Shown here: in pieces, positions 1 through 64,000 of the stretch
Numbering within the stretch: position 1 is the stretch's first letter
How the letters are laid out: every line of letters starts with the position of its first letter
Assembly (NCBI GenBank): GCA_018711625.1
Contig: DVID01000009.1
Location: forward strand, 1 to 64,000
Reading direction: 5' to 3'
From: Candidatus Limicola stercorigallinarum
Lineage (GTDB): Bacteria > Actinomycetota > Coriobacteriia > Coriobacteriales > Coriobacteriaceae
DNA length: 64,000 nucleotides
The notes under the pieces: generated by a model
The model's input: only the letters and a program-made list of their open reading frames with translations
The model's database searches: none
What the model was told of the DNA's origin: nothing
Translations under genes and position numbers: made by a program

Positions 1-1
1 C

Positions 2-637
2 CTGTATCTCGATAAGCCCGAGATCAACGAGTGGCACGGCAAATTTATTTCTGAGGAGCTCGTAGAGGTCACCCGTCGTCTGTTCCCACTTTCGCGCAAG
101 CGCGAAGACACCGCGCTAGCGGGCATCTCCATTGGCGCCTACACCGCGCTCATCAATGGGTTGCTGCGGCCCGACCGCTTTGGCTCGATTATCGCGCTCT
201 CGGGCGCATTCATGCGCGACCGCGTGCTTGAGGCTGCGGGCTCGCGCAGCCAGCGCAAGCGCCGCTATTATGAGCGCTTCTTTGGCGATCTTGACACGGT
301 GATGGGCTCTGAGAAGGACTACTTGGAGCTAGCCTGCCGCTTTATCAACGACCCCACGCTGCCCAAGCCCAAGTTCTACGGCGCCTGTGGCAAGTCCGAC
401 AACCTCTGCGATGCCAATCGCGAACTTGTGGGGCTGCTGAAAAACGCCGGCTTTGACGTGACCTACTGGGAGCCCGAGATTGGTGGACACGAGTGGCCGT
501 TCTGGAACGCCTGGATCGACTGCGCGCTTGACTGGTTCGCCCCGGGCGAGCTCAAGCCCTCAACCGCCCAGACGGACTACACCGAGCTCACAAGCCTGCG
601 CCCAGCCGACAAACCCATCCCCATGAATCAAGGCTAG
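2..637 (+). CDS. Esterase family protein (alpha/beta hydrolase, esterase D/tributyrin esterase-like), 5' truncated by window edge
   Basis: The frame of ORF 161..637 stays open to the window start; translation includes GISIGAYTAL (GxSxG nucleophile elbow) and a C-terminal GGHEWPFW His motif. Confidence 0.8.
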   Translation: MYLDKPEINEWHGKFISEELVEVTRRLFPLSRKREDTALAGISIGAYTALINGLLRPDRFGSIIALSGAFMRDRVLEAAGSRSQRKRRYYERFFGDLDTVMGSEKDYLELACRFINDPTLPKPKFYGACGKSDNLCDANRELVGLLKNAGFDVTYWEPEIGGHEWPFWNAWIDCALDWFAPGELKPSTAQTDYTELTSLRPADKPIPMNQG

Positions 638-792
638 CGGAGGCCGCCCCCCCTAACACGGAGACGGCCTCCTGTCGTGCCCGAGATCGCCGCGAAGCGA
701 GGCGGCATAGGCCTTCGCGCCATGCCGCCGAAGCTGCATGGGTCAAACGGAACACGTCCCCAAATGACCCATTCAACCAGGGTCAGAAAACC

Positions 793-2685
793 CTAAGCGA
801 ACTGCGCGTTGTACAGATCCGCATAGGCCCCGCCGGCAGCCAGCAGCTCCTCATGCGTACCCTGCTCGATGATGGTGCCGTGATCCATCACCAGGATGAG
901 GTCCGAGTCAACAATCGTCGAAAGTCGGTGTGCAATCACGAAGCTCGTACGACCCTGGGTAAGGCGCTCCATCGCCGTCACGATGGCCTGCTCGGTGCGG
1001 GTGTCTACGCTTGAAGTCGCCTCGTCCAAGATGAGGATCGCTGGGTTCGCCAGAAGCACTCGCGCGATGGTGAGGAGCTGCCGCTGCCCCTGGCTGATGT
1101 TCTCGGCGTCGTTTGCAAGCAGCGTCTCGTAGCCATGCGGCATGGTCCGCACAAAGAAGTCCACCTGCGCGGTCTTTGCGGCCTGCACAATCTCCTCTTG
1201 CGAAGCCCCATCGCAACCATAGGCGATGTTTTGCGCAATGGTGCCTTCACGCAACCACGCATCCTGAAGCACCATGCCAAAGTTACGACGCAGGTCGGCA
1301 CGGGTCATGGCATGCGTGTCCACGCCGTCAAGCGTAATGCGACCACCGTCAATCTCATAGAAGCGCATAAGCAGGTTGATGAGGGTGGTTTTGCCCGCAC
1401 CCGTGGCGCCCACGATGGCCACCTTCTGGCCCGGCTCCGCCACAAAGCTCACGTCCTTCATGAGGGGACGCTCGGGATCATAGCCAAAGCGCACGTGCTC
1501 AAAGGCAATGCGACCGCGCACCGGTTGCGCCGGAAGCGCAGGCGTGACCGGGTCGGGCTCAATCTCGGGCTCGTCGAGGATACCAAACACGCGTTCAACA
1601 GCCGCCAGTGCGCTTTGCAGCTGGTTCATGGTGAGCGAAAACTGCGTGAGCGGCTCCGACGCGGTGTTCACATACTGGAAGAAGGCCTGCAGCGTACCGA
1701 TGGTGAGCTTGCCCTGCATGAGGAAGCCCGTGCCCAGAAGTGCAAGCACCACCTGCGAGAAGCGCACGAGGCAACGCACCATGGGCGCCACCACGTTGGT
1801 CACGAAGTCGGTGATGCGCATGGTATCGGCCAGATGCTGCGTAGCCTCGTGGATACGAGCCGAGCTAGCCTCCTCCTGGTTGAACGCCTTGATAACAATG
1901 CGACCGGAGTATGCCTCCTCCACATGCCCCGTGAGCACGCCCACGGCACGCTGCTGCTCGGCGGCCAGCACGAGCGTCTTTTTGGCAACGATGCGCGTCA
2001 TGAGCACCGCAGCTGCCGCAAACAGCAAAAACACCACGGTAAGCACCACGTTGTAGCGCGTCATCATGATGATGGCACCCACCACCGAGCCCACAGCGAT
2101 CAGCATCGAGAGCAGGCCGCGCTGCAGTACCTCCGAAACCTTGTCGAGGTCGTTGGTGGCGCGGCTCATCACATCGCCGGGCTTGTGCGCGTCGTAGAAC
2201 TTGAGCGGCAAGCGGTTGAGCTTCTCGGCCAAGAGATGACGCAGCTTGAGGTTGAGGCGCTCGGCAAAGCTCGCCATCGTGAAGTTCTGGATGGTGTAGA
2301 ACGCCCAGGCCACCGTCCAGATACCCACGTAGGTGAGAATCTCACGGCCGCCCGTGTCCCAGCCGATGACAAAGGGCTTGCCCGCAGCGAAGGCCTCTTG
2401 GATGTTGTGCCACAGGAGGTCGATTACATGTGCGCTGTACGCGGGGGCAGCAATATGCGCCACGGTATAGCACACGATGCATACGAGCACCACAGCGAAG
2501 CGCCAATGCTCGGAGCGCGACACATCCCAGATGCGACGCACCACGGCACCGGCATCGCGCGGCACCTCAAGTTCTTGCTCGGCCTCAGGCTCGGGTGCGC
2601 CAGAGGGCGCGGGCTCGGTGGGATCAGCGATGCGATGCGTCGCACGCTCGTCGCGAGTCTCCTCGGTAATAGATGCCTTTGCCAT
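793..2685 (-). CDS. ABC transporter, fused permease/ATP-binding protein (canonical Walker B LDEATSSVD and H-loop IAHRLSTI)
   Basis: 630 aa; Walker A GATGAGKTT, signature SQGQRQ, Walker B LILDEA. Confidence 0.95.
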   Translation of the reverse strand: MAKASITEETRDERATHRIADPTEPAPSGAPEPEAEQELEVPRDAGAVVRRIWDVSRSEHWRFAVVLVCIVCYTVAHIAAPAYSAHVIDLLWHNIQEAFAAGKPFVIGWDTGGREILTYVGIWTVAWAFYTIQNFTMASFAERLNLKLRHLLAEKLNRLPLKFYDAHKPGDVMSRATNDLDKVSEVLQRGLLSMLIAVGSVVGAIIMMTRYNVVLTVVFLLFAAAAVLMTRIVAKKTLVLAAEQQRAVGVLTGHVEEAYSGRIVIKAFNQEEASSARIHEATQHLADTMRITDFVTNVVAPMVRCLVRFSQVVLALLGTGFLMQGKLTIGTLQAFFQYVNTASEPLTQFSLTMNQLQSALAAVERVFGILDEPEIEPDPVTPALPAQPVRGRIAFEHVRFGYDPERPLMKDVSFVAEPGQKVAIVGATGAGKTTLINLLMRFYEIDGGRITLDGVDTHAMTRADLRRNFGMVLQDAWLREGTIAQNIAYGCDGASQEEIVQAAKTAQVDFFVRTMPHGYETLLANDAENISQGQRQLLTIARVLLANPAILILDEATSSVDTRTEQAIVTAMERLTQGRTSFVIAHRLSTIVDSDLILVMDHGTIIEQGTHEELLAAGGAYADLYNAQFA

Positions 2686-2686
2686 G

Positions 2687-4594
2687 CTACTCGCCTCCCT
2701 TCATGCTGTCCTCTTCATGGGCGGGCACCTCGGGCGCCGCCGCTGTCTCCGGCGCCGCGCTCTCCGCAGGCGCAGGCGCCATGAGCGCTTCAAGCTCCTC
2801 GGCACGCAGCTGCGAGCGGGCAATCTCCTGGTAAGCCGTGCAGGTGCGCATGAGCTCCTCGTGCGTACCCAGGCCCTGAATGCAACCATCTTTGAGCACC
2901 ACAATCTGGTCGGCGTTCAGGATGGTGTTGATGCGCTGCGCGATGATGAGCACCGCCGCATGCGCCACCTCGTGAGCGAGCGCATGGCGAAGCGCCGCAT
3001 CGGTCTTAAAGTCGAGTGCCGAGAACGAATCGTCAAAAATGTAGAGGTCTGCGGGCTTTACGAGCGCGCGAGCAATCGAGAGGCGCTGTCGCTGGCCGCC
3101 CGAGAAGTTGGTGCCACCCTGCGCCACACGGCTCATAAGGCCGTCGGGCAGCTCGCGCACAAACCCCGACTGCGCCACGTCGAGCGCATGCCAGAGCTCC
3201 TCGTCGGTGGCGTCAGGCTTGCCATAGCGCAGGTTGTCGGCGATGGTCCCCGAGAAGAGCCATGCTTTTTGCGGCACGTAGGATATGTGCTCGCGAAGTG
3301 CTTCCTGCGTAAGGTCGCGCACATTGGTGCCGCAGAGCCGCACACTGCCGTCGGTGACATCATGGAAGCGCAAAAGGAGTTTCGCGATGGTGGACTTGCC
3401 CGAGCCCGTGGGACCAATGATGGCGGTTGTGGTGCCGCGCCGGCAGAGGAAGTTGATGTGGTGGAGGGTGTCCTCGTCAGCATCCGCAAACCGGAAGGAC
3501 GCATTGCCGAAGTGAGCCACAACGTCACCGCGAGCAGGGGCCGCAGCTGCAGGGGCCGGGACAGTCGCATCACCCGCATGCTCGCTATCGGCGTGTGCCG
3601 AGACGTTCCCCTGCGCCACTGCAAGGGTACCCTGCGTGCCGTCAACGATGGACGGCTCGCGGTCAATCACCTCGCGGCAGCGCTCCAAGCACACGAGCGC
3701 ACGCGGCAGCATGAGCGCGCTGATCTGCGCCATCATGATGAAGAAGAGGATGAGCATCGCGTACTCGATGCACGCCGAGATCGAAGCGATCTGCATCGCG
3801 TGCGCACCCACACGATTACCACCAAGCCACACCACGGCAACCTCGGCGATGTTCATGATGAAAAACGTCGAGCAATCGAAGGTGGCAAAGATCCAGTTCA
3901 CGCGAATGGCGTTTGAGGCATACTCGCTGAACGCCTCCTCAAGGCTCTTGCGCTCCACCTCTTCCTTGCCAAACGCACGGATCACGCGCACGCCCGTGAT
4001 GCTCTCACGCAGGCGCACGTTCATGCGGTCGATGAAGCGCTGCAGCTTTTGAAAGATCACCGCGGCCTTCTTCACGCTCACGATGGCGATGGCGGCAACC
4101 GCGAGAATGAAGCCCATGAGCAAAAGACCCATCTGCACATCGATCATGCATGCCATGATGATGCCAATCACCGCGGCGAAGGGCACCGGAAGCATCATCT
4201 GGATGGTCATGGTAATGGCCTGCTGAATAACGTTCACATCGCCCAAGGTGCGGGTGATCATGGAGCCCGTGCCAAACTGCTCGAAGTCACCGCCCGAGAA
4301 CGCCAGCGATGCGTCGTAGACGGCGTTGCGGATATCGCGACCCACCTTGGTGGCGAGGTCGGCGCAGAAGTAATTGCATACAAAGGCGCCAGCGCCCGAT
4401 ACAAACGCCGCAACAAGCATGACGCCTGCCTGCGAGAGGATGTAGTCAAAGTCGCGCGACGAGACGCCGATGTTGATCATGTTAGCCAGGATGGTGGGAA
4501 CAAGCAGCACGCCCACCAGATTGATCGCGAGCGAGACAAGCACGATGCCAGTTTGCAAACGATACGGCTTGAGGAAGCGCAGAAGCGTTCTCAT
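2687..4594 (-). CDS. ABC transporter, fused permease/ATP-binding protein (degenerate partner: Walker B IFDDS, H-loop IIAQRI)
   Basis: 635 aa; Walker A GPTGSGKST, signature SGGQRQ; adjacent to the partner ABC gene. Confidence 0.95.
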   Translation of the reverse strand: MRTLLRFLKPYRLQTGIVLVSLAINLVGVLLVPTILANMINIGVSSRDFDYILSQAGVMLVAAFVSGAGAFVCNYFCADLATKVGRDIRNAVYDASLAFSGGDFEQFGTGSMITRTLGDVNVIQQAITMTIQMMLPVPFAAVIGIIMACMIDVQMGLLLMGFILAVAAIAIVSVKKAAVIFQKLQRFIDRMNVRLRESITGVRVIRAFGKEEVERKSLEEAFSEYASNAIRVNWIFATFDCSTFFIMNIAEVAVVWLGGNRVGAHAMQIASISACIEYAMLILFFIMMAQISALMLPRALVCLERCREVIDREPSIVDGTQGTLAVAQGNVSAHADSEHAGDATVPAPAAAAPARGDVVAHFGNASFRFADADEDTLHHINFLCRRGTTTAIIGPTGSGKSTIAKLLLRFHDVTDGSVRLCGTNVRDLTQEALREHISYVPQKAWLFSGTIADNLRYGKPDATDEELWHALDVAQSGFVRELPDGLMSRVAQGGTNFSGGQRQRLSIARALVKPADLYIFDDSFSALDFKTDAALRHALAHEVAHAAVLIIAQRINTILNADQIVVLKDGCIQGLGTHEELMRTCTAYQEIARSQLRAEELEALMAPAPAESAAPETAAAPEVPAHEEDSMKGGE

Positions 4595-4747
4595 ATAATC
4601 CGATCTCCTTTACATCGCGTTAGGGCAAAAGGTCAGATGGGGCAGCGGGATATGCGTAGCCCGGGCCTGACGCACAGCGCTGCGGGAGCTGCAACATGCG
4701 CGAACCGGTGGCAACCGCACCACCGCAACCGTGCGGGCAGACACGCG

Positions 4748-5314
4748 CTACGGCACCGATGCGCAGCCGGGACGCTCCGGCCACAAGCTCTCAGCCGCGT
4801 GCAAGGCCGCTTCGCTGCCAGCCGGGGGCACCTCGCTTAAGCTCGCAGCTGCCGCACCAATCTCGGCATCGAGCGCATCCACATAGTGACGCACGAGCCG
4901 TACGAGCTCACGACGCTCTTCGGGCGCAAGCGTGGCAAACGCACGGTGCTCTGCGTCAATAGCCGGCACAATGCGCGCCGCCGAGAAAACACGTCCCGCG
5001 TCGGTGAGGGCAGCCATCTTGTTCTTGCGGCTCCCCTCCATGTAGTCGAGCGTCACCAGACCACGCGCCTCAAGCGTTTTGAGCGCCGAGTTGACCGTCT
5101 GCTTGCTGTACGACCACGTGGTGGTGAGGGTGCCCACCGGAAGCTCGCCGCCCGCGTGCTCCAGCGCGTAAAGCATCCAGTAGGCGCAATCAGAGATGCC
5201 GCAGCCATGGGCGAAGGTGTGATAGAGCTTGTCAATCTCGTTGTAGAGATAATCAAGCTCCTCGGGCGAGGGGTCGCTCACCCTCATGCCATGCGCCGCG
5301 TCATCATGCTCCAT
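4748..5314 (-). CDS. MarR family transcriptional regulator
   Basis: wHTH translation TLTTTWSYSKQTVNSALKTLEARGLVTL; upstream of the ABC exporter genes; start chosen at MEHDDAAHG (ORF extends to 5377). Confidence 0.8.
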   Translation of the reverse strand: MEHDDAAHGMRVSDPSPEELDYLYNEIDKLYHTFAHGCGISDCAYWMLYALEHAGGELPVGTLTTTWSYSKQTVNSALKTLEARGLVTLDYMEGSRKNKMAALTDAGRVFSAARIVPAIDAEHRAFATLAPEERRELVRLVRHYVDALDAEIGAAAASLSEVPPAGSEAALHAAESLWPERPGCASVP

Positions 5315-5449
5315 AGTGCTCCTTGCCGCCAGGGCCGCCTCGTGTCTGCATGCCTCTATCGTTGCAGGTAGAGGCATCGGTCAGCATCGTAGTCCGATTT
5401 CGGATTATAGTCAACAAGGAAAAATACCGCGGTGCCGGTGCGAGACAGA

Positions 5450-5486
5450 AAGGCCGCCGGCGTTCGGGGGAAACGCCGGCGGCCTT
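5450..5486 (-). terminator. Rho-independent terminator downstream of the small gene at 5532..5834
   Basis: Perfect stem AAGGCCGCCGGCGTT / AACGCCGGCGGCCTT; minus strand continues into TTTC. Confidence 0.75.
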
Positions 5487-5531
5487 AAGGAGAAACCGGT
5501 TGCAGCTACCCTGCAACCTGGAGCCTGTGTA

Positions 5532-5834
5532 TTACTCCCAGCCCTCTTGGTTCGACTCGTAGAACTTCGCGTCGTGGAACAGGTCGTGGATGCTCTTGCC
5601 CTCGCGCCACGGCAACTCAATGAGCTCGGGCATCGTAGTAACCAGTTCGGAGCAATCAGAGAAACGACCCTTGTCGTTCAGCTTGTCGCAATCCTGCACA
5701 CGCCAATAGCCGTCGGTATGGGTGATGTAGTAATGATTCTCATCAACATCCATGAAGACGCGCGTCTTGGAGCGCAGGTATGCCAGGAATCCTTCGAAAT
5801 CGAAGTCCAGAGCCTCCTCGGTTTTGAGTCCCAT
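5532..5834 (-). CDS. Small conserved hypothetical protein (MGLKTEEALDFDFEGFLAYLRSK...)
   Basis: About 100 aa with RBS-like aggaggt upstream of the chosen start and a strong downstream terminator. Confidence 0.65.
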   Translation of the reverse strand: MGLKTEEALDFDFEGFLAYLRSKTRVFMDVDENHYYITHTDGYWRVQDCDKLNDKGRFSDCSELVTTMPELIELPWREGKSIHDLFHDAKFYESNQEGWE

Positions 5835-6064
5835 GATTACCTCCTTGCGTAAGGGCGCCCCTGCCGTGGCGCCGGTGGTCACTACCAGATAGTTTTAGTA
5901 AACCCGGCTATGCGCGGCGCTATACCGCCATTTAGGTAGACGGCACGGCTGGCGGGGTGGGCGGAGATGTCTACACCAGCTTTGTGAATAAAACAGGCGG
6001 ACAGATGAGGACGGGGTCGTTTCACCCTGTCGTGGCTCCGCACCCGGAAGGTGCCAGAACGGCC

Positions 6065-6178
6065 GCGCAGGATATCTGTGTTGCGCTGCACATTGGTAGA
6101 ATCGAGCGCGTTCATGGGCTCGTCGAGAAGGAGACATGCGGCATCTGTGGCATAAGCTATCGCGAGCGTGAGCCAAAG
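6065..6178 (-). pseudogene. Remnant of an ABC transporter ATPase (Walker B/D-loop fragment)
   Basis: Minus-strand translation LWLTLAIAYATDAACLLLDEPMNALDSTNVQRNTDILR resembles Walker B and D-loop of an ABC ATPase; no Walker A or start. Confidence 0.6.
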
Positions 6179-7197
6179 GCCTTCATGAGGATGCTCACAA
6201 TGCCGCAGAGCAGACCGCCTACAGGCCAAGCCACCCAAAACCACATGGCAGAAGTGCCCTCAGGCTCAAAGGCATCTGGGTTGGGTGAGGTGAGCACCGG
6301 AGCGAAGAGCAACCCCAGGCCTATGATGGTGGCCAGAATCATGATGGTGCCGCATACCGCACCAATTTTTTCGTTCTCCTTCTTTGTGGCAAGCAGTACC
6401 TCGCGACGCGCTTCGTCCAGCTGGGCGTTTGCAATCTCCTCGGCCTCTAGGTCCTCACCCACGCTGCGGTTGTACTCATCCACATTGGTGCGGCCGAGAA
6501 GCATGCCGTAGTGCACGATATTCCAAACACCCAGCGCGATGAAGAACATTAGGAAGAAAAGCGCGATGTTCTCGAGCGAGCGATCCTCGCCAAGCACCAA
6601 GAGGAAACCGATGCCCACGAAAATGAGCGCGATACCGGCGATGAGACCTGTTGAGAACGCTTTGCGCGCACGAGTGCGGTCGTCTTCGGTGTAAAAATCC
6701 TCGATATAGGGATGCGCCCGCTGAAAGGCCGCATGCTCCATGCCCGCGGGCACAAGGAACACAAGGCCCACGAGGATACCTGCGAGAACAATGAGCACAA
6801 AGAGACCATCGCGGGCACCCACGGGCATAAGGTCGGCCGCGCCCTCAAAGAAGAGTCCGATGGCGATACCCACGAGAATAGCCGCAACCCCCGTGGGCAC
6901 CTTCCACGCGAGCATGCGCTGGTGCTCGTCGTAGCCGCAAACGTCGGTCGGCGGGCCGGCCGGGACGGTCACCGTGGCAGGCTCGGGTGCGCGGCCGGTA
7001 AGGTCACCTTGGACCAGGTCGTCGAGCGAGCATTCGAAGATTTGGCAGAGCTTGAGAAGCTTGTCCATCTCGGGATAGCTCTTCTCGGCCTCCCACTTGG
7101 TCACGCTCTGGCGGGAAACGCCGAGCAGCATGGCGAGCTGCTCTTGGGTCATATTGCGCGTTGAGCGCAGGTGCTGAAGGTTATCGCGGAAGCTCAT
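6157..7197 (-). CDS. XRE-type helix-turn-helix transcriptional regulator with C-terminal transmembrane domain
   Basis: N-terminal HTH LRSTRNMTQEQLAMLLGVSRQSVTKWEAEKSYPEMDKLLKLCQIF; several hydrophobic TM stretches. Confidence 0.85.
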   Translation of the reverse strand: MSFRDNLQHLRSTRNMTQEQLAMLLGVSRQSVTKWEAEKSYPEMDKLLKLCQIFECSLDDLVQGDLTGRAPEPATVTVPAGPPTDVCGYDEHQRMLAWKVPTGVAAILVGIAIGLFFEGAADLMPVGARDGLFVLIVLAGILVGLVFLVPAGMEHAAFQRAHPYIEDFYTEDDRTRARKAFSTGLIAGIALIFVGIGFLLVLGEDRSLENIALFFLMFFIALGVWNIVHYGMLLGRTNVDEYNRSVGEDLEAEEIANAQLDEARREVLLATKKENEKIGAVCGTIMILATIIGLGLLFAPVLTSPNPDAFEPEGTSAMWFWVAWPVGGLLCGIVSILMKAFGSRSR

Positions 7198-7573
7198 GGC
7201 GGGCCTTTCGGTTGATGGGGCGCGGCCGACGGCAGCCTCACCCCTGCTCGCCAGTATACGGTTTTGAGCAAAGGTCGGGCTCGCCGCGGACCACACCGGT
7301 GGTTCTTGTGCGCCGGCACCTTGTACGATACGGGCGCTTCAAGGTGCACACCACCAACTACAGGGCTGCATTTTACCACTCTTCCCGGCAACTTCCAGGC
7401 GCCCCACGGTTGCCTTCCGCAGGTAAATGGGGCAATTTGGGATGCATCCGGGACAGGTATGGAAATCCAACCTCTTAGGCATCCGAAACGTCGCATGAGC
7501 ATACGGTCGCCGCCAGAATCACGCAGCCGCCGTAACAGCACGCCGCTCCCGGTCGGTGCCTGGGGAAGCCAGG

Positions 7574-8626
7574 TTACCAGATACCAAGTACGTGTTGCAT
7601 CCCTAATGACACAAGGGCAATCCCCACCCAGCACACGAAGCCCATGAGGATGGGCTTGCCGCCGGTGCGCAGAAGCTTCACCACATCAGTGTTGAAGCCG
7701 ATGGCGGCCATCGCCATGATGATGAAAAACTTGCTGAGCTCTTTGATGGGTGCCGTCACCGCGGCAGGCAGGGCAAACACCGTAGTCACTACACTTGCCA
7801 GTACGAAGAAAACAATGAAGAACGGGAAGATGCGCTTGAGATCGAACGTGCCCGCCACAGCGCTGTCGCCCTCACCCGCGGCAGCCGCACGCTTGGCCTG
7901 GCGCATCTGCCATACGGCGAGCGCGAGCGTGATGGGAATGATGGCAAGGGTGCGCGTAAGTTTGACGATGGTTGCAGCGTCGAGCGTGTTGGCGCCCGGG
8001 TGCATGCCGTCCCAGGCGGCCGCAGCCGCCGTCACCGACGACGTGTCGTTCACCGCAGTGCCTGCAAAGAGACCAAAGCCCTCGTTGGTAAGACCAAGTG
8101 CCATCCCGAGCGCCGGGAACACAAGCGCCGCGATGATGTTGAACAGGAAGATCACGCTGATGCCCTGGGTAATCTCCTCATCGTCGGCATCGATGACAGG
8201 CGCCGTAGCCGCGATGGCCGATCCGCCGCAGATGGAAGAGCCCACGCCCACGAGCGTAGCGATCTTGCCCGGAATCTTGAGTGCGCGGCTCAGCACGAAA
8301 GCCAGCACGAGCGAAGTGGCAATCGTAGAGACGATAATCGGCAGAGACGTGGCTCCCACCTGGGCAATCTGGCCCAGGTTAAGCCCAAAACCCAGAAGGA
8401 TGACAGCGTACTGCAGCACCTTTTTACTCGTATATTTCACGCCAGCATCAAGGCTCGCAGTAGAGCGCCCACGCAACACCAGGGCGAGCACCATACCAAT
8501 GAGGATGGCAAACACCGGGCCGCCCACAACCTCAAACTGTTTACCTAAAAGCCATGCGGGCAGAGCAATGCCCAGGCACAATGCCACACCGCGCCACAAT
8601 GTCGAGGGGTTCTTGATCAAATCCAT
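7574..8626 (-). CDS. yeiH: YeiH family putative sulfate exporter (UPF0324)
   Basis: 350 aa polytopic protein; [17 protein letters not shown] and [13 protein letters not shown] family motifs; divergent from a LysR gene. Confidence 0.85.
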
Positions 8627-8763
8627 GCGAGCCTCCGATATCGTTGATTGCGCCGAGCGTACTCGGCGGTACTTGTGCTCGATGGTAGATAAACCTCTTA
8701 TTACGAATTCACACGTATTGCTTATACTGTAATCACGATTTGTTATGTGAGAGGGATTGCATC

Positions 8764-9684
8764 ATGCTCGACCATCGCGTTGCCACCTTCTTGGCCGTTT
8801 ATCGACGTCGCAGTTTCACCCAGGCAGGGCGCGAACTTAATCTCACCCAGCCCGCTGTATCTCAGCACATCCGTCAGGTTGAGGCGCACTACGGCTGCCG
8901 CCTCTTTTGCAAAGGCGGGCGCAGCGTAACGCCCACGCCCGCTGCCGACCTGCTTTTTCAGGCGCTCAACACCGCGCAAAATGACGAAACACGCCTCATG
9001 GCCGAGATTAAGGAGCTAGAACGTACCGACGCCGCGTCAGCCACTAGTGGCCGGAAGCTCGTATTTGGCTGCACGCGCACCGTGGGCGACGCCGTCGTCC
9101 CTCCCCTCATCGCCCAGCACGCCGCGGCGCACCCCGATGACCGCATCACCATGCGTATCGACAACACGGCATGCCTGGTGCAGCTGCTCGATGAGGGAAC
9201 AATTGACTTTGCGCTGGTGGAAGGCTCCTTTGATCGCAAGCGCTTTGATGCGGAGCTGCTCTCGCACGAGGAGTACATCGCAGTTGCCGCACCTGCCGTC
9301 GCAGCCACCTTGCCCCCAAGCGAACAGCGCACCCTCACCGACCTTCTTGCCTGCCGGCTTGTGCTGCGCGAGGCGGGCTCGGGCACGCGTGAGATTCTCG
9401 AACGCCTTTTAGCGGCGCACGATCGCACAGTTGCCGATTTTGCCGGCACCATTGAACTCGGAGGTATGCCAGCCATTGTAGAAGCCGCTGCTGCCGGATG
9501 CGGCGTTGCCTTTCTCTACCAGGTAGCCGCCAAGGGCGCACTTGTCTCAGGAGCTCTGGTAGACGTAACGCCCATCGACTGCCATCTTACGCACGACTTC
9601 TGCCTCATCTGGCAGCATGGCAGCCGCTATGCCCCGCGGTGGCGCGCGCTCGCCCACAGCTGGAGAAGCGCTCGCAACAGCTAA
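8764..9684 (+). CDS. LysR family transcriptional regulator
   Basis: N-terminal HTH MLDHRVATFLAVYRRRSFTQAGRELNLTQPAVSQHIRQVE. Confidence 0.92.
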   Translation: MLDHRVATFLAVYRRRSFTQAGRELNLTQPAVSQHIRQVEAHYGCRLFCKGGRSVTPTPAADLLFQALNTAQNDETRLMAEIKELERTDAASATSGRKLVFGCTRTVGDAVVPPLIAQHAAAHPDDRITMRIDNTACLVQLLDEGTIDFALVEGSFDRKRFDAELLSHEEYIAVAAPAVAATLPPSEQRTLTDLLACRLVLREAGSGTREILERLLAAHDRTVADFAGTIELGGMPAIVEAAAAGCGVAFLYQVAAKGALVSGALVDVTPIDCHLTHDFCLIWQHGSRYAPRWRALAHSWRSARNS

Positions 9685-9742
9685 GGGGAGGCGTGCAAAA
9701 CAGACAACCCACGGGAAAAGGAGCCTTGCTGCTCCCGACGCC

Positions 9743-11653
9743 CTACTCCACGGTCACGCTCTTGGCGAGGTTGCGCGGTTGGTCCACGTCGCAACCGCGC
9801 AGCACGGCCACCTCGCGCGCCAGCAACTGCAGGGGCACGGTCGCCGTGATGGGGCTAAACGCGTCGCGCACCGGCGGGATGTAGATCACATGGTCCGCGA
9901 TTTGTTTGATATCCTCGTCACCTTCTGTGGCCACGGCCACAATCATCGCGCCGCGCGCCTCGCACTCCTTGAGGTTCGAAACCGTTTTGTCGTATACAGC
10001 GCTACGCGTAACCACCGCAATCACAGGAAAACCGGGGTCGATGAGCGCGATGGGACCGTGCTTCATTTCGCCCGCTGCGTATGCCTCGGCATGCAGATAG
10101 CTGATCTCTTTGAGCTTGAGCGCGCCCTCGTGCGCAATGGCCGCCCCCATGCCGCGCCCCACAAAAAGCGCCGAGGGCGCGTTGCGGCACGCCTCGGCCG
10201 CCTCGTGAATGGCCTCGTACTGTGTGTCCAAAATCCACTGGATCTGCTCAGCCGTATCGCCCAGTTCGTGGAAGAGCATGCGTACCTGACCGGTGGTGAG
10301 CTTGCCCTTCACCTGTGCAAGCATCAACGCAAGCAGAGCGAGCGATACCACCTGACCCGTGAAGCTCTTCGTGCTTGCCACGGCAATCTCTTTGTTGGCT
10401 TTGGTGTAAATCACACCGTCGCTCTCGCGCGCCACGGGGCTCCCCACAACGTTGGTGATACCAAAAACCTTGGCGCCCTTGATGCGCGCATCGCGGATGG
10501 CAGCCAGCGTATCGGCCGTTTCGCCCGATTGCGACACAGCTACCACGAGCGTTGACGGCGTGACGATGGGGTTGCGATACCTAAATTCGCTCGCCGCCTC
10601 CACCTCGCATGGGATGCGCGCCCACCCCTCGATAAGGTTTTTGGCGATAAGGCCCGCATGGTAGCTGGTGCCGCATGCGATTACGTATACGCGGTCAACG
10701 AGGGTAAGCTCCTCGTAGGTAAGCCCCAGCTCGTCGATGGTGAGCTCGCCTCCCACCATACGCCCTACAAGCGTGTCGCGCACAACACGCGGCTGCTCGT
10801 AAATCTCTTTGAGCATGAAGTCGTCGTAGCCGCCCTTTTCGGCGGCGTCGATATCCCAATCGATGTGCGTCACCGCAGGGTCGATGTCCTCGCCCTGGTC
10901 GTCCGTGTAGGTAACGCCTTCGGGCGTGAGGCGCGCGAACTGGCCGTCTTCGAGCATCACGACATCGCGCGTGGCATCGATGAGGGCGATGACGTCTGAG
11001 GCCACGTAGCTTCCCGTGCCACCTTGGCCAATGACGATGGGCGAGTCTTTGCGAGCAACCACGATCACGCCCGGCTCCTGGGCACAGACCGCGGCGAGGC
11101 CGTATGCCCCCACCACGCGTGCGCAGGCCTCGCGCACAGCCGCCAGAAGGTCGCTCGTGCCCGTCCGGCCGGCGCGACCATAGTAGGCATCCTCTATGAG
11201 ATGGGCGAGCACCTCGGTATCGGTGTCACTTGCAAAGCGGTGACCTGCTGCCACCAGCTCGTCGCGCAACTCGGCAAAATTCTCGATGATGCCATTATGG
11301 ACGACGGCGATAGTGCCATCGCAGCTGGTATGAGGATGCGCGTTTGCCTGAGTGGGGCGGCCGTGCGTGGCCCAACGTGTATGGCCGATACCGCAGGTAG
11401 CAGATGAGATGGCACCCGCAAGCTCCGACTCAAGCCCAGCGACTTTGCCTACACGACGGTGCACCGCAAGGCCAACGGCAGGGGTTGGCTGCGCTCCTGG
11501 AAAAGCATCCGAGAACACCGCATGCTCTGAGACAAGTGGCTCCTCAAGCGCTACGCCCGCGGAATCGTATCCACGATATTCCAGCCGTTTGAGCCCCGCA
11601 ATGAGAATGCCCTTCGCTGGCATCGTGCCGGTATATCCCACAATTCCGCACAT
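9743..11653 (-). CDS. glmS: Glutamine--fructose-6-phosphate aminotransferase (isomerizing)
   Basis: MCGIVGYTG N-terminus, SIS motifs SQSGETADT and STKSFTGQV, C-terminal DVDQPRNLAKSVTVE. Confidence 0.97.
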   Translation of the reverse strand: MCGIVGYTGTMPAKGILIAGLKRLEYRGYDSAGVALEEPLVSEHAVFSDAFPGAQPTPAVGLAVHRRVGKVAGLESELAGAISSATCGIGHTRWATHGRPTQANAHPHTSCDGTIAVVHNGIIENFAELRDELVAAGHRFASDTDTEVLAHLIEDAYYGRAGRTGTSDLLAAVREACARVVGAYGLAAVCAQEPGVIVVARKDSPIVIGQGGTGSYVASDVIALIDATRDVVMLEDGQFARLTPEGVTYTDDQGEDIDPAVTHIDWDIDAAEKGGYDDFMLKEIYEQPRVVRDTLVGRMVGGELTIDELGLTYEELTLVDRVYVIACGTSYHAGLIAKNLIEGWARIPCEVEAASEFRYRNPIVTPSTLVVAVSQSGETADTLAAIRDARIKGAKVFGITNVVGSPVARESDGVIYTKANKEIAVASTKSFTGQVVSLALLALMLAQVKGKLTTGQVRMLFHELGDTAEQIQWILDTQYEAIHEAAEACRNAPSALFVGRGMGAAIAHEGALKLKEISYLHAEAYAAGEMKHGPIALIDPGFPVIAVVTRSAVYDKTVSNLKECEARGAMIVAVATEGDEDIKQIADHVIYIPPVRDAFSPITATVPLQLLAREVAVLRGCDVDQPRNLAKSVTVE

Positions 11654-11835
11654 GGCGCCACTCCTTCGTATCAGCTGCATTGACGGCCGCGCATGCGCCC
11701 CATTCTATCCCAGGCAGGCGGTCAACTTGATGTCTGGTATGTAAATTTCAATACCAGCACAATCTTAGGGAAGGACCTGTGCGTTGCTAGACAGAGGCGC
11801 ACGAGCACATCCGGCGGCAGGCCCGCATGCCTCGC

Positions 11836-11935
11836 CGCCGTTGCGTGCACCCAGCTCGCTGTTGCGTGTATCTGATGCCCCGTTGCCTGCACCCGGTGGC
11901 AGTTGTGTGCATCTCGCATGCCGTTGTGGCTCACA
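11836..11935. repeat. Degenerate 21-bp tandem repeat (about 5 units, core TTGCGTGCAYCT)
   Basis: TTGYSTG-like cores begin at about 11841, 11862, 11883, 11903, 11924. Confidence 0.6.
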
Positions 11936-12120
11936 TTGTCCAGAATCGCTCCGAAAATGGCCCCAAAATGGACTATACGGGCCGCAACTCGCGCGCGGTG
12001 CACGCAACGAAACGTCCCCATGCATCCACCTTGGATTGAAGCGTTTTAACAACCAATGCTATATACTGGAGACCACGAGCTCACACCAATGCCGGGATGC
12101 ATGCGAAACGGAGGAAGCCA

Positions 12121-13244
12121 TGCCCAAGGTCAAGATTATCGACGTGGCACGTGAGGCCGGCGTTTCGCTGGGCACGGTTTCCAACGCGCTCAACCATCCC
12201 GATCGTGTACGGCCCGAAACGCGGCGTATTATCCAAGAGACCATCCGCCGCCTGGGCTACACGCCCAACCAGAGCGCCCGCCTCTTGGCTGGCGGTCGCA
12301 ACCCCATGTTTGGCCTAGTGCTTCCCTGCCTTGACCACGGCTTTTGCCTGCAGATTATCAGCGGTGCCCAGCACGAAGCCAAACGGAACGGATACGGCCT
12401 TCTCGTGAGCAACTACAACACCGACCAAACCCTGCGCGAGCGGTATGAAGACTATTTCATGGGCACGCAACTTGCCGGCGTGCTCGTGCAAGCAACCGAA
12501 CCCATCGATGGCGCCGAATATCAAACGCCGAGCACGCCGGTGGTATATCTCGACACCACAGGTGACGCGCCGGCGCACTTTGTCACGGCCGACTGCCGTG
12601 CCCAGGGTCGCCTCATCGCCGAGCACGCTATCGTGCGCGGTGCGCACCATATAGCTGTCATGGGAAGCGGCCTTGCCCCACATATTCAGCTACGCTTGGA
12701 AGGAATCCGCGAGGCACTTTCTGCCTATCCCGACATTGCGCTTGAGGTCTTTGACGACGCCCCCTGGAACGACGCCGAAGCAGGATTCCAGCTGGGGGCG
12801 CAGCTCGCGCGGCGGACGGAAGAGGAGTGCCCCGACTTTGTTATAGGCCTCACCGACGTGCTTGCCACGGGGGCGATTGCAGGCATTTCGGCCGCTGGAT
12901 GCGCTGTTCCAGATGACGTGCGCGTTGCCGGCTGCGACGGAAATATCCTTGCTTGGACGGGTCCTATTTCGCTCACCACCTGCGCACCTGCCGGTTATGA
13001 GGTGGGGCGCAAAGGCGTGCAGCTGCTGCTGGAGCAAATCTCCGCCCGCGAAAGCGTTGGGCCGCGCCATATTGATGTGAAGCGCCGCACGTCGGGCGTG
13101 CCACAGGAGGCGCGCATGACAGAGCCTCGTGTAGAGATAGTTCGCCCCTTCTTGCTCGAGCGCGAGAGCACCAGCAAAGGCGGCGCACAGGGCGGCCCGC
13201 ACGGTTCTGACGCTGCCGGTGTGAATCTGGGCACCTATCTCTAG
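12121..13244 (+). CDS. LacI family transcriptional regulator
   Basis: MPKVKIIDVAREAGVSLGTVSNALNHPDRVRPETRRII LacI HTH; periplasmic-binding-like C-terminal domain. Confidence 0.93.
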
Positions 13245-13290
13245 CGTCACATCGTGACATCAATTCACCCCGTTGCCGAAAGGCTCCCTT

Positions 13291-14385
13291 ATGCCTCCTA
13301 TTCCCCCTTGCCCTGCCGAATTTGAACCTAAGCTCCACGCGCTCCAAGAGACGCTACGTGCCGCAGCTCCGGTGGCACTTGGCTTTTCAGGGGGTGTAGA
13401 CAGCACCTTCTTAGCGGCGGTCTGTGGATTCACCATCCCGGACGAAACCACGCTCATGCAGCTCGATTCCCCCTTTATGGGTACGCCTGAGCGTGCGGCA
13501 ACGGCGCAGCTCATAGAGACGCAGCGCACGGAGGATGCAGCGGCCGTATCTAGACAACAACTCGCAGATAGTACCCGCTACATTGCCGAAGGGGTGGCGG
13601 ACGAGGCCGCCCGAGAGCCACGTGTTTTTGGCTGTTCGCTTGTTCGCCTTGCCTTCAATCCCCTCGCTGAAGACACCGTAACCGCAAACGATCCGCTGCG
13701 CTGCTATTACTGCAAACGTTCTGGGTTCACACTCGTCTGCAGCGCTGCGAAGGCGCGGGGCATCGTCACGGTTTTTGATGGCAGCAACGCCGACGACGCC
13801 CTGGCAAATGACCGCCCGGGCAGCCGCGCCCTGCGTGAGCTGGGCGTACGTTCTCCCCTGGCAGAAACCGGCTGGCGCAAGAACGAGGAGCGCGCATGCC
13901 TGCATGCCTGGGGCATTGCCACCTGGAACATGCCGGCAGGCGCGTGCCTGGCCACCCGCGTGGCAACGGGCGAGCGCATCACCGCAGAGAAGCTTGATGC
14001 CGTACGTGCCTGCGAAGACGCGCTGGCAAGCCACGGATGCCGCCAAGTACGAGCTCGGTTGATACATGGCACCATCCAGGTGGAAGCAGCACCAGAGGAG
14101 TTCCCCCTGCTGACCAGCGAGACGCCAAAGCGCTGCACAGGCGCCTCAGTCACAGCTAACGTCCCCACCCCGCTCGCACACGATATCGCGCAGGAGCTCT
14201 CATCCGTATCAGGGCTCCCCGTGCGGCCCTCCGTGCTCCCCTATCGTCGTAGCGGCGCGACGCAAGCGCCTCTCGACCTTGCTGACAGCCTCTCCCCACC
14301 CCAATTTCTACTAGCTTGTTTTTTGACCTTAAACAAGCTGTTTTGGCCCACTTCAAGGTCAAAAAAACAAGCAAGCGTGTTCTGA
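13291..14385 (+). CDS. larE: ATP-dependent sacrificial sulfur transferase LarE-like protein
   Basis: PP-loop GFSGGVDSTFLAAV, NDPLRCYYCKRSGF, AGACLATRVATGERIT. Confidence 0.8.
   Translation: MPPIPPCPAEFEPKLHALQETLRAAAPVALGFSGGVDSTFLAAVCGFTIPDETTLMQLDSPFMGTPERAATAQLIETQRTEDAAAVSRQQLADSTRYIAEGVADEAAREPRVFGCSLVRLAFNPLAEDTVTANDPLRCYYCKRSGFTLVCSAAKARGIVTVFDGSNADDALANDRPGSRALRELGVRSPLAETGWRKNEERACLHAWGIATWNMPAGACLATRVATGERITAEKLDAVRACEDALASHGCRQVRARLIHGTIQVEAAPEEFPLLTSETPKRCTGASVTANVPTPLAHDIAQELSSVSGLPVRPSVLPYRRSGATQAPLDLADSLSPPQFLLACFLTLNKLFWPTSRSKKQASVF
14314..14372. repeat. Inverted repeat GCTTGTTTTTTGACCTT / AAGGTCAAAAAAACAAGC with internal competing AAACAAGC
   Basis: 17/18-nt arms at 14314-14330 and 14355-14372. 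Confidence 0.8.
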
Positions 14386-14533
14386 AGGAGGTGGTGCCCC
14401 CGGAACAGCACACGCAGGATATGTGACCTCGCGCCACGGGACCGACAGAGCAACGGGGCCGGAGAATCACTTCCCGGCCCCGTCATACGGTCGATACCAC
14501 CGCACGTTCAGTTATGCTGGCGAGCAGCACCTA

Positions 14534-16603
14534 CTACTTGTTGCCAGCGGCGCGAGCCTCCTGATATTCCTTCACCAGGCGCTCCTGCACATCGTGCGGA
14601 ACCTGCTCATAGCCAGCAGGCTCCATGGTGAAGTCACCGGTGCCGCGCGAAAGCGAGCGCAGGCGCGTGGCGTAATCGGTGAGCTCGGCGTAGGGCACAG
14701 TTGCAGATACCACGGTGTCGCCACGCTCATTGGTGCCCATGCCGGTCACGCGGCCGCGCGAAGCCGAGACATCGCCCATAACGGCGCCAGCGTAGCTCTC
14801 GGGAATCGTTACCGTGATGTTCTCCATGGGCTCAAGCACCACGGGGCTCGCGTCGGCACAAGCCTTCTGCAGGCCAATGCGCGCAGCGGTGCGGAATGCC
14901 ATCTCGTTGGAGTCGACTGGGTGATACGAACCGTCGTAGCAGGCCACGCGAATACCTGTGAGCGGGAAGCCGGCGATGACGCCGCCCTTCATGGTCTCCT
15001 GCACGCCCTTGTCCACCGCAGGAATGAGCGCACGCGGAATGTGGCCGCCTACAACCTCGTCCACAAACTCGTATTCGGTGCCGTCGGTGAGCGGCTCCAC
15101 GCGCAGCCAGCAATCGCCAAACTGGCCGGCGCCACCGGTCTGCTTCTTGTGACGACCCTGGGCACTTGCCACGCGGCGGATGGTCTCGCGATACGGAATC
15201 TTGATAGGCACGCTGTGCGCCTTCACCTTGGTGCGCTCCTCCAGGCGGTTGAGCAGCACCGAGACCTGCGCCTCGCCCACGGCGGAGATGATGGTCTGAC
15301 CCGTCTCCTCGTCGCGGTCGATCTTCATGGTGGGGTCGGCGTCGCAGGCGCGCTCCACGAAGGTGTAGAGCTTCTCCTCGTCGCCACGGTTCTCGGCCTC
15401 GATGGCGATGCGGTACTGCGAGTTGGGGAACTGGAAGGCAGCAGCCTCAACCTTGCCGGTGACGGAAAGCGTGTCGCCCGTATCGGCGGCAATCTTGGTG
15501 GTGACGATGATGTCGCCCGCCTCGGCCTTGCCGACCTCGGTCATCTCGCGACCGCACATCACATACAGATGCGCCAGGCGCTCGCCCTTGCGCGTACGCG
15601 CGTTCACAAGCTCGATGCCCGGCGTGATGGTGCCCGTAAGCACCTTCATGAACGAGATGCGGCCCTGCTGCGGATCGTTGAGCGTCTTGAAGACAAAGAC
15701 CACGGGACGCTCGTCTTCGGAGGAAATCTTGAGCGTGTCGCCATCCACGAGCGGCATCTCACCGTAATCAGTGGGTGCCGGGAAGTAGGTGACAATGTCG
15801 TCCATGACGGAGTGAACGCCCAGCTCGCGCGTGCAGGAGCCTACGAATACCGGCACAAAGAGACGGTTGGCGATGGCTTTACCCAGAAGACCCTCAATCT
15901 CATCCTGAGTGAGCGGCTCACCCTCAAGGTACTTCTCCATGAGATCGTCATCGGCCTCGGCAACGAGCTCGCACAGGGTCTCACGTGCCTCCTCGGCGGC
16001 AGCACGATACTCCTCGGGGATGTCGTACTCGGTCTGCTTCACGCCCTCGCAGTGGCGCGCCTTCATGCGTACGATGTCAATGACACCCTCGAAGTTCTCG
16101 CCGGTACCCCACGGCAAGGTCACAGCACCCAGGCGCATACCAAAGCGCTCACGCAGAAGCGCCATGGTGGTCTCGTAATCGGCGTTCTCCTTGTCGATAC
16201 GGTTAATGAAGACGGCGCGGGCGAGGCGCAGGTCTTCAGCCGCATACCAGAGCTTGACGGTGGTGGGCTGCGGACCCTCAGCTGCGTCGACCACAAAAAG
16301 TGCCGTCTCGCCCACACTCATAGCCGCGTAGGCATCGCCGATGAAGTCGGGGTAGCAGGGCGCGTCGAGCACGTTGATGCGATGATCTTTCCAGTCAATC
16401 GGAGCGATGGAGGTAGAGATAGAAACGCCGCGCTTGACCTCCTCTGCGTCGTAATCAAGCGTCGGCTTGGTGCCCGCATGACCACCCAGGCGGGCAGTTT
16501 TGCCTGAAAGATGCAACATTGCTTCTGCCAGAGAGGTCTTTCCTACTCCTCCCTGGCCAACCAAGACGACGTTCCTCACTTTGGCGGTCTCGGGTGCACC
16601 CAT
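14534..16603 (-). CDS. Elongation factor G-like protein
   Basis: P-loop GQGGVGKTSLAEAML, EF-G-like domain order through GFPLTGIRVACYDGSYHPVDS. Confidence 0.9.
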   Translation of the reverse strand: MGAPETAKVRNVVLVGQGGVGKTSLAEAMLHLSGKTARLGGHAGTKPTLDYDAEEVKRGVSISTSIAPIDWKDHRINVLDAPCYPDFIGDAYAAMSVGETALFVVDAAEGPQPTTVKLWYAAEDLRLARAVFINRIDKENADYETTMALLRERFGMRLGAVTLPWGTGENFEGVIDIVRMKARHCEGVKQTEYDIPEEYRAAAEEARETLCELVAEADDDLMEKYLEGEPLTQDEIEGLLGKAIANRLFVPVFVGSCTRELGVHSVMDDIVTYFPAPTDYGEMPLVDGDTLKISSEDERPVVFVFKTLNDPQQGRISFMKVLTGTITPGIELVNARTRKGERLAHLYVMCGREMTEVGKAEAGDIIVTTKIAADTGDTLSVTGKVEAAAFQFPNSQYRIAIEAENRGDEEKLYTFVERACDADPTMKIDRDEETGQTIISAVGEAQVSVLLNRLEERTKVKAHSVPIKIPYRETIRRVASAQGRHKKQTGGAGQFGDCWLRVEPLTDGTEYEFVDEVVGGHIPRALIPAVDKGVQETMKGGVIAGFPLTGIRVACYDGSYHPVDSNEMAFRTAARIGLQKACADASPVVLEPMENITVTIPESYAGAVMGDVSASRGRVTGMGTNERGDTVVSATVPYAELTDYATRLRSLSRGTGDFTMEPAGYEQVPHDVQERLVKEYQEARAAGNK

Positions 16604-16850
16604 GACAACCTCCTTTGGTTGGGGCGCACACTGGGGCGGGCACGATATCGCACGGCAAGTCCGCAGCATGCGCACACAAACTCATACGTTACAGATGACC
16701 CTACCCCTTGGCGGCAATCGGCATGCGCACCTTTCGCCCAGCGCGCACTCAGGCGCGGTAAAGGGGCGCAGCGGTTCTGGTTGAGCACTCCGCTCTCCAT
16801 GTAAGAGCTCACAGCGCAGAAGATGCGAACACCCGTCTCGTGCACGCATG

Positions 16851-16880
16851 AAAAAAGGCCCCGCACAGGGCAGGGCCTCG
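16851..16880 (-). terminator. Terminator downstream of rplI
   Basis: Minus strand AGGCCC...GGGCCTTTTTT. Confidence 0.7.
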
Positions 16881-16919
16881 GTGAGCCGGCGTGGCGCCGG
16901 TTATGATGCGAGCAAAACG

Positions 16920-17450
16920 CTACTCGGCAGCAGCCTCGGTCTCAACAGCCTCGGCAACCTCGGTGGTGTCCTCAGCGGTGGCAGCCTCCTCGGCAACCTC
17001 CTCCGGGGTAACACCCACGAGCACGGTCACCACAGCGCGGATGTCACGATACAGCGAAATCGTGACCTCGTGCGTACCGGCAACCTTGATGGGCTTACCA
17101 AGCTCAACGCGCTTGCGGTCAATCTCAACGTCAAGCTGAGCCTTGATCGCGTCGGCGATGTTGGCAGCGGTCACCGAACCAAAGAGGATGCCCTCGTCGC
17201 CAACCTTGGCGTCGACAACAACATGCTTGCCCTCGAGCGTCTCCTTGAGCGCGTTGGCGTCGGCGATACGCACAGCCTCGCGCTTCTCGATGTTGTGGCG
17301 GCGCTCCTCGAGCTGCTTCAGGTTGCCCTTGGTTGCCGCAACGGCGAGCTTCTTCGGGAAGAGGTAGTTCTCGGCGTAGCCCTGAGCAACGTCTACGACG
17401 TCGCCTTCGCCACCCTTGCCCTTGATCTCACCAAGAAGAACGACTTTCAT
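16920..17450 (-). CDS. rplI: 50S ribosomal protein L9
   Basis: MKVVLLGEIKGKGGEGDVVDVAQGYAENYLFPKKLA. Confidence 0.97.
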   Translation of the reverse strand: MKVVLLGEIKGKGGEGDVVDVAQGYAENYLFPKKLAVAATKGNLKQLEERRHNIEKREAVRIADANALKETLEGKHVVVDAKVGDEGILFGSVTAANIADAIKAQLDVEIDRKRVELGKPIKVAGTHEVTISLYRDIRAVVTVLVGVTPEEVAEEAATAEDTTEVAEAVETEAAAE

Positions 17451-17490
17451 GAGATCTCCTTCGTCACACGCCGCGAATGCGGCGCATTGA

Positions 17491-18477
17491 TTACGTGTGT
17501 GCCTGGGGACGAGCGCCTTCTCGCGGCAAATGCCGGAAGTTGGCCCACACGTCCACGAGGCCGACGATGCTCAGGATGAAAAACATCGTCTCAATCCAGA
17601 CAGCGAACAGTAAAACCAGTGTGCGCGTAAAGCATCCCATCCGATGCTGCTCAAGCTTGGCGAGCAAAACGCCAAAGCCCTGCAGCATGAAGATGAAGCG
17701 AACGCTCAGAAGCACCGTGAGCGAACAGGTAAGCACCACGCTGGCATACGGGATGTTGGCCATGGAAGCACCACATCCCACGATGCTAAGCGCAAGCGCA
17801 CCTACCGACCACAGCGGCGCATCAAACGCCGCAATGCGCACCGGACCCGTGCCGCCACGCGTAGCAACGATGCGTGCGCCAGAGGCGGCGAAGAGCGTGT
17901 TTGCCATCGCGCTCAACACGTAAACCATCGGCCACAAATGCATCACGATGGGTTCGAGCGTGGCAACAAGCACAGTTGCATCTATACCGGTGCCAGCAGA
18001 GGCCTCGATGGTCTCCATCAGCATCCCGTGCATAACCGTGACGATATTCGAACCTTGAAGTGCGACGCTTGTGGCGTCGACACCAAGACCCAGCACGGTC
18101 ATGGCCGCAATGAGCGTTGACGTCGCCGTCACCCCTGCACGATGAACGTGCATGAGCGTAGCGATACCCAGCGCCGAGACGGTTGCCGGGATTGCCACGA
18201 AGGCGGAGAGGGGCTGCTGCATCATGCCGATGCCCACAAGCCCCACCACAGCCATACACGTGGCGATGACAAGACCCGAGACCCAACTGCCCGAACGATC
18301 GAGCAGCATGCGCACAACCGCGCCGAGCAGCAACGTTCCCAGAAGCGGATTCCACGACTGGATAGCCACACTGAGAGCGATGCCTAGACACAGAAGCACC
18401 TGCTCCCACGGACGACCGGAAAAATCCGGCCGACGCGCGAGGCTCTGGTTATCGGTGTCGCGCTCGAACGGGGTCAT
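17491..18477 (-). CDS. DUF2232/YybS-like membrane protein
   Basis: 328 aa polytopic protein located between rpsR and rplI, as for YybS-type genes. Confidence 0.75.
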   Translation of the reverse strand: MTPFERDTDNQSLARRPDFSGRPWEQVLLCLGIALSVAIQSWNPLLGTLLLGAVVRMLLDRSGSWVSGLVIATCMAVVGLVGIGMMQQPLSAFVAIPATVSALGIATLMHVHRAGVTATSTLIAAMTVLGLGVDATSVALQGSNIVTVMHGMLMETIEASAGTGIDATVLVATLEPIVMHLWPMVYVLSAMANTLFAASGARIVATRGGTGPVRIAAFDAPLWSVGALALSIVGCGASMANIPYASVVLTCSLTVLLSVRFIFMLQGFGVLLAKLEQHRMGCFTRTLVLLFAVWIETMFFILSIVGLVDVWANFRHLPREGARPQAHT

Positions 18478-18495
18478 CTGTTCTTACGCCGTCTG

Positions 18496-18762
18496 TTAGC
18501 CGCGGTCGCGGCCGCCGCGGGAGGAAACCACGGGGACGGTGTACGGCAGAAGGGCCATCTCGCGGGCGCGCTTGATGGCGTTAGCGATGTCATGCTGGTG
18601 CTGCGTGCAAGCGCCAGTGACGCGACGCGGCTTGATCTTGCCACGGTCGGTCATGTACTTACGGAGGAGCTGAGTATCCTTGTAGTCGATATACTCGGTG
18701 TTCTCCTTGCAGAACTGGCAGTACTTACGACGCGGCTGACGTGCTGAATAATCATTAGCCAT
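18496..18762 (-). CDS. rpsR: 30S ribosomal protein S18
   Basis: [65 protein letters not shown]. Confidence 0.97.
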
Positions 18763-18828
18763 GTCAAAATACCTTTCTTTTGGCGAGGGGGCAGGTACCT
18801 CCCCGCCCTCACTAAAAACCGACTATCC

Positions 18829-19290
18829 CTAGAACGGGATGTCCTCATCGTAGACGTCCACTGCGGGCGGAGCCTGCAGGGGCGCCGCAGGTTGAGCCTG
18901 AGCCTGTGGAGCATACGACCGCGGCGCCGGTGCGGGCGCATAGCCGCCGTCAGGACCCTGTGCCCCGCGCGACATGAACTCGATCTCATCAACGATGACC
19001 TCGAGCTTGCTGCGGCGCTGGCCGTCGCGCTCCCAGGAGCTGTAGCGCAGCTTCCCCTCGATCGCGACCTTCGAGCCCTTCTGGAGGTAACGACTCACGG
19101 CCTCGGCGCGCGTGCCGAACATGGTGCAGTCGACGAAGTTGGGATAGTCCTCCCAGTCGCCGGTCTGCGGGTTCTTGCGGCGGTCGTTGACCGCCACGCC
19201 GAACGAGAGCACCTGGGTGCCGCCCGCCGTCATGCGCAGCTCGGGATCGCGCGTGAGATTGCCGGAGATGTTCACTCGGTTGATGCTCAT
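18829..19290 (-). CDS. ssb: Single-stranded DNA-binding protein
   Basis: MSINRVNISGNLTRDPELRMTAGGTQVLSFGVAVND and acidic C-terminus DEDIPF. Confidence 0.96.
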   Translation of the reverse strand: MSINRVNISGNLTRDPELRMTAGGTQVLSFGVAVNDRRKNPQTGDWEDYPNFVDCTMFGTRAEAVSRYLQKGSKVAIEGKLRYSSWERDGQRRSKLEVIVDEIEFMSRGAQGPDGGYAPAPAPRSYAPQAQAQPAAPLQAPPAVDVYDEDIPF

Positions 19291-19357
19291 GTGGCTCACT
19301 GCCTCTCAAACCTACGGGCACAATGCCCTGGGCGCATAGCGCCCCTTCCTTGCGCTC

Positions 19358-19651
19358 TTACTCCTTGTCGTCGCGACGGACGATCATGTGACGCTTCACC
19401 GCATCGGTAATGCGGAGAACGCGGTCCAGCTCGGAGATCTGGGCGGGGTCTGCATGGAAGTTGATGAGGGTGTAGTCACCTTCAGTGAGACCGTCGATCT
19501 CGTAGGCGAGCTTACGCTTACCCCACTCGTCGACGTTGTCGACCTTGCCAGCACCCTCGGCGATCGTGGTGTCGATGCGCTTCATAACAGCGAGACGAGT
19601 CTCGGGGTCGAGTGCCGGGTTGACAAAAAACAGCAGTTCATAGGCCTTCAT
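19358..19651 (-). CDS. rpsF: 30S ribosomal protein S6
   Basis: MKAYELLFFVNPALDPETRLAVMKRIDTTI. Confidence 0.96.
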   Translation of the reverse strand: MKAYELLFFVNPALDPETRLAVMKRIDTTIAEGAGKVDNVDEWGKRKLAYEIDGLTEGDYTLINFHADPAQISELDRVLRITDAVKRHMIVRRDDKE

Positions 19652-19975
19652 GTGGTCACCTCCTCTGGGCATAAGGCTCCGGGTCGTGAAGGTGCGCCCG
19701 AAGCAGGAAAGGACTCAGCAACTATACCTGCTTGCGCGCGTTTTCTCAAGAACAGCCTGATGAACCATCATGAGCTCAACACAAGCTCAAAAGATTGGGG
19801 CTCATATGGCAACGGATGAGCCTCATGCCCTCCCATCTCCGCCGCTGGATGACCGTCGATAGAGCCATTGTCGCAGGTGCGCCTGCACAGCCTTTATTGA
19901 TATGGCCACGCCATGTTCCCAAATGCTTCTTCTGCGTGACGCGTCAAACACACCCGCGCTGATAGACCCGCCATA

Positions 19976-20014
19976 CAAAAACGGGCGGTTGCCGGAATAC
20001 CAGCAACCGCCCGT
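19976..20014 (-). terminator. Terminator downstream of the DUF4013 gene
   Basis: ACGGGCGGTTGC / GCAACCGCCCGT stem; T-run on the minus strand. Confidence 0.8.
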
Positions 20015-20093
20015 CTTGATTTCATCGCTTTTCCACAGACACCACATCACGCAAACGGTATGTGACGGCATGGCCGGAAAGAGTTGGCTCCCC

Positions 20094-21251
20094 CTAATGA
20101 CGCTCCACCGGATCGTCCGAAGACGCAGGCTCCCCGTGCCCTGCATCCTCATGGCCAGAAGAAGTATCTCCAGGCACAACGGGCGTAGCAGGCGCCTCGG
20201 GAACATCGGGCGTCTCCTCGGCATCAGGCGCCTCAGCCTTAGGGGCGGCATCAGAGTTCTGCCCCGAAGGTGCATCGTGCGGCGCCACCGTCTCCACCGG
20301 GGCCACCGGTGTCTGGGGAGTGGCACTCCAGGTGTTGCTGTTGACGTGGTTGCCGTGCGGAACATCGTCTGGCAGAGGATCGGATGACACACCCCAGCGA
20401 TTGACATCAAAGTGGCTGAACCACTGGCCCGTCACGTTGATGGTGATCATCTGCAGGCCAATGGCAATCATCTGGCTCACCAGCGCAAACGCAATGATCA
20501 CAAGCAGGATAAGCAGAAGCCACGCAGGGCTGGACGAGAAGAAACCGTGCAGCACCCCCGCGATAACGCCCTCAACGCTGCCGGTCAGAGCGTGGCCGTA
20601 TTGCGCCCCCACACTCAGCGCGGGCAAAACGCTCAACACGCTACCCGTTAGCACCAACGCCGATACAATCATGGTCACCACACTCAAGGCCAAGCTGATA
20701 GCCGCCGAAATGATGAGGGCAAGGTAGGTGCGCAAAAAGCCGCGCACGTCGCGCCCGATCATCTCAAACAAACGGTCGATGCGCCAACCGGCCGCAAAAC
20801 CGTCGTAGAGCGTTGCGCGCATCATGGCCGCCTGGATAAATGCTGTCACCAGCAAACCAAGCGCGGCACCCACCAGGCCAACGCTGGAGTAATTGATCCC
20901 GTCGTGTACAAAAATATCAACACCTAGGTTGTATGAGGATGAAAGCATGAGCTCGATCGAACCCAAGCTGATGATGCTCACCGCAACGCCGGCTACAATC
21001 GCCATGGAGAGGTACACCAACAACGACCAAGCTCCCGTGCCGAGCACCTTTCCGATATTGACGCCTTGGCGCTTGGGCGAGGCATCGAGACCCCATGCGG
21101 TAAGCCGTGCCCACTCGTAGGAATATCCTAAAACGGCAATCTGGCCAAGAATAGGAATCCAGCCTACAAGCGCCAAGATGATGATGGGTTTATACCAGCC
21201 GGGCTCGCGTGTCATCTGCTTCCATGACGAAACAAAACCCCATTGTTGCAT
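20094..21251 (-). CDS. DUF4013-like membrane protein with P/A/E-rich C-terminal tail
   Basis: N-terminus PIIILALVGWIPILGQIAVLGYSYEWARLTAWG; several TM segments. Confidence 0.75.
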   Translation of the reverse strand: MQQWGFVSSWKQMTREPGWYKPIIILALVGWIPILGQIAVLGYSYEWARLTAWGLDASPKRQGVNIGKVLGTGAWSLLVYLSMAIVAGVAVSIISLGSIELMLSSSYNLGVDIFVHDGINYSSVGLVGAALGLLVTAFIQAAMMRATLYDGFAAGWRIDRLFEMIGRDVRGFLRTYLALIISAAISLALSVVTMIVSALVLTGSVLSVLPALSVGAQYGHALTGSVEGVIAGVLHGFFSSSPAWLLLILLVIIAFALVSQMIAIGLQMITINVTGQWFSHFDVNRWGVSSDPLPDDVPHGNHVNSNTWSATPQTPVAPVETVAPHDAPSGQNSDAAPKAEAPDAEETPDVPEAPATPVVPGDTSSGHEDAGHGEPASSDDPVERH

Positions 21252-21276
21252 CGAAATCGACCCTTCCTCATGCTAT

Positions 21277-21786
21277 CTAAACCAAGGCGAGAACGCCTAA
21301 CGGTGTGGTGCGCGGACAAAGCTGCCTTGTGGCGCCCAACACAATAACCTGTTCATCAAATACCATGCCCCCGTTGCGGCGGTAATACGGCTGCGCCACC
21401 AAAAGCGCATCCGCATCGCCCCGATGGGCGCATTCGCACACAAGCGCATCACCCGATGCACCGTCGCTGTGCACCACACCATCATAAATGAGGGCATACC
21501 CTGCCGGAAGCTCACGCGCCAACAATGCCTCAACCGATTGCATCACCTCATGCGGGCTTGCACCAGGGTGATCGGCCACATCAATACCTTCCGAGCCAAG
21601 AAGCACCGTGAAGGGAATGAGCGGAGAGCAAGCATCCTTAAGCCGCCGCGCTTCTGCAAAGGCATACCACACCGCTCGAGATAGACCATCGGTGCCCAGC
21701 AGCGCAGCAAGCTCGCGCCACGTCATATCTCCCTGCAGGCCATTGCTGCCGCCGCTCTGCTGAGACGCACATACCGGTCTGTACAT
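21277..21786 (-). CDS. Hypothetical protein
   Basis: Start at MYRPVCASQQ; coding-like composition adjacent to DUF4013 gene. Confidence 0.5.
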   Translation of the reverse strand: MYRPVCASQQSGGSNGLQGDMTWRELAALLGTDGLSRAVWYAFAEARRLKDACSPLIPFTVLLGSEGIDVADHPGASPHEVMQSVEALLARELPAGYALIYDGVVHSDGASGDALVCECAHRGDADALLVAQPYYRRNGGMVFDEQVIVLGATRQLCPRTTPLGVLALV

Positions 21787-22024
21787 AATGCCCCCTAACG
21801 TCACCTTTGAGTGTAGGGCGCAAAATGCGCGCCGCCCAGGCTCACCACCAAGACTTAAGCGGCCCTTCCCCAGACCATAAGCAGTTATTAAGAAAGCTCT
21901 GAAACGCCGGGCGGGGCGGCGAAATCTAAGCTGGCAGATCAAACTTCCGCGCCTGCTGTGAGATTCGTCAAAAATCGCGGTTGCAATGTAGACAAGATAC
22001 GGTACAATTTCCAATGCACTTTAC

Positions 22025-22115
22025 GGAGAGTTGTCCGAGTGGCCGAAGGAGCACGATTGGAAATCGTGTAGGCGCCAAAAGCGTCTCCAGGGTTCAAATC
22101 CCTGACTCTCCGCCA
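22025..22115 (+). tRNA. tRNA-Ser (GGA), CCA encoded
   Basis: GGAGAGT/ACTCTCC acceptor, anticodon loop TTGGAAA, long variable arm, GGTTCAAATCC T-arm. Confidence 0.95.
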
Positions 22116-22170
22116 GTTGCTTTTCTCGCGACGCGCTTGCCTCAAGGCGGCGCGTCGTTTCACCCCATGC

Positions 22171-22263
22171 GGAGGGGTGGCAGAGTGGTTGAATGCGGCG
22201 GTCTCGAAAACCGTTTATCCGGTAACCCCGGGTACGAGGGTTCGAATCCCTCCTCCTCCGCCA
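22171..22263 (+). tRNA. tRNA-Ser (CGA), CCA encoded
   Basis: GGAGGGG acceptor, anticodon loop CTCGAAA, long variable arm, GGTTCGAATCC T-arm. Confidence 0.95.
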
Positions 22264-22566
22264 GCTTCTTAATTCCTTTCAACAACCTCACTAGATGAGA
22301 TGCCCTGTGCGTGGCCCTATTCCGCGCACGCGCGGGTCCGTACTCCCCCTTGCGCATGTTCCAGAATACACAACGCTTATTGCTAGTTTATATAGATTTA
22401 TAGACATATTTCTATCCTTATGCCACATATTCTATTGATATTCTCCGGTTTTTACACCGCTGAGCTGGGAAAATGCAATATCCTGGATACTATGGAGCCA
22501 AGAAAACAAGCTTCACAGGGATGAAGGTACCGCCCGCATCTTGGATGCATCCCAAGGAGGTAGCCC

Positions 22567-24528
22567 ATGCTTGACGACTATCGCAAGGCGCGCAAACGTG
22601 CACTCAAGGAGCTGCAACGTGATGTCTCCGCAGGCCACTATCCCTACCCTCCCGCGCTGGACGATATCCTTAAAGGCGAGGGGTCGCAGGGCGAGATTCC
22701 CCTTGGCCTTGCCGAGATTGATCTTTCACTCATCGCGGGCACGCGCACGCGCGGGCGGCAAAACACCTTCTCGCGCAACTTTATGCCCCTGCCAGAACCT
22801 AACTCGGAGTTTGCCGGCAAGTGGAGCGCGCTCATTGACTCCCAGCGCGAAGAGGGCATTCGCGAGCCCATTGTGGTGTACGAGTTTCTGCAGCGGTTCT
22901 ATGTTCAGGAAGGCAACAAGCGCGTCTCGGTGAGCCGCTACCTCGACGCTCCGAGCATCCTTGCCAAAATCACGCGCGTGATACCCATGCCCTCCGATCA
23001 CAAGGCGGTGCGCATCTACCGTGAGTTCACTGACTTCTATAACGTTGCCCCCATCTATGGAATCATCTTTGGCGAAGAGGGTGGCTACCTCAAACTCGCG
23101 GCCGCTGTAGGCCAAGACCTTGAGCATCCCTGGCCCGAGGATGCAGTGAAAACCCTGCGCAGCGCCTTTTTCTTGTTTGCAAGCGCCTGGCGCATGCAGG
23201 GCGGCAATGAGCTTGATATGGAGATAGGCGACGCCTTCCTTATCTATCTCAAAATCTACGGCCTTGATGACGCGGCGAACGCAAGCCAGCGTACCGTGGA
23301 CGACATGGTGCGCCGCATCTGGACAGAGTTTATCGTTTCTTCCAAGCCAGATGCCATCGCCTATGTAGAGACACCCGCAAAGTGGGGCAACGGGCGCATC
23401 ATCCCCGAGATCAAGCATCTTTACCAGGGAACTATGCTCGCCAAGCCGCTCTGCGTTGCCTTCATCTACGAAAGTAGCCCCCTCGAATCGGGCTGGGAGA
23501 AGCTCCACGACGCTGGCCGCCACGAGCTCGAGCTGCGCCTAGGCCCCATGGTGAAAACCATCACGTACACGCATTGCAAAAGTGATGCCGCCTTCGACCG
23601 CGCCGTCGAAGACGCCGTTGCCCATGACGCCGACCTCGTTGTGACAGTACACCCCACACAAATGACGCAGGCACTCCGCGCGGCGGTCACACACCCCTCG
23701 GTGCAGGTGATCAACTGCTCGGTAAGTCTCTCACACAGCGCGGTGCGCACCTTCTACGGACGCATGTACGAACCAAAATACCTGCTGGGCGCCCTTGCGG
23801 CAAGCATGGCCAAGAATCACAAAGTGGGCTATGTTGCCGAGACTCCCATCTTCAGCACGGTCTCCGAAATCAACGCCTTCGCCATTGGCGCCCAGATGGT
23901 TGACCCCTATGTCACCGTGTTCCTCAAATGGTTCTCCGCCAAAGACTACGACTGGCGGCGCGAGCTTGCCGAGGAGGATGTTCGCATCATTTCGGGCCAC
24001 GACTATCCCAATCCCCAGGACGAGCACGAGCCCTGGGGAGTCTACCGCGTAGAGGAGAATGGTGCCTTCACGCATCTCGCTGCACCCGTTTGGCACTGGG
24101 GCCGCTATTACGAGCTCATCGCGCAATCCATTCGCAGCGATTCGTGGAGCCGGGAGACTGAAGGGCGTCGCGACCGCGCCCTCAACTACTGGTGGGGCAT
24201 GTCGGCCGGCATCTTGGACACGGCGGTCTCCCCAGCGGTACCGCGCGGCCAGCGCACGCTCGTGGAAATCATCCGCCAACCGCTGCTTTCGCACCGCGTT
24301 GAACCGTTTGCCGGGGCCCTGGTAAGCCAAAGCGGACCGGTTCAATCGGCCGACGCCGGGCGCCTTTCGAGCGAAGAGATTGTGCGCATGAACTGGCTCA
24401 ACGAAAACGTGATGGGGCGCCTGCCTGAGCAGCGCGAGCTCTCGCAAGACGGACTCAAAAAAGTTGAGGTGGCTGGCGTGATTCCACTCGACCCCCACAC
24501 CCTTGCCCGCACCGAGGCTAGCTCATGA
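22567..24528 (+). CDS. BMP-family (nucleoside/basic membrane protein) ligand-binding domain fused to a ParB-like N-terminal domain, no apparent signal peptide
   Basis: N-terminal EPIVVYEFLQRFYVQEGNKRVSVSRYL ParB-like; C-terminal PLCVAFIYESSPLESGWEKLHDAGRHELE and YMYEPKYLLGALAASMAKNHKVGYVAE-type BMP motifs. Confidence 0.75.
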   Translation: MLDDYRKARKRALKELQRDVSAGHYPYPPALDDILKGEGSQGEIPLGLAEIDLSLIAGTRTRGRQNTFSRNFMPLPEPNSEFAGKWSALIDSQREEGIREPIVVYEFLQRFYVQEGNKRVSVSRYLDAPSILAKITRVIPMPSDHKAVRIYREFTDFYNVAPIYGIIFGEEGGYLKLAAAVGQDLEHPWPEDAVKTLRSAFFLFASAWRMQGGNELDMEIGDAFLIYLKIYGLDDAANASQRTVDDMVRRIWTEFIVSSKPDAIAYVETPAKWGNGRIIPEIKHLYQGTMLAKPLCVAFIYESSPLESGWEKLHDAGRHELELRLGPMVKTITYTHCKSDAAFDRAVEDAVAHDADLVVTVHPTQMTQALRAAVTHPSVQVINCSVSLSHSAVRTFYGRMYEPKYLLGALAASMAKNHKVGYVAETPIFSTVSEINAFAIGAQMVDPYVTVFLKWFSAKDYDWRRELAEEDVRIISGHDYPNPQDEHEPWGVYRVEENGAFTHLAAPVWHWGRYYELIAQSIRSDSWSRETEGRRDRALNYWWGMSAGILDTAVSPAVPRGQRTLVEIIRQPLLSHRVEPFAGALVSQSGPVQSADAGRLSSEEIVRMNWLNENVMGRLPEQRELSQDGLKKVEVAGVIPLDPHTLARTEASS

Positions 24529-25172
24529 GAATCCTTGCTATTTCAGATGTTGAGGAGGAGTGGCTCACCGTCTACTACGATGCGGAGCGTATGCGCGGGG
24601 TGGACCTCATCATCTCGTGCGGCGACTTGCCCGCAAGCTATCTGGAGCACATCGTGACCCTCTCGAATGTGCCCTTGGCATATGTGCCGGGAAACCATGA
24701 CACCGCGTATCGCCAGCATGCGCCCGAGGGTTGTGTCCCCCTCGACGGAGCCGTGCGCTCGTTCCGCGGCCTCAACATTATGGGAATCGGCGGGTCGGTG
24801 CGCTACAACGAGCGCGTATACGGCTTCACTGAGCAGGAGATGCGTTGGCGCGCGATGAGCATGGGGGCGGTGGGGGCCTCGATGGGTGGCGTCGACATTC
24901 TGGTCACGCACGCGCCGGTGGCGGGATACGGCGATATGGAAGACCTTCCCCATCGTGGCTTTGCAGCATTTGAGACCCTGCTCAACCACCTTAAGCCGCG
25001 CTATCTTGTGCACGGGCATATACATATGTCATACGCACGCGTGAAGCGCGTGCGCACGCACCCAAGCGGCACCACGCTCGTCAACGCCTGCGGACACACC
25101 TGGATCGACATCCCCGACGAAACAATCGACCCCACGCGGCATCGCGGGTTTTTGCGGCCAAGTCCCTTATAA
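24525..25172 (+). CDS. Metallophosphoesterase
   Basis: SDVEEE, SCGDLP, VPGNHD, THAP, HGHIH motifs; ATGA 4-nt overlap with the upstream gene. Confidence 0.88.
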   Translation: MRILAISDVEEEWLTVYYDAERMRGVDLIISCGDLPASYLEHIVTLSNVPLAYVPGNHDTAYRQHAPEGCVPLDGAVRSFRGLNIMGIGGSVRYNERVYGFTEQEMRWRAMSMGAVGASMGGVDILVTHAPVAGYGDMEDLPHRGFAAFETLLNHLKPRYLVHGHIHMSYARVKRVRTHPSGTTLVNACGHTWIDIPDETIDPTRHRGFLRPSPL

Positions 25173-25328
25173 CAGATGCCTCGGCAGACCGATGTGAGAC
25201 GCTTGCCATCCATCCCCCTTCGCGCGAGCACGGGTGCGCCCGGAGGGAACAAGCGCCCCGCATCGGCCTGTCGGGGCGAATATGCAGGCGAGACGTTGAG
25301 GCAGCATCTCGCCTACACGTATAACCAA

Positions 25329-26582
25329 CTACAAAGCGCCCAAGCACACGGCACCGGTCTGGCGAATGCCTGTGCGATAGACGTTCTCGCGGCCAAAATA
25401 GGTTGCCATGAAGTCAACGTAGTCCGCGGTCTTATCCTTGGGCACCGCGCACATGATGACGCCCGCAAAGCCGCCGCCGTGCAGGCGGCATACGCCTGCG
25501 CCCGCCTGCTTGAGGAAGTGCTGGGTGAGCGCAAGCGCCAGCGGGATCGACTGCTCCTTGGGATCTGACGCCACATAGGCGTTTTGCAAAAGCTCCCAGG
25601 AAGAGGTGCCCGAAGCCTCGATCATCCTGAGCACACAGGCCTTATCGCCCTGCTCGAGTGCCTGGACAGCGATATCCACACGGTCGCACTCCTCAAAGTA
25701 GTGCAGTGCACGCAGGATTGCGCGGTCATTACCCAGCTTGGTGCGGATGGCGCCCAGATTTTGCAGGAGCGCGTCCTTTGTGGTTTCCGAGAGTGTCGTG
25801 GCTCCCAGCTCGGCCGCCACAGCACGCATCTCACCCGGCACCGAGGAATACTCGGCCGAAAGATCAGCGTGGCCCTTGCCCGTGTTGACAATCACCAAAT
25901 CCAGGTCCAGGGCATCGTAGGAGAAGTCCACCTTGCGGTAGCTCACGCCGTCTGAGAAATCGAGGAGGATCGTACCGCCCACCGCGCAGGCCATCTGATC
26001 CATAAGTCCCGAAGCCTTATCCCAGAAGTGATTCTCGGCGAACTGACCAATGCGCGCATATTCAGCGCACGAAATGGCATCGCTGTTAAAAAGATGGTCG
26101 ATGATGGAGCACACGAGCATCTCAAACGATGCAGAGGAGCTCACACCTGCTGAAGGAATAACCTCGGAGGAAACAACGGCGTTAAAGCCGCCTACCTCGT
26201 AGCCCATGTCGCGCGCGGCAACCACCATGCCGGCAACCAGCGAACGTGTGCCCTGGCAATGCGGGGTCTCGGCCACCGTGGCAAGGTCGATATCGATAGC
26301 GTCTGGATAACCCTCGCTCACAATGTGGACGTGACCGTCGTCGCTCTTTGCGGCAGCAGCGATGGTGTCCATCGTGATGCTTGCGGCCAAAATCCTGCCG
26401 CCATTGTGATCGGTATGGTTACCGATAATCTCGGTACGGCCAGGCGCCGAGAAAAACTCCACCTCATCTGCGCCATAAAGCTCGGTGTACCAGGCCTTAA
26501 GATGTTGAAGCCGTGCGGCAGCCTCGTCGGCCGCCGGCCCATATACCAACGGAAGCATCATGTTTGATGCCATGTCCTCCAT
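25329..26582 (-). CDS. galK: Galactokinase
   Basis: FFSAPGRTEIIGNHTDHNGGRILAASI, SSEVIPSAGVSSSASFE, RLHGGGFAGVIMC. Confidence 0.95.
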   Translation of the reverse strand: MEDMASNMMLPLVYGPAADEAAARLQHLKAWYTELYGADEVEFFSAPGRTEIIGNHTDHNGGRILAASITMDTIAAAAKSDDGHVHIVSEGYPDAIDIDLATVAETPHCQGTRSLVAGMVVAARDMGYEVGGFNAVVSSEVIPSAGVSSSASFEMLVCSIIDHLFNSDAISCAEYARIGQFAENHFWDKASGLMDQMACAVGGTILLDFSDGVSYRKVDFSYDALDLDLVIVNTGKGHADLSAEYSSVPGEMRAVAAELGATTLSETTKDALLQNLGAIRTKLGNDRAILRALHYFEECDRVDIAVQALEQGDKACVLRMIEASGTSSWELLQNAYVASDPKEQSIPLALALTQHFLKQAGAGVCRLHGGGFAGVIMCAVPKDKTADYVDFMATYFGRENVYRTGIRQTGAVCLGAL

Positions 26583-26597
26583 GTTGTCCTCCTTATA

Positions 26598-28178
26598 TCA
26601 CTGCACGCTGTCGATAAACCGCGCGAATGCACGCCGACCCTCCAGGTTGTCTGCAAACACGGCGCAATCCTCAAGTACCTGGGCAAACACCTGGCCAATC
26701 TCCTCCTGAATGACGTGCGAGAGCTGCTCAACCTCGTCCTCATCAAGGTCGGCCACATGCTCCGGCTTATACTGGGGATGCCGCTCGAGCACCTCGGCGC
26801 ACCACGGCGCATGCTTGGAAATCTCGGGTATCTGAGCCGGATCTTCGCCCGTCAGGATGGCACGCTCGAGCCGCTGCATTTCACCCAGCAAACGCGCGGG
26901 TAGCACGGCCAGGCCCATGACCTCGATGAGGCCGATGTTTTCCTTCTTGATGTGGTGCAGCTCTTCATGCGGATGGAAGATGCCCAAGGGGTGCTCGTCG
27001 GTAGTGCGGTTGTTGCGCAGCACCAGGTCGAGCTCGTAGCGCTTGCCACGGCGGCGGGCGATGGGCGTGATGGTGTTATGCGGCACGCCATCGGTCTCGG
27101 CAAGCACACCCACAGAAGGATCGCTGTACGTGCGCCATGCAGCCAGGATTTTATCGGCGAGCTTTACCAGGGGCGTTGGCTTCGCGGCGTTCAGGCGGAT
27201 GACCGACATCGGCCAGTTCACAATACCCGCTTCCACCTCTTCAAATCCCGAAAAGACCACGCGCTCGCGCAGCGATGCGCGCTCCATGGGGAAGGTGTGC
27301 CGGCCGCCCTGATAGTGTTCATGGGTGAGGATAGATCCGCCCACGATAGGCAGGTCCGCGTTGGAACCCAACATGTAGTGCGGGAACTGGTCCACAAAAT
27401 CGAGCAGGCGCACAAAGGTGGTGCGGTCGATCTTCATGGGCACGTGGTGCTCCGAGAGCACGATGCAATGCTCGTTGTAATACACGTAGGGGCTGTACTG
27501 CAAATACCAGCGCTCACCACCCGCCAGGCGCAGCGGCATAAGGCGGATAGTCTCGCGCGCAGGGTGATCAAGGCGGCCGGCATACCCTTCATTTTCGCGA
27601 CAAAGCTGACAGCGCGGATACAGGTCGGTGTCACCCTTTTTCTCAAGCGCCGCGGCGATGGCTTTGGGATCTTTTTCGGGCTTGGAAAGGTTGATGGTGA
27701 TCTCGAGGTTGCCGTAGCGGGTGTTCACCGTCCACTTGCGGTCGCGCGCAATGCGGTAGCTGCGGATATAGTCAGAATCGAGCGAGAGCTTGTAGAGATA
27801 ATCTGTTGCGCGCGCAGGCGAGGTGCGCAGGCGCTCGCGAAACTCACGCACCACGTCGCTCGGGCGCGGAGTCACCACACCCATGAGGCGCGTGTCGAGC
27901 AGATCACGACTGGCAATGCCGCCATCAATGACACCGCGCGCGGTCGCGTCATCAAGAAGTGCCCCCAGAATCTCTTCGAGGGGCGGCTTCTCGGCATGCG
28001 CCATGAAATGCCCCACTTCCTGCTTGGGCACATACGAGCCGCTTGGCTCGTAGCGCAACGCATCAAACATGCCGTTTGCTGCGTAGGTGACATCGCTCTT
28101 GCCAATGAGTCCGCGCTCGAGGGCGTAGGCAACAAGCGCCGTGACACCCCGCTCGGTTGCCGTCAACGATTCTTGGCC
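26598..28178 (-). CDS. galT: UTP/UDP-glucose--hexose-1-phosphate uridylyltransferase, GalT2 (Firmicutes-type)
   Basis: LGIFHPHEELHHIKKENIGLIEVMGLAVLPARL; next to galK. Confidence 0.93.
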   Translation of the reverse strand, partial: GQESLTATERGVTALVAYALERGLIGKSDVTYAANGMFDALRYEPSGSYVPKQEVGHFMAHAEKPPLEEILGALLDDATARGVIDGGIASRDLLDTRLMGVVTPRPSDVVREFRERLRTSPARATDYLYKLSLDSDYIRSYRIARDRKWTVNTRYGNLEITINLSKPEKDPKAIAAALEKKGDTDLYPRCQLCRENEGYAGRLDHPARETIRLMPLRLAGGERWYLQYSPYVYYNEHCIVLSEHHVPMKIDRTTFVRLLDFVDQFPHYMLGSNADLPIVGGSILTHEHYQGGRHTFPMERASLRERVVFSGFEEVEAGIVNWPMSVIRLNAAKPTPLVKLADKILAAWRTYSDPSVGVLAETDGVPHNTITPIARRRGKRYELDLVLRNNRTTDEHPLGIFHPHEELHHIKKENIGLIEVMGLAVLPARLLGEMQRLERAILTGEDPAQIPEISKHAPWCAEVLERHPQYKPEHVADLDEDEVEQLSHVIQEEIGQVFAQVLEDCAVFADNLEGRRAFARFIDSVQ

Positions 28179-28325
28179 CATGTCGACTCCCTCCCCATCG
28201 CCAACCTGACGATGATTGGTGGCCAAAATATATCAGAATTGAGCTATCACCCTGTTTCTGCAAAACCAGCGCACGCAGGCGCGCACAAGCAAGCGGCACA
28301 GAGAATCCCTCAAGTGGCCTTGCGT

Positions 28326-28346
28326 CTTGTTATACTCCATAACAAG
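28326..28346. promoter_or_regulatory. Candidate operator palindrome CTTGTTAT-N5-ATAACAAG
   Basis: Perfect 8-bp arms between divergent galT and GH13 genes. Confidence 0.45.
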
Positions 28347-28595
28347 GCAAATACCTTGGAAAATTCTGTGAACGGCCCTTTGTATGTCATCAAACACACG
28401 AAACGGCAACACATGAGAAACATGCGTGCGCACGTTCCATCCCATAAGTATCATAGGCCATATAAATATGGATTTATGCGTTGTCATACGAAGAAGTTAG
28501 AAGTGGACGGCAGAGACGGTTTTGGCCATGATTCTATATACGGCGACCACACCGCTCGCAGCTTTGCAAGCACGGAACCACGGAAGGGAGACGCA

Positions 28596-30281
28596 ATGCT
28601 CGACATTAATCGCGACTGGTGGAAACAAGCTGTGGTGTATCAGGTCTATCCGCGCAGCTTCAGCGATGCAAACGGCGATGGCCTAGGCGACCTCGCCGGC
28701 GTTACCGCCAACATCCCCTACCTCAAAGCGTTGGGTGTAGATGCTCTATGGCTCTCGCCTTTTTATCCGTCGCCGCTGGTAGACGGGGGCTATGACGTGG
28801 CCGATTACTGCAATGTTGACCCGCGCCTGGGAACACTCGATGACTTTGACCGCATGTGCACGGCGGCACACGAGGCGGGCATCAAGGTGATTGTGGACAT
28901 CGTGCCCAATCACACCTCGACCGAACATCCCTGGTTCAAGGAGGCACTTGCCGCAGAACCAGGCAGCGCCGAGCGTGACCGCTACATCTTCCGTCCGGGC
29001 CGCGGCGATGCGGGAGAACTCCCTCCCAACGGCTGGCAGTCCACCTTTGGCGGCTCAGCATGGGAACCTGCGGGTGACGGCACGTGGTACCTGCATCTCT
29101 TTGCTGTGGAGCAGGCCGACCTCAATTGGAAGAACCTCGAGGTACGCGCCGAGTTTGAGCGTACCATTCGCTTTTGGTGCGACCGTGGTGCCGACGGATT
29201 CCGCGTGGATGTAGCCCATGCCCTCATGAAAGACCTCGACACCCGCCCGCTTGAGGAATGGCCCGACAACCCCGCAGGTGCCGAGCCCGATGGCAGCGAT
29301 CCTTTGTGGGATCGCCCCGAAGTGCACGAGATCTATCGTTCGTGGCGCAGCATCTTCAACGAGTACGAGCCTCCGCGCTTTGCCGTGGCCGAGGCTTGGG
29401 TGGTTCCCGAGCACCAATGGATGTACGCCTCGACCGACGAGCTTGGTCAGGTGTTCAACTTCGAGCTTTCCAAGGCAGCGTGGTGTGCAGAAGATTTCCG
29501 CCGCGCGCTTGAAGAGGGGCTCGATGCGGCAAAACGCTCCGGTTCCACCACCACCTGGGTGCTCTCAAACCATGACCTGCCGCGCCACACCACCCGCTTT
29601 GGCCTGCCCCAAGTTCCCGCGCGTACCCAGCATCAACTGGTGACCGACTGGCTGCTGCGTGATGGCTCCACGTATGTGGAAGACCGCGCCCTGGGAACCC
29701 GCCGTGCCCGCGCCGCCATTCTTTTGGAGCTCGCGCTCCCCGGCTCCATCTATATCTATCAGGGCGAAGAGCTGGGTCTTTTTGAGGTGGCGGACATCCC
29801 CTGGGATCAGCTGGAAGATCCCCAGGCACGCATGACCAACCACGGCGTTGCCATCAAGGGCCGCGATGGATGCCGTGTACCCCTTCCCTGGAAGGCCAAC
29901 GACCCCACGGGTGCCTTTGGCTTCTCCGCCACAACAGAACACGCCGCACCGCATCTGCCTCAACCTGCATGGTTCAAAGATCTGGCCGTTGATGTGGAGG
30001 AACAAGATCCCACCTCCATGCTCAATCTTTACCGTATAGCACTGAAGGTACGGGCTGAGCTGCTCAAACCCCTTGGCGACACCTCGCTTACCTGGAGTAC
30101 CGGCTATTCCGACCAGGTGATTTGCTACATGCGTCCGGCAACCTCGGGCCGCACCCTCACCTGCATCACCAACTTTAGCGCCACCGCGGTGCCGCTGCCC
30201 GAAGGGGAGGTTGTGCTCTCCTCCGTTCCGGTGAAGGAAAACATGCTGCCCGGTGACGCCACCGCGTGGGTTGTGTGCTAG
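28596..30281 (+). CDS. Glycoside hydrolase family 13 alpha-glucosidase/oligo-1,6-glucosidase
   Basis: WWKQAVVYQVYPRSFSDANGDGLGDL, DIVPNHTS, GFRVDVAHAL, EAWV, NHD motifs. Confidence 0.92.
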   Translation: MLDINRDWWKQAVVYQVYPRSFSDANGDGLGDLAGVTANIPYLKALGVDALWLSPFYPSPLVDGGYDVADYCNVDPRLGTLDDFDRMCTAAHEAGIKVIVDIVPNHTSTEHPWFKEALAAEPGSAERDRYIFRPGRGDAGELPPNGWQSTFGGSAWEPAGDGTWYLHLFAVEQADLNWKNLEVRAEFERTIRFWCDRGADGFRVDVAHALMKDLDTRPLEEWPDNPAGAEPDGSDPLWDRPEVHEIYRSWRSIFNEYEPPRFAVAEAWVVPEHQWMYASTDELGQVFNFELSKAAWCAEDFRRALEEGLDAAKRSGSTTTWVLSNHDLPRHTTRFGLPQVPARTQHQLVTDWLLRDGSTYVEDRALGTRRARAAILLELALPGSIYIYQGEELGLFEVADIPWDQLEDPQARMTNHGVAIKGRDGCRVPLPWKANDPTGAFGFSATTEHAAPHLPQPAWFKDLAVDVEEQDPTSMLNLYRIALKVRAELLKPLGDTSLTWSTGYSDQVICYMRPATSGRTLTCITNFSATAVPLPEGEVVLSSVPVKENMLPGDATAWVVC

Positions 30282-30410
30282 AAGCTTCTGCCGCCAGCGG
30301 GAAGCGGCTTCTTGCGCAGGCGCCCTCGCAGCCCAACCCGCATAAACGCCAGCAGCCCGGCCATCCTAAGGTGACCGGGCTGCGTCATGCATAAGCTTTG
30401 CCTCGCAAAG

Positions 30411-32603
30411 TTACTCGTCAATACGCTCGAAGCGATACATGCGGCTTGCGTACGGCGCGCACGAAACCGGAAGCGGCAGGCCTGAATCCATGAGCGCGTC
30501 TGCGCAGTACTCACGGCCCGAGATAATCTCGCGATAGCGGGCGCCCGACGTGAGTCCGCGCGGCATCACGTACTCAGCCTCGCCGTATCCCTCGACCTTC
30601 ATAACAATCGCACACACCAGCGCGTGAGATGCATCTTCCGAGACATACTCCCAGGAATAGATGTCATCCCTGGGCGAGGTGAGACGGTAGAGCAGGCCTT
30701 CACGCACCAGCGGCTCAATCTCGCGGTAGAACTCAATCTGGTCCTTGATGATCTCGCATGCGCGCGGCGGGAGCTCCATGAGGTCCAGCTCATAGCCAAA
30801 GCCACCACCGGCCATGGCCACCATGCCACGGGCAGTAAGCGGCACGTCACGGCCGTTAATCTCGTTCGGGCAGGCCGAGACATGCGCACCCATGGTAGAG
30901 GCCGGGTAGCAGAACGACGTTCCGTACTGAATGGTCATGCGGTTATCGGCGTCGGTGTTGTCGCTCGTCCAAATCTGCGGTGTGTAGTACATCATGCCGG
31001 CATCAAAGCGGCCACCGCCTGCCGAGCATCCCTCAAAGAGCACGTTGGGGTAGCGCTCAACCAGGCGCTCAAGCAGCTCGTACAAGCCCAGCATGTAATC
31101 GTAGAGCACACGGCCCTGGTCGCTCGCGGCGTGCGAATACACGTCAATGATGCTGCGGTTGTAGTCCCACTTCACATACTCGATATTCGCTTGATCGAGG
31201 ATGGCGGAGAGCTGCTGGAAGAGATTCTCGCGCACATCGGCGCGCGAAAGGTCGAGCACCAGCTGGTCACGACCGAGCACAGGCTCCTTGCCGGGCACCG
31301 CAAGCGCCCAGTCGGGGTGCGCACGATAAAGGTCGCTGTCCTCCGAGACCATCTCGGGCTCCACCCAGATGCCAAACTTCAAACCAAGCGCATTCACGCG
31401 GTCAACGAGCTCGGCGAGGGTGCCACCAAGCTTCTCGGTATTCACCGTCCAGTCGCCCAGCGCGCGGAAATCGTCGCAACGATTTCCAAACCAACCGTCG
31501 TCCATCACGAGCATGTCGATGCCCAGCTCGGCACCCTTCTCGGCAAGGCGCACGAGCGAATCGCCCGTGAAATCAAAGTAGGCCGCCTCCCAGCTGTTCA
31601 GAAGAATGGGACGCGGGCGATCACGCCACACACCGCGGCACACATGCTTGCGAATGCAGCGATGCATGTTGTGCGAAATGCGCTCGACGCCCTTATTGGA
31701 GTAGGTGAGAATAACCTCGGGCGCCACCAGGCTCTCGCCCGGCTCAAGCGGATAGGAGAATTCACTATCTGAGAGGCCCATCCGCAGACGTGTCTGATCA
31801 AACTGGTCGCGCTCAACCTCGGCCAAGAAGTTTCCACTGTACACAAAGGTCATCGACCAGCAGCGACCATGCGTCTCGGTGGCATCGTGATCGAGAAGGA
31901 TCATGGCCGGACTGTACTGGTTGGACGACATGCCGCGGCGACTACCCACCGAGAACGACCCGTTCCCCACAGGATGGCGATCGGGACGGCGTTCCATGGC
32001 GTGACGGCCGTTGAAGCTCATCACATCGTAGTTGCCATGAATGAAGTCGAGGCAAGCAGTCTCGGCACGCTCGACCGTAAGGCGCGCGTTGCCCTCGTTC
32101 TTGATAATGGCCGCACGCGTGATGATGTCAATTTTGGGAAGCACGCCATACAGCAGCTCCACCTCAAGCCCCAGACGCGGGTCAGCCAAGGTGATGGAGA
32201 GCGTCTCCGCCTCATCATCGTCGGCCGAGGCATATACCGCCGGAAGTCCCGGCAGGCCATACTTGCCCTGTTTAATCTCGTAGCGCACATAGCGCAGGTC
32301 GCATCCAAACGTGCCCTGGGCATCGCGCACCTCAAACGAAACCGCGCGCATATCACCCGTACCGCGGAAAGGATACTCCTGCGGCAGCACGTCGAGCGAG
32401 TAGGTTCGATCGTGCACATCGTGCGGGCATGCGCACATGCCGCTGCGATCGGCAAAGGTCAAGAGATAGTCCATACAACCTTCGGTGCGCGTGCCGTAAT
32501 ACAGGTGCAGCAGATACCCAAAGCGGTCAACCTGCATCTGATACGTTGAGTTTGCAGTGTGGATGCTGAATGTCTTCGTGCTGGCATCATAAACTAGCGG
32601 CAT
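30411..32603 (-). CDS. Alpha-galactosidase, GH36
   Basis: LLNSWEAAYFDFTGDSLVRLAEKGAELGIDMLVMDDGWFG, VKWDYNR, CSAGGGRFDAGMMYYTPQIWTSDNTD. Confidence 0.94.
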   Translation of the reverse strand: MPLVYDASTKTFSIHTANSTYQMQVDRFGYLLHLYYGTRTEGCMDYLLTFADRSGMCACPHDVHDRTYSLDVLPQEYPFRGTGDMRAVSFEVRDAQGTFGCDLRYVRYEIKQGKYGLPGLPAVYASADDDEAETLSITLADPRLGLEVELLYGVLPKIDIITRAAIIKNEGNARLTVERAETACLDFIHGNYDVMSFNGRHAMERRPDRHPVGNGSFSVGSRRGMSSNQYSPAMILLDHDATETHGRCWSMTFVYSGNFLAEVERDQFDQTRLRMGLSDSEFSYPLEPGESLVAPEVILTYSNKGVERISHNMHRCIRKHVCRGVWRDRPRPILLNSWEAAYFDFTGDSLVRLAEKGAELGIDMLVMDDGWFGNRCDDFRALGDWTVNTEKLGGTLAELVDRVNALGLKFGIWVEPEMVSEDSDLYRAHPDWALAVPGKEPVLGRDQLVLDLSRADVRENLFQQLSAILDQANIEYVKWDYNRSIIDVYSHAASDQGRVLYDYMLGLYELLERLVERYPNVLFEGCSAGGGRFDAGMMYYTPQIWTSDNTDADNRMTIQYGTSFCYPASTMGAHVSACPNEINGRDVPLTARGMVAMAGGGFGYELDLMELPPRACEIIKDQIEFYREIEPLVREGLLYRLTSPRDDIYSWEYVSEDASHALVCAIVMKVEGYGEAEYVMPRGLTSGARYREIISGREYCADALMDSGLPLPVSCAPYASRMYRFERIDE

Positions 32604-32667
32604 GATTCCTCAGACTTTCTCGAATAACCACCGGGACATCAAATTTGCTTGTTACGGCTGATAAAAT

Positions 32668-32700
32668 CCCATGCCCGAGCTCTCAAAACCCGGGCATGGG
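32668..32700 (-). terminator. Terminator downstream of the sugar ABC permease gene
   Basis: CCCATGCCCG / CGGGCATGGG stem followed on the minus strand by ATTTTAT. Confidence 0.7.
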
Positions 32701-32773
32701 AAAAACTGCGCCAGTATAACCGCGTTACCTGTGCGTATGGGCTACGGTTCGCGAGGAGCTCGCGTAACCACAA

Positions 32774-33622
32774 CTACTTCACAGCGCCGTTGGTGACGCC
32801 ACCGATGATCTGCTTCTGCGCCACGATGTAGAAGATAATCATGGGCAGCATGGCGAGCAGGTAGCTTGCAAAGGCCAGGTTGTAGTTGGTGGAGAACGCC
32901 GTCTGGAAGTTCATCTGCGCGAGCGGCAGGGTGTTCACGCCCTGGCCTCCCATGATAACAAGAGGGGTCATAACGTCGTTCCACACCGCAAGGCCGGTGA
33001 TAACAGCAACGGTGGCATGCATGGGCTTCATGAGCGGGAAGATGATCTTCCAATATGTCTTCCATGTAGAGGCACCGTCCACGCGCGCCGCCTCTTCGAG
33101 CGCGATGGGGATGTTACGCAGATAGCCGGTGTAAAGCATCATGTTCATGGGCATGTAGAAGACCACATAGAGGATCATGACGCCCACCATGTTGTCCAGA
33201 TGCATGATGGCGGTCTGCTTCACGAGCGGCATCATGAGGATCGCGAACGGCACGTACATACCGGCGATGATGAAGTAATACGACCACTTAAAGATGCGCT
33301 TGTGATCCATGTTGCGGCCGATGGCGTAAGCGGCAAGGCTGTGGATAAGAATGGACACGACCACCGCTACAACCGTGATGATGAGCGAGTTCATAAACGA
33401 GCGGAAGAAGTCGGTGACCTGAATGGCCTCGATAAAGTTGTCCAAGCTCCAAGTGCTGGGCAGCGACAGGATGCCGGCGATGTCGTTGGTCATCTCAGAC
33501 GGATCTTTGAAGGCGATGACCACCGCCATGTAGAGCGGGAAGATGATGGTGATGAGGCCGATGATAAGCAGGATGGTGATAGGCCAATTGACCCGCTCTT
33601 TGACCTTTTTGGTGTTAGCCAT
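32774..33622 (-). CDS. Carbohydrate ABC transporter permease (CUT1, MalG/MsmG-like)
   Basis: EAARVDGASTWKTYWKIIFPLMKP EAA loop. Confidence 0.93.
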   Translation of the reverse strand: MANTKKVKERVNWPITILLIIGLITIIFPLYMAVVIAFKDPSEMTNDIAGILSLPSTWSLDNFIEAIQVTDFFRSFMNSLIITVVAVVVSILIHSLAAYAIGRNMDHKRIFKWSYYFIIAGMYVPFAILMMPLVKQTAIMHLDNMVGVMILYVVFYMPMNMMLYTGYLRNIPIALEEAARVDGASTWKTYWKIIFPLMKPMHATVAVITGLAVWNDVMTPLVIMGGQGVNTLPLAQMNFQTAFSTNYNLAFASYLLAMLPMIIFYIVAQKQIIGGVTNGAVK

Positions 33623-34488
33623 TAGAGCTGCTCCTCCTTACTGTTCAAGAATTTGGTCTGCAGGATGGAGACCACGGCGATGAGGATGAAGAAGATCACC
33701 GCGTTGGCGCACTGGAAGCCAAACTGGCCGCCCGAGAGACCATTGTTGTAGATGAGGTAGGAGATGGACTCGGTAGACTGCGCAGGACCGCCGGAGGTCA
33801 TAGCCACAATCTGATCGAAGACCATAAGCATGTCTTTCATCACGAGCACCATGTTGGTGGTAACGGAAGGCATGATGAGCGGCAGCGTGATGTAGCGGAA
33901 CTTGTCCCAACCCACGGCGCCGTCGAGCGAACCGGCCTCATACACATCCTCGGGCACCGACGAAAGGCCCGTGATGTAGATGATTGTGGTCTGAGCGCAG
34001 GCCTGCCATACGAGCACCACCACGATGGCAACCCATGCCCAGTCGGGGCTTGCAAGGATAGACTCGGTACCCGTGAGCGCCGGAACGATGTAGGTGAAGA
34101 AGTAGCTAAACACGTAGCCAACCACCAGGCCGCCCAAGATGCGCGGTACGAAGTAAACACCACGGAGTGCGCTCTTGAAACGAATCTTGCTCGAAAGACC
34201 AATGGCGAGCATAAGCGAAATCACATTGGTGAGAACAGTCGCTACCACTGCCACCTTAAACGTGAACAAATAGGAGTTCAAAACGCGGGTGTCGGTGAAC
34301 AAATCCAGGTAGTTTTGGAAACCAACAAGGTTGAAGGCGCCATATCCCTTGGAGTCGGTGAAACTGTAGAAAAAGCCCGTGACAAGCGGGAACGTGTTAA
34401 ATGCGATGAAAAGCACAAGGACCGGGATGAGGATCGCAATGAAGGTCTTGTTGCGACCCGACCCAACCTTGGTAGCTGTACTTGCCAT
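33622..34488 (-). CDS. Carbohydrate ABC transporter permease (CUT1, MalF/MsmF-like)
   Basis: YEAGSLDGAVGWDKFRYITLPLIMPS EAA loop; 1-nt overlap with the next gene. Confidence 0.93.
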   Translation of the reverse strand: MASTATKVGSGRNKTFIAILIPVLVLFIAFNTFPLVTGFFYSFTDSKGYGAFNLVGFQNYLDLFTDTRVLNSYLFTFKVAVVATVLTNVISLMLAIGLSSKIRFKSALRGVYFVPRILGGLVVGYVFSYFFTYIVPALTGTESILASPDWAWVAIVVVLVWQACAQTTIIYITGLSSVPEDVYEAGSLDGAVGWDKFRYITLPLIMPSVTTNMVLVMKDMLMVFDQIVAMTSGGPAQSTESISYLIYNNGLSGGQFGFQCANAVIFFILIAVVSILQTKFLNSKEEQL

Positions 34489-34500
34489 ATCTCTTCCTCC

Positions 34501-35787
34501 TTACTGCTGGCTCTCGTATTCCTGGACCTTGCGAATGACGGAGCGGTTGTAGCGCTGCCAATCCTCATCCCACTTAGTGAGGAACGCGTCCACATCCTTG
34601 TTGATAAGCATCGTTTGCAGCTGAGCGTCGGCCGCCATGGAGGACTGATACGAGTGGTCGAGGTAGTCGAGCACCTTACCCTCGTCCAGGAAGGGCAGGA
34701 TGTCGTCATAGAGCGGGTCGAGGGTGTAGTCGCCTTCGGTGCAGGGAATAGCACGCTGGTTATCGATGTAGGTCTGTACGTTCTCCTGCTCGTTCAAGAA
34801 GGCGATGACCTCGTAAACGGCATCCTTGTGATCGCAAGTCTCGGCAACACACCACTGCAGGTCAACACCAGACACCACAATGCGGTCATCGGGGTTCTCG
34901 GCGGAAGGCATGGCAAACAGACCAATGTTCATCTCGGGATTCACCGAGAGAATCTGCGGCACAGCGAACGAGCCGCATGGATACATGGCACTCTGGCCGC
35001 GGGCGAACGCGGTGCAGGCATCGTTGTAGGCGTAGGCAAAGGGACCAGGTTCCGCGTAATCGAGCAGCTGGAGCATACGCTCGGCGGGCTCGCGGTAATA
35101 GTCCGAGAACTTTGCCTTGCCGGAGTTGACCTGGCGCGCCAGATCGCTCGGCACCATGTTGATGGTGATGGAGTTCCAAGGCGAGAGGATCGTCCAAGTA
35201 TCCAGGTATCCCAGATAAATGGGGTAGATATCGGGCGTCTCGGATTTGATCTGCTCAAAGAGGGCAATCATCTCGTCCCAGGTCTCGGGAACCGTCCAGC
35301 CATGCTCCTCGAACATATCCTTGTTGTAGAGCATGCCGGCGGCGTTGGCCACGTAGGGCACACCATAGATGCCATCCATGGGCACATAGGTGACGCTCTC
35401 CAAAATGTCCTGATAGGCCTCGCTCACCTTGTCCAGCGTGGGGCAATCCGAAACATTGGCCAAAATGGCGGAGTCTACAAAGTTGGCGTAGTCGGCATCG
35501 CCGCCGATACCGATGATATCGGGGTAATCCTCGCGCACGAAGCGCGTCTTCATGATGGTTACGGCATCTGCGGGGCTCGTGATGTTGAGGTAGATATCGT
35601 CGTGCGTGGAGTTGAACTCATCCATGAGCTGGTCAAAGATGCTCACGGCTTCCTGCTTGTAGCTTACGATTTCCACCTCAACCTTGCCGTCTGCACGTTC
35701 GGTGGTGCAGCCGGAGAACAGAAGCGATGCCGCTCCAGCCGCGCCGAGACCCAGAAGCGAGCGGCGCGTGATGGGCTTGTTCAGCAT
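34501..35787 (-). CDS. Extracellular solute-binding lipoprotein of the sugar ABC transporter
   Basis: Signal/lipobox LLGLGAAGAASLLFSGCTT; adjacent to permease genes. Confidence 0.9.
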   Translation of the reverse strand: MLNKPITRRSLLGLGAAGAASLLFSGCTTERADGKVEVEIVSYKQEAVSIFDQLMDEFNSTHDDIYLNITSPADAVTIMKTRFVREDYPDIIGIGGDADYANFVDSAILANVSDCPTLDKVSEAYQDILESVTYVPMDGIYGVPYVANAAGMLYNKDMFEEHGWTVPETWDEMIALFEQIKSETPDIYPIYLGYLDTWTILSPWNSITINMVPSDLARQVNSGKAKFSDYYREPAERMLQLLDYAEPGPFAYAYNDACTAFARGQSAMYPCGSFAVPQILSVNPEMNIGLFAMPSAENPDDRIVVSGVDLQWCVAETCDHKDAVYEVIAFLNEQENVQTYIDNQRAIPCTEGDYTLDPLYDDILPFLDEGKVLDYLDHSYQSSMAADAQLQTMLINKDVDAFLTKWDEDWQRYNRSVIRKVQEYESQQ

Positions 35788-35799
35788 AATCCCCTCCTG

Positions 35800-36909
35800 T
35801 TAATGAACGATGGCGAGCTCGGTCTGCTTGTCGAACACGTGGATCTTATCCGCGTCGAAGGCAACCTTGATACGCGAGCCCGTGCGGACGGGATTCGTGG
35901 CCGAAATATGCGCAGAGATGGAGCCACCGTCCACATCACCGTAGATCATGGCTTCGGAGCCCAGCAGCTCGTACACGGTAACGTTGGCATCGATGGTCTC
36001 GGTGAGCGTCTTACCCTCGGCATACTCATGCTCTTCGATAACATCCTCGGGGCGGATGCCCAGCACCACAACCTTGCCCTTGTAAGCCTTGAGCGCGGCG
36101 GCCTTGGAATCGGGCACGGTGATGGTGTTCTTACCAAAGGTGAGCGTGACCTTGCCTGCTGCCTCGCCCACGGTGGCGTCGATGAAGTTCATCTGCGGAG
36201 AGCCAATAAAGCCAGCAACAAACAGGTTGCAGGGCTCGGCATACAGCTTGGCTGGGGTATCAACCTGCTGCATAACGCCATCTTTCATAACAACGATGCG
36301 CGTGCCGAGCGTCATGGCCTCGGTCTGGTCGTGCGTGACGTAGATGATGGTGGCGCCCAAGCGGTCATGCAGCTTGGAGATCTCGGCGCGCATCTGTACG
36401 CGGAGCTTTGCATCGAGGTTGGAGAGCGGCTCGTCCATGAGGAACACCTTGGGCTGGCGAGCGATGGCGCGGCCCATGGCAACACGCTGACGCTGACCGC
36501 CGGAAAGAGCGGACGGCTTGCGGTCGAGCAGCTTCTCAAGGTCGAGAATGCGTGCGGCCTCGTGAACCATCTTGTCGATCTCTTCCTGCGGAGCCTTGCG
36601 CAGGCGCATCGGGAAGGCCATGTTCTCGTACACGGTCATATGCGGATAGAGCGCGTAGTTCTGGAAGACCATGGCGATGTCGCGGTCCTTGGGTTCAACA
36701 TCGTTCACCACACGACCATCGATCTTGAGCGTACCGGAGGTGATGTCCTCAAGACCAGCAACCATGCGCAGCGTGGTGGACTTGCCGCAACCGGAGGGGC
36801 CAACGAAGATGATGAACTCCTTGTCAGCAATCTCGAGGTTAAAGTCTTTGACGCCTTCGTACCCGTTTGGGTATGTCTTCCCAATGTGCTCGAGTGAAAG
36901 TCCTGCCAT
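35800..36909 (-). CDS. ABC transporter ATP-binding protein, UgpC/MsmK type
   Basis: MAGLSLEHIGKTYPNGYEGVKDFNLEI, GPSGCGKST, LSGGQRQRVAMGRAI, C-terminal TOBE-like region. Confidence 0.94.
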   Translation of the reverse strand: MAGLSLEHIGKTYPNGYEGVKDFNLEIADKEFIIFVGPSGCGKSTTLRMVAGLEDITSGTLKIDGRVVNDVEPKDRDIAMVFQNYALYPHMTVYENMAFPMRLRKAPQEEIDKMVHEAARILDLEKLLDRKPSALSGGQRQRVAMGRAIARQPKVFLMDEPLSNLDAKLRVQMRAEISKLHDRLGATIIYVTHDQTEAMTLGTRIVVMKDGVMQQVDTPAKLYAEPCNLFVAGFIGSPQMNFIDATVGEAAGKVTLTFGKNTITVPDSKAAALKAYKGKVVVLGIRPEDVIEEHEYAEGKTLTETIDANVTVYELLGSEAMIYGDVDGGSISAHISATNPVRTGSRIKVAFDADKIHVFDKQTELAIVH

Positions 36910-37210
36910 TTCACGACCCCTTCCTGCCTTACACAACCCCTGAGCACGGGTGTGCGGCACACTGTTTACAATGACTTCATTCTATGTTGTCATTTTGCGT
37001 ACTAAATAACGTTTTATGGTATGTTCTATTCCGAATACCGTGTTTCTGCTGGTAAACAAGGTGACATAAGCATGAAGACCCTATGACGGGTTTCGCTAAA
37101 CGGTATCTTTTCAACCAGCAACGGTAGAAATAAAACGATAAACATCAAGGTAATAGCGTTGCATTATAGTATCGCGGTGTAAGGTGGTATCTCGAAGCGA
37201 GTAAAAGGAG

Positions 37211-37300
37211 CAATTTTTATATATCAATATTTGCTCATTATTCCTTAATTTTATATCGATATTAATTTTATATATCGCTTTTTGATATATAAATAAGACG
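37211..37300. promoter_or_regulatory. AT-rich regulatory region with TTAATTTTATAT(AT)CG direct repeats and TATATATC-N7-GATATATA inverted repeat
   Basis: Read directly; divergent promoter region between the ABC ATPase and amylosucrase-like genes. Confidence 0.5.
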
Positions 37301-37317
37301 GCTCGGAAGGGGTAGCC

Positions 37318-39366
37318 ATGAAGGTAACGAAGACCAGCGAACATCCGGCTAGCTCAACAACCAGCACAAGGAAGGCAACCGGCGGCACGGCTCAGGCGCA
37401 TACGACCGCATCTGTTGAAGCCCCCCAACGCTCCACGCATACCGCGCGGTCGCAACATGCCCCAGCGGCGCCTACCCATAAGGCCAAATCCACAGCCAAA
37501 GCGACCCCCGAGCCAAGTGACGACGAACGCTACCTGATGCGCCTGGCACGCCATCACGATGAGCTTCGCTGGCTGTATATGGAGCTCTACGGCAACGACG
37601 ACATGTTTGGCGAGCTCGTACAACAAATGAAGTGGTGGTATGACCAGCGCGACCCCGCGTTGAAAAAGCTCGACTGCGAGCGCGAGGAGAAAGGTGCCTG
37701 GTACCGCGATCGCACGATGCTTGGTATGCAGATGTATATCGATAACTTCGCGGGCACCATCAAGGGTGTTATCAAGCACCTCGACTATATCGAGCGCTGC
37801 CACGTGAACTACCTGCACCTTATGCCCTTCCTCGATACCCCGGCAGACAAGAGCCGCTCCGATGGCGGCTATGCCGTATCTGATTTCCGTCGGGTGAAGC
37901 CGGAGCTGGGCACTATGGACGATCTGGCAGAGCTCGCCCGCAAGTGCCACGAGCGCGGCATCAGCCTCTGTATGGACTTCGTGATGAATCACACCTCCGA
38001 GGACCATGAATGGGCCCGCCGGGCGCGCGCCGGCGAAGGCGAGTACATGAGCCGGTATTTCTTCTGCGACAACCAGGCCATCATCGACCAATACACCCGC
38101 GACGTTCCCCAGGTGTTCCCCACCACAGCACCCGGGCACTTTACGTACCTGCCCGAGCTGGGGCAGTCGGTCATGACGCAGTTCTATCCCTATCAGTGGG
38201 ATCTAAACTACCGAAACCCGCGCGTCTTTAACGAGATGATGTACAACTTCCTCTTCTTGGCCAACCAAGGCATGGACATCATCCGTATTGACGCAGTGCC
38301 CTATATTTGGAAGCAGCTGGGCACCAACTGCCGCAACCTTCCACAGGTGCACACCATCGTACGCATGATGCGCATGATTGGCGAGATTGTGTGCCCGGGC
38401 ATCGTGCTGCTCGGCGAGGTTGTTATGGCACCTGTGGAGGTGGTGCCCTACTTTGGCACCGTCGAGAAGCCCGAGTGCCATATGCTCTACAACGTGACCA
38501 CTATGGCAACCACCTGGAACACCGTGGCGTGCCGCGATACGCGCCTGCTCCGCCGTCAGCTTGAGGCGATATGCAGCCTGCCGCGCGAGTACACGTTCCT
38601 TAACTACCTGCGTTGCCACGACGACATTGGCTGGGGCCTGGACTACGCCACCCTGTCTGAATGGGGCATGCGCGAGGTGCCGCACAAGCAGTACCTCAAC
38701 GAGTACTTCCAAGGCTTCACGCCGGGAAGCGTGAGCCGCGGCGAGCTCTATAACGCCGACCCCGTCACCGGCGACGCCCGCTTCTGCGCCACCACCGCCT
38801 CAATGTGCGGCATCGAGGCAGCTGGCTTCGAGGGTAACGACGAGGCGATGGAGGTAGCCATTCGCAAAGACATCATGCTCCACGCCTACATGCTCACGCA
38901 GTCTGGGCTGCCCATTATCTACAGCGGTGACGAGATTGCCCAGGTAAACGACTACACCTATAAGGATGATCCTGAAAAAGCCGCCGATTCGCGCTACATC
39001 CACCGCGGCGTTTTTCCCTGGGCGCTCACCCAAAACATCGAGAAGCCCGGAACAGTCCAGCATGAGCTGTTCGGCGGACTAGACGCCCTTGAGCGCATCC
39101 GGCACGAGAACGCCATCTTTGATGGCGATGCGGAGATGTCCATCGGCGCGTATAGCGACCCCTCTATTTTGTGGATCAGCCGCCGCGCGAATGGACGCGA
39201 ACTGCATGCGATCTTTAACTTTAGCGACAATCCGCGCACCGTGTGGATGCCCGAGGAAGACGCCTACACCAACCTTGTCACAGGTGAGACCAACCAGGTG
39301 AAGACCATCGATATCGCCGGGTGGGACTTCGTGTGGCTTGAGCACGAAAAGGGCGGCGCAGCCTAA
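37318..39366 (+). CDS. Amylosucrase-like GH13 protein with T/S/A-rich N-terminal extension
   Basis: FAGTIKGVIKHLDYIERCHVNYLHLMPF, SDGGYAVSDFRRVKPELGTMDDL, DFVMNHTS, DIIRIDAVPYIWK, NYLRCHDDIGW. Confidence 0.85.
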   Translation: MKVTKTSEHPASSTTSTRKATGGTAQAHTTASVEAPQRSTHTARSQHAPAAPTHKAKSTAKATPEPSDDERYLMRLARHHDELRWLYMELYGNDDMFGELVQQMKWWYDQRDPALKKLDCEREEKGAWYRDRTMLGMQMYIDNFAGTIKGVIKHLDYIERCHVNYLHLMPFLDTPADKSRSDGGYAVSDFRRVKPELGTMDDLAELARKCHERGISLCMDFVMNHTSEDHEWARRARAGEGEYMSRYFFCDNQAIIDQYTRDVPQVFPTTAPGHFTYLPELGQSVMTQFYPYQWDLNYRNPRVFNEMMYNFLFLANQGMDIIRIDAVPYIWKQLGTNCRNLPQVHTIVRMMRMIGEIVCPGIVLLGEVVMAPVEVVPYFGTVEKPECHMLYNVTTMATTWNTVACRDTRLLRRQLEAICSLPREYTFLNYLRCHDDIGWGLDYATLSEWGMREVPHKQYLNEYFQGFTPGSVSRGELYNADPVTGDARFCATTASMCGIEAAGFEGNDEAMEVAIRKDIMLHAYMLTQSGLPIIYSGDEIAQVNDYTYKDDPEKAADSRYIHRGVFPWALTQNIEKPGTVQHELFGGLDALERIRHENAIFDGDAEMSIGAYSDPSILWISRRANGRELHAIFNFSDNPRTVWMPEEDAYTNLVTGETNQVKTIDIAGWDFVWLEHEKGGAA

Positions 39367-39483
39367 GTGTGCACGATGAAGCCGGTGGCGGGACTGCATC
39401 GAGCACCGATGTACAACCGTCCACCGGCCCGTACCGCATTATGAGCGATTCCGATATATCCTATATACAAATAGGAGGTGCCC

Positions 39484-40356
39484 ATGCCTGTTCACGATTT
39501 GCAGTTTGCCACGTTTTTAGGGGCAAACTATATCGACCTCATGCTCTTCCAGTACGGACGTGAGATGTGCGAGCCGGGCCATGCCTTTGGGCCGGCACAG
39601 CGCAGCCATTACCTGTTTCACTACATCATCTCGGGCAAGGGAACGCTGCTCGCCACCGACGACAGCGGTGAAAAACATCGTTTTGACCTGGGTGCCGGCG
39701 AAGGCTTTTTGATCTTTCCCGGTCAGATGAATATCTACTTTGCCGATATCGAAGACCCCTGGGAGTACACCTGGGTGGAGTTTGACGGCGCCGCGGTAAA
39801 ACGTGCCATCAAGCAAACGGGCCTCACCACCTCTTCCCCGGTATATCGCTCTCAGAGCGCCGATTTGCATGCCGCCCTGGAGCGGGAGATGCGCTATCTC
39901 GTGGACCATCGCGAAGAGTCGGAGCTGCACCTTATGGCGCACGGCTACCTCTTTTTGGATAACCTCATACGCTCTATCGAGCCAGCGCCCGTGCCCGCAG
40001 CCAACAAGCTGCAAGACTTCTATATCAGCAAGGCTATCGCCTATATCGAGAACAACTACCAAAACGATATCACCGTGGAGGATATCGCCCGCCAGACCGG
40101 CCTTAACCGCAGCTACTTTGGCAAGATGTTCCGCAGCGCAGTCGATCGGTCGCCCCAGCAGTACCTCATCGCTTATCGTATGAACAAAGCCACCGAGCTG
40201 CTCAAACTAAGTGCCCTTTCGGTGGGCGAGGTAGGCAAGGCTGTGGGCTACCCCAACCAACTGCATTTCTCACGCGCGTTCAAAAACGTGTATGGCGTTT
40301 CGCCGCGCACGTGGCGCAAGGAGAATATGGGTGTCACCCCAACCGGCCTGCGGTAG
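39484..40356 (+). CDS. AraC family transcriptional regulator
   Basis: N-terminal cupin; C-terminal ITVEDIARQTGLNRSYFGKMFRSAVDRSPQQYLIAYRMNKATELLK. Confidence 0.94.
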   Translation: MPVHDLQFATFLGANYIDLMLFQYGREMCEPGHAFGPAQRSHYLFHYIISGKGTLLATDDSGEKHRFDLGAGEGFLIFPGQMNIYFADIEDPWEYTWVEFDGAAVKRAIKQTGLTTSSPVYRSQSADLHAALEREMRYLVDHREESELHLMAHGYLFLDNLIRSIEPAPVPAANKLQDFYISKAIAYIENNYQNDITVEDIARQTGLNRSYFGKMFRSAVDRSPQQYLIAYRMNKATELLKLSALSVGEVGKAVGYPNQLHFSRAFKNVYGVSPRTWRKENMGVTPTGLR

Positions 40357-40494
40357 CGTGCGTAACCCGAGTCTAAGCGCGGCGCCAGATGCAGTCGCCG
40401 CGCGAATGATGCGAAAAGAGCATGCACCTCGTATGTCAGACAGGTAAGATGGCATCGCATCGTTGTTGCGCCGCGGGCGCCTCAGCTAGAAAGG

Positions 40495-41400
40495 ATGCCG
40501 ATGCCTTGGACCCTAGTGGCGCCTGGCGCCGTGCTTGCATTCACCGCGCTCGGTCATACGAGCGAAGCGCCCGTGACGATCCCTTTGTGGATCGAACTTT
40601 TGGCTGTGGTAGTGGCATCAATCTCGGGCGCGCTTGCTGCACGCGAAGAAAAACTCGATCTGGTGGGAGCAATTTGCCTGGCGGTGGCATGCAGCCTGGG
40701 TGGCGGTTTGCTGCGCGACATGACGCTCCAGGTGGGCAACGTCTACATCTTGAACCAGGTCTATGCCCTGCCCACCGCCATCATCACCGCGGCGGTCACG
40801 TTTGTGGTACCCGCCCTTATCGAAAAACAAGACCGACTCATCGCCGTGCTCGACATCTTTGCTGTGGGACTCTACGCTGCCACCGGCGCAGACAAGGCGC
40901 TTGTATACGATTTTGAGCCCCTCATTGGGGTCATGATGGGCTTTTTGACCGGTGTAGGCGGCGGCATGCTGCGCGACATCTGTCTGGGACGTACGCCTTA
41001 TATTTTCCAACGCAGCAATTTCTACGCAGTGGCTGCCATTGCGGGCGCCACAGCCTACGTGCTCCTGGCCGATGCCGGCGTGGACAAGATTCTGGCGATG
41101 GTGGTGTGTGTGAGCGTAACCATGGGCCTGCGGTTCATCTCGCTTCGCTACAACATCATGTCCCCCACCGAGGTAGACCTCTCTCGTGTAGCCTCGCATG
41201 TGGTGCCCGAGCGCCTCAGGCGCAGCGAGAGCGCAGGGAAGCCCCAGGTAGACCGCACGTCGCACACCGCACGTGAACTGGCCGACCGCCGTCGTCGCAC
41301 CTTGGCGGATATCGAGCGGCGCCGCAACAACGAGGCGCAACGCCAGGGCCGCAAGGCTGCCCGTAAGGCCGCACGGCGCCTGCGCTGGCCCAAGCAGTAA
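40495..41400 (+). CDS. TRIC cation channel family protein (UPF0126)
   Basis: Repeats GGGLLRDMTLQVGNVYIL and GGGMLRDICLGRTPYIF. Confidence 0.88.
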   Translation: MPMPWTLVAPGAVLAFTALGHTSEAPVTIPLWIELLAVVVASISGALAAREEKLDLVGAICLAVACSLGGGLLRDMTLQVGNVYILNQVYALPTAIITAAVTFVVPALIEKQDRLIAVLDIFAVGLYAATGADKALVYDFEPLIGVMMGFLTGVGGGMLRDICLGRTPYIFQRSNFYAVAAIAGATAYVLLADAGVDKILAMVVCVSVTMGLRFISLRYNIMSPTEVDLSRVASHVVPERLRRSESAGKPQVDRTSHTARELADRRRRTLADIERRRNNEAQRQGRKAARKAARRLRWPKQ

Positions 41401-41426
41401 CGATAGCGAGCGGAACGAGCCGAGTC

Positions 41427-41579
41427 CTGTCAACTCATACCGGAAAACGGTGTCGCAACCGAAGACGGACGCGTATACCAAGAACTTTGAATAAAGAAAC
41501 AGCAGGTCAAAGCGTTGCTTATATTCGGTGTGCCTCGCACATAGCGTTTCTCACACCGTTTTCCGGCATGGGTTGACAG
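41427..41579. repeat. 153-bp MITE-like element with 27-bp terminal inverted repeats (25/27 match)
   Basis: CTGTCAACTCATACCGGAAAACGGTGT (41427-41453) vs reverse complement of 41553-41579 CTGTCAACCCATGCCGGAAAACGGTGT. Confidence 0.7.
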
Positions 41580-41622
41580 AGGTACACGGCGGCGGCGCCT
41601 GCGAGGCCGTTTTTGTGACAGT

Positions 41623-41652
41623 GGGGGTGCGCCGCCGCGGCAGCGCACCCCC
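41623..41652. terminator. Strong hairpin between convergent genes, candidate terminator
   Basis: GGGGGTGCGC / GCGCACCCCC. Confidence 0.4.
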
Positions 41653-41699
41653 ATCTGGGCACATAGTACCCGTAAGTTCCTAATTTCAAAGAACCGCCG

Positions 41700-43538
41700 T
41701 TATTTGTTGACGAGACCAGCCTTCACCGCGGCCTTCTTACGCGCGGTGGCATCGAGGATGCGCTTGCGCAGGCGGATGTTCTTGGGTGTAATCTCCACCA
41801 ATTCGTCATCGGCAATGTACTCAAGCGCCTCTTCCAGCGAGAAGGTGCGCGGAGGGGTGAGCTGCACCGCAATGTCGGCCGTGGAGGAACGCTGGTTGCC
41901 CAGATTCTTGGTGCGCGCAATATTCACCACCATGTCACCCGGCTTGTTGCACTCGCCCACGAGCATGCCCTCGTAGCACTCGTCGCCCGGGCTCACAAAG
42001 AGCTGTCCGCGCTCCTGCAGGGTGCCCAGTGCGTAGGCCACCGCCTTCTCAGTGGTCATCGAGATCATGGCACCATTGTTGCGCACGCCCAGCTCGCCCG
42101 CGTAAGGACCATACTCCAGGAAGGTGTGGTAGAACACGCCCTCGCCATGCGTGACGTTAAGGATGCGGTTCTTGAGGCCCATGATGCCGCGGGTGGGAAT
42201 GCGGAACTCAAGGTGCGTCACCGCGCGACCCGTCTGCATGCTCGTCATGGTGCCGCCGGCGTTACCAAAGAGCTCGATCACCTTGCCGGAGTACTCGTCG
42301 GGGCACTCCACCACTGCCTGCTCAACCGGCTCCAAGCGGCTGCCATCCTCTGCCTTCTTGAAGAGCACGCGGGGGCGGCCCACCTGGAACTCGTAGCCCT
42401 CGCGACGCATGGTTTCCATAAGCACCGAAAGATGCAGAATTCCGCGGCCCGAAACCTCCACGCCGCTCTTGTCCTCAAGCTCGGTGATGCGCATGGTCAC
42501 ATTGTTTTCAGCCTCGTTGAACAGGCGCTCCTTGAGCTGGCGAGCACCTACGATGTCGCCATCGCGGCCCACGAGCGGCGAGGTCGAAGCCTCAAACACC
42601 ACCGAAAGCGTCGGAGGATCAATCTCGATGGGATCAAGCTCAACCGGGTTCTCGGGATCGGTGTACACATCGCCGATGTCGGTACCGTCCACACCCACCA
42701 CGGCGCCAATGTCGCCAGCACGGACCTCGCTGCATTCGGTACGACCCAGGTAGTCAAAGGTGTAGAGCTGCTTCACCGTGGCCGTAGAGCGGGTACCGTC
42801 GTTTTTCACCACCAGGATGGTGTCACCAGCATGGATGGTGCCCGAATACACACGGCCAATGCCAATGCGGCCCACATAGCTCGAATGGTCGATGGTCACG
42901 CACTGCATGGCAAGCGGCGCGTCCAGGTCTACCTCAGGCGCCGGCATATCATCCAGAATCATGTCGAGCAGCGGATACATGTCCATGTTGCCATCATCGG
43001 GATCGTGACGGGCAAAACCGTTCACAGCACTCGCGTACACCACGTGCTCCATGGCAAACTCAAGCTGCTCGTCGGTGGCGCCCAGGTCGGCCATGAGGTC
43101 GAGGCAGTCGTTGTAGGCGCGCTCGGGATCGGCACCCGGGCGGTCAATCTTGTTGATGACAATCATCACTTTAAGACCGGTCTTGATAGCATGGGAAAGC
43201 ACGAAGCGCGTCTGCGGCATGGGGCCCTCAAAGGCATCGACCAACAGAAGGGCACCGTCGGCCATCTTGAGCACGCGCTCCACCTCGCCACCAAAGTCGG
43301 CGTGGCCAGGGGTATCGATGACGTTGATCTTCACGCCCTTGTACTCAATGGAGCAGTTCTTTGCCAAGATGGTGATGCCGCGCTCGCGCTCCTGGTCGTT
43401 GGAGTCGAGCACGCGCTCCTCAACCTGCTGGTTGGCGCGGAACGCATCGGTGGCGCGCAGGAGCTTGTCCACCAGCGTGGTTTTGCCATGGTCAACATGG
43501 GCGATGATAGCAATGTTGCGAAGGTTCTCGGCTAGCAT
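41700..43538 (-). CDS. typA: GTP-binding protein TypA/BipA
   Basis: [20 protein letters not shown]; 612 aa with BipA C-terminal domain. Confidence 0.97.
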
Positions 43539-43706
43539 GACGGGCGGTCCTCCTTGTAGAAAGCTGCAGGCGCGTTATCGGCAGACGGCGGATGCATATA
43601 GGTGAACGGTTAGATCATGGCCTTGCACGAACAGGCGCGCAAAGCGAATGCTCTGGTCATAGACGTGGCGCGTGACCGCGTCCAAACTTCTATATAGTAG
43701 CGAGTT

Positions 43707-44162
43707 TTAGATGAGCGCGGGCTCCTCGCCGGCAGGCTCAGGGTCGCTCCACATAAAACTATCCTCAGAGCCGGCACCCTCGAAGAGCACGTACGCCGAA
43801 TACCCCGCGGGAAGCGTCTTCTCGTAGAAGCTCACCAGCAGCGCGTCCAGGTAACCTTCCTCGGTTTGCACGCATCCGGCATAGGCGATGGCATAGCGCT
43901 GGACAGGGCCCAAGCCCTCCGCCTCAACACCGCGCGCGGACTGCGTCACATACTGCCGCGCCGCTTCGAGGCATTGCTCCTCGCCATCGTCGCTAAAGGC
44001 CATCATCACACGCTGAGACGACGCATCCTCCAAACACACAACGACCCCGGGGTCTTCGCCAACGGCAAGGTTGTCCAGCATCTCCCCAATGAGATCACAC
44101 ACCATCTCATCGAGCTCAAGCGAAACCGTAGATGCAGCACCTTCTGCCTTGCTCACGCGCAA
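43707..44162 (-). CDS. Hypothetical acidic protein
   Basis: Coding-like 151 aa ORF with RBS-like upstream region. Confidence 0.6.
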   Translation of the reverse strand: MRVSKAEGAASTVSLELDEMVCDLIGEMLDNLAVGEDPGVVVCLEDASSQRVMMAFSDDGEEQCLEAARQYVTQSARGVEAEGLGPVQRYAIAYAGCVQTEEGYLDALLVSFYEKTLPAGYSAYVLFEGAGSEDSFMWSDPEPAGEEPALI

Positions 44163-44321
44163 CTCCCTCCTCGCAGGTCGTAGGGCACATAACCTCTGTG
44201 GATAAACGTGGTCATTCTAGCATGCAGGGCGCACCGTGCACTAAAAACCTGCACCAAGAGCTGCACATTCTTGGCCTGCCCTTGGCCAAGAACACGGCAG
44301 GCGCAGCGCTATACCCATCCC

Positions 44322-44918
44322 TTACAGCTCGGCGGCCTGACGAGCAATCTCTAGAGCGGCGTCACGCGTGTGCAGAAGGTCGCGCGCCCGCTTCTCAAGC
44401 ACACGGATGGAGCTTGAGAGAATGAATGCGTCAACCACGCCCCACACGAGCACCATGGAGGCGATGGAAAACACCAGTGTGCCAAAGGACCCCCGCACGC
44501 GCATGAAGAAGAACGTCACCACAGCCGCTATCACCGCCATGGTAAGCATGCTCCGGCGGCGCTCGCGCTGGGTACGCAGGTGCGCCACAACGGTGAGGCG
44601 CGCCGTTTCGGCAGCATGGGCACGAGCCTCGGCAACCATGCGGATCTCTCCAGGTGTTGAAGGTGCCGTGCGGGATTGCTGGCGGCTGCCCTTGGACGGG
44701 CGTGGGCGAGAGGAGGTTTTTGCCGAGCCGCCTATAAGCACATCGCGTGCCTCGTTGATGCGACGCATCTGCTGCTCGGCACGATCGCGCAGCTTGGCGT
44801 TGTCTTCAAACTTATCGGGATGCAGCATTTGGGCAAGCTCGCGGTGCGCTACCAAAATCTCTGACCGCGAGGCACCCGGCTGAAGCCCCAACAAGCTCAA
44901 CGCCTCTTCGCGCGTCAT
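44322..44918 (-). CDS. J-domain (DnaJ-like) protein with C-terminal TM segments
   Basis: MTREEALSLLGLQPGASRSEILVAHRELAQMLHPDKF (HPD motif). Confidence 0.85.
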   Translation of the reverse strand: MTREEALSLLGLQPGASRSEILVAHRELAQMLHPDKFEDNAKLRDRAEQQMRRINEARDVLIGGSAKTSSRPRPSKGSRQQSRTAPSTPGEIRMVAEARAHAAETARLTVVAHLRTQRERRRSMLTMAVIAAVVTFFFMRVRGSFGTLVFSIASMVLVWGVVDAFILSSSIRVLEKRARDLLHTRDAALEIARQAAEL

Positions 44919-44994
44919 GCCACACCTCCAGCTAGCCATGTGGGATACGCATCCACCGTTGAAAACCAGCGATAATAAGCCGCTTCCGGTAGAG

Positions 44995-45019
44995 AAAAAA
45001 ACCTCCCGAGGGAGGTTTG
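44995..45019 (-). terminator. Terminator downstream of tRNA-Lys
   Basis: Minus strand AAACCTCCCTCGGGAGGTTTTTTT. Confidence 0.85.
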
Positions 45020-45031
45020 GTATACAACGGG

Positions 45032-45104
45032 TGGGCCGTCAGGGGTTCGAACCCTGGACCTTGGGATTAAAAGTCCCCTGCTCTGCCAGCTGAGCTAACG
45101 GCCC
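45032..45104 (-). tRNA. tRNA-Lys (TTT), no encoded CCA
   Basis: Minus strand GGGCCGTTAGCTCAGCTGGCAGAGCAGGGGACTTTTAATCCCAAGGTCCAGGGTTCGAACCCCTGACGGCCCA. Confidence 0.96.
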
Positions 45105-45267
45105 GCACGACGCATTGTACCACGGCGCTGGCCTCGCGACCATCGCGCTCGCCATTCAGCTTGCGAAGGCGGCCGATGGCACATCACATAGGATGCACAA
45201 CCACTAGATGAACACGGTTCGAGTTTTGCTGGGCATCAAGCGCGCATGTCACACGCAGAGCATATCG

Positions 45268-45618
45268 CTACGCAAGCTCGAAGGTGGGGTCGACCGACTG
45301 GATGGCAGCAATGAGCTTTTGCGCCTCTTCGATGCCCTGCTCGGTGGCGCTATAGCTATTGGCAAGCTGCGAGCCTGTCTCAGAATAAGAGGGTGTCGAC
45401 GTGATATCACCACTACGGCGCAGACGCGCCAGCGCGCGGTCGAGCATGGCGTCGCAACATCCCAGTTGCACCGCCAAATCGCGCTTGCGGAACTTGATGG
45501 ACCCCGACAGCAGCGTCTCGCGAACAACCATGAGCAAAACGCGCTCATGCACAAAGGCATGGCGACCATTGATGTGTCTTGGAATACCACTCAGCAGGTG
45601 TTGATCTTCGCGCCCCAT
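45268..45618 (-). CDS. Small winged-helix/MarR-like regulator (putative)
   Basis: LLSGSIKFRKRDLAVQLGCCDAMLDRALARLRRSGDITSTPSYSETGSQ HTH-like region. Confidence 0.5.
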   Translation of the reverse strand: MGREDQHLLSGIPRHINGRHAFVHERVLLMVVRETLLSGSIKFRKRDLAVQLGCCDAMLDRALARLRRSGDITSTPSYSETGSQLANSYSATEQGIEEAQKLIAAIQSVDPTFELA

Positions 45619-45764
45619 GGTAAACACCGCTCCCTCTCGAGCACCTACGTACAAGGTGTGCCTGGCACCGTGCTATGTAAAACGACGCACACCATGCGAG
45701 CACCTGCAATGCAGGCATGCGACACATCTCCCCCTACCGGGCAACGTCATAACGCGGCGTATGC

Positions 45765-45776
45765 AAACTATAGTTT
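45765..45776. promoter_or_regulatory. Palindrome AAACTATAGTTT upstream of the small HTH gene
   Basis: Perfect 12-bp palindrome. Confidence 0.4.
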
Positions 45777-45938
45777 ACATTTTGGCCAAGGGTCAAGAAT
45801 AGGGGGTCGTGTACTGGGGTTTTAGCATGATGGCAATATGTCTTGATTGCAGCGCCACCGCATGCCACCGACCCTCCAAGCTCTGCGTCAGCCCGTTACC
45901 GTCCCCCTACATCCCGCGATCCTAGGACCGTTAACACA

Positions 45939-46022
45939 GGAAACCCCCAGGAGATTCCTAAGCGAACATTCCGCAGGCTGCAAAGCCGAGGACGTTCGCT
46001 TAGGAACCCCTTGGGGGTTTCC
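45939..46022. repeat. 84-bp long-hairpin element with 29-bp arms (GGAAACCCCC...TTCCTAAGCGAAC)
   Basis: Left arm 45939-45967 and right arm 45994-46022, 26/29 complementary. Confidence 0.75.
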
Positions 46023-46055
46023 GGTGGGAGCATAAGACCCTATCGCCCAGACAGC

Positions 46056-47336
46056 TTACTCCCAGCTCCACTGGCCGTTAACAAAAATGGGAGTTTCCGT
46101 GCCGTCCTCGTGGATGCCCACGATGTCCAGGTCGTCATCGCCAATCATGAAGTCAACATGGGTGGACGAGGTGTTCACGCCGTGAGCGCGGAGGTCTTCG
46201 AGCGAAAGGTCGTAACCGCCCTCATAGCATTCGGGGAACCCTACGCCAAGCGCCAAGTGGCAGCTTGCATTTTCGTCGTAGAGCGTGTCGTAAAACAGGG
46301 TGCCGCTCTCACGAATGGGGGTGTTCTTGGAGATGAGGGCAACCTCACCTAGGCGGCGCGCCCCCTCATCAGTCTCAATAATGGAGCGCAAGGTATCCAG
46401 CCCCACCTCGGCGTCATATTCCACCACCTGGCCTGCCTCAAGGCGCAGCCAGAAGCGATCCACCTTGTTGCCATGATGGATGAGAGGCATGGTGGCATAC
46501 ACCACTCCGTCAACACGCTCGCAATGCGGAGAAGTAAACACCTCTTCGGTAGGGATATTGGGGAAGAAGGTGTGCCCCGTAGGCGTTTCCGAGCAGCCAC
46601 CTGCCCAAATATGGCGGTCTGTCAGGCCAACCGTGAGATTGGTGCCACGCTCGGTGGTGTACCTCAACGCCGTGAAATGGCCGTCGTTCAAAAGGCGCAG
46701 GTTCTTCTCAAAGGTGGCGTCGTGCAGTTCCCAATCGTTCTCCGGGTCGTCGCCGTCGGCGCGGGCCGCCGAGAGAATGGCACACCAAAGCCTGTAGATT
46801 GCCGCGTCGGGCTCGTCGTGGGGAAAGACCGTTTTGGCCCACGCCTCCACCGGAGCCCCGGCAATACACCACGGGTTGATATTAAAGTCGAGTCCACGCC
46901 GGAAAACGGTGCACTGCGTGTTCTGGGCACGGCTGTTTGCCGCAGGTTTGGCCGGGTCAATTCCCTTGAGTGCCGCGGGGTCCGCCCCTTCAACGAATAC
47001 AAAGCACGCACCCATCTCGGCAAGAGAATCCAGCTGCTGGCGTTTCCACTCCGGCACCGTTTCAAAGTAAGACAGCGGCACATGCTCATACGTAAGGCGC
47101 GTCACCGCGTCGTCCGACCACAGCATGGTTACATGTCCCGCGCCCGCCGCATATGCCTCTTGCACGAGCACGCGCGCAAAGGCACAGGTCTCAACCGGAG
47201 CCGAGATAACCACCTCTTGCCCTTCGGTTACGTTGACACCCTTGCGCATGATGAGGCGCGCGTAGCGCTGGATCTTGGGCTCCAGTGCCTTCATGCCCCG
47301 TTGCACGTCGTCTGCTGTAAGATTGGCGCGAAGCAT
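46056..47336 (-). CDS. Aminopeptidase, M29 family (AmpS/PepS-like)
   Basis: ERGTNLTVGLTDRHIWAGGCSETPTGHTFFPNIPTEEVFTSPH; C-terminal HVDFMIGDDDLDIVGIHEDGTETPIFVNGQWSW. Confidence 0.9.
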   Translation of the reverse strand: MLRANLTADDVQRGMKALEPKIQRYARLIMRKGVNVTEGQEVVISAPVETCAFARVLVQEAYAAGAGHVTMLWSDDAVTRLTYEHVPLSYFETVPEWKRQQLDSLAEMGACFVFVEGADPAALKGIDPAKPAANSRAQNTQCTVFRRGLDFNINPWCIAGAPVEAWAKTVFPHDEPDAAIYRLWCAILSAARADGDDPENDWELHDATFEKNLRLLNDGHFTALRYTTERGTNLTVGLTDRHIWAGGCSETPTGHTFFPNIPTEEVFTSPHCERVDGVVYATMPLIHHGNKVDRFWLRLEAGQVVEYDAEVGLDTLRSIIETDEGARRLGEVALISKNTPIRESGTLFYDTLYDENASCHLALGVGFPECYEGGYDLSLEDLRAHGVNTSSTHVDFMIGDDDLDIVGIHEDGTETPIFVNGQWSWE

Positions 47337-47424
47337 AAGCCTTCTCCTTCATACCAACAGGGCGGCTGCAGGCTTTCCTGCGGCCGCCCTGCGCGTTACC
47401 AAATGCTCATCTACCGGCAATCAA

Positions 47425-48099
47425 CTAACGGCGCGAACGATGATCTTTCTTGCGACCAGACTTCTTTACCGGAGAAGCCGCGCTCTTAGCATCATCCTCA
47501 ACGGCGGTCACCTTGGTCTTTGAGCTGGCGTCAATCTCGTCCTTCGTCTTGTTGGCGTCGTTCTCGATAACCTCAATCAAACGCTTCTCGGTCATGCCCT
47601 CAGCCTGAGCACGATAGTAGTTGCGCAGCGGGCGAACCTTCACAAAGTCAAAGATGAAGGCGCCGATCACGAGCGCATACGCGGCGACCATGCCCACAAT
47701 CTGCACGATTTCGGCGTACTCCAGAGCCGAGGAATCCACACCAAAGAGGAGCACCCACACCATGATGGTGAGCGCGATGGCCGCACCGAGCAAAATCCAG
47801 AAGACGCGACGGTAGCCGCGGTACTCGCTGTCTTGCCTCAGCAGGATGTTCGACGCCGTGTACAGGCGATCCTCGCGAGCGCGGGCAGCTTGCTTGCGGG
47901 CGCGCTTCTCCTCGCGCGAAAGACCTTCGAGCGACTCGCCGCGCTCAAACTCCTTGCGGCGCGCCTTTGCCGAAGAGGGAACAACGCGCACCGAGCTCGC
48001 AGCGGCGCGAGCAGGCTTGGCAGACGCCGCCGACTTACGACCAGCACCAGCGTATTCGCGATTTTGAACGCGCTTGTTGGTAGCGCTGCGGATAGTCAT
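47425..48099 (-). CDS. Hypothetical membrane protein with basic N- and C-termini
   Basis: Two hydrophobic segments (VFWILLGAAIALTIMVWVLLFG, IVQIVGMVAAYALVIGAFIF). Confidence 0.7.
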   Translation of the reverse strand: MTIRSATNKRVQNREYAGAGRKSAASAKPARAAASSVRVVPSSAKARRKEFERGESLEGLSREEKRARKQAARAREDRLYTASNILLRQDSEYRGYRRVFWILLGAAIALTIMVWVLLFGVDSSALEYAEIVQIVGMVAAYALVIGAFIFDFVKVRPLRNYYRAQAEGMTEKRLIEVIENDANKTKDEIDASSKTKVTAVEDDAKSAASPVKKSGRKKDHRSRR

Positions 48100-48978
48100 T
48101 TACTGGTTCTCCTTCATGCTTACAAACGGCTCACCGGTGATGATCTGGTACGCCTCGCAGTAACGGTCCGAGGTGCCCTTGAGCACATCGGCGGGCAGAT
48201 GCGGCGCGTCGCCGGTCATATCCCAGTTGGCGCGCAGCCAATCACGCACGTACTGCTTGTCGTAGCTAGGCTGCACCTTGCCCTCCTCGTAGGAGGCAGC
48301 AGGCCAGAAGCGGCTCGAATCGGGGGTGAGACACTCGTCGATGAGGGTCACCTTGCCATCGATGATGCCAAACTCAAACTTGGTATCGGCGATGATGATG
48401 CCGCGCGTGGAAGCGTACTCGGCGGCAGCGGTATAAATCTTGAGCGAAAGGTCGCGCAGCTGGGTGGCAATCTCGCTACCCACCAGGTCTACGCAGCGCT
48501 CGAACGAGATGTTCTCGTCATGATCGCCAATGGCGGCCTTCGTGGAGGGCGTGAACAGCGGCTCGGGGAGCTTCGAGGCCTCCGTAAGGCCGGCCGGGAG
48601 CTTGATGCCGCACACGGTGCCATCGGCGTCGTAGGTCTTCTTGCCCGAGCCGGTGAGGTAGCCGCGCACAATGCACTCCACCATGATGGGCTCGGCACGC
48701 TTCACGAGCATCGCGCGACCCGCGAGGTAATCGCGATAGGCTGCAAACTCCTCAGGAAAGTCGTTGACGTCGATGCTCACCAGGTGGTTGGGCACAAGAT
48801 CGGCGAACTTGTTGAACCAAAAGGCCGAGATGCGGTTGAGCACCTCACCCTTGAAGGGAACCTCGTCCGGCAAGATATAGTCAAAAGCCGAGATGCGGTC
48901 GGTGGCAACCATGAGCAGGTTGTCGCCGGCTTGATAGATGTCACGGACCTTGCCGCGAGAATCGGGACGGCGCTCCAT
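48100..48978 (-). CDS. purC: Phosphoribosylaminoimidazole-succinocarboxamide synthase
   Basis: RGKVRDIYQAGDNLLMVATDRISAFDYILPDEVPFKGEVLNRISAFWF. Confidence 0.97.
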   Translation of the reverse strand: MERRPDSRGKVRDIYQAGDNLLMVATDRISAFDYILPDEVPFKGEVLNRISAFWFNKFADLVPNHLVSIDVNDFPEEFAAYRDYLAGRAMLVKRAEPIMVECIVRGYLTGSGKKTYDADGTVCGIKLPAGLTEASKLPEPLFTPSTKAAIGDHDENISFERCVDLVGSEIATQLRDLSLKIYTAAAEYASTRGIIIADTKFEFGIIDGKVTLIDECLTPDSSRFWPAASYEEGKVQPSYDKQYVRDWLRANWDMTGDAPHLPADVLKGTSDRYCEAYQIITGEPFVSMKENQ

Positions 48979-49073
48979 AGATGTCACGTACATCAGCTCC
49001 TATTCATCGCTTGGGGTAAACGGCGTGCGGTGGTTTCGCATGCCAAGGAGTCACCGATTAATGGCTTTCGCGC

Positions 49074-49169
49074 CCCGCGGCGCCGTGGCACTTCGGATGG
49101 GACCGAAGGCGAGGAAGGCGCTGCGTCGACACAGCCTGAGGCCGCAGGCACCCGGCATGGCGCCGCGGG
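49074..49169 (-). other. Candidate structured leader upstream of purC
   Basis: 11-bp closing stem CCCGCGGCGCC (49074-49084)/GGCGCCGCGGG (49159-49169) with two internal hairpins. Confidence 0.4.
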
Positions 49170-49196
49170 ACGGGGAATGCATTGATCGATGTCTCC

Positions 49197-50927
49197 CTAA
49201 CGGTCTATTGTAGAGGATGAACCTTCTGGCATGTGCTCGCGCGGCAGATGAATTGTGAAAGTCGTACCCTTTTCAAGCTCGGACTCCACGGTGATGTAAC
49301 CATGATGGCGCTCCACGATGAGCTTGGTCACCGCGAGGCCCACGCCCAGGCCACCTTTCTCGCGCGCACGGCTAGCGTCGGCACGCCAGAAGCGTCCAAA
49401 GATGCGCGACAGGTCTTCCTTAGCAATGCCAATACCTGTGTCCGAAATCTCAATCTCCACGTATTTGCGGTCGCCCTTGACCGAAACAACCACCCAGCCG
49501 TCCTCGGGCGTGTAGCGCATGGCGTTGCTCATGATGTTGATGATCGCCTGCGTGATCATGTCGGGATCGGCATCCACCGTGGCAGAGCGACCCTGCGTAT
49601 CGTCCACAAAACGCAGGTGCAAATCGCGCGAGGCAAAGAGCTGCTGCTGGCCTGACACAATGCGCTGCACAAAGGTGACCATGTTCACCGGCTCGAAGTT
49701 GATGGGTGCGGTGTTGTTTTCAGTACGCGAAAGATCGAGCATCTGCTGCACCAAGCGGGCAAGGCGGCGCGTCTCAGACGCCACCGTCTCAAGATGCTCA
49801 TCATCACAAGGCAGCACGCCATCTTGCATGGCCTCAACCGTGGCAAGCATCGCCATGAGCGGCGTGCGCAGCTCGTGAGCCACATCAGAGGTAAGGCGGC
49901 GCTCGTGCTTGATGTCTTTTTCGAGCGAGGTGGCCATCTCATCAAAGGTCTCGCCCAGCTGGTCTATCTCGTCATCGCCTTTAAGGCCCGTACGCGCAGA
50001 AAGATCACCGTCGCGAATCTGCTTGGCGGTGCCGGTGATGCGGCGGATGGGGTTGGCGAGCGAGCGGGACACCACGAAACCCATGAGTATAGAGATGGCA
50101 ACGGCAACCACGGCGGCAAGTGCCATAGCGTTGAACGTTTTTGCGCGGAAAGCGGTGTCGGCCTTGGTGAGGAGCACATCCGAGCCAAACACCCAGATGC
50201 GCACCTGGCCAACCACGGTACCATCCGTGAGCATGATGGGTTGCGTTACCGCACTCTCGGCATCGGTAGGCGCCGTTGAAACCGGGCTTCGTGCGCTCTT
50301 GCTGCTCGTATCCTCAGATGAGCCAGCCGCAGCGGGCTCATGTACCGTCTCCGTCGTATCGCCTGCATCAGCTTTGTCCCCTGCGGGCGAGGCGGCCGTA
50401 GGTTCTGATGCGGCGCCATCACCCTGGTCTGCAGCGGTATCATCCGTAGCCTCGGGGGAGGTGGCATCAGCGCCATCTGAAGCCGTGTCCTCTTTATCGT
50501 CGGCACGCTTCACCTCGGCGGCAACGGGTGCTGCCGGCCACGAATCGTCATAGAGGATCGTGCCATCGTCATCCTGCACCTGCAAGCCAATGTCGCTCGA
50601 GATAAGGCTCGAGCCCGCTACCGAGGTAAGAAACTCGTAGGTCCACTCGCCGTCTTCTTCGTATGCCTCGGCCAGACGCTTGGCTGTAAGCTCGGCGATC
50701 TCGGTGATATTGGTGCGCGTGTAATCTGAGAACACGCCGCCCCATACCACCGACACCACGCCAGTAAGAATAACCACCGTCATAAGCGAGGTGAGCGCGA
50801 ACGAGATTGCCATGCGCGAGGCGTAGCTCATGCCTCGGCGCGAATCGGAACGAGGCGTGTTCCAGCTTGCACGGGAACGCGCCTCGTCATTGTTCTTGTG
50901 CTTTTGTCCTATTTCAAACCGTGCCAT
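49197..50927 (-). CDS. Sensor histidine kinase with HAMP domain and low-complexity extracytoplasmic insertion
   Basis: RRLTSDVAHELRTPLMAMLATVE H-box, IINIMSNAMRYTPEDG N-box, GVGLAVTKLIVERHHG. Confidence 0.95.
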   Translation of the reverse strand: MARFEIGQKHKNNDEARSRASWNTPRSDSRRGMSYASRMAISFALTSLMTVVILTGVVSVVWGGVFSDYTRTNITEIAELTAKRLAEAYEEDGEWTYEFLTSVAGSSLISSDIGLQVQDDDGTILYDDSWPAAPVAAEVKRADDKEDTASDGADATSPEATDDTAADQGDGAASEPTAASPAGDKADAGDTTETVHEPAAAGSSEDTSSKSARSPVSTAPTDAESAVTQPIMLTDGTVVGQVRIWVFGSDVLLTKADTAFRAKTFNAMALAAVVAVAISILMGFVVSRSLANPIRRITGTAKQIRDGDLSARTGLKGDDEIDQLGETFDEMATSLEKDIKHERRLTSDVAHELRTPLMAMLATVEAMQDGVLPCDDEHLETVASETRRLARLVQQMLDLSRTENNTAPINFEPVNMVTFVQRIVSGQQQLFASRDLHLRFVDDTQGRSATVDADPDMITQAIINIMSNAMRYTPEDGWVVVSVKGDRKYVEIEISDTGIGIAKEDLSRIFGRFWRADASRAREKGGLGVGLAVTKLIVERHHGYITVESELEKGTTFTIHLPREHMPEGSSSTIDR

Positions 50928-50951
50928 AGTGAAAGCGGTTCTTTCTGAGCA

Positions 50952-51665
50952 TTACTCTTTCGCCGGCTGCTGAGGAGCCTCAAAACGATAACCAACGCCG
51001 TGGACCGTGAAGAGCCACGTAGGCTTCTTGGGGTCGTCGCCCAGCTTGGCGCGCAGGTTCTTCACGTGGCTATCGATGGTGCGCTCGTAGCCCTCAAAGT
51101 CGTAGCCCAGCACCTTCTCCACGAGCTCCATGCGGTTGTACACACGGCCAGGATGACGTGCAAGGGTGGTGAGCAGCTTGAACTCAGAGGCCGTTAGGTC
51201 AACCTCGCGCCCGTTCACCATAACCTTGTGACCCGAGATATCAATCACCAAATTGCCAAAGTCGAGCACCTCTACCTGCGGCTCGTCGCTTTGATGTGCA
51301 CGACGGAAGAGCGCACGCACGCGGGCCACAAGCTCGCGCGGCGAGAACGGCTTGATGAGATAATCGTCGGCACCCAGCTCAAGACCAATGATGCGATCCT
51401 CAACCTCGCCCTTGGCGGTAAGCATGATGATGGGCACATCGGAGGTGTCGCGGATAGCACGGCACACGCGCTCGCCCGAAAGCTTGGGAAGCATAAGATC
51501 GAGCACAATCAAATCAAACTGATGTTTCTCAAACTCCTCGACCGCCGACTGCCCGTCGCCCACACCGACGACCCAATAGCCCTCGCGCTCAAGATACGCG
51601 GCAACCGCATCTCTGATTGCCTTTTCATCCTCAACGAGCAAGATCTTCCTTGCGTCCGAAGCCAT
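50952..51665 (-). CDS. Response regulator transcription factor (OmpR/PhoB family)
   Basis: KILLVEDEKAIRDAVAAYLEREGY, LIVLDLMLPKLSGE, C-terminal wHTH YERTIDSHVKNLRAKLGDD. Confidence 0.96.
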   Translation of the reverse strand: MASDARKILLVEDEKAIRDAVAAYLEREGYWVVGVGDGQSAVEEFEKHQFDLIVLDLMLPKLSGERVCRAIRDTSDVPIIMLTAKGEVEDRIIGLELGADDYLIKPFSPRELVARVRALFRRAHQSDEPQVEVLDFGNLVIDISGHKVMVNGREVDLTASEFKLLTTLARHPGRVYNRMELVEKVLGYDFEGYERTIDSHVKNLRAKLGDDPKKPTWLFTVHGVGYRFEAPQQPAKE

Positions 51666-51815
51666 AGCGGGCCCCCTTGTCTCAACGTCGATATGCTCCA
51701 TTGTACCGTACATAAACGCTACACTTCTGCCTTGTGGGGCACGCAATACGCCAACGGCGCGGCATGCCCGTATGTCATTATGCCCATCCTGGCGAATTTC
51801 TTCCAAGGAGCGCGC

Positions 51816-52409
51816 ATGTCGTTTCGAATCCGCATGGCATCGCCTACCGATGCCCCAGCCATGCTTGCCATCTATACACCGTTTGTGCGCGATACCACGG
51901 TGTCGTTTGAGCTGGAGGTTCCCTGCGTTGAGGAGTTTGCCGAGCGCATTCGCGAGCACGTGCGCAACTATGCTCACATTGCTGTGATAGACGAGGACAC
52001 CGGCGCGGTTGCAGGGTACGCATACTACAGCGCTTTTCGTGAACGGCCCGCTTATTGCTGGTCCGCCGAGATTTCGGTCTATCTTGAGCCCCATGTTCAA
52101 GGGCGGGGCTTGGGCACCGAGCTCGTCAACACACTGGAGGAGCTTATGCGAGCCCAGGGCATTCGTATGAGCGAAGCCTGCATCACGTCAAACAACGATG
52201 CCTCAATTGCCTTTCACAGGCGCATGGGCTATCAGTTGTGCGGCGAGCACCATGCATGCGGCTACAAGTTGGGACAATGGCTCTCGGTGGTTTGGATGGA
52301 GAAACGGTTGAACCCGCTCGATGAGCCGCCATGCATGTTGCAGCCCTTGGAGCGCGATCAAGCTGAAGAGATTATCGCCGTGGCGAACGAGCGGCTCCGC
52401 AAACAATAA
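51816..52409 (+). CDS. GNAT family N-acetyltransferase (phosphinothricin acetyltransferase-like)
   Basis: MSFRIRMASPTDAPAMLAIYTPFVRDTTVSFELEVP, SVYLEPHVQGRGLGTELVNTLEE. Confidence 0.92.
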   Translation: MSFRIRMASPTDAPAMLAIYTPFVRDTTVSFELEVPCVEEFAERIREHVRNYAHIAVIDEDTGAVAGYAYYSAFRERPAYCWSAEISVYLEPHVQGRGLGTELVNTLEELMRAQGIRMSEACITSNNDASIAFHRRMGYQLCGEHHACGYKLGQWLSVVWMEKRLNPLDEPPCMLQPLERDQAEEIIAVANERLRKQ

Positions 52410-52538
52410 GTGCCAAACCGCCCAGCATGGGTTGCGTGGCATATGCCGCGTGAGGGAAGCAACTCAAGCCACCGGGGCTACTGATAACCAACGCAAGGCG
52501 GCGCGTTCTCGGCGCCACCTTGCATATGACAGCCACAG

Positions 52539-53786
52539 CTACAGTGCAAACACGCGCGCTGTGACGCTTGCGGGCACACCCTGGTCGTTTCGCACCGTGG
52601 CATAGGTGAGAAGTGTATCGGTGGTGCCTTCACTTGCCGGCCAATCGCCATACTCAATGGAATGGTCGGGTGAGGTAAGCACGGCGTAGGTTTGGGCCTG
52701 CGTATCGATGATGAAGTGCGACGCGCGCGACTTCACCACATATTTGGTGCCATAAGCGGCAACGCACGCCAGCGGCTCACGGCGCACATAGATATAGGGG
52801 CCGCCTTCGTTTCCCATAAAGGTGCCCATATTGCCCAGGCTACCCACCCCGTTGTACGAAGCCTCGATGGTAAACACGAAGGTGTCGTTGATATAGGTTG
52901 CGTCGAAGGGAGCCACACCGCTGGGCAGCACAAGCTGATTGCGGCGTGGGTGATCCGCGTCGGTGAGGTCGATTGCCGTCATGCCATAGTAGGTGCCCTC
53001 GTCCCGCACGCGCGGCGCAATCACGAGGATGCCGTCGGACACATGGGGGCTTCCAGCAAAGCGGCCGTGCGACGTCCACAGGTTGGTGCTCTCGGTATCA
53101 CCCAGGTTCCAGAGGTAGCAATGGGAATCCTCCGTGCTCTTTGAGCCTGTTGCGAGGGGCATCTTCTGCCAGATAACGCCGGTGTTCCACACGGTGAAGC
53201 GCGCCGGCTCCCAGTCGATGTCGCCCTCGTCGAGCTTCACCGCCTCACCGGTGAGTGTGCCGTCCGAGAAGCCCTGGGCAATGAGCACCCAGGAGCGCGT
53301 GGTGTAATCGACCTCCACCCAGGCCATCACCTGGCCAGAACATCGCACGTCAAAAAACCCGTACCCTGCACCCTGGGTGGGATCTTCAACAAGGGTAATG
53401 AGGTTTCCGCTGGAGAGGCTCAGCACGCCGAGCGTGTTGGCATGCCGGGCCGATTCAGGGGTGAGCATGGCTGCTGCCCACAGCCCTTGCGTATGGAAGA
53501 GCATGGTCCCCAGTGGAAGCGACCAGGTGGCAGCAGGCATGAGGGTGTTATCCACGTTCTCATAATCTTCGAGCACGTCGACAATCTGAGAGTCGTCGGT
53601 AACCACCTGAGGCTCGCCCGTGTTGGTATCGTCCTCACCGCCCGAGCACGAGCTCAAGGCAATCGAAGCGATACCGGCACCCGCTGCAGCAGCAAGGGAA
53701 CCAAGCGTAAACGCGCGGCGGCTCACCCCACGGGCGGCGTCGCCCGATGCAGCCTCTTTGGTTGTACGACTCCATGGCAGACGCAT
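52539..53786 (-). CDS. Tat-exported putative lipoprotein, beta-propeller-like (function unknown)
   Basis: SRRAFTLGSLAAAAGAGIASIALSSCSGG: twin-Arg plus lipobox. Confidence 0.8.
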   Translation of the reverse strand: MRLPWSRTTKEAASGDAARGVSRRAFTLGSLAAAAGAGIASIALSSCSGGEDDTNTGEPQVVTDDSQIVDVLEDYENVDNTLMPAATWSLPLGTMLFHTQGLWAAAMLTPESARHANTLGVLSLSSGNLITLVEDPTQGAGYGFFDVRCSGQVMAWVEVDYTTRSWVLIAQGFSDGTLTGEAVKLDEGDIDWEPARFTVWNTGVIWQKMPLATGSKSTEDSHCYLWNLGDTESTNLWTSHGRFAGSPHVSDGILVIAPRVRDEGTYYGMTAIDLTDADHPRRNQLVLPSGVAPFDATYINDTFVFTIEASYNGVGSLGNMGTFMGNEGGPYIYVRREPLACVAAYGTKYVVKSRASHFIIDTQAQTYAVLTSPDHSIEYGDWPASEGTTDTLLTYATVRNDQGVPASVTARVFAL

Positions 53787-53791
53787 GAGCC

Positions 53792-54058
53792 CTACCTGTT
53801 CACCCGGGCCTGCGCTTCGTCAAGCGCGTGGCACAGCTGGTCGGCGCACGATGTGGGACGCGGACCGCAGGTGTTGCCGCGCAGGCGGCGCGTCACCTCA
53901 TCAACCGGCATGCCGGTGATGAGCTTTGAGATGGCCTTGAGATTGCCGTTGCAACCGCCCACAAACGAGCATCCCTCGATGGTGGCACCGGTGTCGTCCA
54001 GATCAACATGGATATTGCGCGAGCACACGCCGTGCGGCGTGAAGTCAATGGAAATCAT
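53792..54058 (-). CDS. TSCPD domain-containing protein (TIGR03905-like)
   Basis: FTPHGVCSRNIHVDLDDTGATIEGCSFVGGCNGNLKAISKLITGMPVDEVTRRLRGNTCGPRPTSCADQL. Confidence 0.85.
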   Translation of the reverse strand: MISIDFTPHGVCSRNIHVDLDDTGATIEGCSFVGGCNGNLKAISKLITGMPVDEVTRRLRGNTCGPRPTSCADQLCHALDEAQARVNR

Positions 54059-54163
54059 GCGGCCCCCCTATGTCAAAACGCCGGCTCGGCGGCCGGCAAC
54101 ATGTTCGACTCCACTATACCTATAACGCGCACAACAAATACACGCGTCTGCACCTCTATATAA

Positions 54164-54229
54164 AAAGCCCCCGGCATCCCGGGAGCCCGGCCGAGCAACA
54201 CTCAAGCCAAGCTCCGGGGAGCCGGGGGC
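54164..54229 (-). terminator. Terminator downstream of the multiheme cytochrome gene
   Basis: Minus strand GCCCCCGGC...GCCGGGGGC followed by TTTTTATA. Confidence 0.75.
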
Positions 54230-54250
54230 GTGCAGACTATGTGCGCGAGA

Positions 54251-54931
54251 CTACGCGGCGTCCGTCATCTGCGTCTGGGCGGCCCAACCCTTGGGCAGGT
54301 AGGTCATCTTGCCCTCGACATCAGCCGTGTCGGTCCAACCCTCGGGGACGTCACCCTCGCCCGCATAGGCGCCAATCTGGTGGCAGCCCGTGCAGGTGAG
54401 CACGCTCTGGTCGTGCATGCGGTGGCAGCTGTTGCACTGCTGCACCACACCGCCGTGATACGTGCTGTGCGGGTCGAAGCCCCAGTCCTTGGTGGAGGAC
54501 TCGGTAGCGCCCGGCATCACGCCAGCGCCCGTGTGGCAACCGCTCTGCAGGCAGAAGTCGTTGGAGTACACGACCTTCTCCATGGGGTCAGAGTAGTCGC
54601 CCGTGAGCTGCACCTGCACCTCATGCATCGACTGCGCAAAGGTGGTCTCGTGGCAGCCGAGGCACTGGTTGTTCACCACGCCCTTGTGGGCATAGGCGAG
54701 CGAGGTGGTGTCGTTCACAAACGAGTCGTAGTAACGACCCATGGTGCTGTGGCACAGCGTGTCGCAGTACTCAGGGGTGGCGCGCCAGGCCCAGCCGGCA
54801 ACGCCGAGCACCGTAACAACCACAACAGCGGCAATCACGATGGGAAGACGCTTGGCCTTCCAGTTCTTCTTCTTTTTGGGAGCAGCCTCGGTGGCCTGGG
54901 CCTCCGTGCCCTCCTTGATCTCGTCAGCCAT
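54251..54931 (-). CDS. Membrane-anchored pentaheme c-type cytochrome (NrfH/NapC or cytochrome c3-like)
   Basis: Single N-terminal TM; heme motifs CDTLCH (CX3CH), CLGCH, CLQSGCH (CX4CH), CNSCH, CTGCH. Confidence 0.88.
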   Translation of the reverse strand: MADEIKEGTEAQATEAAPKKKKNWKAKRLPIVIAAVVVVTVLGVAGWAWRATPEYCDTLCHSTMGRYYDSFVNDTTSLAYAHKGVVNNQCLGCHETTFAQSMHEVQVQLTGDYSDPMEKVVYSNDFCLQSGCHTGAGVMPGATESSTKDWGFDPHSTYHGGVVQQCNSCHRMHDQSVLTCTGCHQIGAYAGEGDVPEGWTDTADVEGKMTYLPKGWAAQTQMTDAA

Positions 54932-54951
54932 GTTCTCTCCTCTCGGGGCGT

Positions 54952-57201
54952 TTAGGCGCTGAGCGCCGGGTTGTTGTCGCAGTACTCAGACAAAACGCCA
55001 TCATAGGTGCGCGTACGCTCGTCGTAGGGCGTGCCGCCATCAGGCAGGAGACCAAGCTCCTCGAGGTCCTTGGCCACATTGTCGAGGCCAAGGTCGCTGA
55101 GGCACTGCTTGGTGGGGCAACCCAGCTCCTCGTCCCAACCAAAGCGCTTATACACCATGGTAAGGGCGGTCTGGAAGTCTTCCTTCTCCATCTTGTCGGT
55201 ACCAGCGGTGAAGGGCTCGATGTCAGGATCCTTGGTGAAGGGCCACTCGGTAATGACATCATGGACGTTGCGGAAGTCGTTGCAGCCCATGTTGCCGTCC
55301 TTGTCCTTCATGCCGCGGACAGTGTTGGCGCGTTGGAGCGTCATGACGCGCTCAGCAGCCTTATAGAGGTCGTCGATCGTGACCTCCTTGCCGGTGACCG
55401 CGGTGTAGAACTGGGCCTCGAGGTCCAGGTCGCCACGATACTTGCGCTCCTTGGCGGGGGCCATGGCCATCGGCCACACCCAGTTGCAGACCGTGAGGCA
55501 GTCATGCAGAACGTCGGTGACGATGCTCCACCAGCAGAACTCCGCCTTGTGCTCGTTCATGGGCGTGTAGTTCTTGTCCGGGTCGATGGCGTCCTCGCCA
55601 CCCCACATCTCGGCAGCCATCTCCTTCTTGAGGTCGATGGGCAGGCCGCAGCCCTGGAAGTTAACGGCAGAGTGAATCATGTCGTCGCGGTTGAACATCA
55701 TGTTGTACACGCCGCCAACCTGGCCGTAGCACTCGATGGCGTGGTGAACAGGCCAACCACGATAGTTGATGAGGCACGAAGCGGTGGTGTCGAACCACTC
55801 CATGTCGTTCCACTTCTCGCACCACACCATGGGGCCATAGCCGAGCCAAGCGATGGGCTTGTTCTCGGTGTCGTTGAAGGCGATGTCGGTGAGGATCTTA
55901 ATGAAGGGGGTGCCGTCACCAGCCATGATCTGCTCAAAGTGGTAATCGGCGAAGTTGGGGCACTCGCGCTCAAGGATGCCGCTCACATAGGTGTGAGCAA
56001 GGTCACGGTAGAGCTGAGCGTAGTTGCACCACAGGCCAAGGTCGTCCACGGCAGCCTGGATGAGCAGGTTGTAGACAACGGACTGCTCGGTGAGCGTGCC
56101 CTCCTCGGTGGTGGTGCCAGGCACCTTCATGATGGACTGCATGTAGCTCGAGAACGGGAAGTTAGGCACGCAGGTGTTGCCCATCGACTCGTAACCCGTC
56201 TTCTCAAGAACGGTGGGGTGCTTCACCTGAGCGTAGCAGCGCACGGGGCAGCCGTGGCAACCAGCCATCTTGACGGTGTACTTCTCGGCCTCGGGGCCCA
56301 GGTCCTTGGTGGACTTCATGCAGCGGTAACCCATGGTGTTGGGCTCAAACGGCTTGGGCTCGCCGGTCTCGATGGGGCCACCCTCGGCAGCTGCCCAGTA
56401 GAGACCCTTACGTGCGGTCCAACGCGAACCCTTGTCGTAGTATTCGGCCCACGACTGTTGGGTGCTCGGAACCACATGGTTGTTGTTGGAGCCCAGCACC
56501 TCGGCGATCATGTAGTCGGAGAGGTCGGCAACCATCTGCGGGTCGGCAACGTTCACGGCCTTAGTGCCGTGCACCACGAGGGCCTTGCAGTTCTTGGAAC
56601 CCAGGACGGCGCCCAAGCCCGCGCCCGCGGAGTGCGAACGGGTGTTGATAACGCACGCATAGGGCAGCAGATTCTCGCCAGCCGGGCCGATGGTGGCCAC
56701 GCAGGCGTCGAGGCCGTGCTTCTTGCAGAGCGCCTCGTTGGTCTCGCGGGTGCCCTTGCCCCACACGGAGGAAGCGTCCTCGATCGAGATTTTGTCGTCA
56801 TCGATGAGAATGTAGACCGGCTTCTCAGACTTACCCTCGATGATCACGCCGTCGTGACCCGAGTACTTGAGCATAGCGCCCAGCTGGCCGCCGCAGTGGC
56901 AGTCAACAACCTGGTAGTCGGTCGTGAACGTGGAAAGGGTCGCCCACGTGGAGCGGCCGCCCAGAGGCACACCGGAGCCGGTGAGCGGGCCCACGGCGAG
57001 AACGGCCTTGTTCTCGGGCGCATCCCACGCGGTGCCAGCAGGCACCTCGTCATACATGATCTTGTTCGCGAAGCCCATGCCGCCGATGTAATCTTCCTGC
57101 ATCGCCTCATCGGACTCGACGGAGATCGTGCCGTCCGTCAGGTTGACACGGACAATCGAGCCCGCCCAACCATACGATCCATAAGTGGCAGTGTCAGCCA
57201 T
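54952..57201 (-). CDS. Aldehyde:ferredoxin oxidoreductase family protein (W/Mo-bis-pterin; AOR/YdhV-like)
   Basis: 749 aa; GWAGSIVRVNLTDGTISVE N-terminus, GCHGCPVRC (CXXCXXXC cluster motif), AGLGAVLGSKNCKALVVHGTK, later Cys in CLTVCNW. Confidence 0.92.
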   Translation of the reverse strand: MADTATYGSYGWAGSIVRVNLTDGTISVESDEAMQEDYIGGMGFANKIMYDEVPAGTAWDAPENKAVLAVGPLTGSGVPLGGRSTWATLSTFTTDYQVVDCHCGGQLGAMLKYSGHDGVIIEGKSEKPVYILIDDDKISIEDASSVWGKGTRETNEALCKKHGLDACVATIGPAGENLLPYACVINTRSHSAGAGLGAVLGSKNCKALVVHGTKAVNVADPQMVADLSDYMIAEVLGSNNNHVVPSTQQSWAEYYDKGSRWTARKGLYWAAAEGGPIETGEPKPFEPNTMGYRCMKSTKDLGPEAEKYTVKMAGCHGCPVRCYAQVKHPTVLEKTGYESMGNTCVPNFPFSSYMQSIMKVPGTTTEEGTLTEQSVVYNLLIQAAVDDLGLWCNYAQLYRDLAHTYVSGILERECPNFADYHFEQIMAGDGTPFIKILTDIAFNDTENKPIAWLGYGPMVWCEKWNDMEWFDTTASCLINYRGWPVHHAIECYGQVGGVYNMMFNRDDMIHSAVNFQGCGLPIDLKKEMAAEMWGGEDAIDPDKNYTPMNEHKAEFCWWSIVTDVLHDCLTVCNWVWPMAMAPAKERKYRGDLDLEAQFYTAVTGKEVTIDDLYKAAERVMTLQRANTVRGMKDKDGNMGCNDFRNVHDVITEWPFTKDPDIEPFTAGTDKMEKEDFQTALTMVYKRFGWDEELGCPTKQCLSDLGLDNVAKDLEELGLLPDGGTPYDERTRTYDGVLSEYCDNNPALSA

Positions 57202-57210
57202 TGGTATCTC

Positions 57211-57939
57211 CTAACTTCTACGCGATCTTGCCATAGCGATGAAGTCCTGCTGCTCGCTGACGAGCGGCAGCGGGTTCTCCTGCTTGGTGGGACCGGACGA
57301 GTGGTTGACGTTCTCCCACTCGACGAACTCGAGGGCGCCATTGGGGCACTGCTCGGCGCAACGGCCGCAAGCAACGCACTTGGAGGACTTGCCGGTGACG
57401 GTGTTCACCACAGGCATGTGATAGGGGCATGCAGCCACGCAAGCGCCGCAACCAACGCACTTCTCGTTGTCGACATAGCGGATACCGTTGTCGTCGGTGA
57501 GGATGGCGCCGTGCGGGCACGCTGTCTGGCACATAGCAGCCTTGCACATGTGGCACTGACGGATGTTCCACTCCATGGAGTAGTAGATACCGTCGCCCGA
57601 GCCGAGCTCCTTGCCGTAGTAGAACCCGTCATGCACGTGGATACGGGCAGCCGCCGGCTGGGACACGCCGTCGTTCTGCAGCGTGCAGCTCATCTCGCAG
57701 CGCTGGCAACCGGTGCACTTGGCGCGGTTGATCTTCAGCACGTGCGACGGAGCGGCATAGTAGTCCACCTTGCCGTTCGAGGTCGTCGGGACGGCGGCAG
57801 CCTCGTCGGGCAGCATGCCGAGCGCCACCATGCTCGCCACGAACGCGCTCGAAACCTTAACGAACCCCCTACGGGTGAAGAAGGCGTCGAGCCGGTCCGC
57901 GCCGGAGCCAACCTGCTCCAAAGCGGTGTTCTCGTTCAT
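57211..57939 (-). CDS. Tat-exported ferredoxin-type electron transfer subunit with four [4Fe-4S] motifs
   Basis: TRRGFVKVSSAFVASMVALGML Tat-like leader; CTGCQRCEMSC, CHMCKAAMCQTACP, CVGCGACVAACP, CVACGRCAEQCP. Confidence 0.9.
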   Translation of the reverse strand: MNENTALEQVGSGADRLDAFFTRRGFVKVSSAFVASMVALGMLPDEAAAVPTTSNGKVDYYAAPSHVLKINRAKCTGCQRCEMSCTLQNDGVSQPAAARIHVHDGFYYGKELGSGDGIYYSMEWNIRQCHMCKAAMCQTACPHGAILTDDNGIRYVDNEKCVGCGACVAACPYHMPVVNTVTGKSSKCVACGRCAEQCPNGALEFVEWENVNHSSGPTKQENPLPLVSEQQDFIAMARSRRS

Positions 57940-58055
57940 AGTTCCCTCCCCTATGATGTTCACGGATCTTGTGACCCGCACTACAGATATGACCGGACGC
58001 ATGGCGAGTGCGCCCAATTAGTCATGGTGTATTGTCCAATATTTTCTTCACAGAC

Positions 58056-58131
58056 TGTTCACCTTCTTGCGGGTAATTTGCTCAAGAAGGCCGCACCATG
58101 CCCCACCTGCGTGTCACCTGTTTGAGGGTAT
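58056..58131. promoter_or_regulatory. Two candidate operator copies upstream of the AOR operon: TGTTCACCTTCTTGCGGGTAA (58056-58076) and GTGTCACCTGTTTGAGGGTAT (58111-58131)
   Basis: Similarity to each other and to motif at 59921-59943. Confidence 0.5.
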
Positions 58132-58270
58132 AGGGAAATCTATGCAGGTTGATAACGATAGGCAGGGTAGGTGGAGGAATTGATGCAAGAACGGGCGTGA
58201 GAGCCCAAGTGAGGGGACCCCCGTCGGGTGGGCGAGGCGCCTGAAGCGTACGCTGGCAATCGCCGCATGC

Positions 58271-59878
58271 TTAGCGATTGCCGTATTCGTTGATGTAATC
58301 CAGAATCTCCTGGCGCGAGTGCAAGTCGGTCTTGTCGTAGATGCGCTTGATGTGCGTGTGCACCGTGTTCTGCGACAGCTGGAGCTCCTCGCTTACACGG
58401 GCCTGTGTGTGACCCAGAGCATAGAGGGTGAGCACCTCTATCTCGCGCCCTGTAAGGCCAAAGCGCTGCCCCATTGCAATGACCGACGTGGCGATGCGCG
58501 TATCGGGGTTAGCGCTCGGGAGAGACACCTCTGCCTGAGGCGCGAGGGCAAGCACGCCCATAAGGGGGATGCGACGCACGTCGTCACGCGTGATGGGGCC
58601 ACGCTCCTGCTCGGGCGCTACCCCTTCGGTGCGGGCGTTCTCGCTCATCTGAGAAGGCGCCGCAAGCAGCTGCGTGAACACCACCTGCGCGCTGATGAGC
58701 ACGCAAAGTCCCATGATGGCGATGATAACGGCTGTGTTATCGGCAAATACGCCCGTAAGCGCACGGTCGAGCTTCATGCCTACGAGGGTGAAGCCATGCA
58801 TGGTGATCCATGCGCCGGCAGCGTAATAGTAGGGGTCACGCCTGCCAAAACTAATAAACGCTATGGTGAGATACCAAATAAACGCCTGCAACACCAAAGC
58901 CGCAGCCATGATGAAGGACGCCCCTACACCGATCGACTTAGGCCAAATGGCGAAGAAGATGGCACCAAGGGCAAGGAGTGTCTCCATAACCACCCAGATG
59001 CTCGTTGTGATGGCACGCATGCGCGAGGCAAGGCCGTTGCGCACCCATACCGCGGCAACGATGCCCACAAAGAGGAGCACCATAAAGCGAGGCACGGGAC
59101 TCAAATAGATAGCATTGCCCGCGGGGAAGGCACGTCCCATGCCCATGGGAATGGAGATAAACCAAAACCCCAGCGCCGCCACCGCAAGAAAACTCCTATT
59201 GGAGAAACGATGCGCGTCGGTGCCAAAATACGACTCCGAAACCGCGGGGAACACATCGCTTGCCACACCCATACGCCGTGAGGCGCGCACAAACAAAAAC
59301 TGTGTAAAGGCGAACAAAAACGCCGCCCCATGCGCGGCTGCGGGCGGGCAAAAGCTGAGCACAAACGTGACAAACTCTGACACCACCAGGGCGCAGAAGG
59401 CCACAACCACCACTGCCTGGGCCGATGTGCCTCTCAGCTTCCTCATCCAGTAAAAACTCAAGAGCGCCGCCGCGATGCCCACCACGCATTCCAGCGCGGC
59501 AGTGAGCATGGCCGGAACCGCTTGGGTAACATCGGTAAATACCAGGAGCAGCGCCGCAAGCCCCGATACGTGCACCGCAATAAAGGTGATGAGATGCACG
59601 GCGCGCTTTTCAAAACGCTTGAACACCACGGTTGCCGCCACCAGTAGAAGAAGAACAACGCATGCGGCAAGCATGGTGGCCCCACCATGGGAGGACACCC
59701 CGGCTGTGCGATGACCCTCCTGCAGCACCACGTTGACCATCGTGGTTGCAAGGGCAATGCCGGCGATAGGGGGAACGAGCACGCCATAAGATTGAGCATC
59801 AAACGGCGGCATGGCGGCATCTTCACGCGCGTTTGTTGCCGCTTTTTGACGCTCGGCCACCGTCATGCTCCTTTCCAT
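58271..59878 (-). CDS. LuxR family regulator with N-terminal multi-TM domain
   Basis: About 12 hydrophobic segments then FGLTGREIEVLTLYALGHTQARVSEELQLSQNTVHTHIKRIYDKTDLHSRQEIL. Confidence 0.93.
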   Translation of the reverse strand: MERSMTVAERQKAATNAREDAAMPPFDAQSYGVLVPPIAGIALATTMVNVVLQEGHRTAGVSSHGGATMLAACVVLLLLVAATVVFKRFEKRAVHLITFIAVHVSGLAALLLVFTDVTQAVPAMLTAALECVVGIAAALLSFYWMRKLRGTSAQAVVVVAFCALVVSEFVTFVLSFCPPAAAHGAAFLFAFTQFLFVRASRRMGVASDVFPAVSESYFGTDAHRFSNRSFLAVAALGFWFISIPMGMGRAFPAGNAIYLSPVPRFMVLLFVGIVAAVWVRNGLASRMRAITTSIWVVMETLLALGAIFFAIWPKSIGVGASFIMAAALVLQAFIWYLTIAFISFGRRDPYYYAAGAWITMHGFTLVGMKLDRALTGVFADNTAVIIAIMGLCVLISAQVVFTQLLAAPSQMSENARTEGVAPEQERGPITRDDVRRIPLMGVLALAPQAEVSLPSANPDTRIATSVIAMGQRFGLTGREIEVLTLYALGHTQARVSEELQLSQNTVHTHIKRIYDKTDLHSRQEILDYINEYGNR

Positions 59879-59902
59879 CTATAACCCATACCAATATGCG
59901 CT

Positions 59903-59943
59903 GTCACCCGCCCTTTTTAGGCGCGTCACCTGTTTTAGGTGAA
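59903..59943. promoter_or_regulatory. Candidate operator: GTCACCCGCCCTTTTTAGG (59903-59921) and GCGCGTCACCTGTTTTAGGTGAA (59921-59943)
   Basis: Contains perfect palindrome TCACCT-N5-AGGTGA in the luxR/60008 divergent intergenic region. Confidence 0.5.
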
Positions 59944-60007
59944 TAGCAGTATACCTTGTACTACACTCTTCTTCATATGGAGATCACGAACGCCAAGGGA
60001 GACAGCG

Positions 60008-60790
60008 ATGAATGAGCACGAGCACACCGCCGATGATGAGGTGCGCATAAGTGGAGCACCGGATACTCCCACGCCCGAAGTGGTTGACGCCGAGCCCACC
60101 GCCGAGGAGCTTGAGCGCATCCATACGCGAAACGCCTTTGTGCGCGCGCTCGACGCCTTGCTCACTGATATCCGCCAGCGCTCATATGAAGGCAAGATCA
60201 CCACAACCGCCCGTTGGAAAAAGCATTCGTTCCAACCTGAGGGTATGGAGGCGGCCGCTTTTGTAGAAGAGGCGCTTCTCTATATTCAGACACACGATCA
60301 TGCCGAAGCTCAAGAGGTGCGCGGCACGCTGATGGCTCCCAAGCCGCTCGATGTTCAGCTTGAGGGAAAGAACGTTTCCAACGATGACCCCCTGCCGGAG
60401 CCTGATGTGAGTGACATTGCGCTCCTCATGGGCAAAAAGGCAATCTACCTCTACTCGGCGGCCTTGATGTCGCATAGCTATGCCCACGCGCTCTTCCTCA
60501 CCTCGGAAAACGACAATGTGGCAACATTTGTGGACGTGGTGCGCACCGAATCGCGCGTGTATCCCAGGCCTGTTGCCGAAGACAGCTTTATGAATCCGCC
60601 CTATCTGTGGTCTCGTGCCAAAACACGCAAGGTCTACGAGAAGGCGCATGCCCTTGATGCATTTAAAGACATCCATGTCACCCGCACCAGCTTGGGCGAG
60701 CCGTACTATTACTCGGACCTATACCTTAGCGATGCCCAGGGCGCGGCACTTGCCCAGTGGTATGGCGTTGAGAAAGGCCTCAACCCATAA
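60008..60790 (+). CDS. Uncharacterised protein divergent from the LuxR regulator
   Basis: 260 aa, RBS-like ggagac upstream; GEPYYYSDLYLSDAQGAALAQWYGVEKG C-terminus. Confidence 0.75.
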   Translation: MNEHEHTADDEVRISGAPDTPTPEVVDAEPTAEELERIHTRNAFVRALDALLTDIRQRSYEGKITTTARWKKHSFQPEGMEAAAFVEEALLYIQTHDHAEAQEVRGTLMAPKPLDVQLEGKNVSNDDPLPEPDVSDIALLMGKKAIYLYSAALMSHSYAHALFLTSENDNVATFVDVVRTESRVYPRPVAEDSFMNPPYLWSRAKTRKVYEKAHALDAFKDIHVTRTSLGEPYYYSDLYLSDAQGAALAQWYGVEKGLNP

Positions 60791-60865
60791 CGCGCCTGCG
60801 GTTGTCATCATCTCTGCCTGTAGCACTATCCGTCCATCAGCTATATGCCAAAACAAGGAGCACCC

Positions 60866-61459
60866 ATGCCCAAGCAGCACATCACCCAAGACACGCCGTT
60901 TTTGCGCACGCCCGATATGTACCAGATTGAAAACGATGCGCCTATTACGGAGTATTCCGAGAAGTCACTTGACCTTATTGCCGATGCACGCAACGGCGGC
61001 ATCCCCGACGGCGCCAATGCATTTTGCAGCGTGGGTAAAGAGAAGCGCGGTACCGTGCAGATGCAGCTCTTTGCGGTAGTCAATCCGGACGAGGACCGCT
61101 TTGTAGAGGTGGGCTTCCGCAGCCACGGCTGCCTCGCGGCCATTGCCTGCGCCACCGTTGTCGCCGATATGCTCACCGGCAAGACGGTGACCGAGGCACT
61201 CGAGATCACACAAGACCAGATTCTCGAAGCGGTGGATGGCCTGCCTGATGGCCGCGTCTACACGCTGAACTTCGCCATTGAAGCAATCCGGGCGCTCGTA
61301 GGCGATTACTACCTGCGCGTGAAGGGCTATAACCTGGCCCAACTCGACGAGGTGGTACCCTGCGAGCGGATGTGTCTCAACTGCATCATCACCGAGAATT
61401 GCTCGCTGCGCGATGAGCGCGTTGATCAGGAACTGCGCGAGGCGGGTGAGATCGAGTAG
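60866..61459 (+). CDS. NifU/IscU-like iron-sulfur cluster scaffold protein
   Basis: VGFRSHGCLAAIACATVVADMLTGKTVTEALEIT and C-terminal CERMCLNCIITENC. Confidence 0.82.
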   Translation: MPKQHITQDTPFLRTPDMYQIENDAPITEYSEKSLDLIADARNGGIPDGANAFCSVGKEKRGTVQMQLFAVVNPDEDRFVEVGFRSHGCLAAIACATVVADMLTGKTVTEALEITQDQILEAVDGLPDGRVYTLNFAIEAIRALVGDYYLRVKGYNLAQLDEVVPCERMCLNCIITENCSLRDERVDQELREAGEIE

Positions 61460-61731
61460 TAGCTGCTCGGCGGATTATTGCCATCCCAGGCAGGCCCCGG
61501 GAGGTTCATATATCCCGTACTCAAACAGCGCTGCGCGAACTGCGCGCGGGATGAGATATCTCCCGGCGCTCAAAACGACTGCCGTCATTGACGCTATCTA
61601 TTCTCATGGAGATTAATCAAAGCGTTTTTGAGGGGTGGCAGAACATATCATCCCGCGCGCAGTTTACGACAGCACTGTTTGAGCACGGGTTGATACGTTC
61701 TGCCATCCCCTCGGGTAACGTTCGTCTCGAA

Positions 61732-63078
61732 CTAGTCGAAATTCAGCTCTTCCAGACGGTCAAAGACGCGGTCGATGCGGGTGAGGAAGTCCCACGGGTC
61801 AAAGATCTTATCGAGCTCTTCCTTGCTTACCGTGCAGCGCGGGTCAGCCTCGAGCTTTTCTTGGAACGTGGTGCCGGGCAGACACTGCTGCACCTCGCGC
61901 CAGGTGGCCATGGCGTTTTCCTGCACGATGGCGTACGCCTCCTCGCGCGTGATACCCGTTTCCACCAGTGCGAGCAGCACCTTTGAGGAGAAGATAAGGC
62001 CGCGCGTCTTGTTGAGGTTGGCCTTCATCTGTTCGGGATAGAGGATGAGGCCGTCGATTACGCGAATGAGGCACTGGAACATATGGTCGAGCGCGATGAA
62101 GCTATCGGCCTGGGCCACGCGCTCGGCAGAGCTGTGCGAGATGTCGCGCTCATGCCAGAGGGCAACGTTATCAAAGGCGACTTGCGCATTTGCCTTCACT
62201 ACACGAGAAAGGCCGCAGACCTTCTCCATGGTGATGGGGTTGCGCTTGTGCGGCATGGCCGAACTGCCCTTCTGACCCTTCTTGAACGGCTCTTCGGCCT
62301 CCAAGGTATCGGTCTTTTGGAGGTTACGCACCTCAGTGGCAATGCGCTCGCAGGTGGCAGCGGTGGTGGCCAGCACCCCGGCGAGGTACGCATGGTGATC
62401 GCGGCTGATGACCTGCGTGGACAGCGGGTCGTGAACAAGACCCAGATGCTCGCAGACGTACTCCTCCACAAACGGGTCGATGGAGCTGTAGGTACCCACG
62501 GCACCGGAAATAGCGCCGAAGGCAACGTTCTTACGGGCATCGATGAGACGGTCGAGGTCGCGGCGGAGCTCCCAGGCCCAGCTACCAAACTTCATGCCAA
62601 ACGTCATGGGCTCGGCATGGATGCCGTGCGTACGGCCGGCGCAAAGCGTGTTGCGCTCCTCAAAGGCACGGCGCTTGCAGATCTCGCCGAGCTTTTTCAC
62701 GTCCTCAATAATGATGTCCGTCGCCTGAACAAGCTGGTAGCAGAGGGCCGTATCACCAAGGTCAGAGCTGGTCATGCCAAAGTGCACCCAACGGCTGGGC
62801 TTGGGCTCGCCTTCGGGCACATCCTTGTCGATGTACTCGCCCATGTTGGTGAGGAAGGCGATGACGTCGTGGTTGGTAACGGCCTCAATGGCGTCGACTT
62901 CATCCTTGTTGAAAGCGGCATGCTCGCGAATCCACGCGGCCTCCTCCTTGGTGATGCCAATCTTGCCCATCTCTGCATGGGCCTCGCAGGCGAGCACCTC
63001 GATTTCCTGCCAGATGGCGTATTTGTTCTCCAGCGAGAAAATGTGGCCCATTTCAGGACGGGTATAGCGGTCGATCAT
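61732..63078 (-). CDS. purB: Adenylosuccinate lyase
   Basis: MIDRYTRPEMGHIFSLENKYAIWQEIE; signature KKGQKGSSAMPHKRNPI. Confidence 0.96.
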   Translation of the reverse strand: MIDRYTRPEMGHIFSLENKYAIWQEIEVLACEAHAEMGKIGITKEEAAWIREHAAFNKDEVDAIEAVTNHDVIAFLTNMGEYIDKDVPEGEPKPSRWVHFGMTSSDLGDTALCYQLVQATDIIIEDVKKLGEICKRRAFEERNTLCAGRTHGIHAEPMTFGMKFGSWAWELRRDLDRLIDARKNVAFGAISGAVGTYSSIDPFVEEYVCEHLGLVHDPLSTQVISRDHHAYLAGVLATTAATCERIATEVRNLQKTDTLEAEEPFKKGQKGSSAMPHKRNPITMEKVCGLSRVVKANAQVAFDNVALWHERDISHSSAERVAQADSFIALDHMFQCLIRVIDGLILYPEQMKANLNKTRGLIFSSKVLLALVETGITREEAYAIVQENAMATWREVQQCLPGTTFQEKLEADPRCTVSKEELDKIFDPWDFLTRIDRVFDRLEELNFD

Positions 63079-63272
63079 GTGCGGCTCCTTTTTGAGTATT
63101 GGCACGCTATGGGTACCGCTCTATTGTACGCGGGCGCGGCGGGGCAAGCAGCAAATCCCCCGCATGCCGCGGAATACCCATGCCTAGCCGCGCGATTTGC
63201 CGTTGGGCGTACGGCATTCAGGACGGAACATCTGACGGATTCGCAGTTGCGGCTGGAGCGCAGTCATCAACT

Positions 63273-63420
63273 CCAAAAACATTGCGATTTGTTGCAGTTT
63301 AGGGCACACCCTACGAGTAGACTTACCTTCGCGCGGAATAAAAACGCAGGTCACAGAGTTGGACTTTCCTCGTGTATCCGAGAGGTAGGGCCTAAACTGC
63401 AACAAATCGCAATGTTTTGG
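63273..63420. repeat. 148-bp MITE-like element with about 31-bp terminal inverted repeats
   Basis: CCAAAAACATTGCGATTTGTTGCAGTTTAGGGC (63273-63305) vs reverse complement of 63390-63420 CCAAAACATTGCGATTTGTTGCAGTTTAGGC. Confidence 0.75.
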
Positions 63421-63520
63421 TTGGAGGGGTGGAGCCAAGCTCGTTTCACCCTATCAAACCGCGAAATATCGTCATCTTTTCCAAGCTTTCGCGGTACTGG
63501 GAGTCATCGCATGTCGGTGG

Positions 63521-63596
63521 GTCCGCGCACGGGGCCCGTATATGGAAAAGGCAGACGCTGGTGCCTTCAAATTCCTGGAGCGGGCAACGGGACTCG
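63521..63596. repeat. Partial duplicate of tRNA-Gly 3' end plus downstream terminator (copy A; copy B is 63701..63778)
   Basis: Direct repeat GTCCGCGCACGGGGCCCG...AAAAGGCA...GCTGGTGCCTTCAAATTCCTGGAGCGGGCAACGGGACTCG offset by 180-182 nt. Confidence 0.85.
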
Positions 63597-63757
63597 CGTA
63601 TTCGCTCCGCGAATCCGCAGCTTCGGATGCTTCGCATCCTCGCACGCTCGCTGGCAAACGCTCACGCGTTTGCTCAGCCTCGCGACCCCAGCGGGTTCGA
63701 GTCCGCGCACGGGGCCCGAATATGCAAAAGGCACCATCGCTGGTGCCTTCAAATTCC

Positions 63758-63832
63758 TGGAGCGGGCAACGGGACTCGAACCCGCGAGTGTCAGCTTGGG
63801 AAGCTGATGCCTTACCACTTGGCGATGCCCGC
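63758..63832 (-). tRNA. tRNA-Gly (CCC), CCA encoded
   Basis: Minus strand GCGGGCATCGCCAAGTGGTAAGGCATCAGCTTCCCAAGCTGACACTCGCGGGTTCGAGTCCCGTTGCCCGCTCCA. Confidence 0.95.
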
Positions 63833-64000
63833 GTATGTGCACCACATGCGTTGGTGCTCAAGAAAGTATATCGTGCCCGTATTCGCAGGACAAGGCATGG
63901 CAGTAGAAACAGGTACGATCCGCACGAAACGGACTGGCCCATCATGTATCCATCTATGAAAGAATCTGTGGAGCGTTGGGTTTTTGGGTACTATAACTAT

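Follow-up and report, generated by a model that had tools for sequence, protein, structure and literature searches.

Mirror-image sequences lie in both intergenic regions beside a luxR gene in the window (the whole 64-kb stretch of DNA that was analysed), raising the question of whether they are control sites and, if so, which protein reads them and what they control. The earlier note had quoted these palindromes, all of which are present in the window, and had assigned them to the LuxR encoded between them. The genes and regions concerned are the following.

54251-54931, minus strand: multihaem cytochrome c, Cgr1-like, last gene of the AOR operon (PF14537, 9.2e-07; NF051471, 6.5e-25)
54952-57201, minus strand: AOR/WorL-like oxidoreductase, YdhV type (PF02730, PF01314)
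57211-57939, minus strand: ferredoxin-like subunit, PRK09898-like (Fer4 domains; NF007382, 2.1e-52)
57940-58270 and 59867-60007: intergenic regions flanking luxR
58271-59866, minus strand: luxR (ATG at 59866 with AAGGAG before it; a further open ATG lies upstream, at 59878)
60008-60790, plus strand: ydhW-like gene, 260 aa (NF007411 YdhW family, E 2.6e-30, under the curated cut-off)
60866-61459, plus strand: NifU_N-like Fe-S scaffold gene (PF01592, 3e-18; TIGR03419, 6.8e-22)

The luxR product ends in a GerE/LuxR helix-turn-helix (HTH) domain (PF00196, 1e-12, above the gathering score), whose solved relatives include NarL and VraR. Its AlphaFold2 model (pLDDT 86.7) consists of 12 long helices, a low-confidence linker and then the HTH; hydropathy gives 10-11 transmembrane helices, and the membrane part matches the MFS transporter fold (Foldseek, best E 3.1e-05, TM-score ~0.5). 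No receiver domain was found in a Pfam scan, the N-terminal part being made of membrane helices. The same N-terminal 12-TM part and C-terminal LuxR/GerE HTH are found in the 10-12-TM LuxRs of Coriobacteriia (DadR, HcdR and CadR; PMC9734109), and the window LuxR is a new member of this known family. DadR, HcdR and CadR respond to their substrates by activating the operons next to them (PMC9734109) and, like the window luxR, are encoded beside a metal-dependent redox enzyme; the molybdenum/flavin-dependent enzyme near luxR belongs to the adjacent AOR operon, in 22 of the 26 Coriobacteriaceae loci and most of the Eggerthellaceae loci examined. In contrast to these regulators, the window luxR stands beside a Ydh-like AOR and a ydhW-nifU operon, and a predicted operator could be defined for it; no operator for TM-LuxRs was found in the open-licence literature, including PMC9734109 and its follow-ups.

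The large subunit of the neighbouring enzyme scores 953.9 bits against NF007354 (6.1e-287; curated cut-off 868), making it YdhV-type, and the ferredoxin-like subunit has an N-terminal Tat-like leader with RRGFVKV, as read from its sequence (FFTRRGFVKVSSAFVASMVA). The gene at 60008, which the earlier note had left as an unknown, is a YdhW relative by its NF007411 match. A YdhV-type AOR, a ferredoxin-like subunit and a YdhW-like protein are common to this module and to the E. coli ydhYVWXUT and class V (WOR41) tungsten-molybdenum oxidoreductase systems (PMC13328260), whereas the coriobacterial module adds the NifU-like gene, the Cgr1-like cytochrome and a dedicated LuxR to the E. coli set. Carriers of class V WOR include Collinsella, Eggerthella, Gordonibacter and Slackia (PMC13328260), and the genera with the module match the carriers listed there (clade 41). 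Judged by its gene content, the AOR module is a coriobacterial version of the Ydh/class V WOR system.

The NifU_N-like protein could serve Fe-S or cofactor maturation of AOR; its C-terminal part also has additional cysteines (CERMCLNCIITENC) of a kind that a plain IscU/SufU scaffold does not usually have. A 415-aa Tat-leader-like protein with no NCBIfam match is encoded at 52539-53786, downstream of the AOR operon; it stays in that place in most orthologous loci whose stretch reaches it and is possibly part of the AOR system. Elsewhere in the window, the 3′ end of a tRNA-Gly(CCC) gene (63758-63832, minus strand) is overlapped by a 41-nt perfect direct repeat (63556-63596 and 63738-63778, 182 bp apart), a partial duplication of the tRNA such as integrating elements leave behind; near this duplication lie 35-nt inverted repeats (63276-63310 and 63384-63418, 91% complementary, 73 bp apart).

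Three predicted operators were located around luxR.

59926-59942: predicted operator 1, in the luxR/ydhW divergent region, a perfect TCACCT-N5-AGGTGA, TCACCTGTTTTAGGTGA
58114-58130: predicted operator 2, the distal site of the ferredoxin-AOR promoter, TCACCTGTTTGAGGGTA
58059-58075: predicted operator 3, the proximal and weaker site, TCACCTTCTTGCGGGTA, followed by a conserved ATTT

All three fit one 17-bp palindrome, TCACCT-N5-AGGTGA, the last two as variants. Scored with a weight matrix whose training sites came from genera g3 and g4 only, they reach 26.4, 21.8 and 11.3 bits and rank 1-3 in the window, where the next-best match has 7.0 bits. Because matrix maxima in first-order Markov random 64-kb sequences average 10.0 and reach 17.7, the support for the third-best match, the 11.3-bit site at 58059-58075, comes mainly from conservation and spacing. 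A fourth proposed site at 59903 (GTCACCCGCCCTTTTTAGG) scored below -25 bits in four registers tried and was rejected as spurious. The motif is essentially unique to the luxR locus in the 1.96-Mb genome and so passed the genome-wide frequency test that the earlier note had set for it: TCACCTGTTTKAGG has two exact matches, both there, and no single-mismatch match, and the degenerate palindrome TMMCCT-N5-AGGKKA (TMMCCTNNNNNAGGKKA) likewise has exactly two, both at luxR, its reversed control having none. In each of two congeners the degenerate pattern occupies both orthologous places, with one extra match in one of them.

Conservation was assessed in 67 Coriobacteriaceae genomes, with LuxR orthologues in 26 and none in 41, relatives in these counts being non-independent samples. 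luxR, ydhW and nifU are linked in every one of the 26, and 22 also have the ferredoxin-AOR-cytochrome operon close by. With the threshold set at 15 bits, the luxR-bearing genomes have a site in 22/26 of their luxR/ydhW divergent regions and in 21/22 of the ferredoxin-AOR ones; no control promoter, taken from upstream of four other conserved genes, reached it (0/86), nor did any shuffled promoter (0/1920). The g3 and g4 scores are partly circular, since the training sites come from scored regions, which leaves the window, g1, g2 and the second family as independent tests. When both the window genus and g2 were left out of the training, the matrix still recovered the sites in each of them. A recognisable divergent site is absent from four luxR-bearing Collinsella-group genomes (G020, G028, G043 and G045). 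Perfect copies of TCACCTN5AGGTGA occupy 18 places in the 67 genomes, 14 of them at the luxR/AOR module and three elsewhere in luxR-bearing genomes; the remaining one, in G059, is the only copy in all 41 luxR-free genomes together. Conservation in orthologous promoters, the second test set by the earlier note, thus extends across four genera, with a variant in a second family.

The second family, Eggerthellaceae, was recognised from its gene content and from the genera named in published work. In these bacteria and their neighbours, LuxRs ~30-35% identical to that of the window lie in the same module (luxR-ydhW/nifU-AOR-Fer), where the site takes the form TACCCT-N5-AGGGTA, typically TACCCTCAAAGAGGGTA, placed in the AOR/ferredoxin divergent region ~120 bp ahead of AOR and frequently accompanied by another ~48 bp from it; some loci have no site at low mismatch. 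Twenty whole Eggerthellaceae genomes contain nine perfect TACCCTN5AGGGTA copies, all between AOR and ferredoxin. Since all nine lie there although E. lenta has 83 transmembrane LuxRs (PMC9734109), the operator looks specific to this LuxR lineage rather than common to all TM-LuxRs. It is almost certain that the mirror-image sequences flanking luxR are genuine control sites; both gut-bacterial families examined have kept them beside the same tungsten/molybdenum-enzyme genes.

The arrangement of the sites relative to the promoters could be described with two further elements.

58032-58037, minus strand: probable -10 element of the ferredoxin-AOR promoter, GACAAT on this strand, predicted from a conserved ATTGT
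59949-59967, plus strand: conserved core GTATACCTTGTACTACACT of the ydhW-nifU promoter

Within this core, TGTACTACACT (59957-59967) is probably the extended -10 of the ydhW-nifU promoter, as its sequence suggests, and the strictly conserved GTATACCT may be the site of a second regulator; the whole core is single-copy in 22 luxR-bearing Coriobacteriaceae genomes and missing from the other 45 searched. In most orthologues, the centre of the proximal ferredoxin site is 30-31 bp from the -10-like hexamer (ATTGT on the plus strand), and the distal site lies 54-57 bp upstream of the proximal one. The centre of the divergent site lies 22-24 bp upstream of TGTACTACACT in most luxR-bearing genomes; four others have it displaced by 12-13 bp, roughly one turn of the helix (nearer in G002 and G004, further in G054 and G055). 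This spacing persists amid diverged flanking sequence, and neither proposed -10 overlaps an operator. The divergent site seems to be built for the ydhW-nifU promoter, because its distance to luxR varies. Of the single regulon that the earlier note had drawn up, the AOR operon and ydhW-nifU stand, both carrying conserved sites, but autoregulation of luxR is unsupported given this variable spacing.

Genomes in which the module has been rearranged or reduced link the sites to luxR. G001-G004 have their AOR operon away from luxR, elsewhere in the genome, and it retains the tandem palindromes, as a perfect TACCCTGTTTGAGGGTA in G002 and G004 and as TCCCCT-N5-AGGGGA in G001 and G003. In G021, G033, G034 and G044 the ydhW-nifU-ferredoxin-AOR genes are intact, but both luxR and the palindromes are missing. 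These four form one clade nested among luxR-bearing genomes in the AOR tree, so luxR and the palindromes were lost in a single evolutionary event; the sister pair of this clade, G028 and G045, is already without the divergent site. No replacement regulator was found beside ydhW in luxR-minus Collinsella, the upstream gene being a TypA-like GTPase, as named from its sequence. The ferredoxin-AOR promoters of luxR-less genomes (L105, L106, L107 and L108) contain another palindrome, ATTATTCT-N6-AGAATAAT, in a perfect copy upstream of ferredoxin in 4/4 genomes with AOR and without luxR, and a regulator swap at this promoter is possible. Among LuxR orthologues the HTH is 88-97% identical to that of the window and the sensor only 36-70%, as would be expected if DNA specificity had been held constant. 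One-to-one covariation of recognition helix and half-site gave no simple code, since G002 and G004 share the window's recognition helix yet have TACCCT sites. Most likely the palindromes are bound by the neighbouring membrane-embedded LuxR, as their co-occurrence with luxR suggests for three of the four sites assigned to it in the earlier note, 59903 being the exception.

The closest known counterparts of the sites are those of NarL/NarP at yeaR and ogt (PMC4549865, PMC7419079), whose regulators share HTH homology with LuxR and whose inverted TACCC...GGGTA half-sites are common to both systems. The half-site TACCC matches an engineered NarL site, TACCCCTAAAGGGGTA (PMC4549865), the predicted operator having one extra spacer base. 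NarL sites and those of the ferredoxin promoter are both tandem, with the proximal one near -44. The NarL operator is, however, a 16-bp 7-2-7 element, whereas the predicted operators are 17 bp throughout (6-5-6, or 7-3-7): they do not resolve into two TACYYMT-like heptamers 2 bp apart, TACCC appears in part of the sites, and the Coriobacteriaceae half-site is mostly TCACCT, unlike that of NarL. NarL also relies on a phosphorylated receiver domain, in place of which the window LuxR has a membrane sensor.

Taken together, we propose, with a probability of roughly 0.83, that the three palindromes are operators of the LuxR encoded between them, which would activate the AOR and ydhW-nifU operons on induction. 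A membrane sensor with a cytoplasmic NarL-type HTH would bind TMMCCT-N5-AGGKKA as a dimer, and an inducer, perhaps a substrate of AOR, would be perceived by the 12-TM MFS-like part, leading to activation of two transcription units. At the ferredoxin-AOR-cytochrome operon, the proximal of the tandem sites, ~30 bp upstream of the -10 and centred near -43, would be assisted by the distal site ~55 bp further upstream; at the divergent ydhW-nifU operon, activation would go through a single site centred near -40. A membrane-tethered dimer that activates from the proximal sites when ligand is present, helped at the ferredoxin promoter by the distal one, would be the likeliest scheme by analogy with DadR, HcdR and CadR (PMC9734109) and with NarL at ogt (PMC7419079), and it is on this basis that LuxR probably activates both the Ydh-like operon and the divergent one.

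LuxR might instead bind these sites as a repressor that is displaced by ligand, as palindromes adjoining promoters are compatible with repression and NarL represses from some of its sites (PMC4549865). We consider this unlikely: the characterised 12-TM LuxRs activate (PMC9734109), neither proposed -10 is covered by an operator, and the arrangement, with centres at about -40 to -43 and another site further up, is like that of ogt, which NarL activates from -44.5 and -77.5 (PMC7419079). Somewhat less probable still is a regulator encoded elsewhere, such as a soluble NarL-type, Rrf2 or FNR-like protein sensing metal, Fe-S or redox status. The E. coli ydhYVWXUT operon is under the unlinked FNR, NarL and NarP (Partridge et al. 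2008, as cited in PMC10845959), one other LuxR-type HTH protein was found in the genome (G000:C23), and an unlinked reader of the site could travel with luxR; nevertheless, the motif tracks the presence and absence of luxR, adjoins it in 22 of 26 genomes, and is almost confined to the AOR module in the genus and in the 20 Eggerthellaceae genomes. That the palindromes are chance matches or non-regulatory repeats (terminators, RNA hairpins) is very improbable, since short half-sites and a proximal score within the random-sequence maxima are set against the uniqueness of the motif, its fixed spacing in diverged flanks, and the empty control and shuffled promoters; a search of 57900-60100 for an RNA element gave no Rfam match.

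With activation by the neighbouring LuxR as the preferred reading, this would likely be the first operator to be linked to a member of the coriobacterial MFS-LuxR ('transceptor-like') family: a NarL-like palindrome of 17 bp, specific enough to be essentially restricted to its own module even where TM-LuxR paralogues number in the dozens, preserved in both families and governing a class V tungsten/molybdenum oxidoreductase together with ydhW-nifU. Neither a physiological role nor an inducer is known for class V WOR/Ydh enzymes (PMC13328260), and inducers in the 12-TM LuxR family have matched the substrate of the neighbouring enzyme (PMC9734109), so that the defined operator would offer a ready reporter promoter for inducer screening. 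It would also tie YdhW and the NifU-like protein to AOR as one regulon. Furthermore, gut Coriobacteriia carry scores of 12-TM LuxRs with undefined DNA targets (PMC9734109), and this operator could serve as a template for reading other TM-LuxR operators by footprinting.
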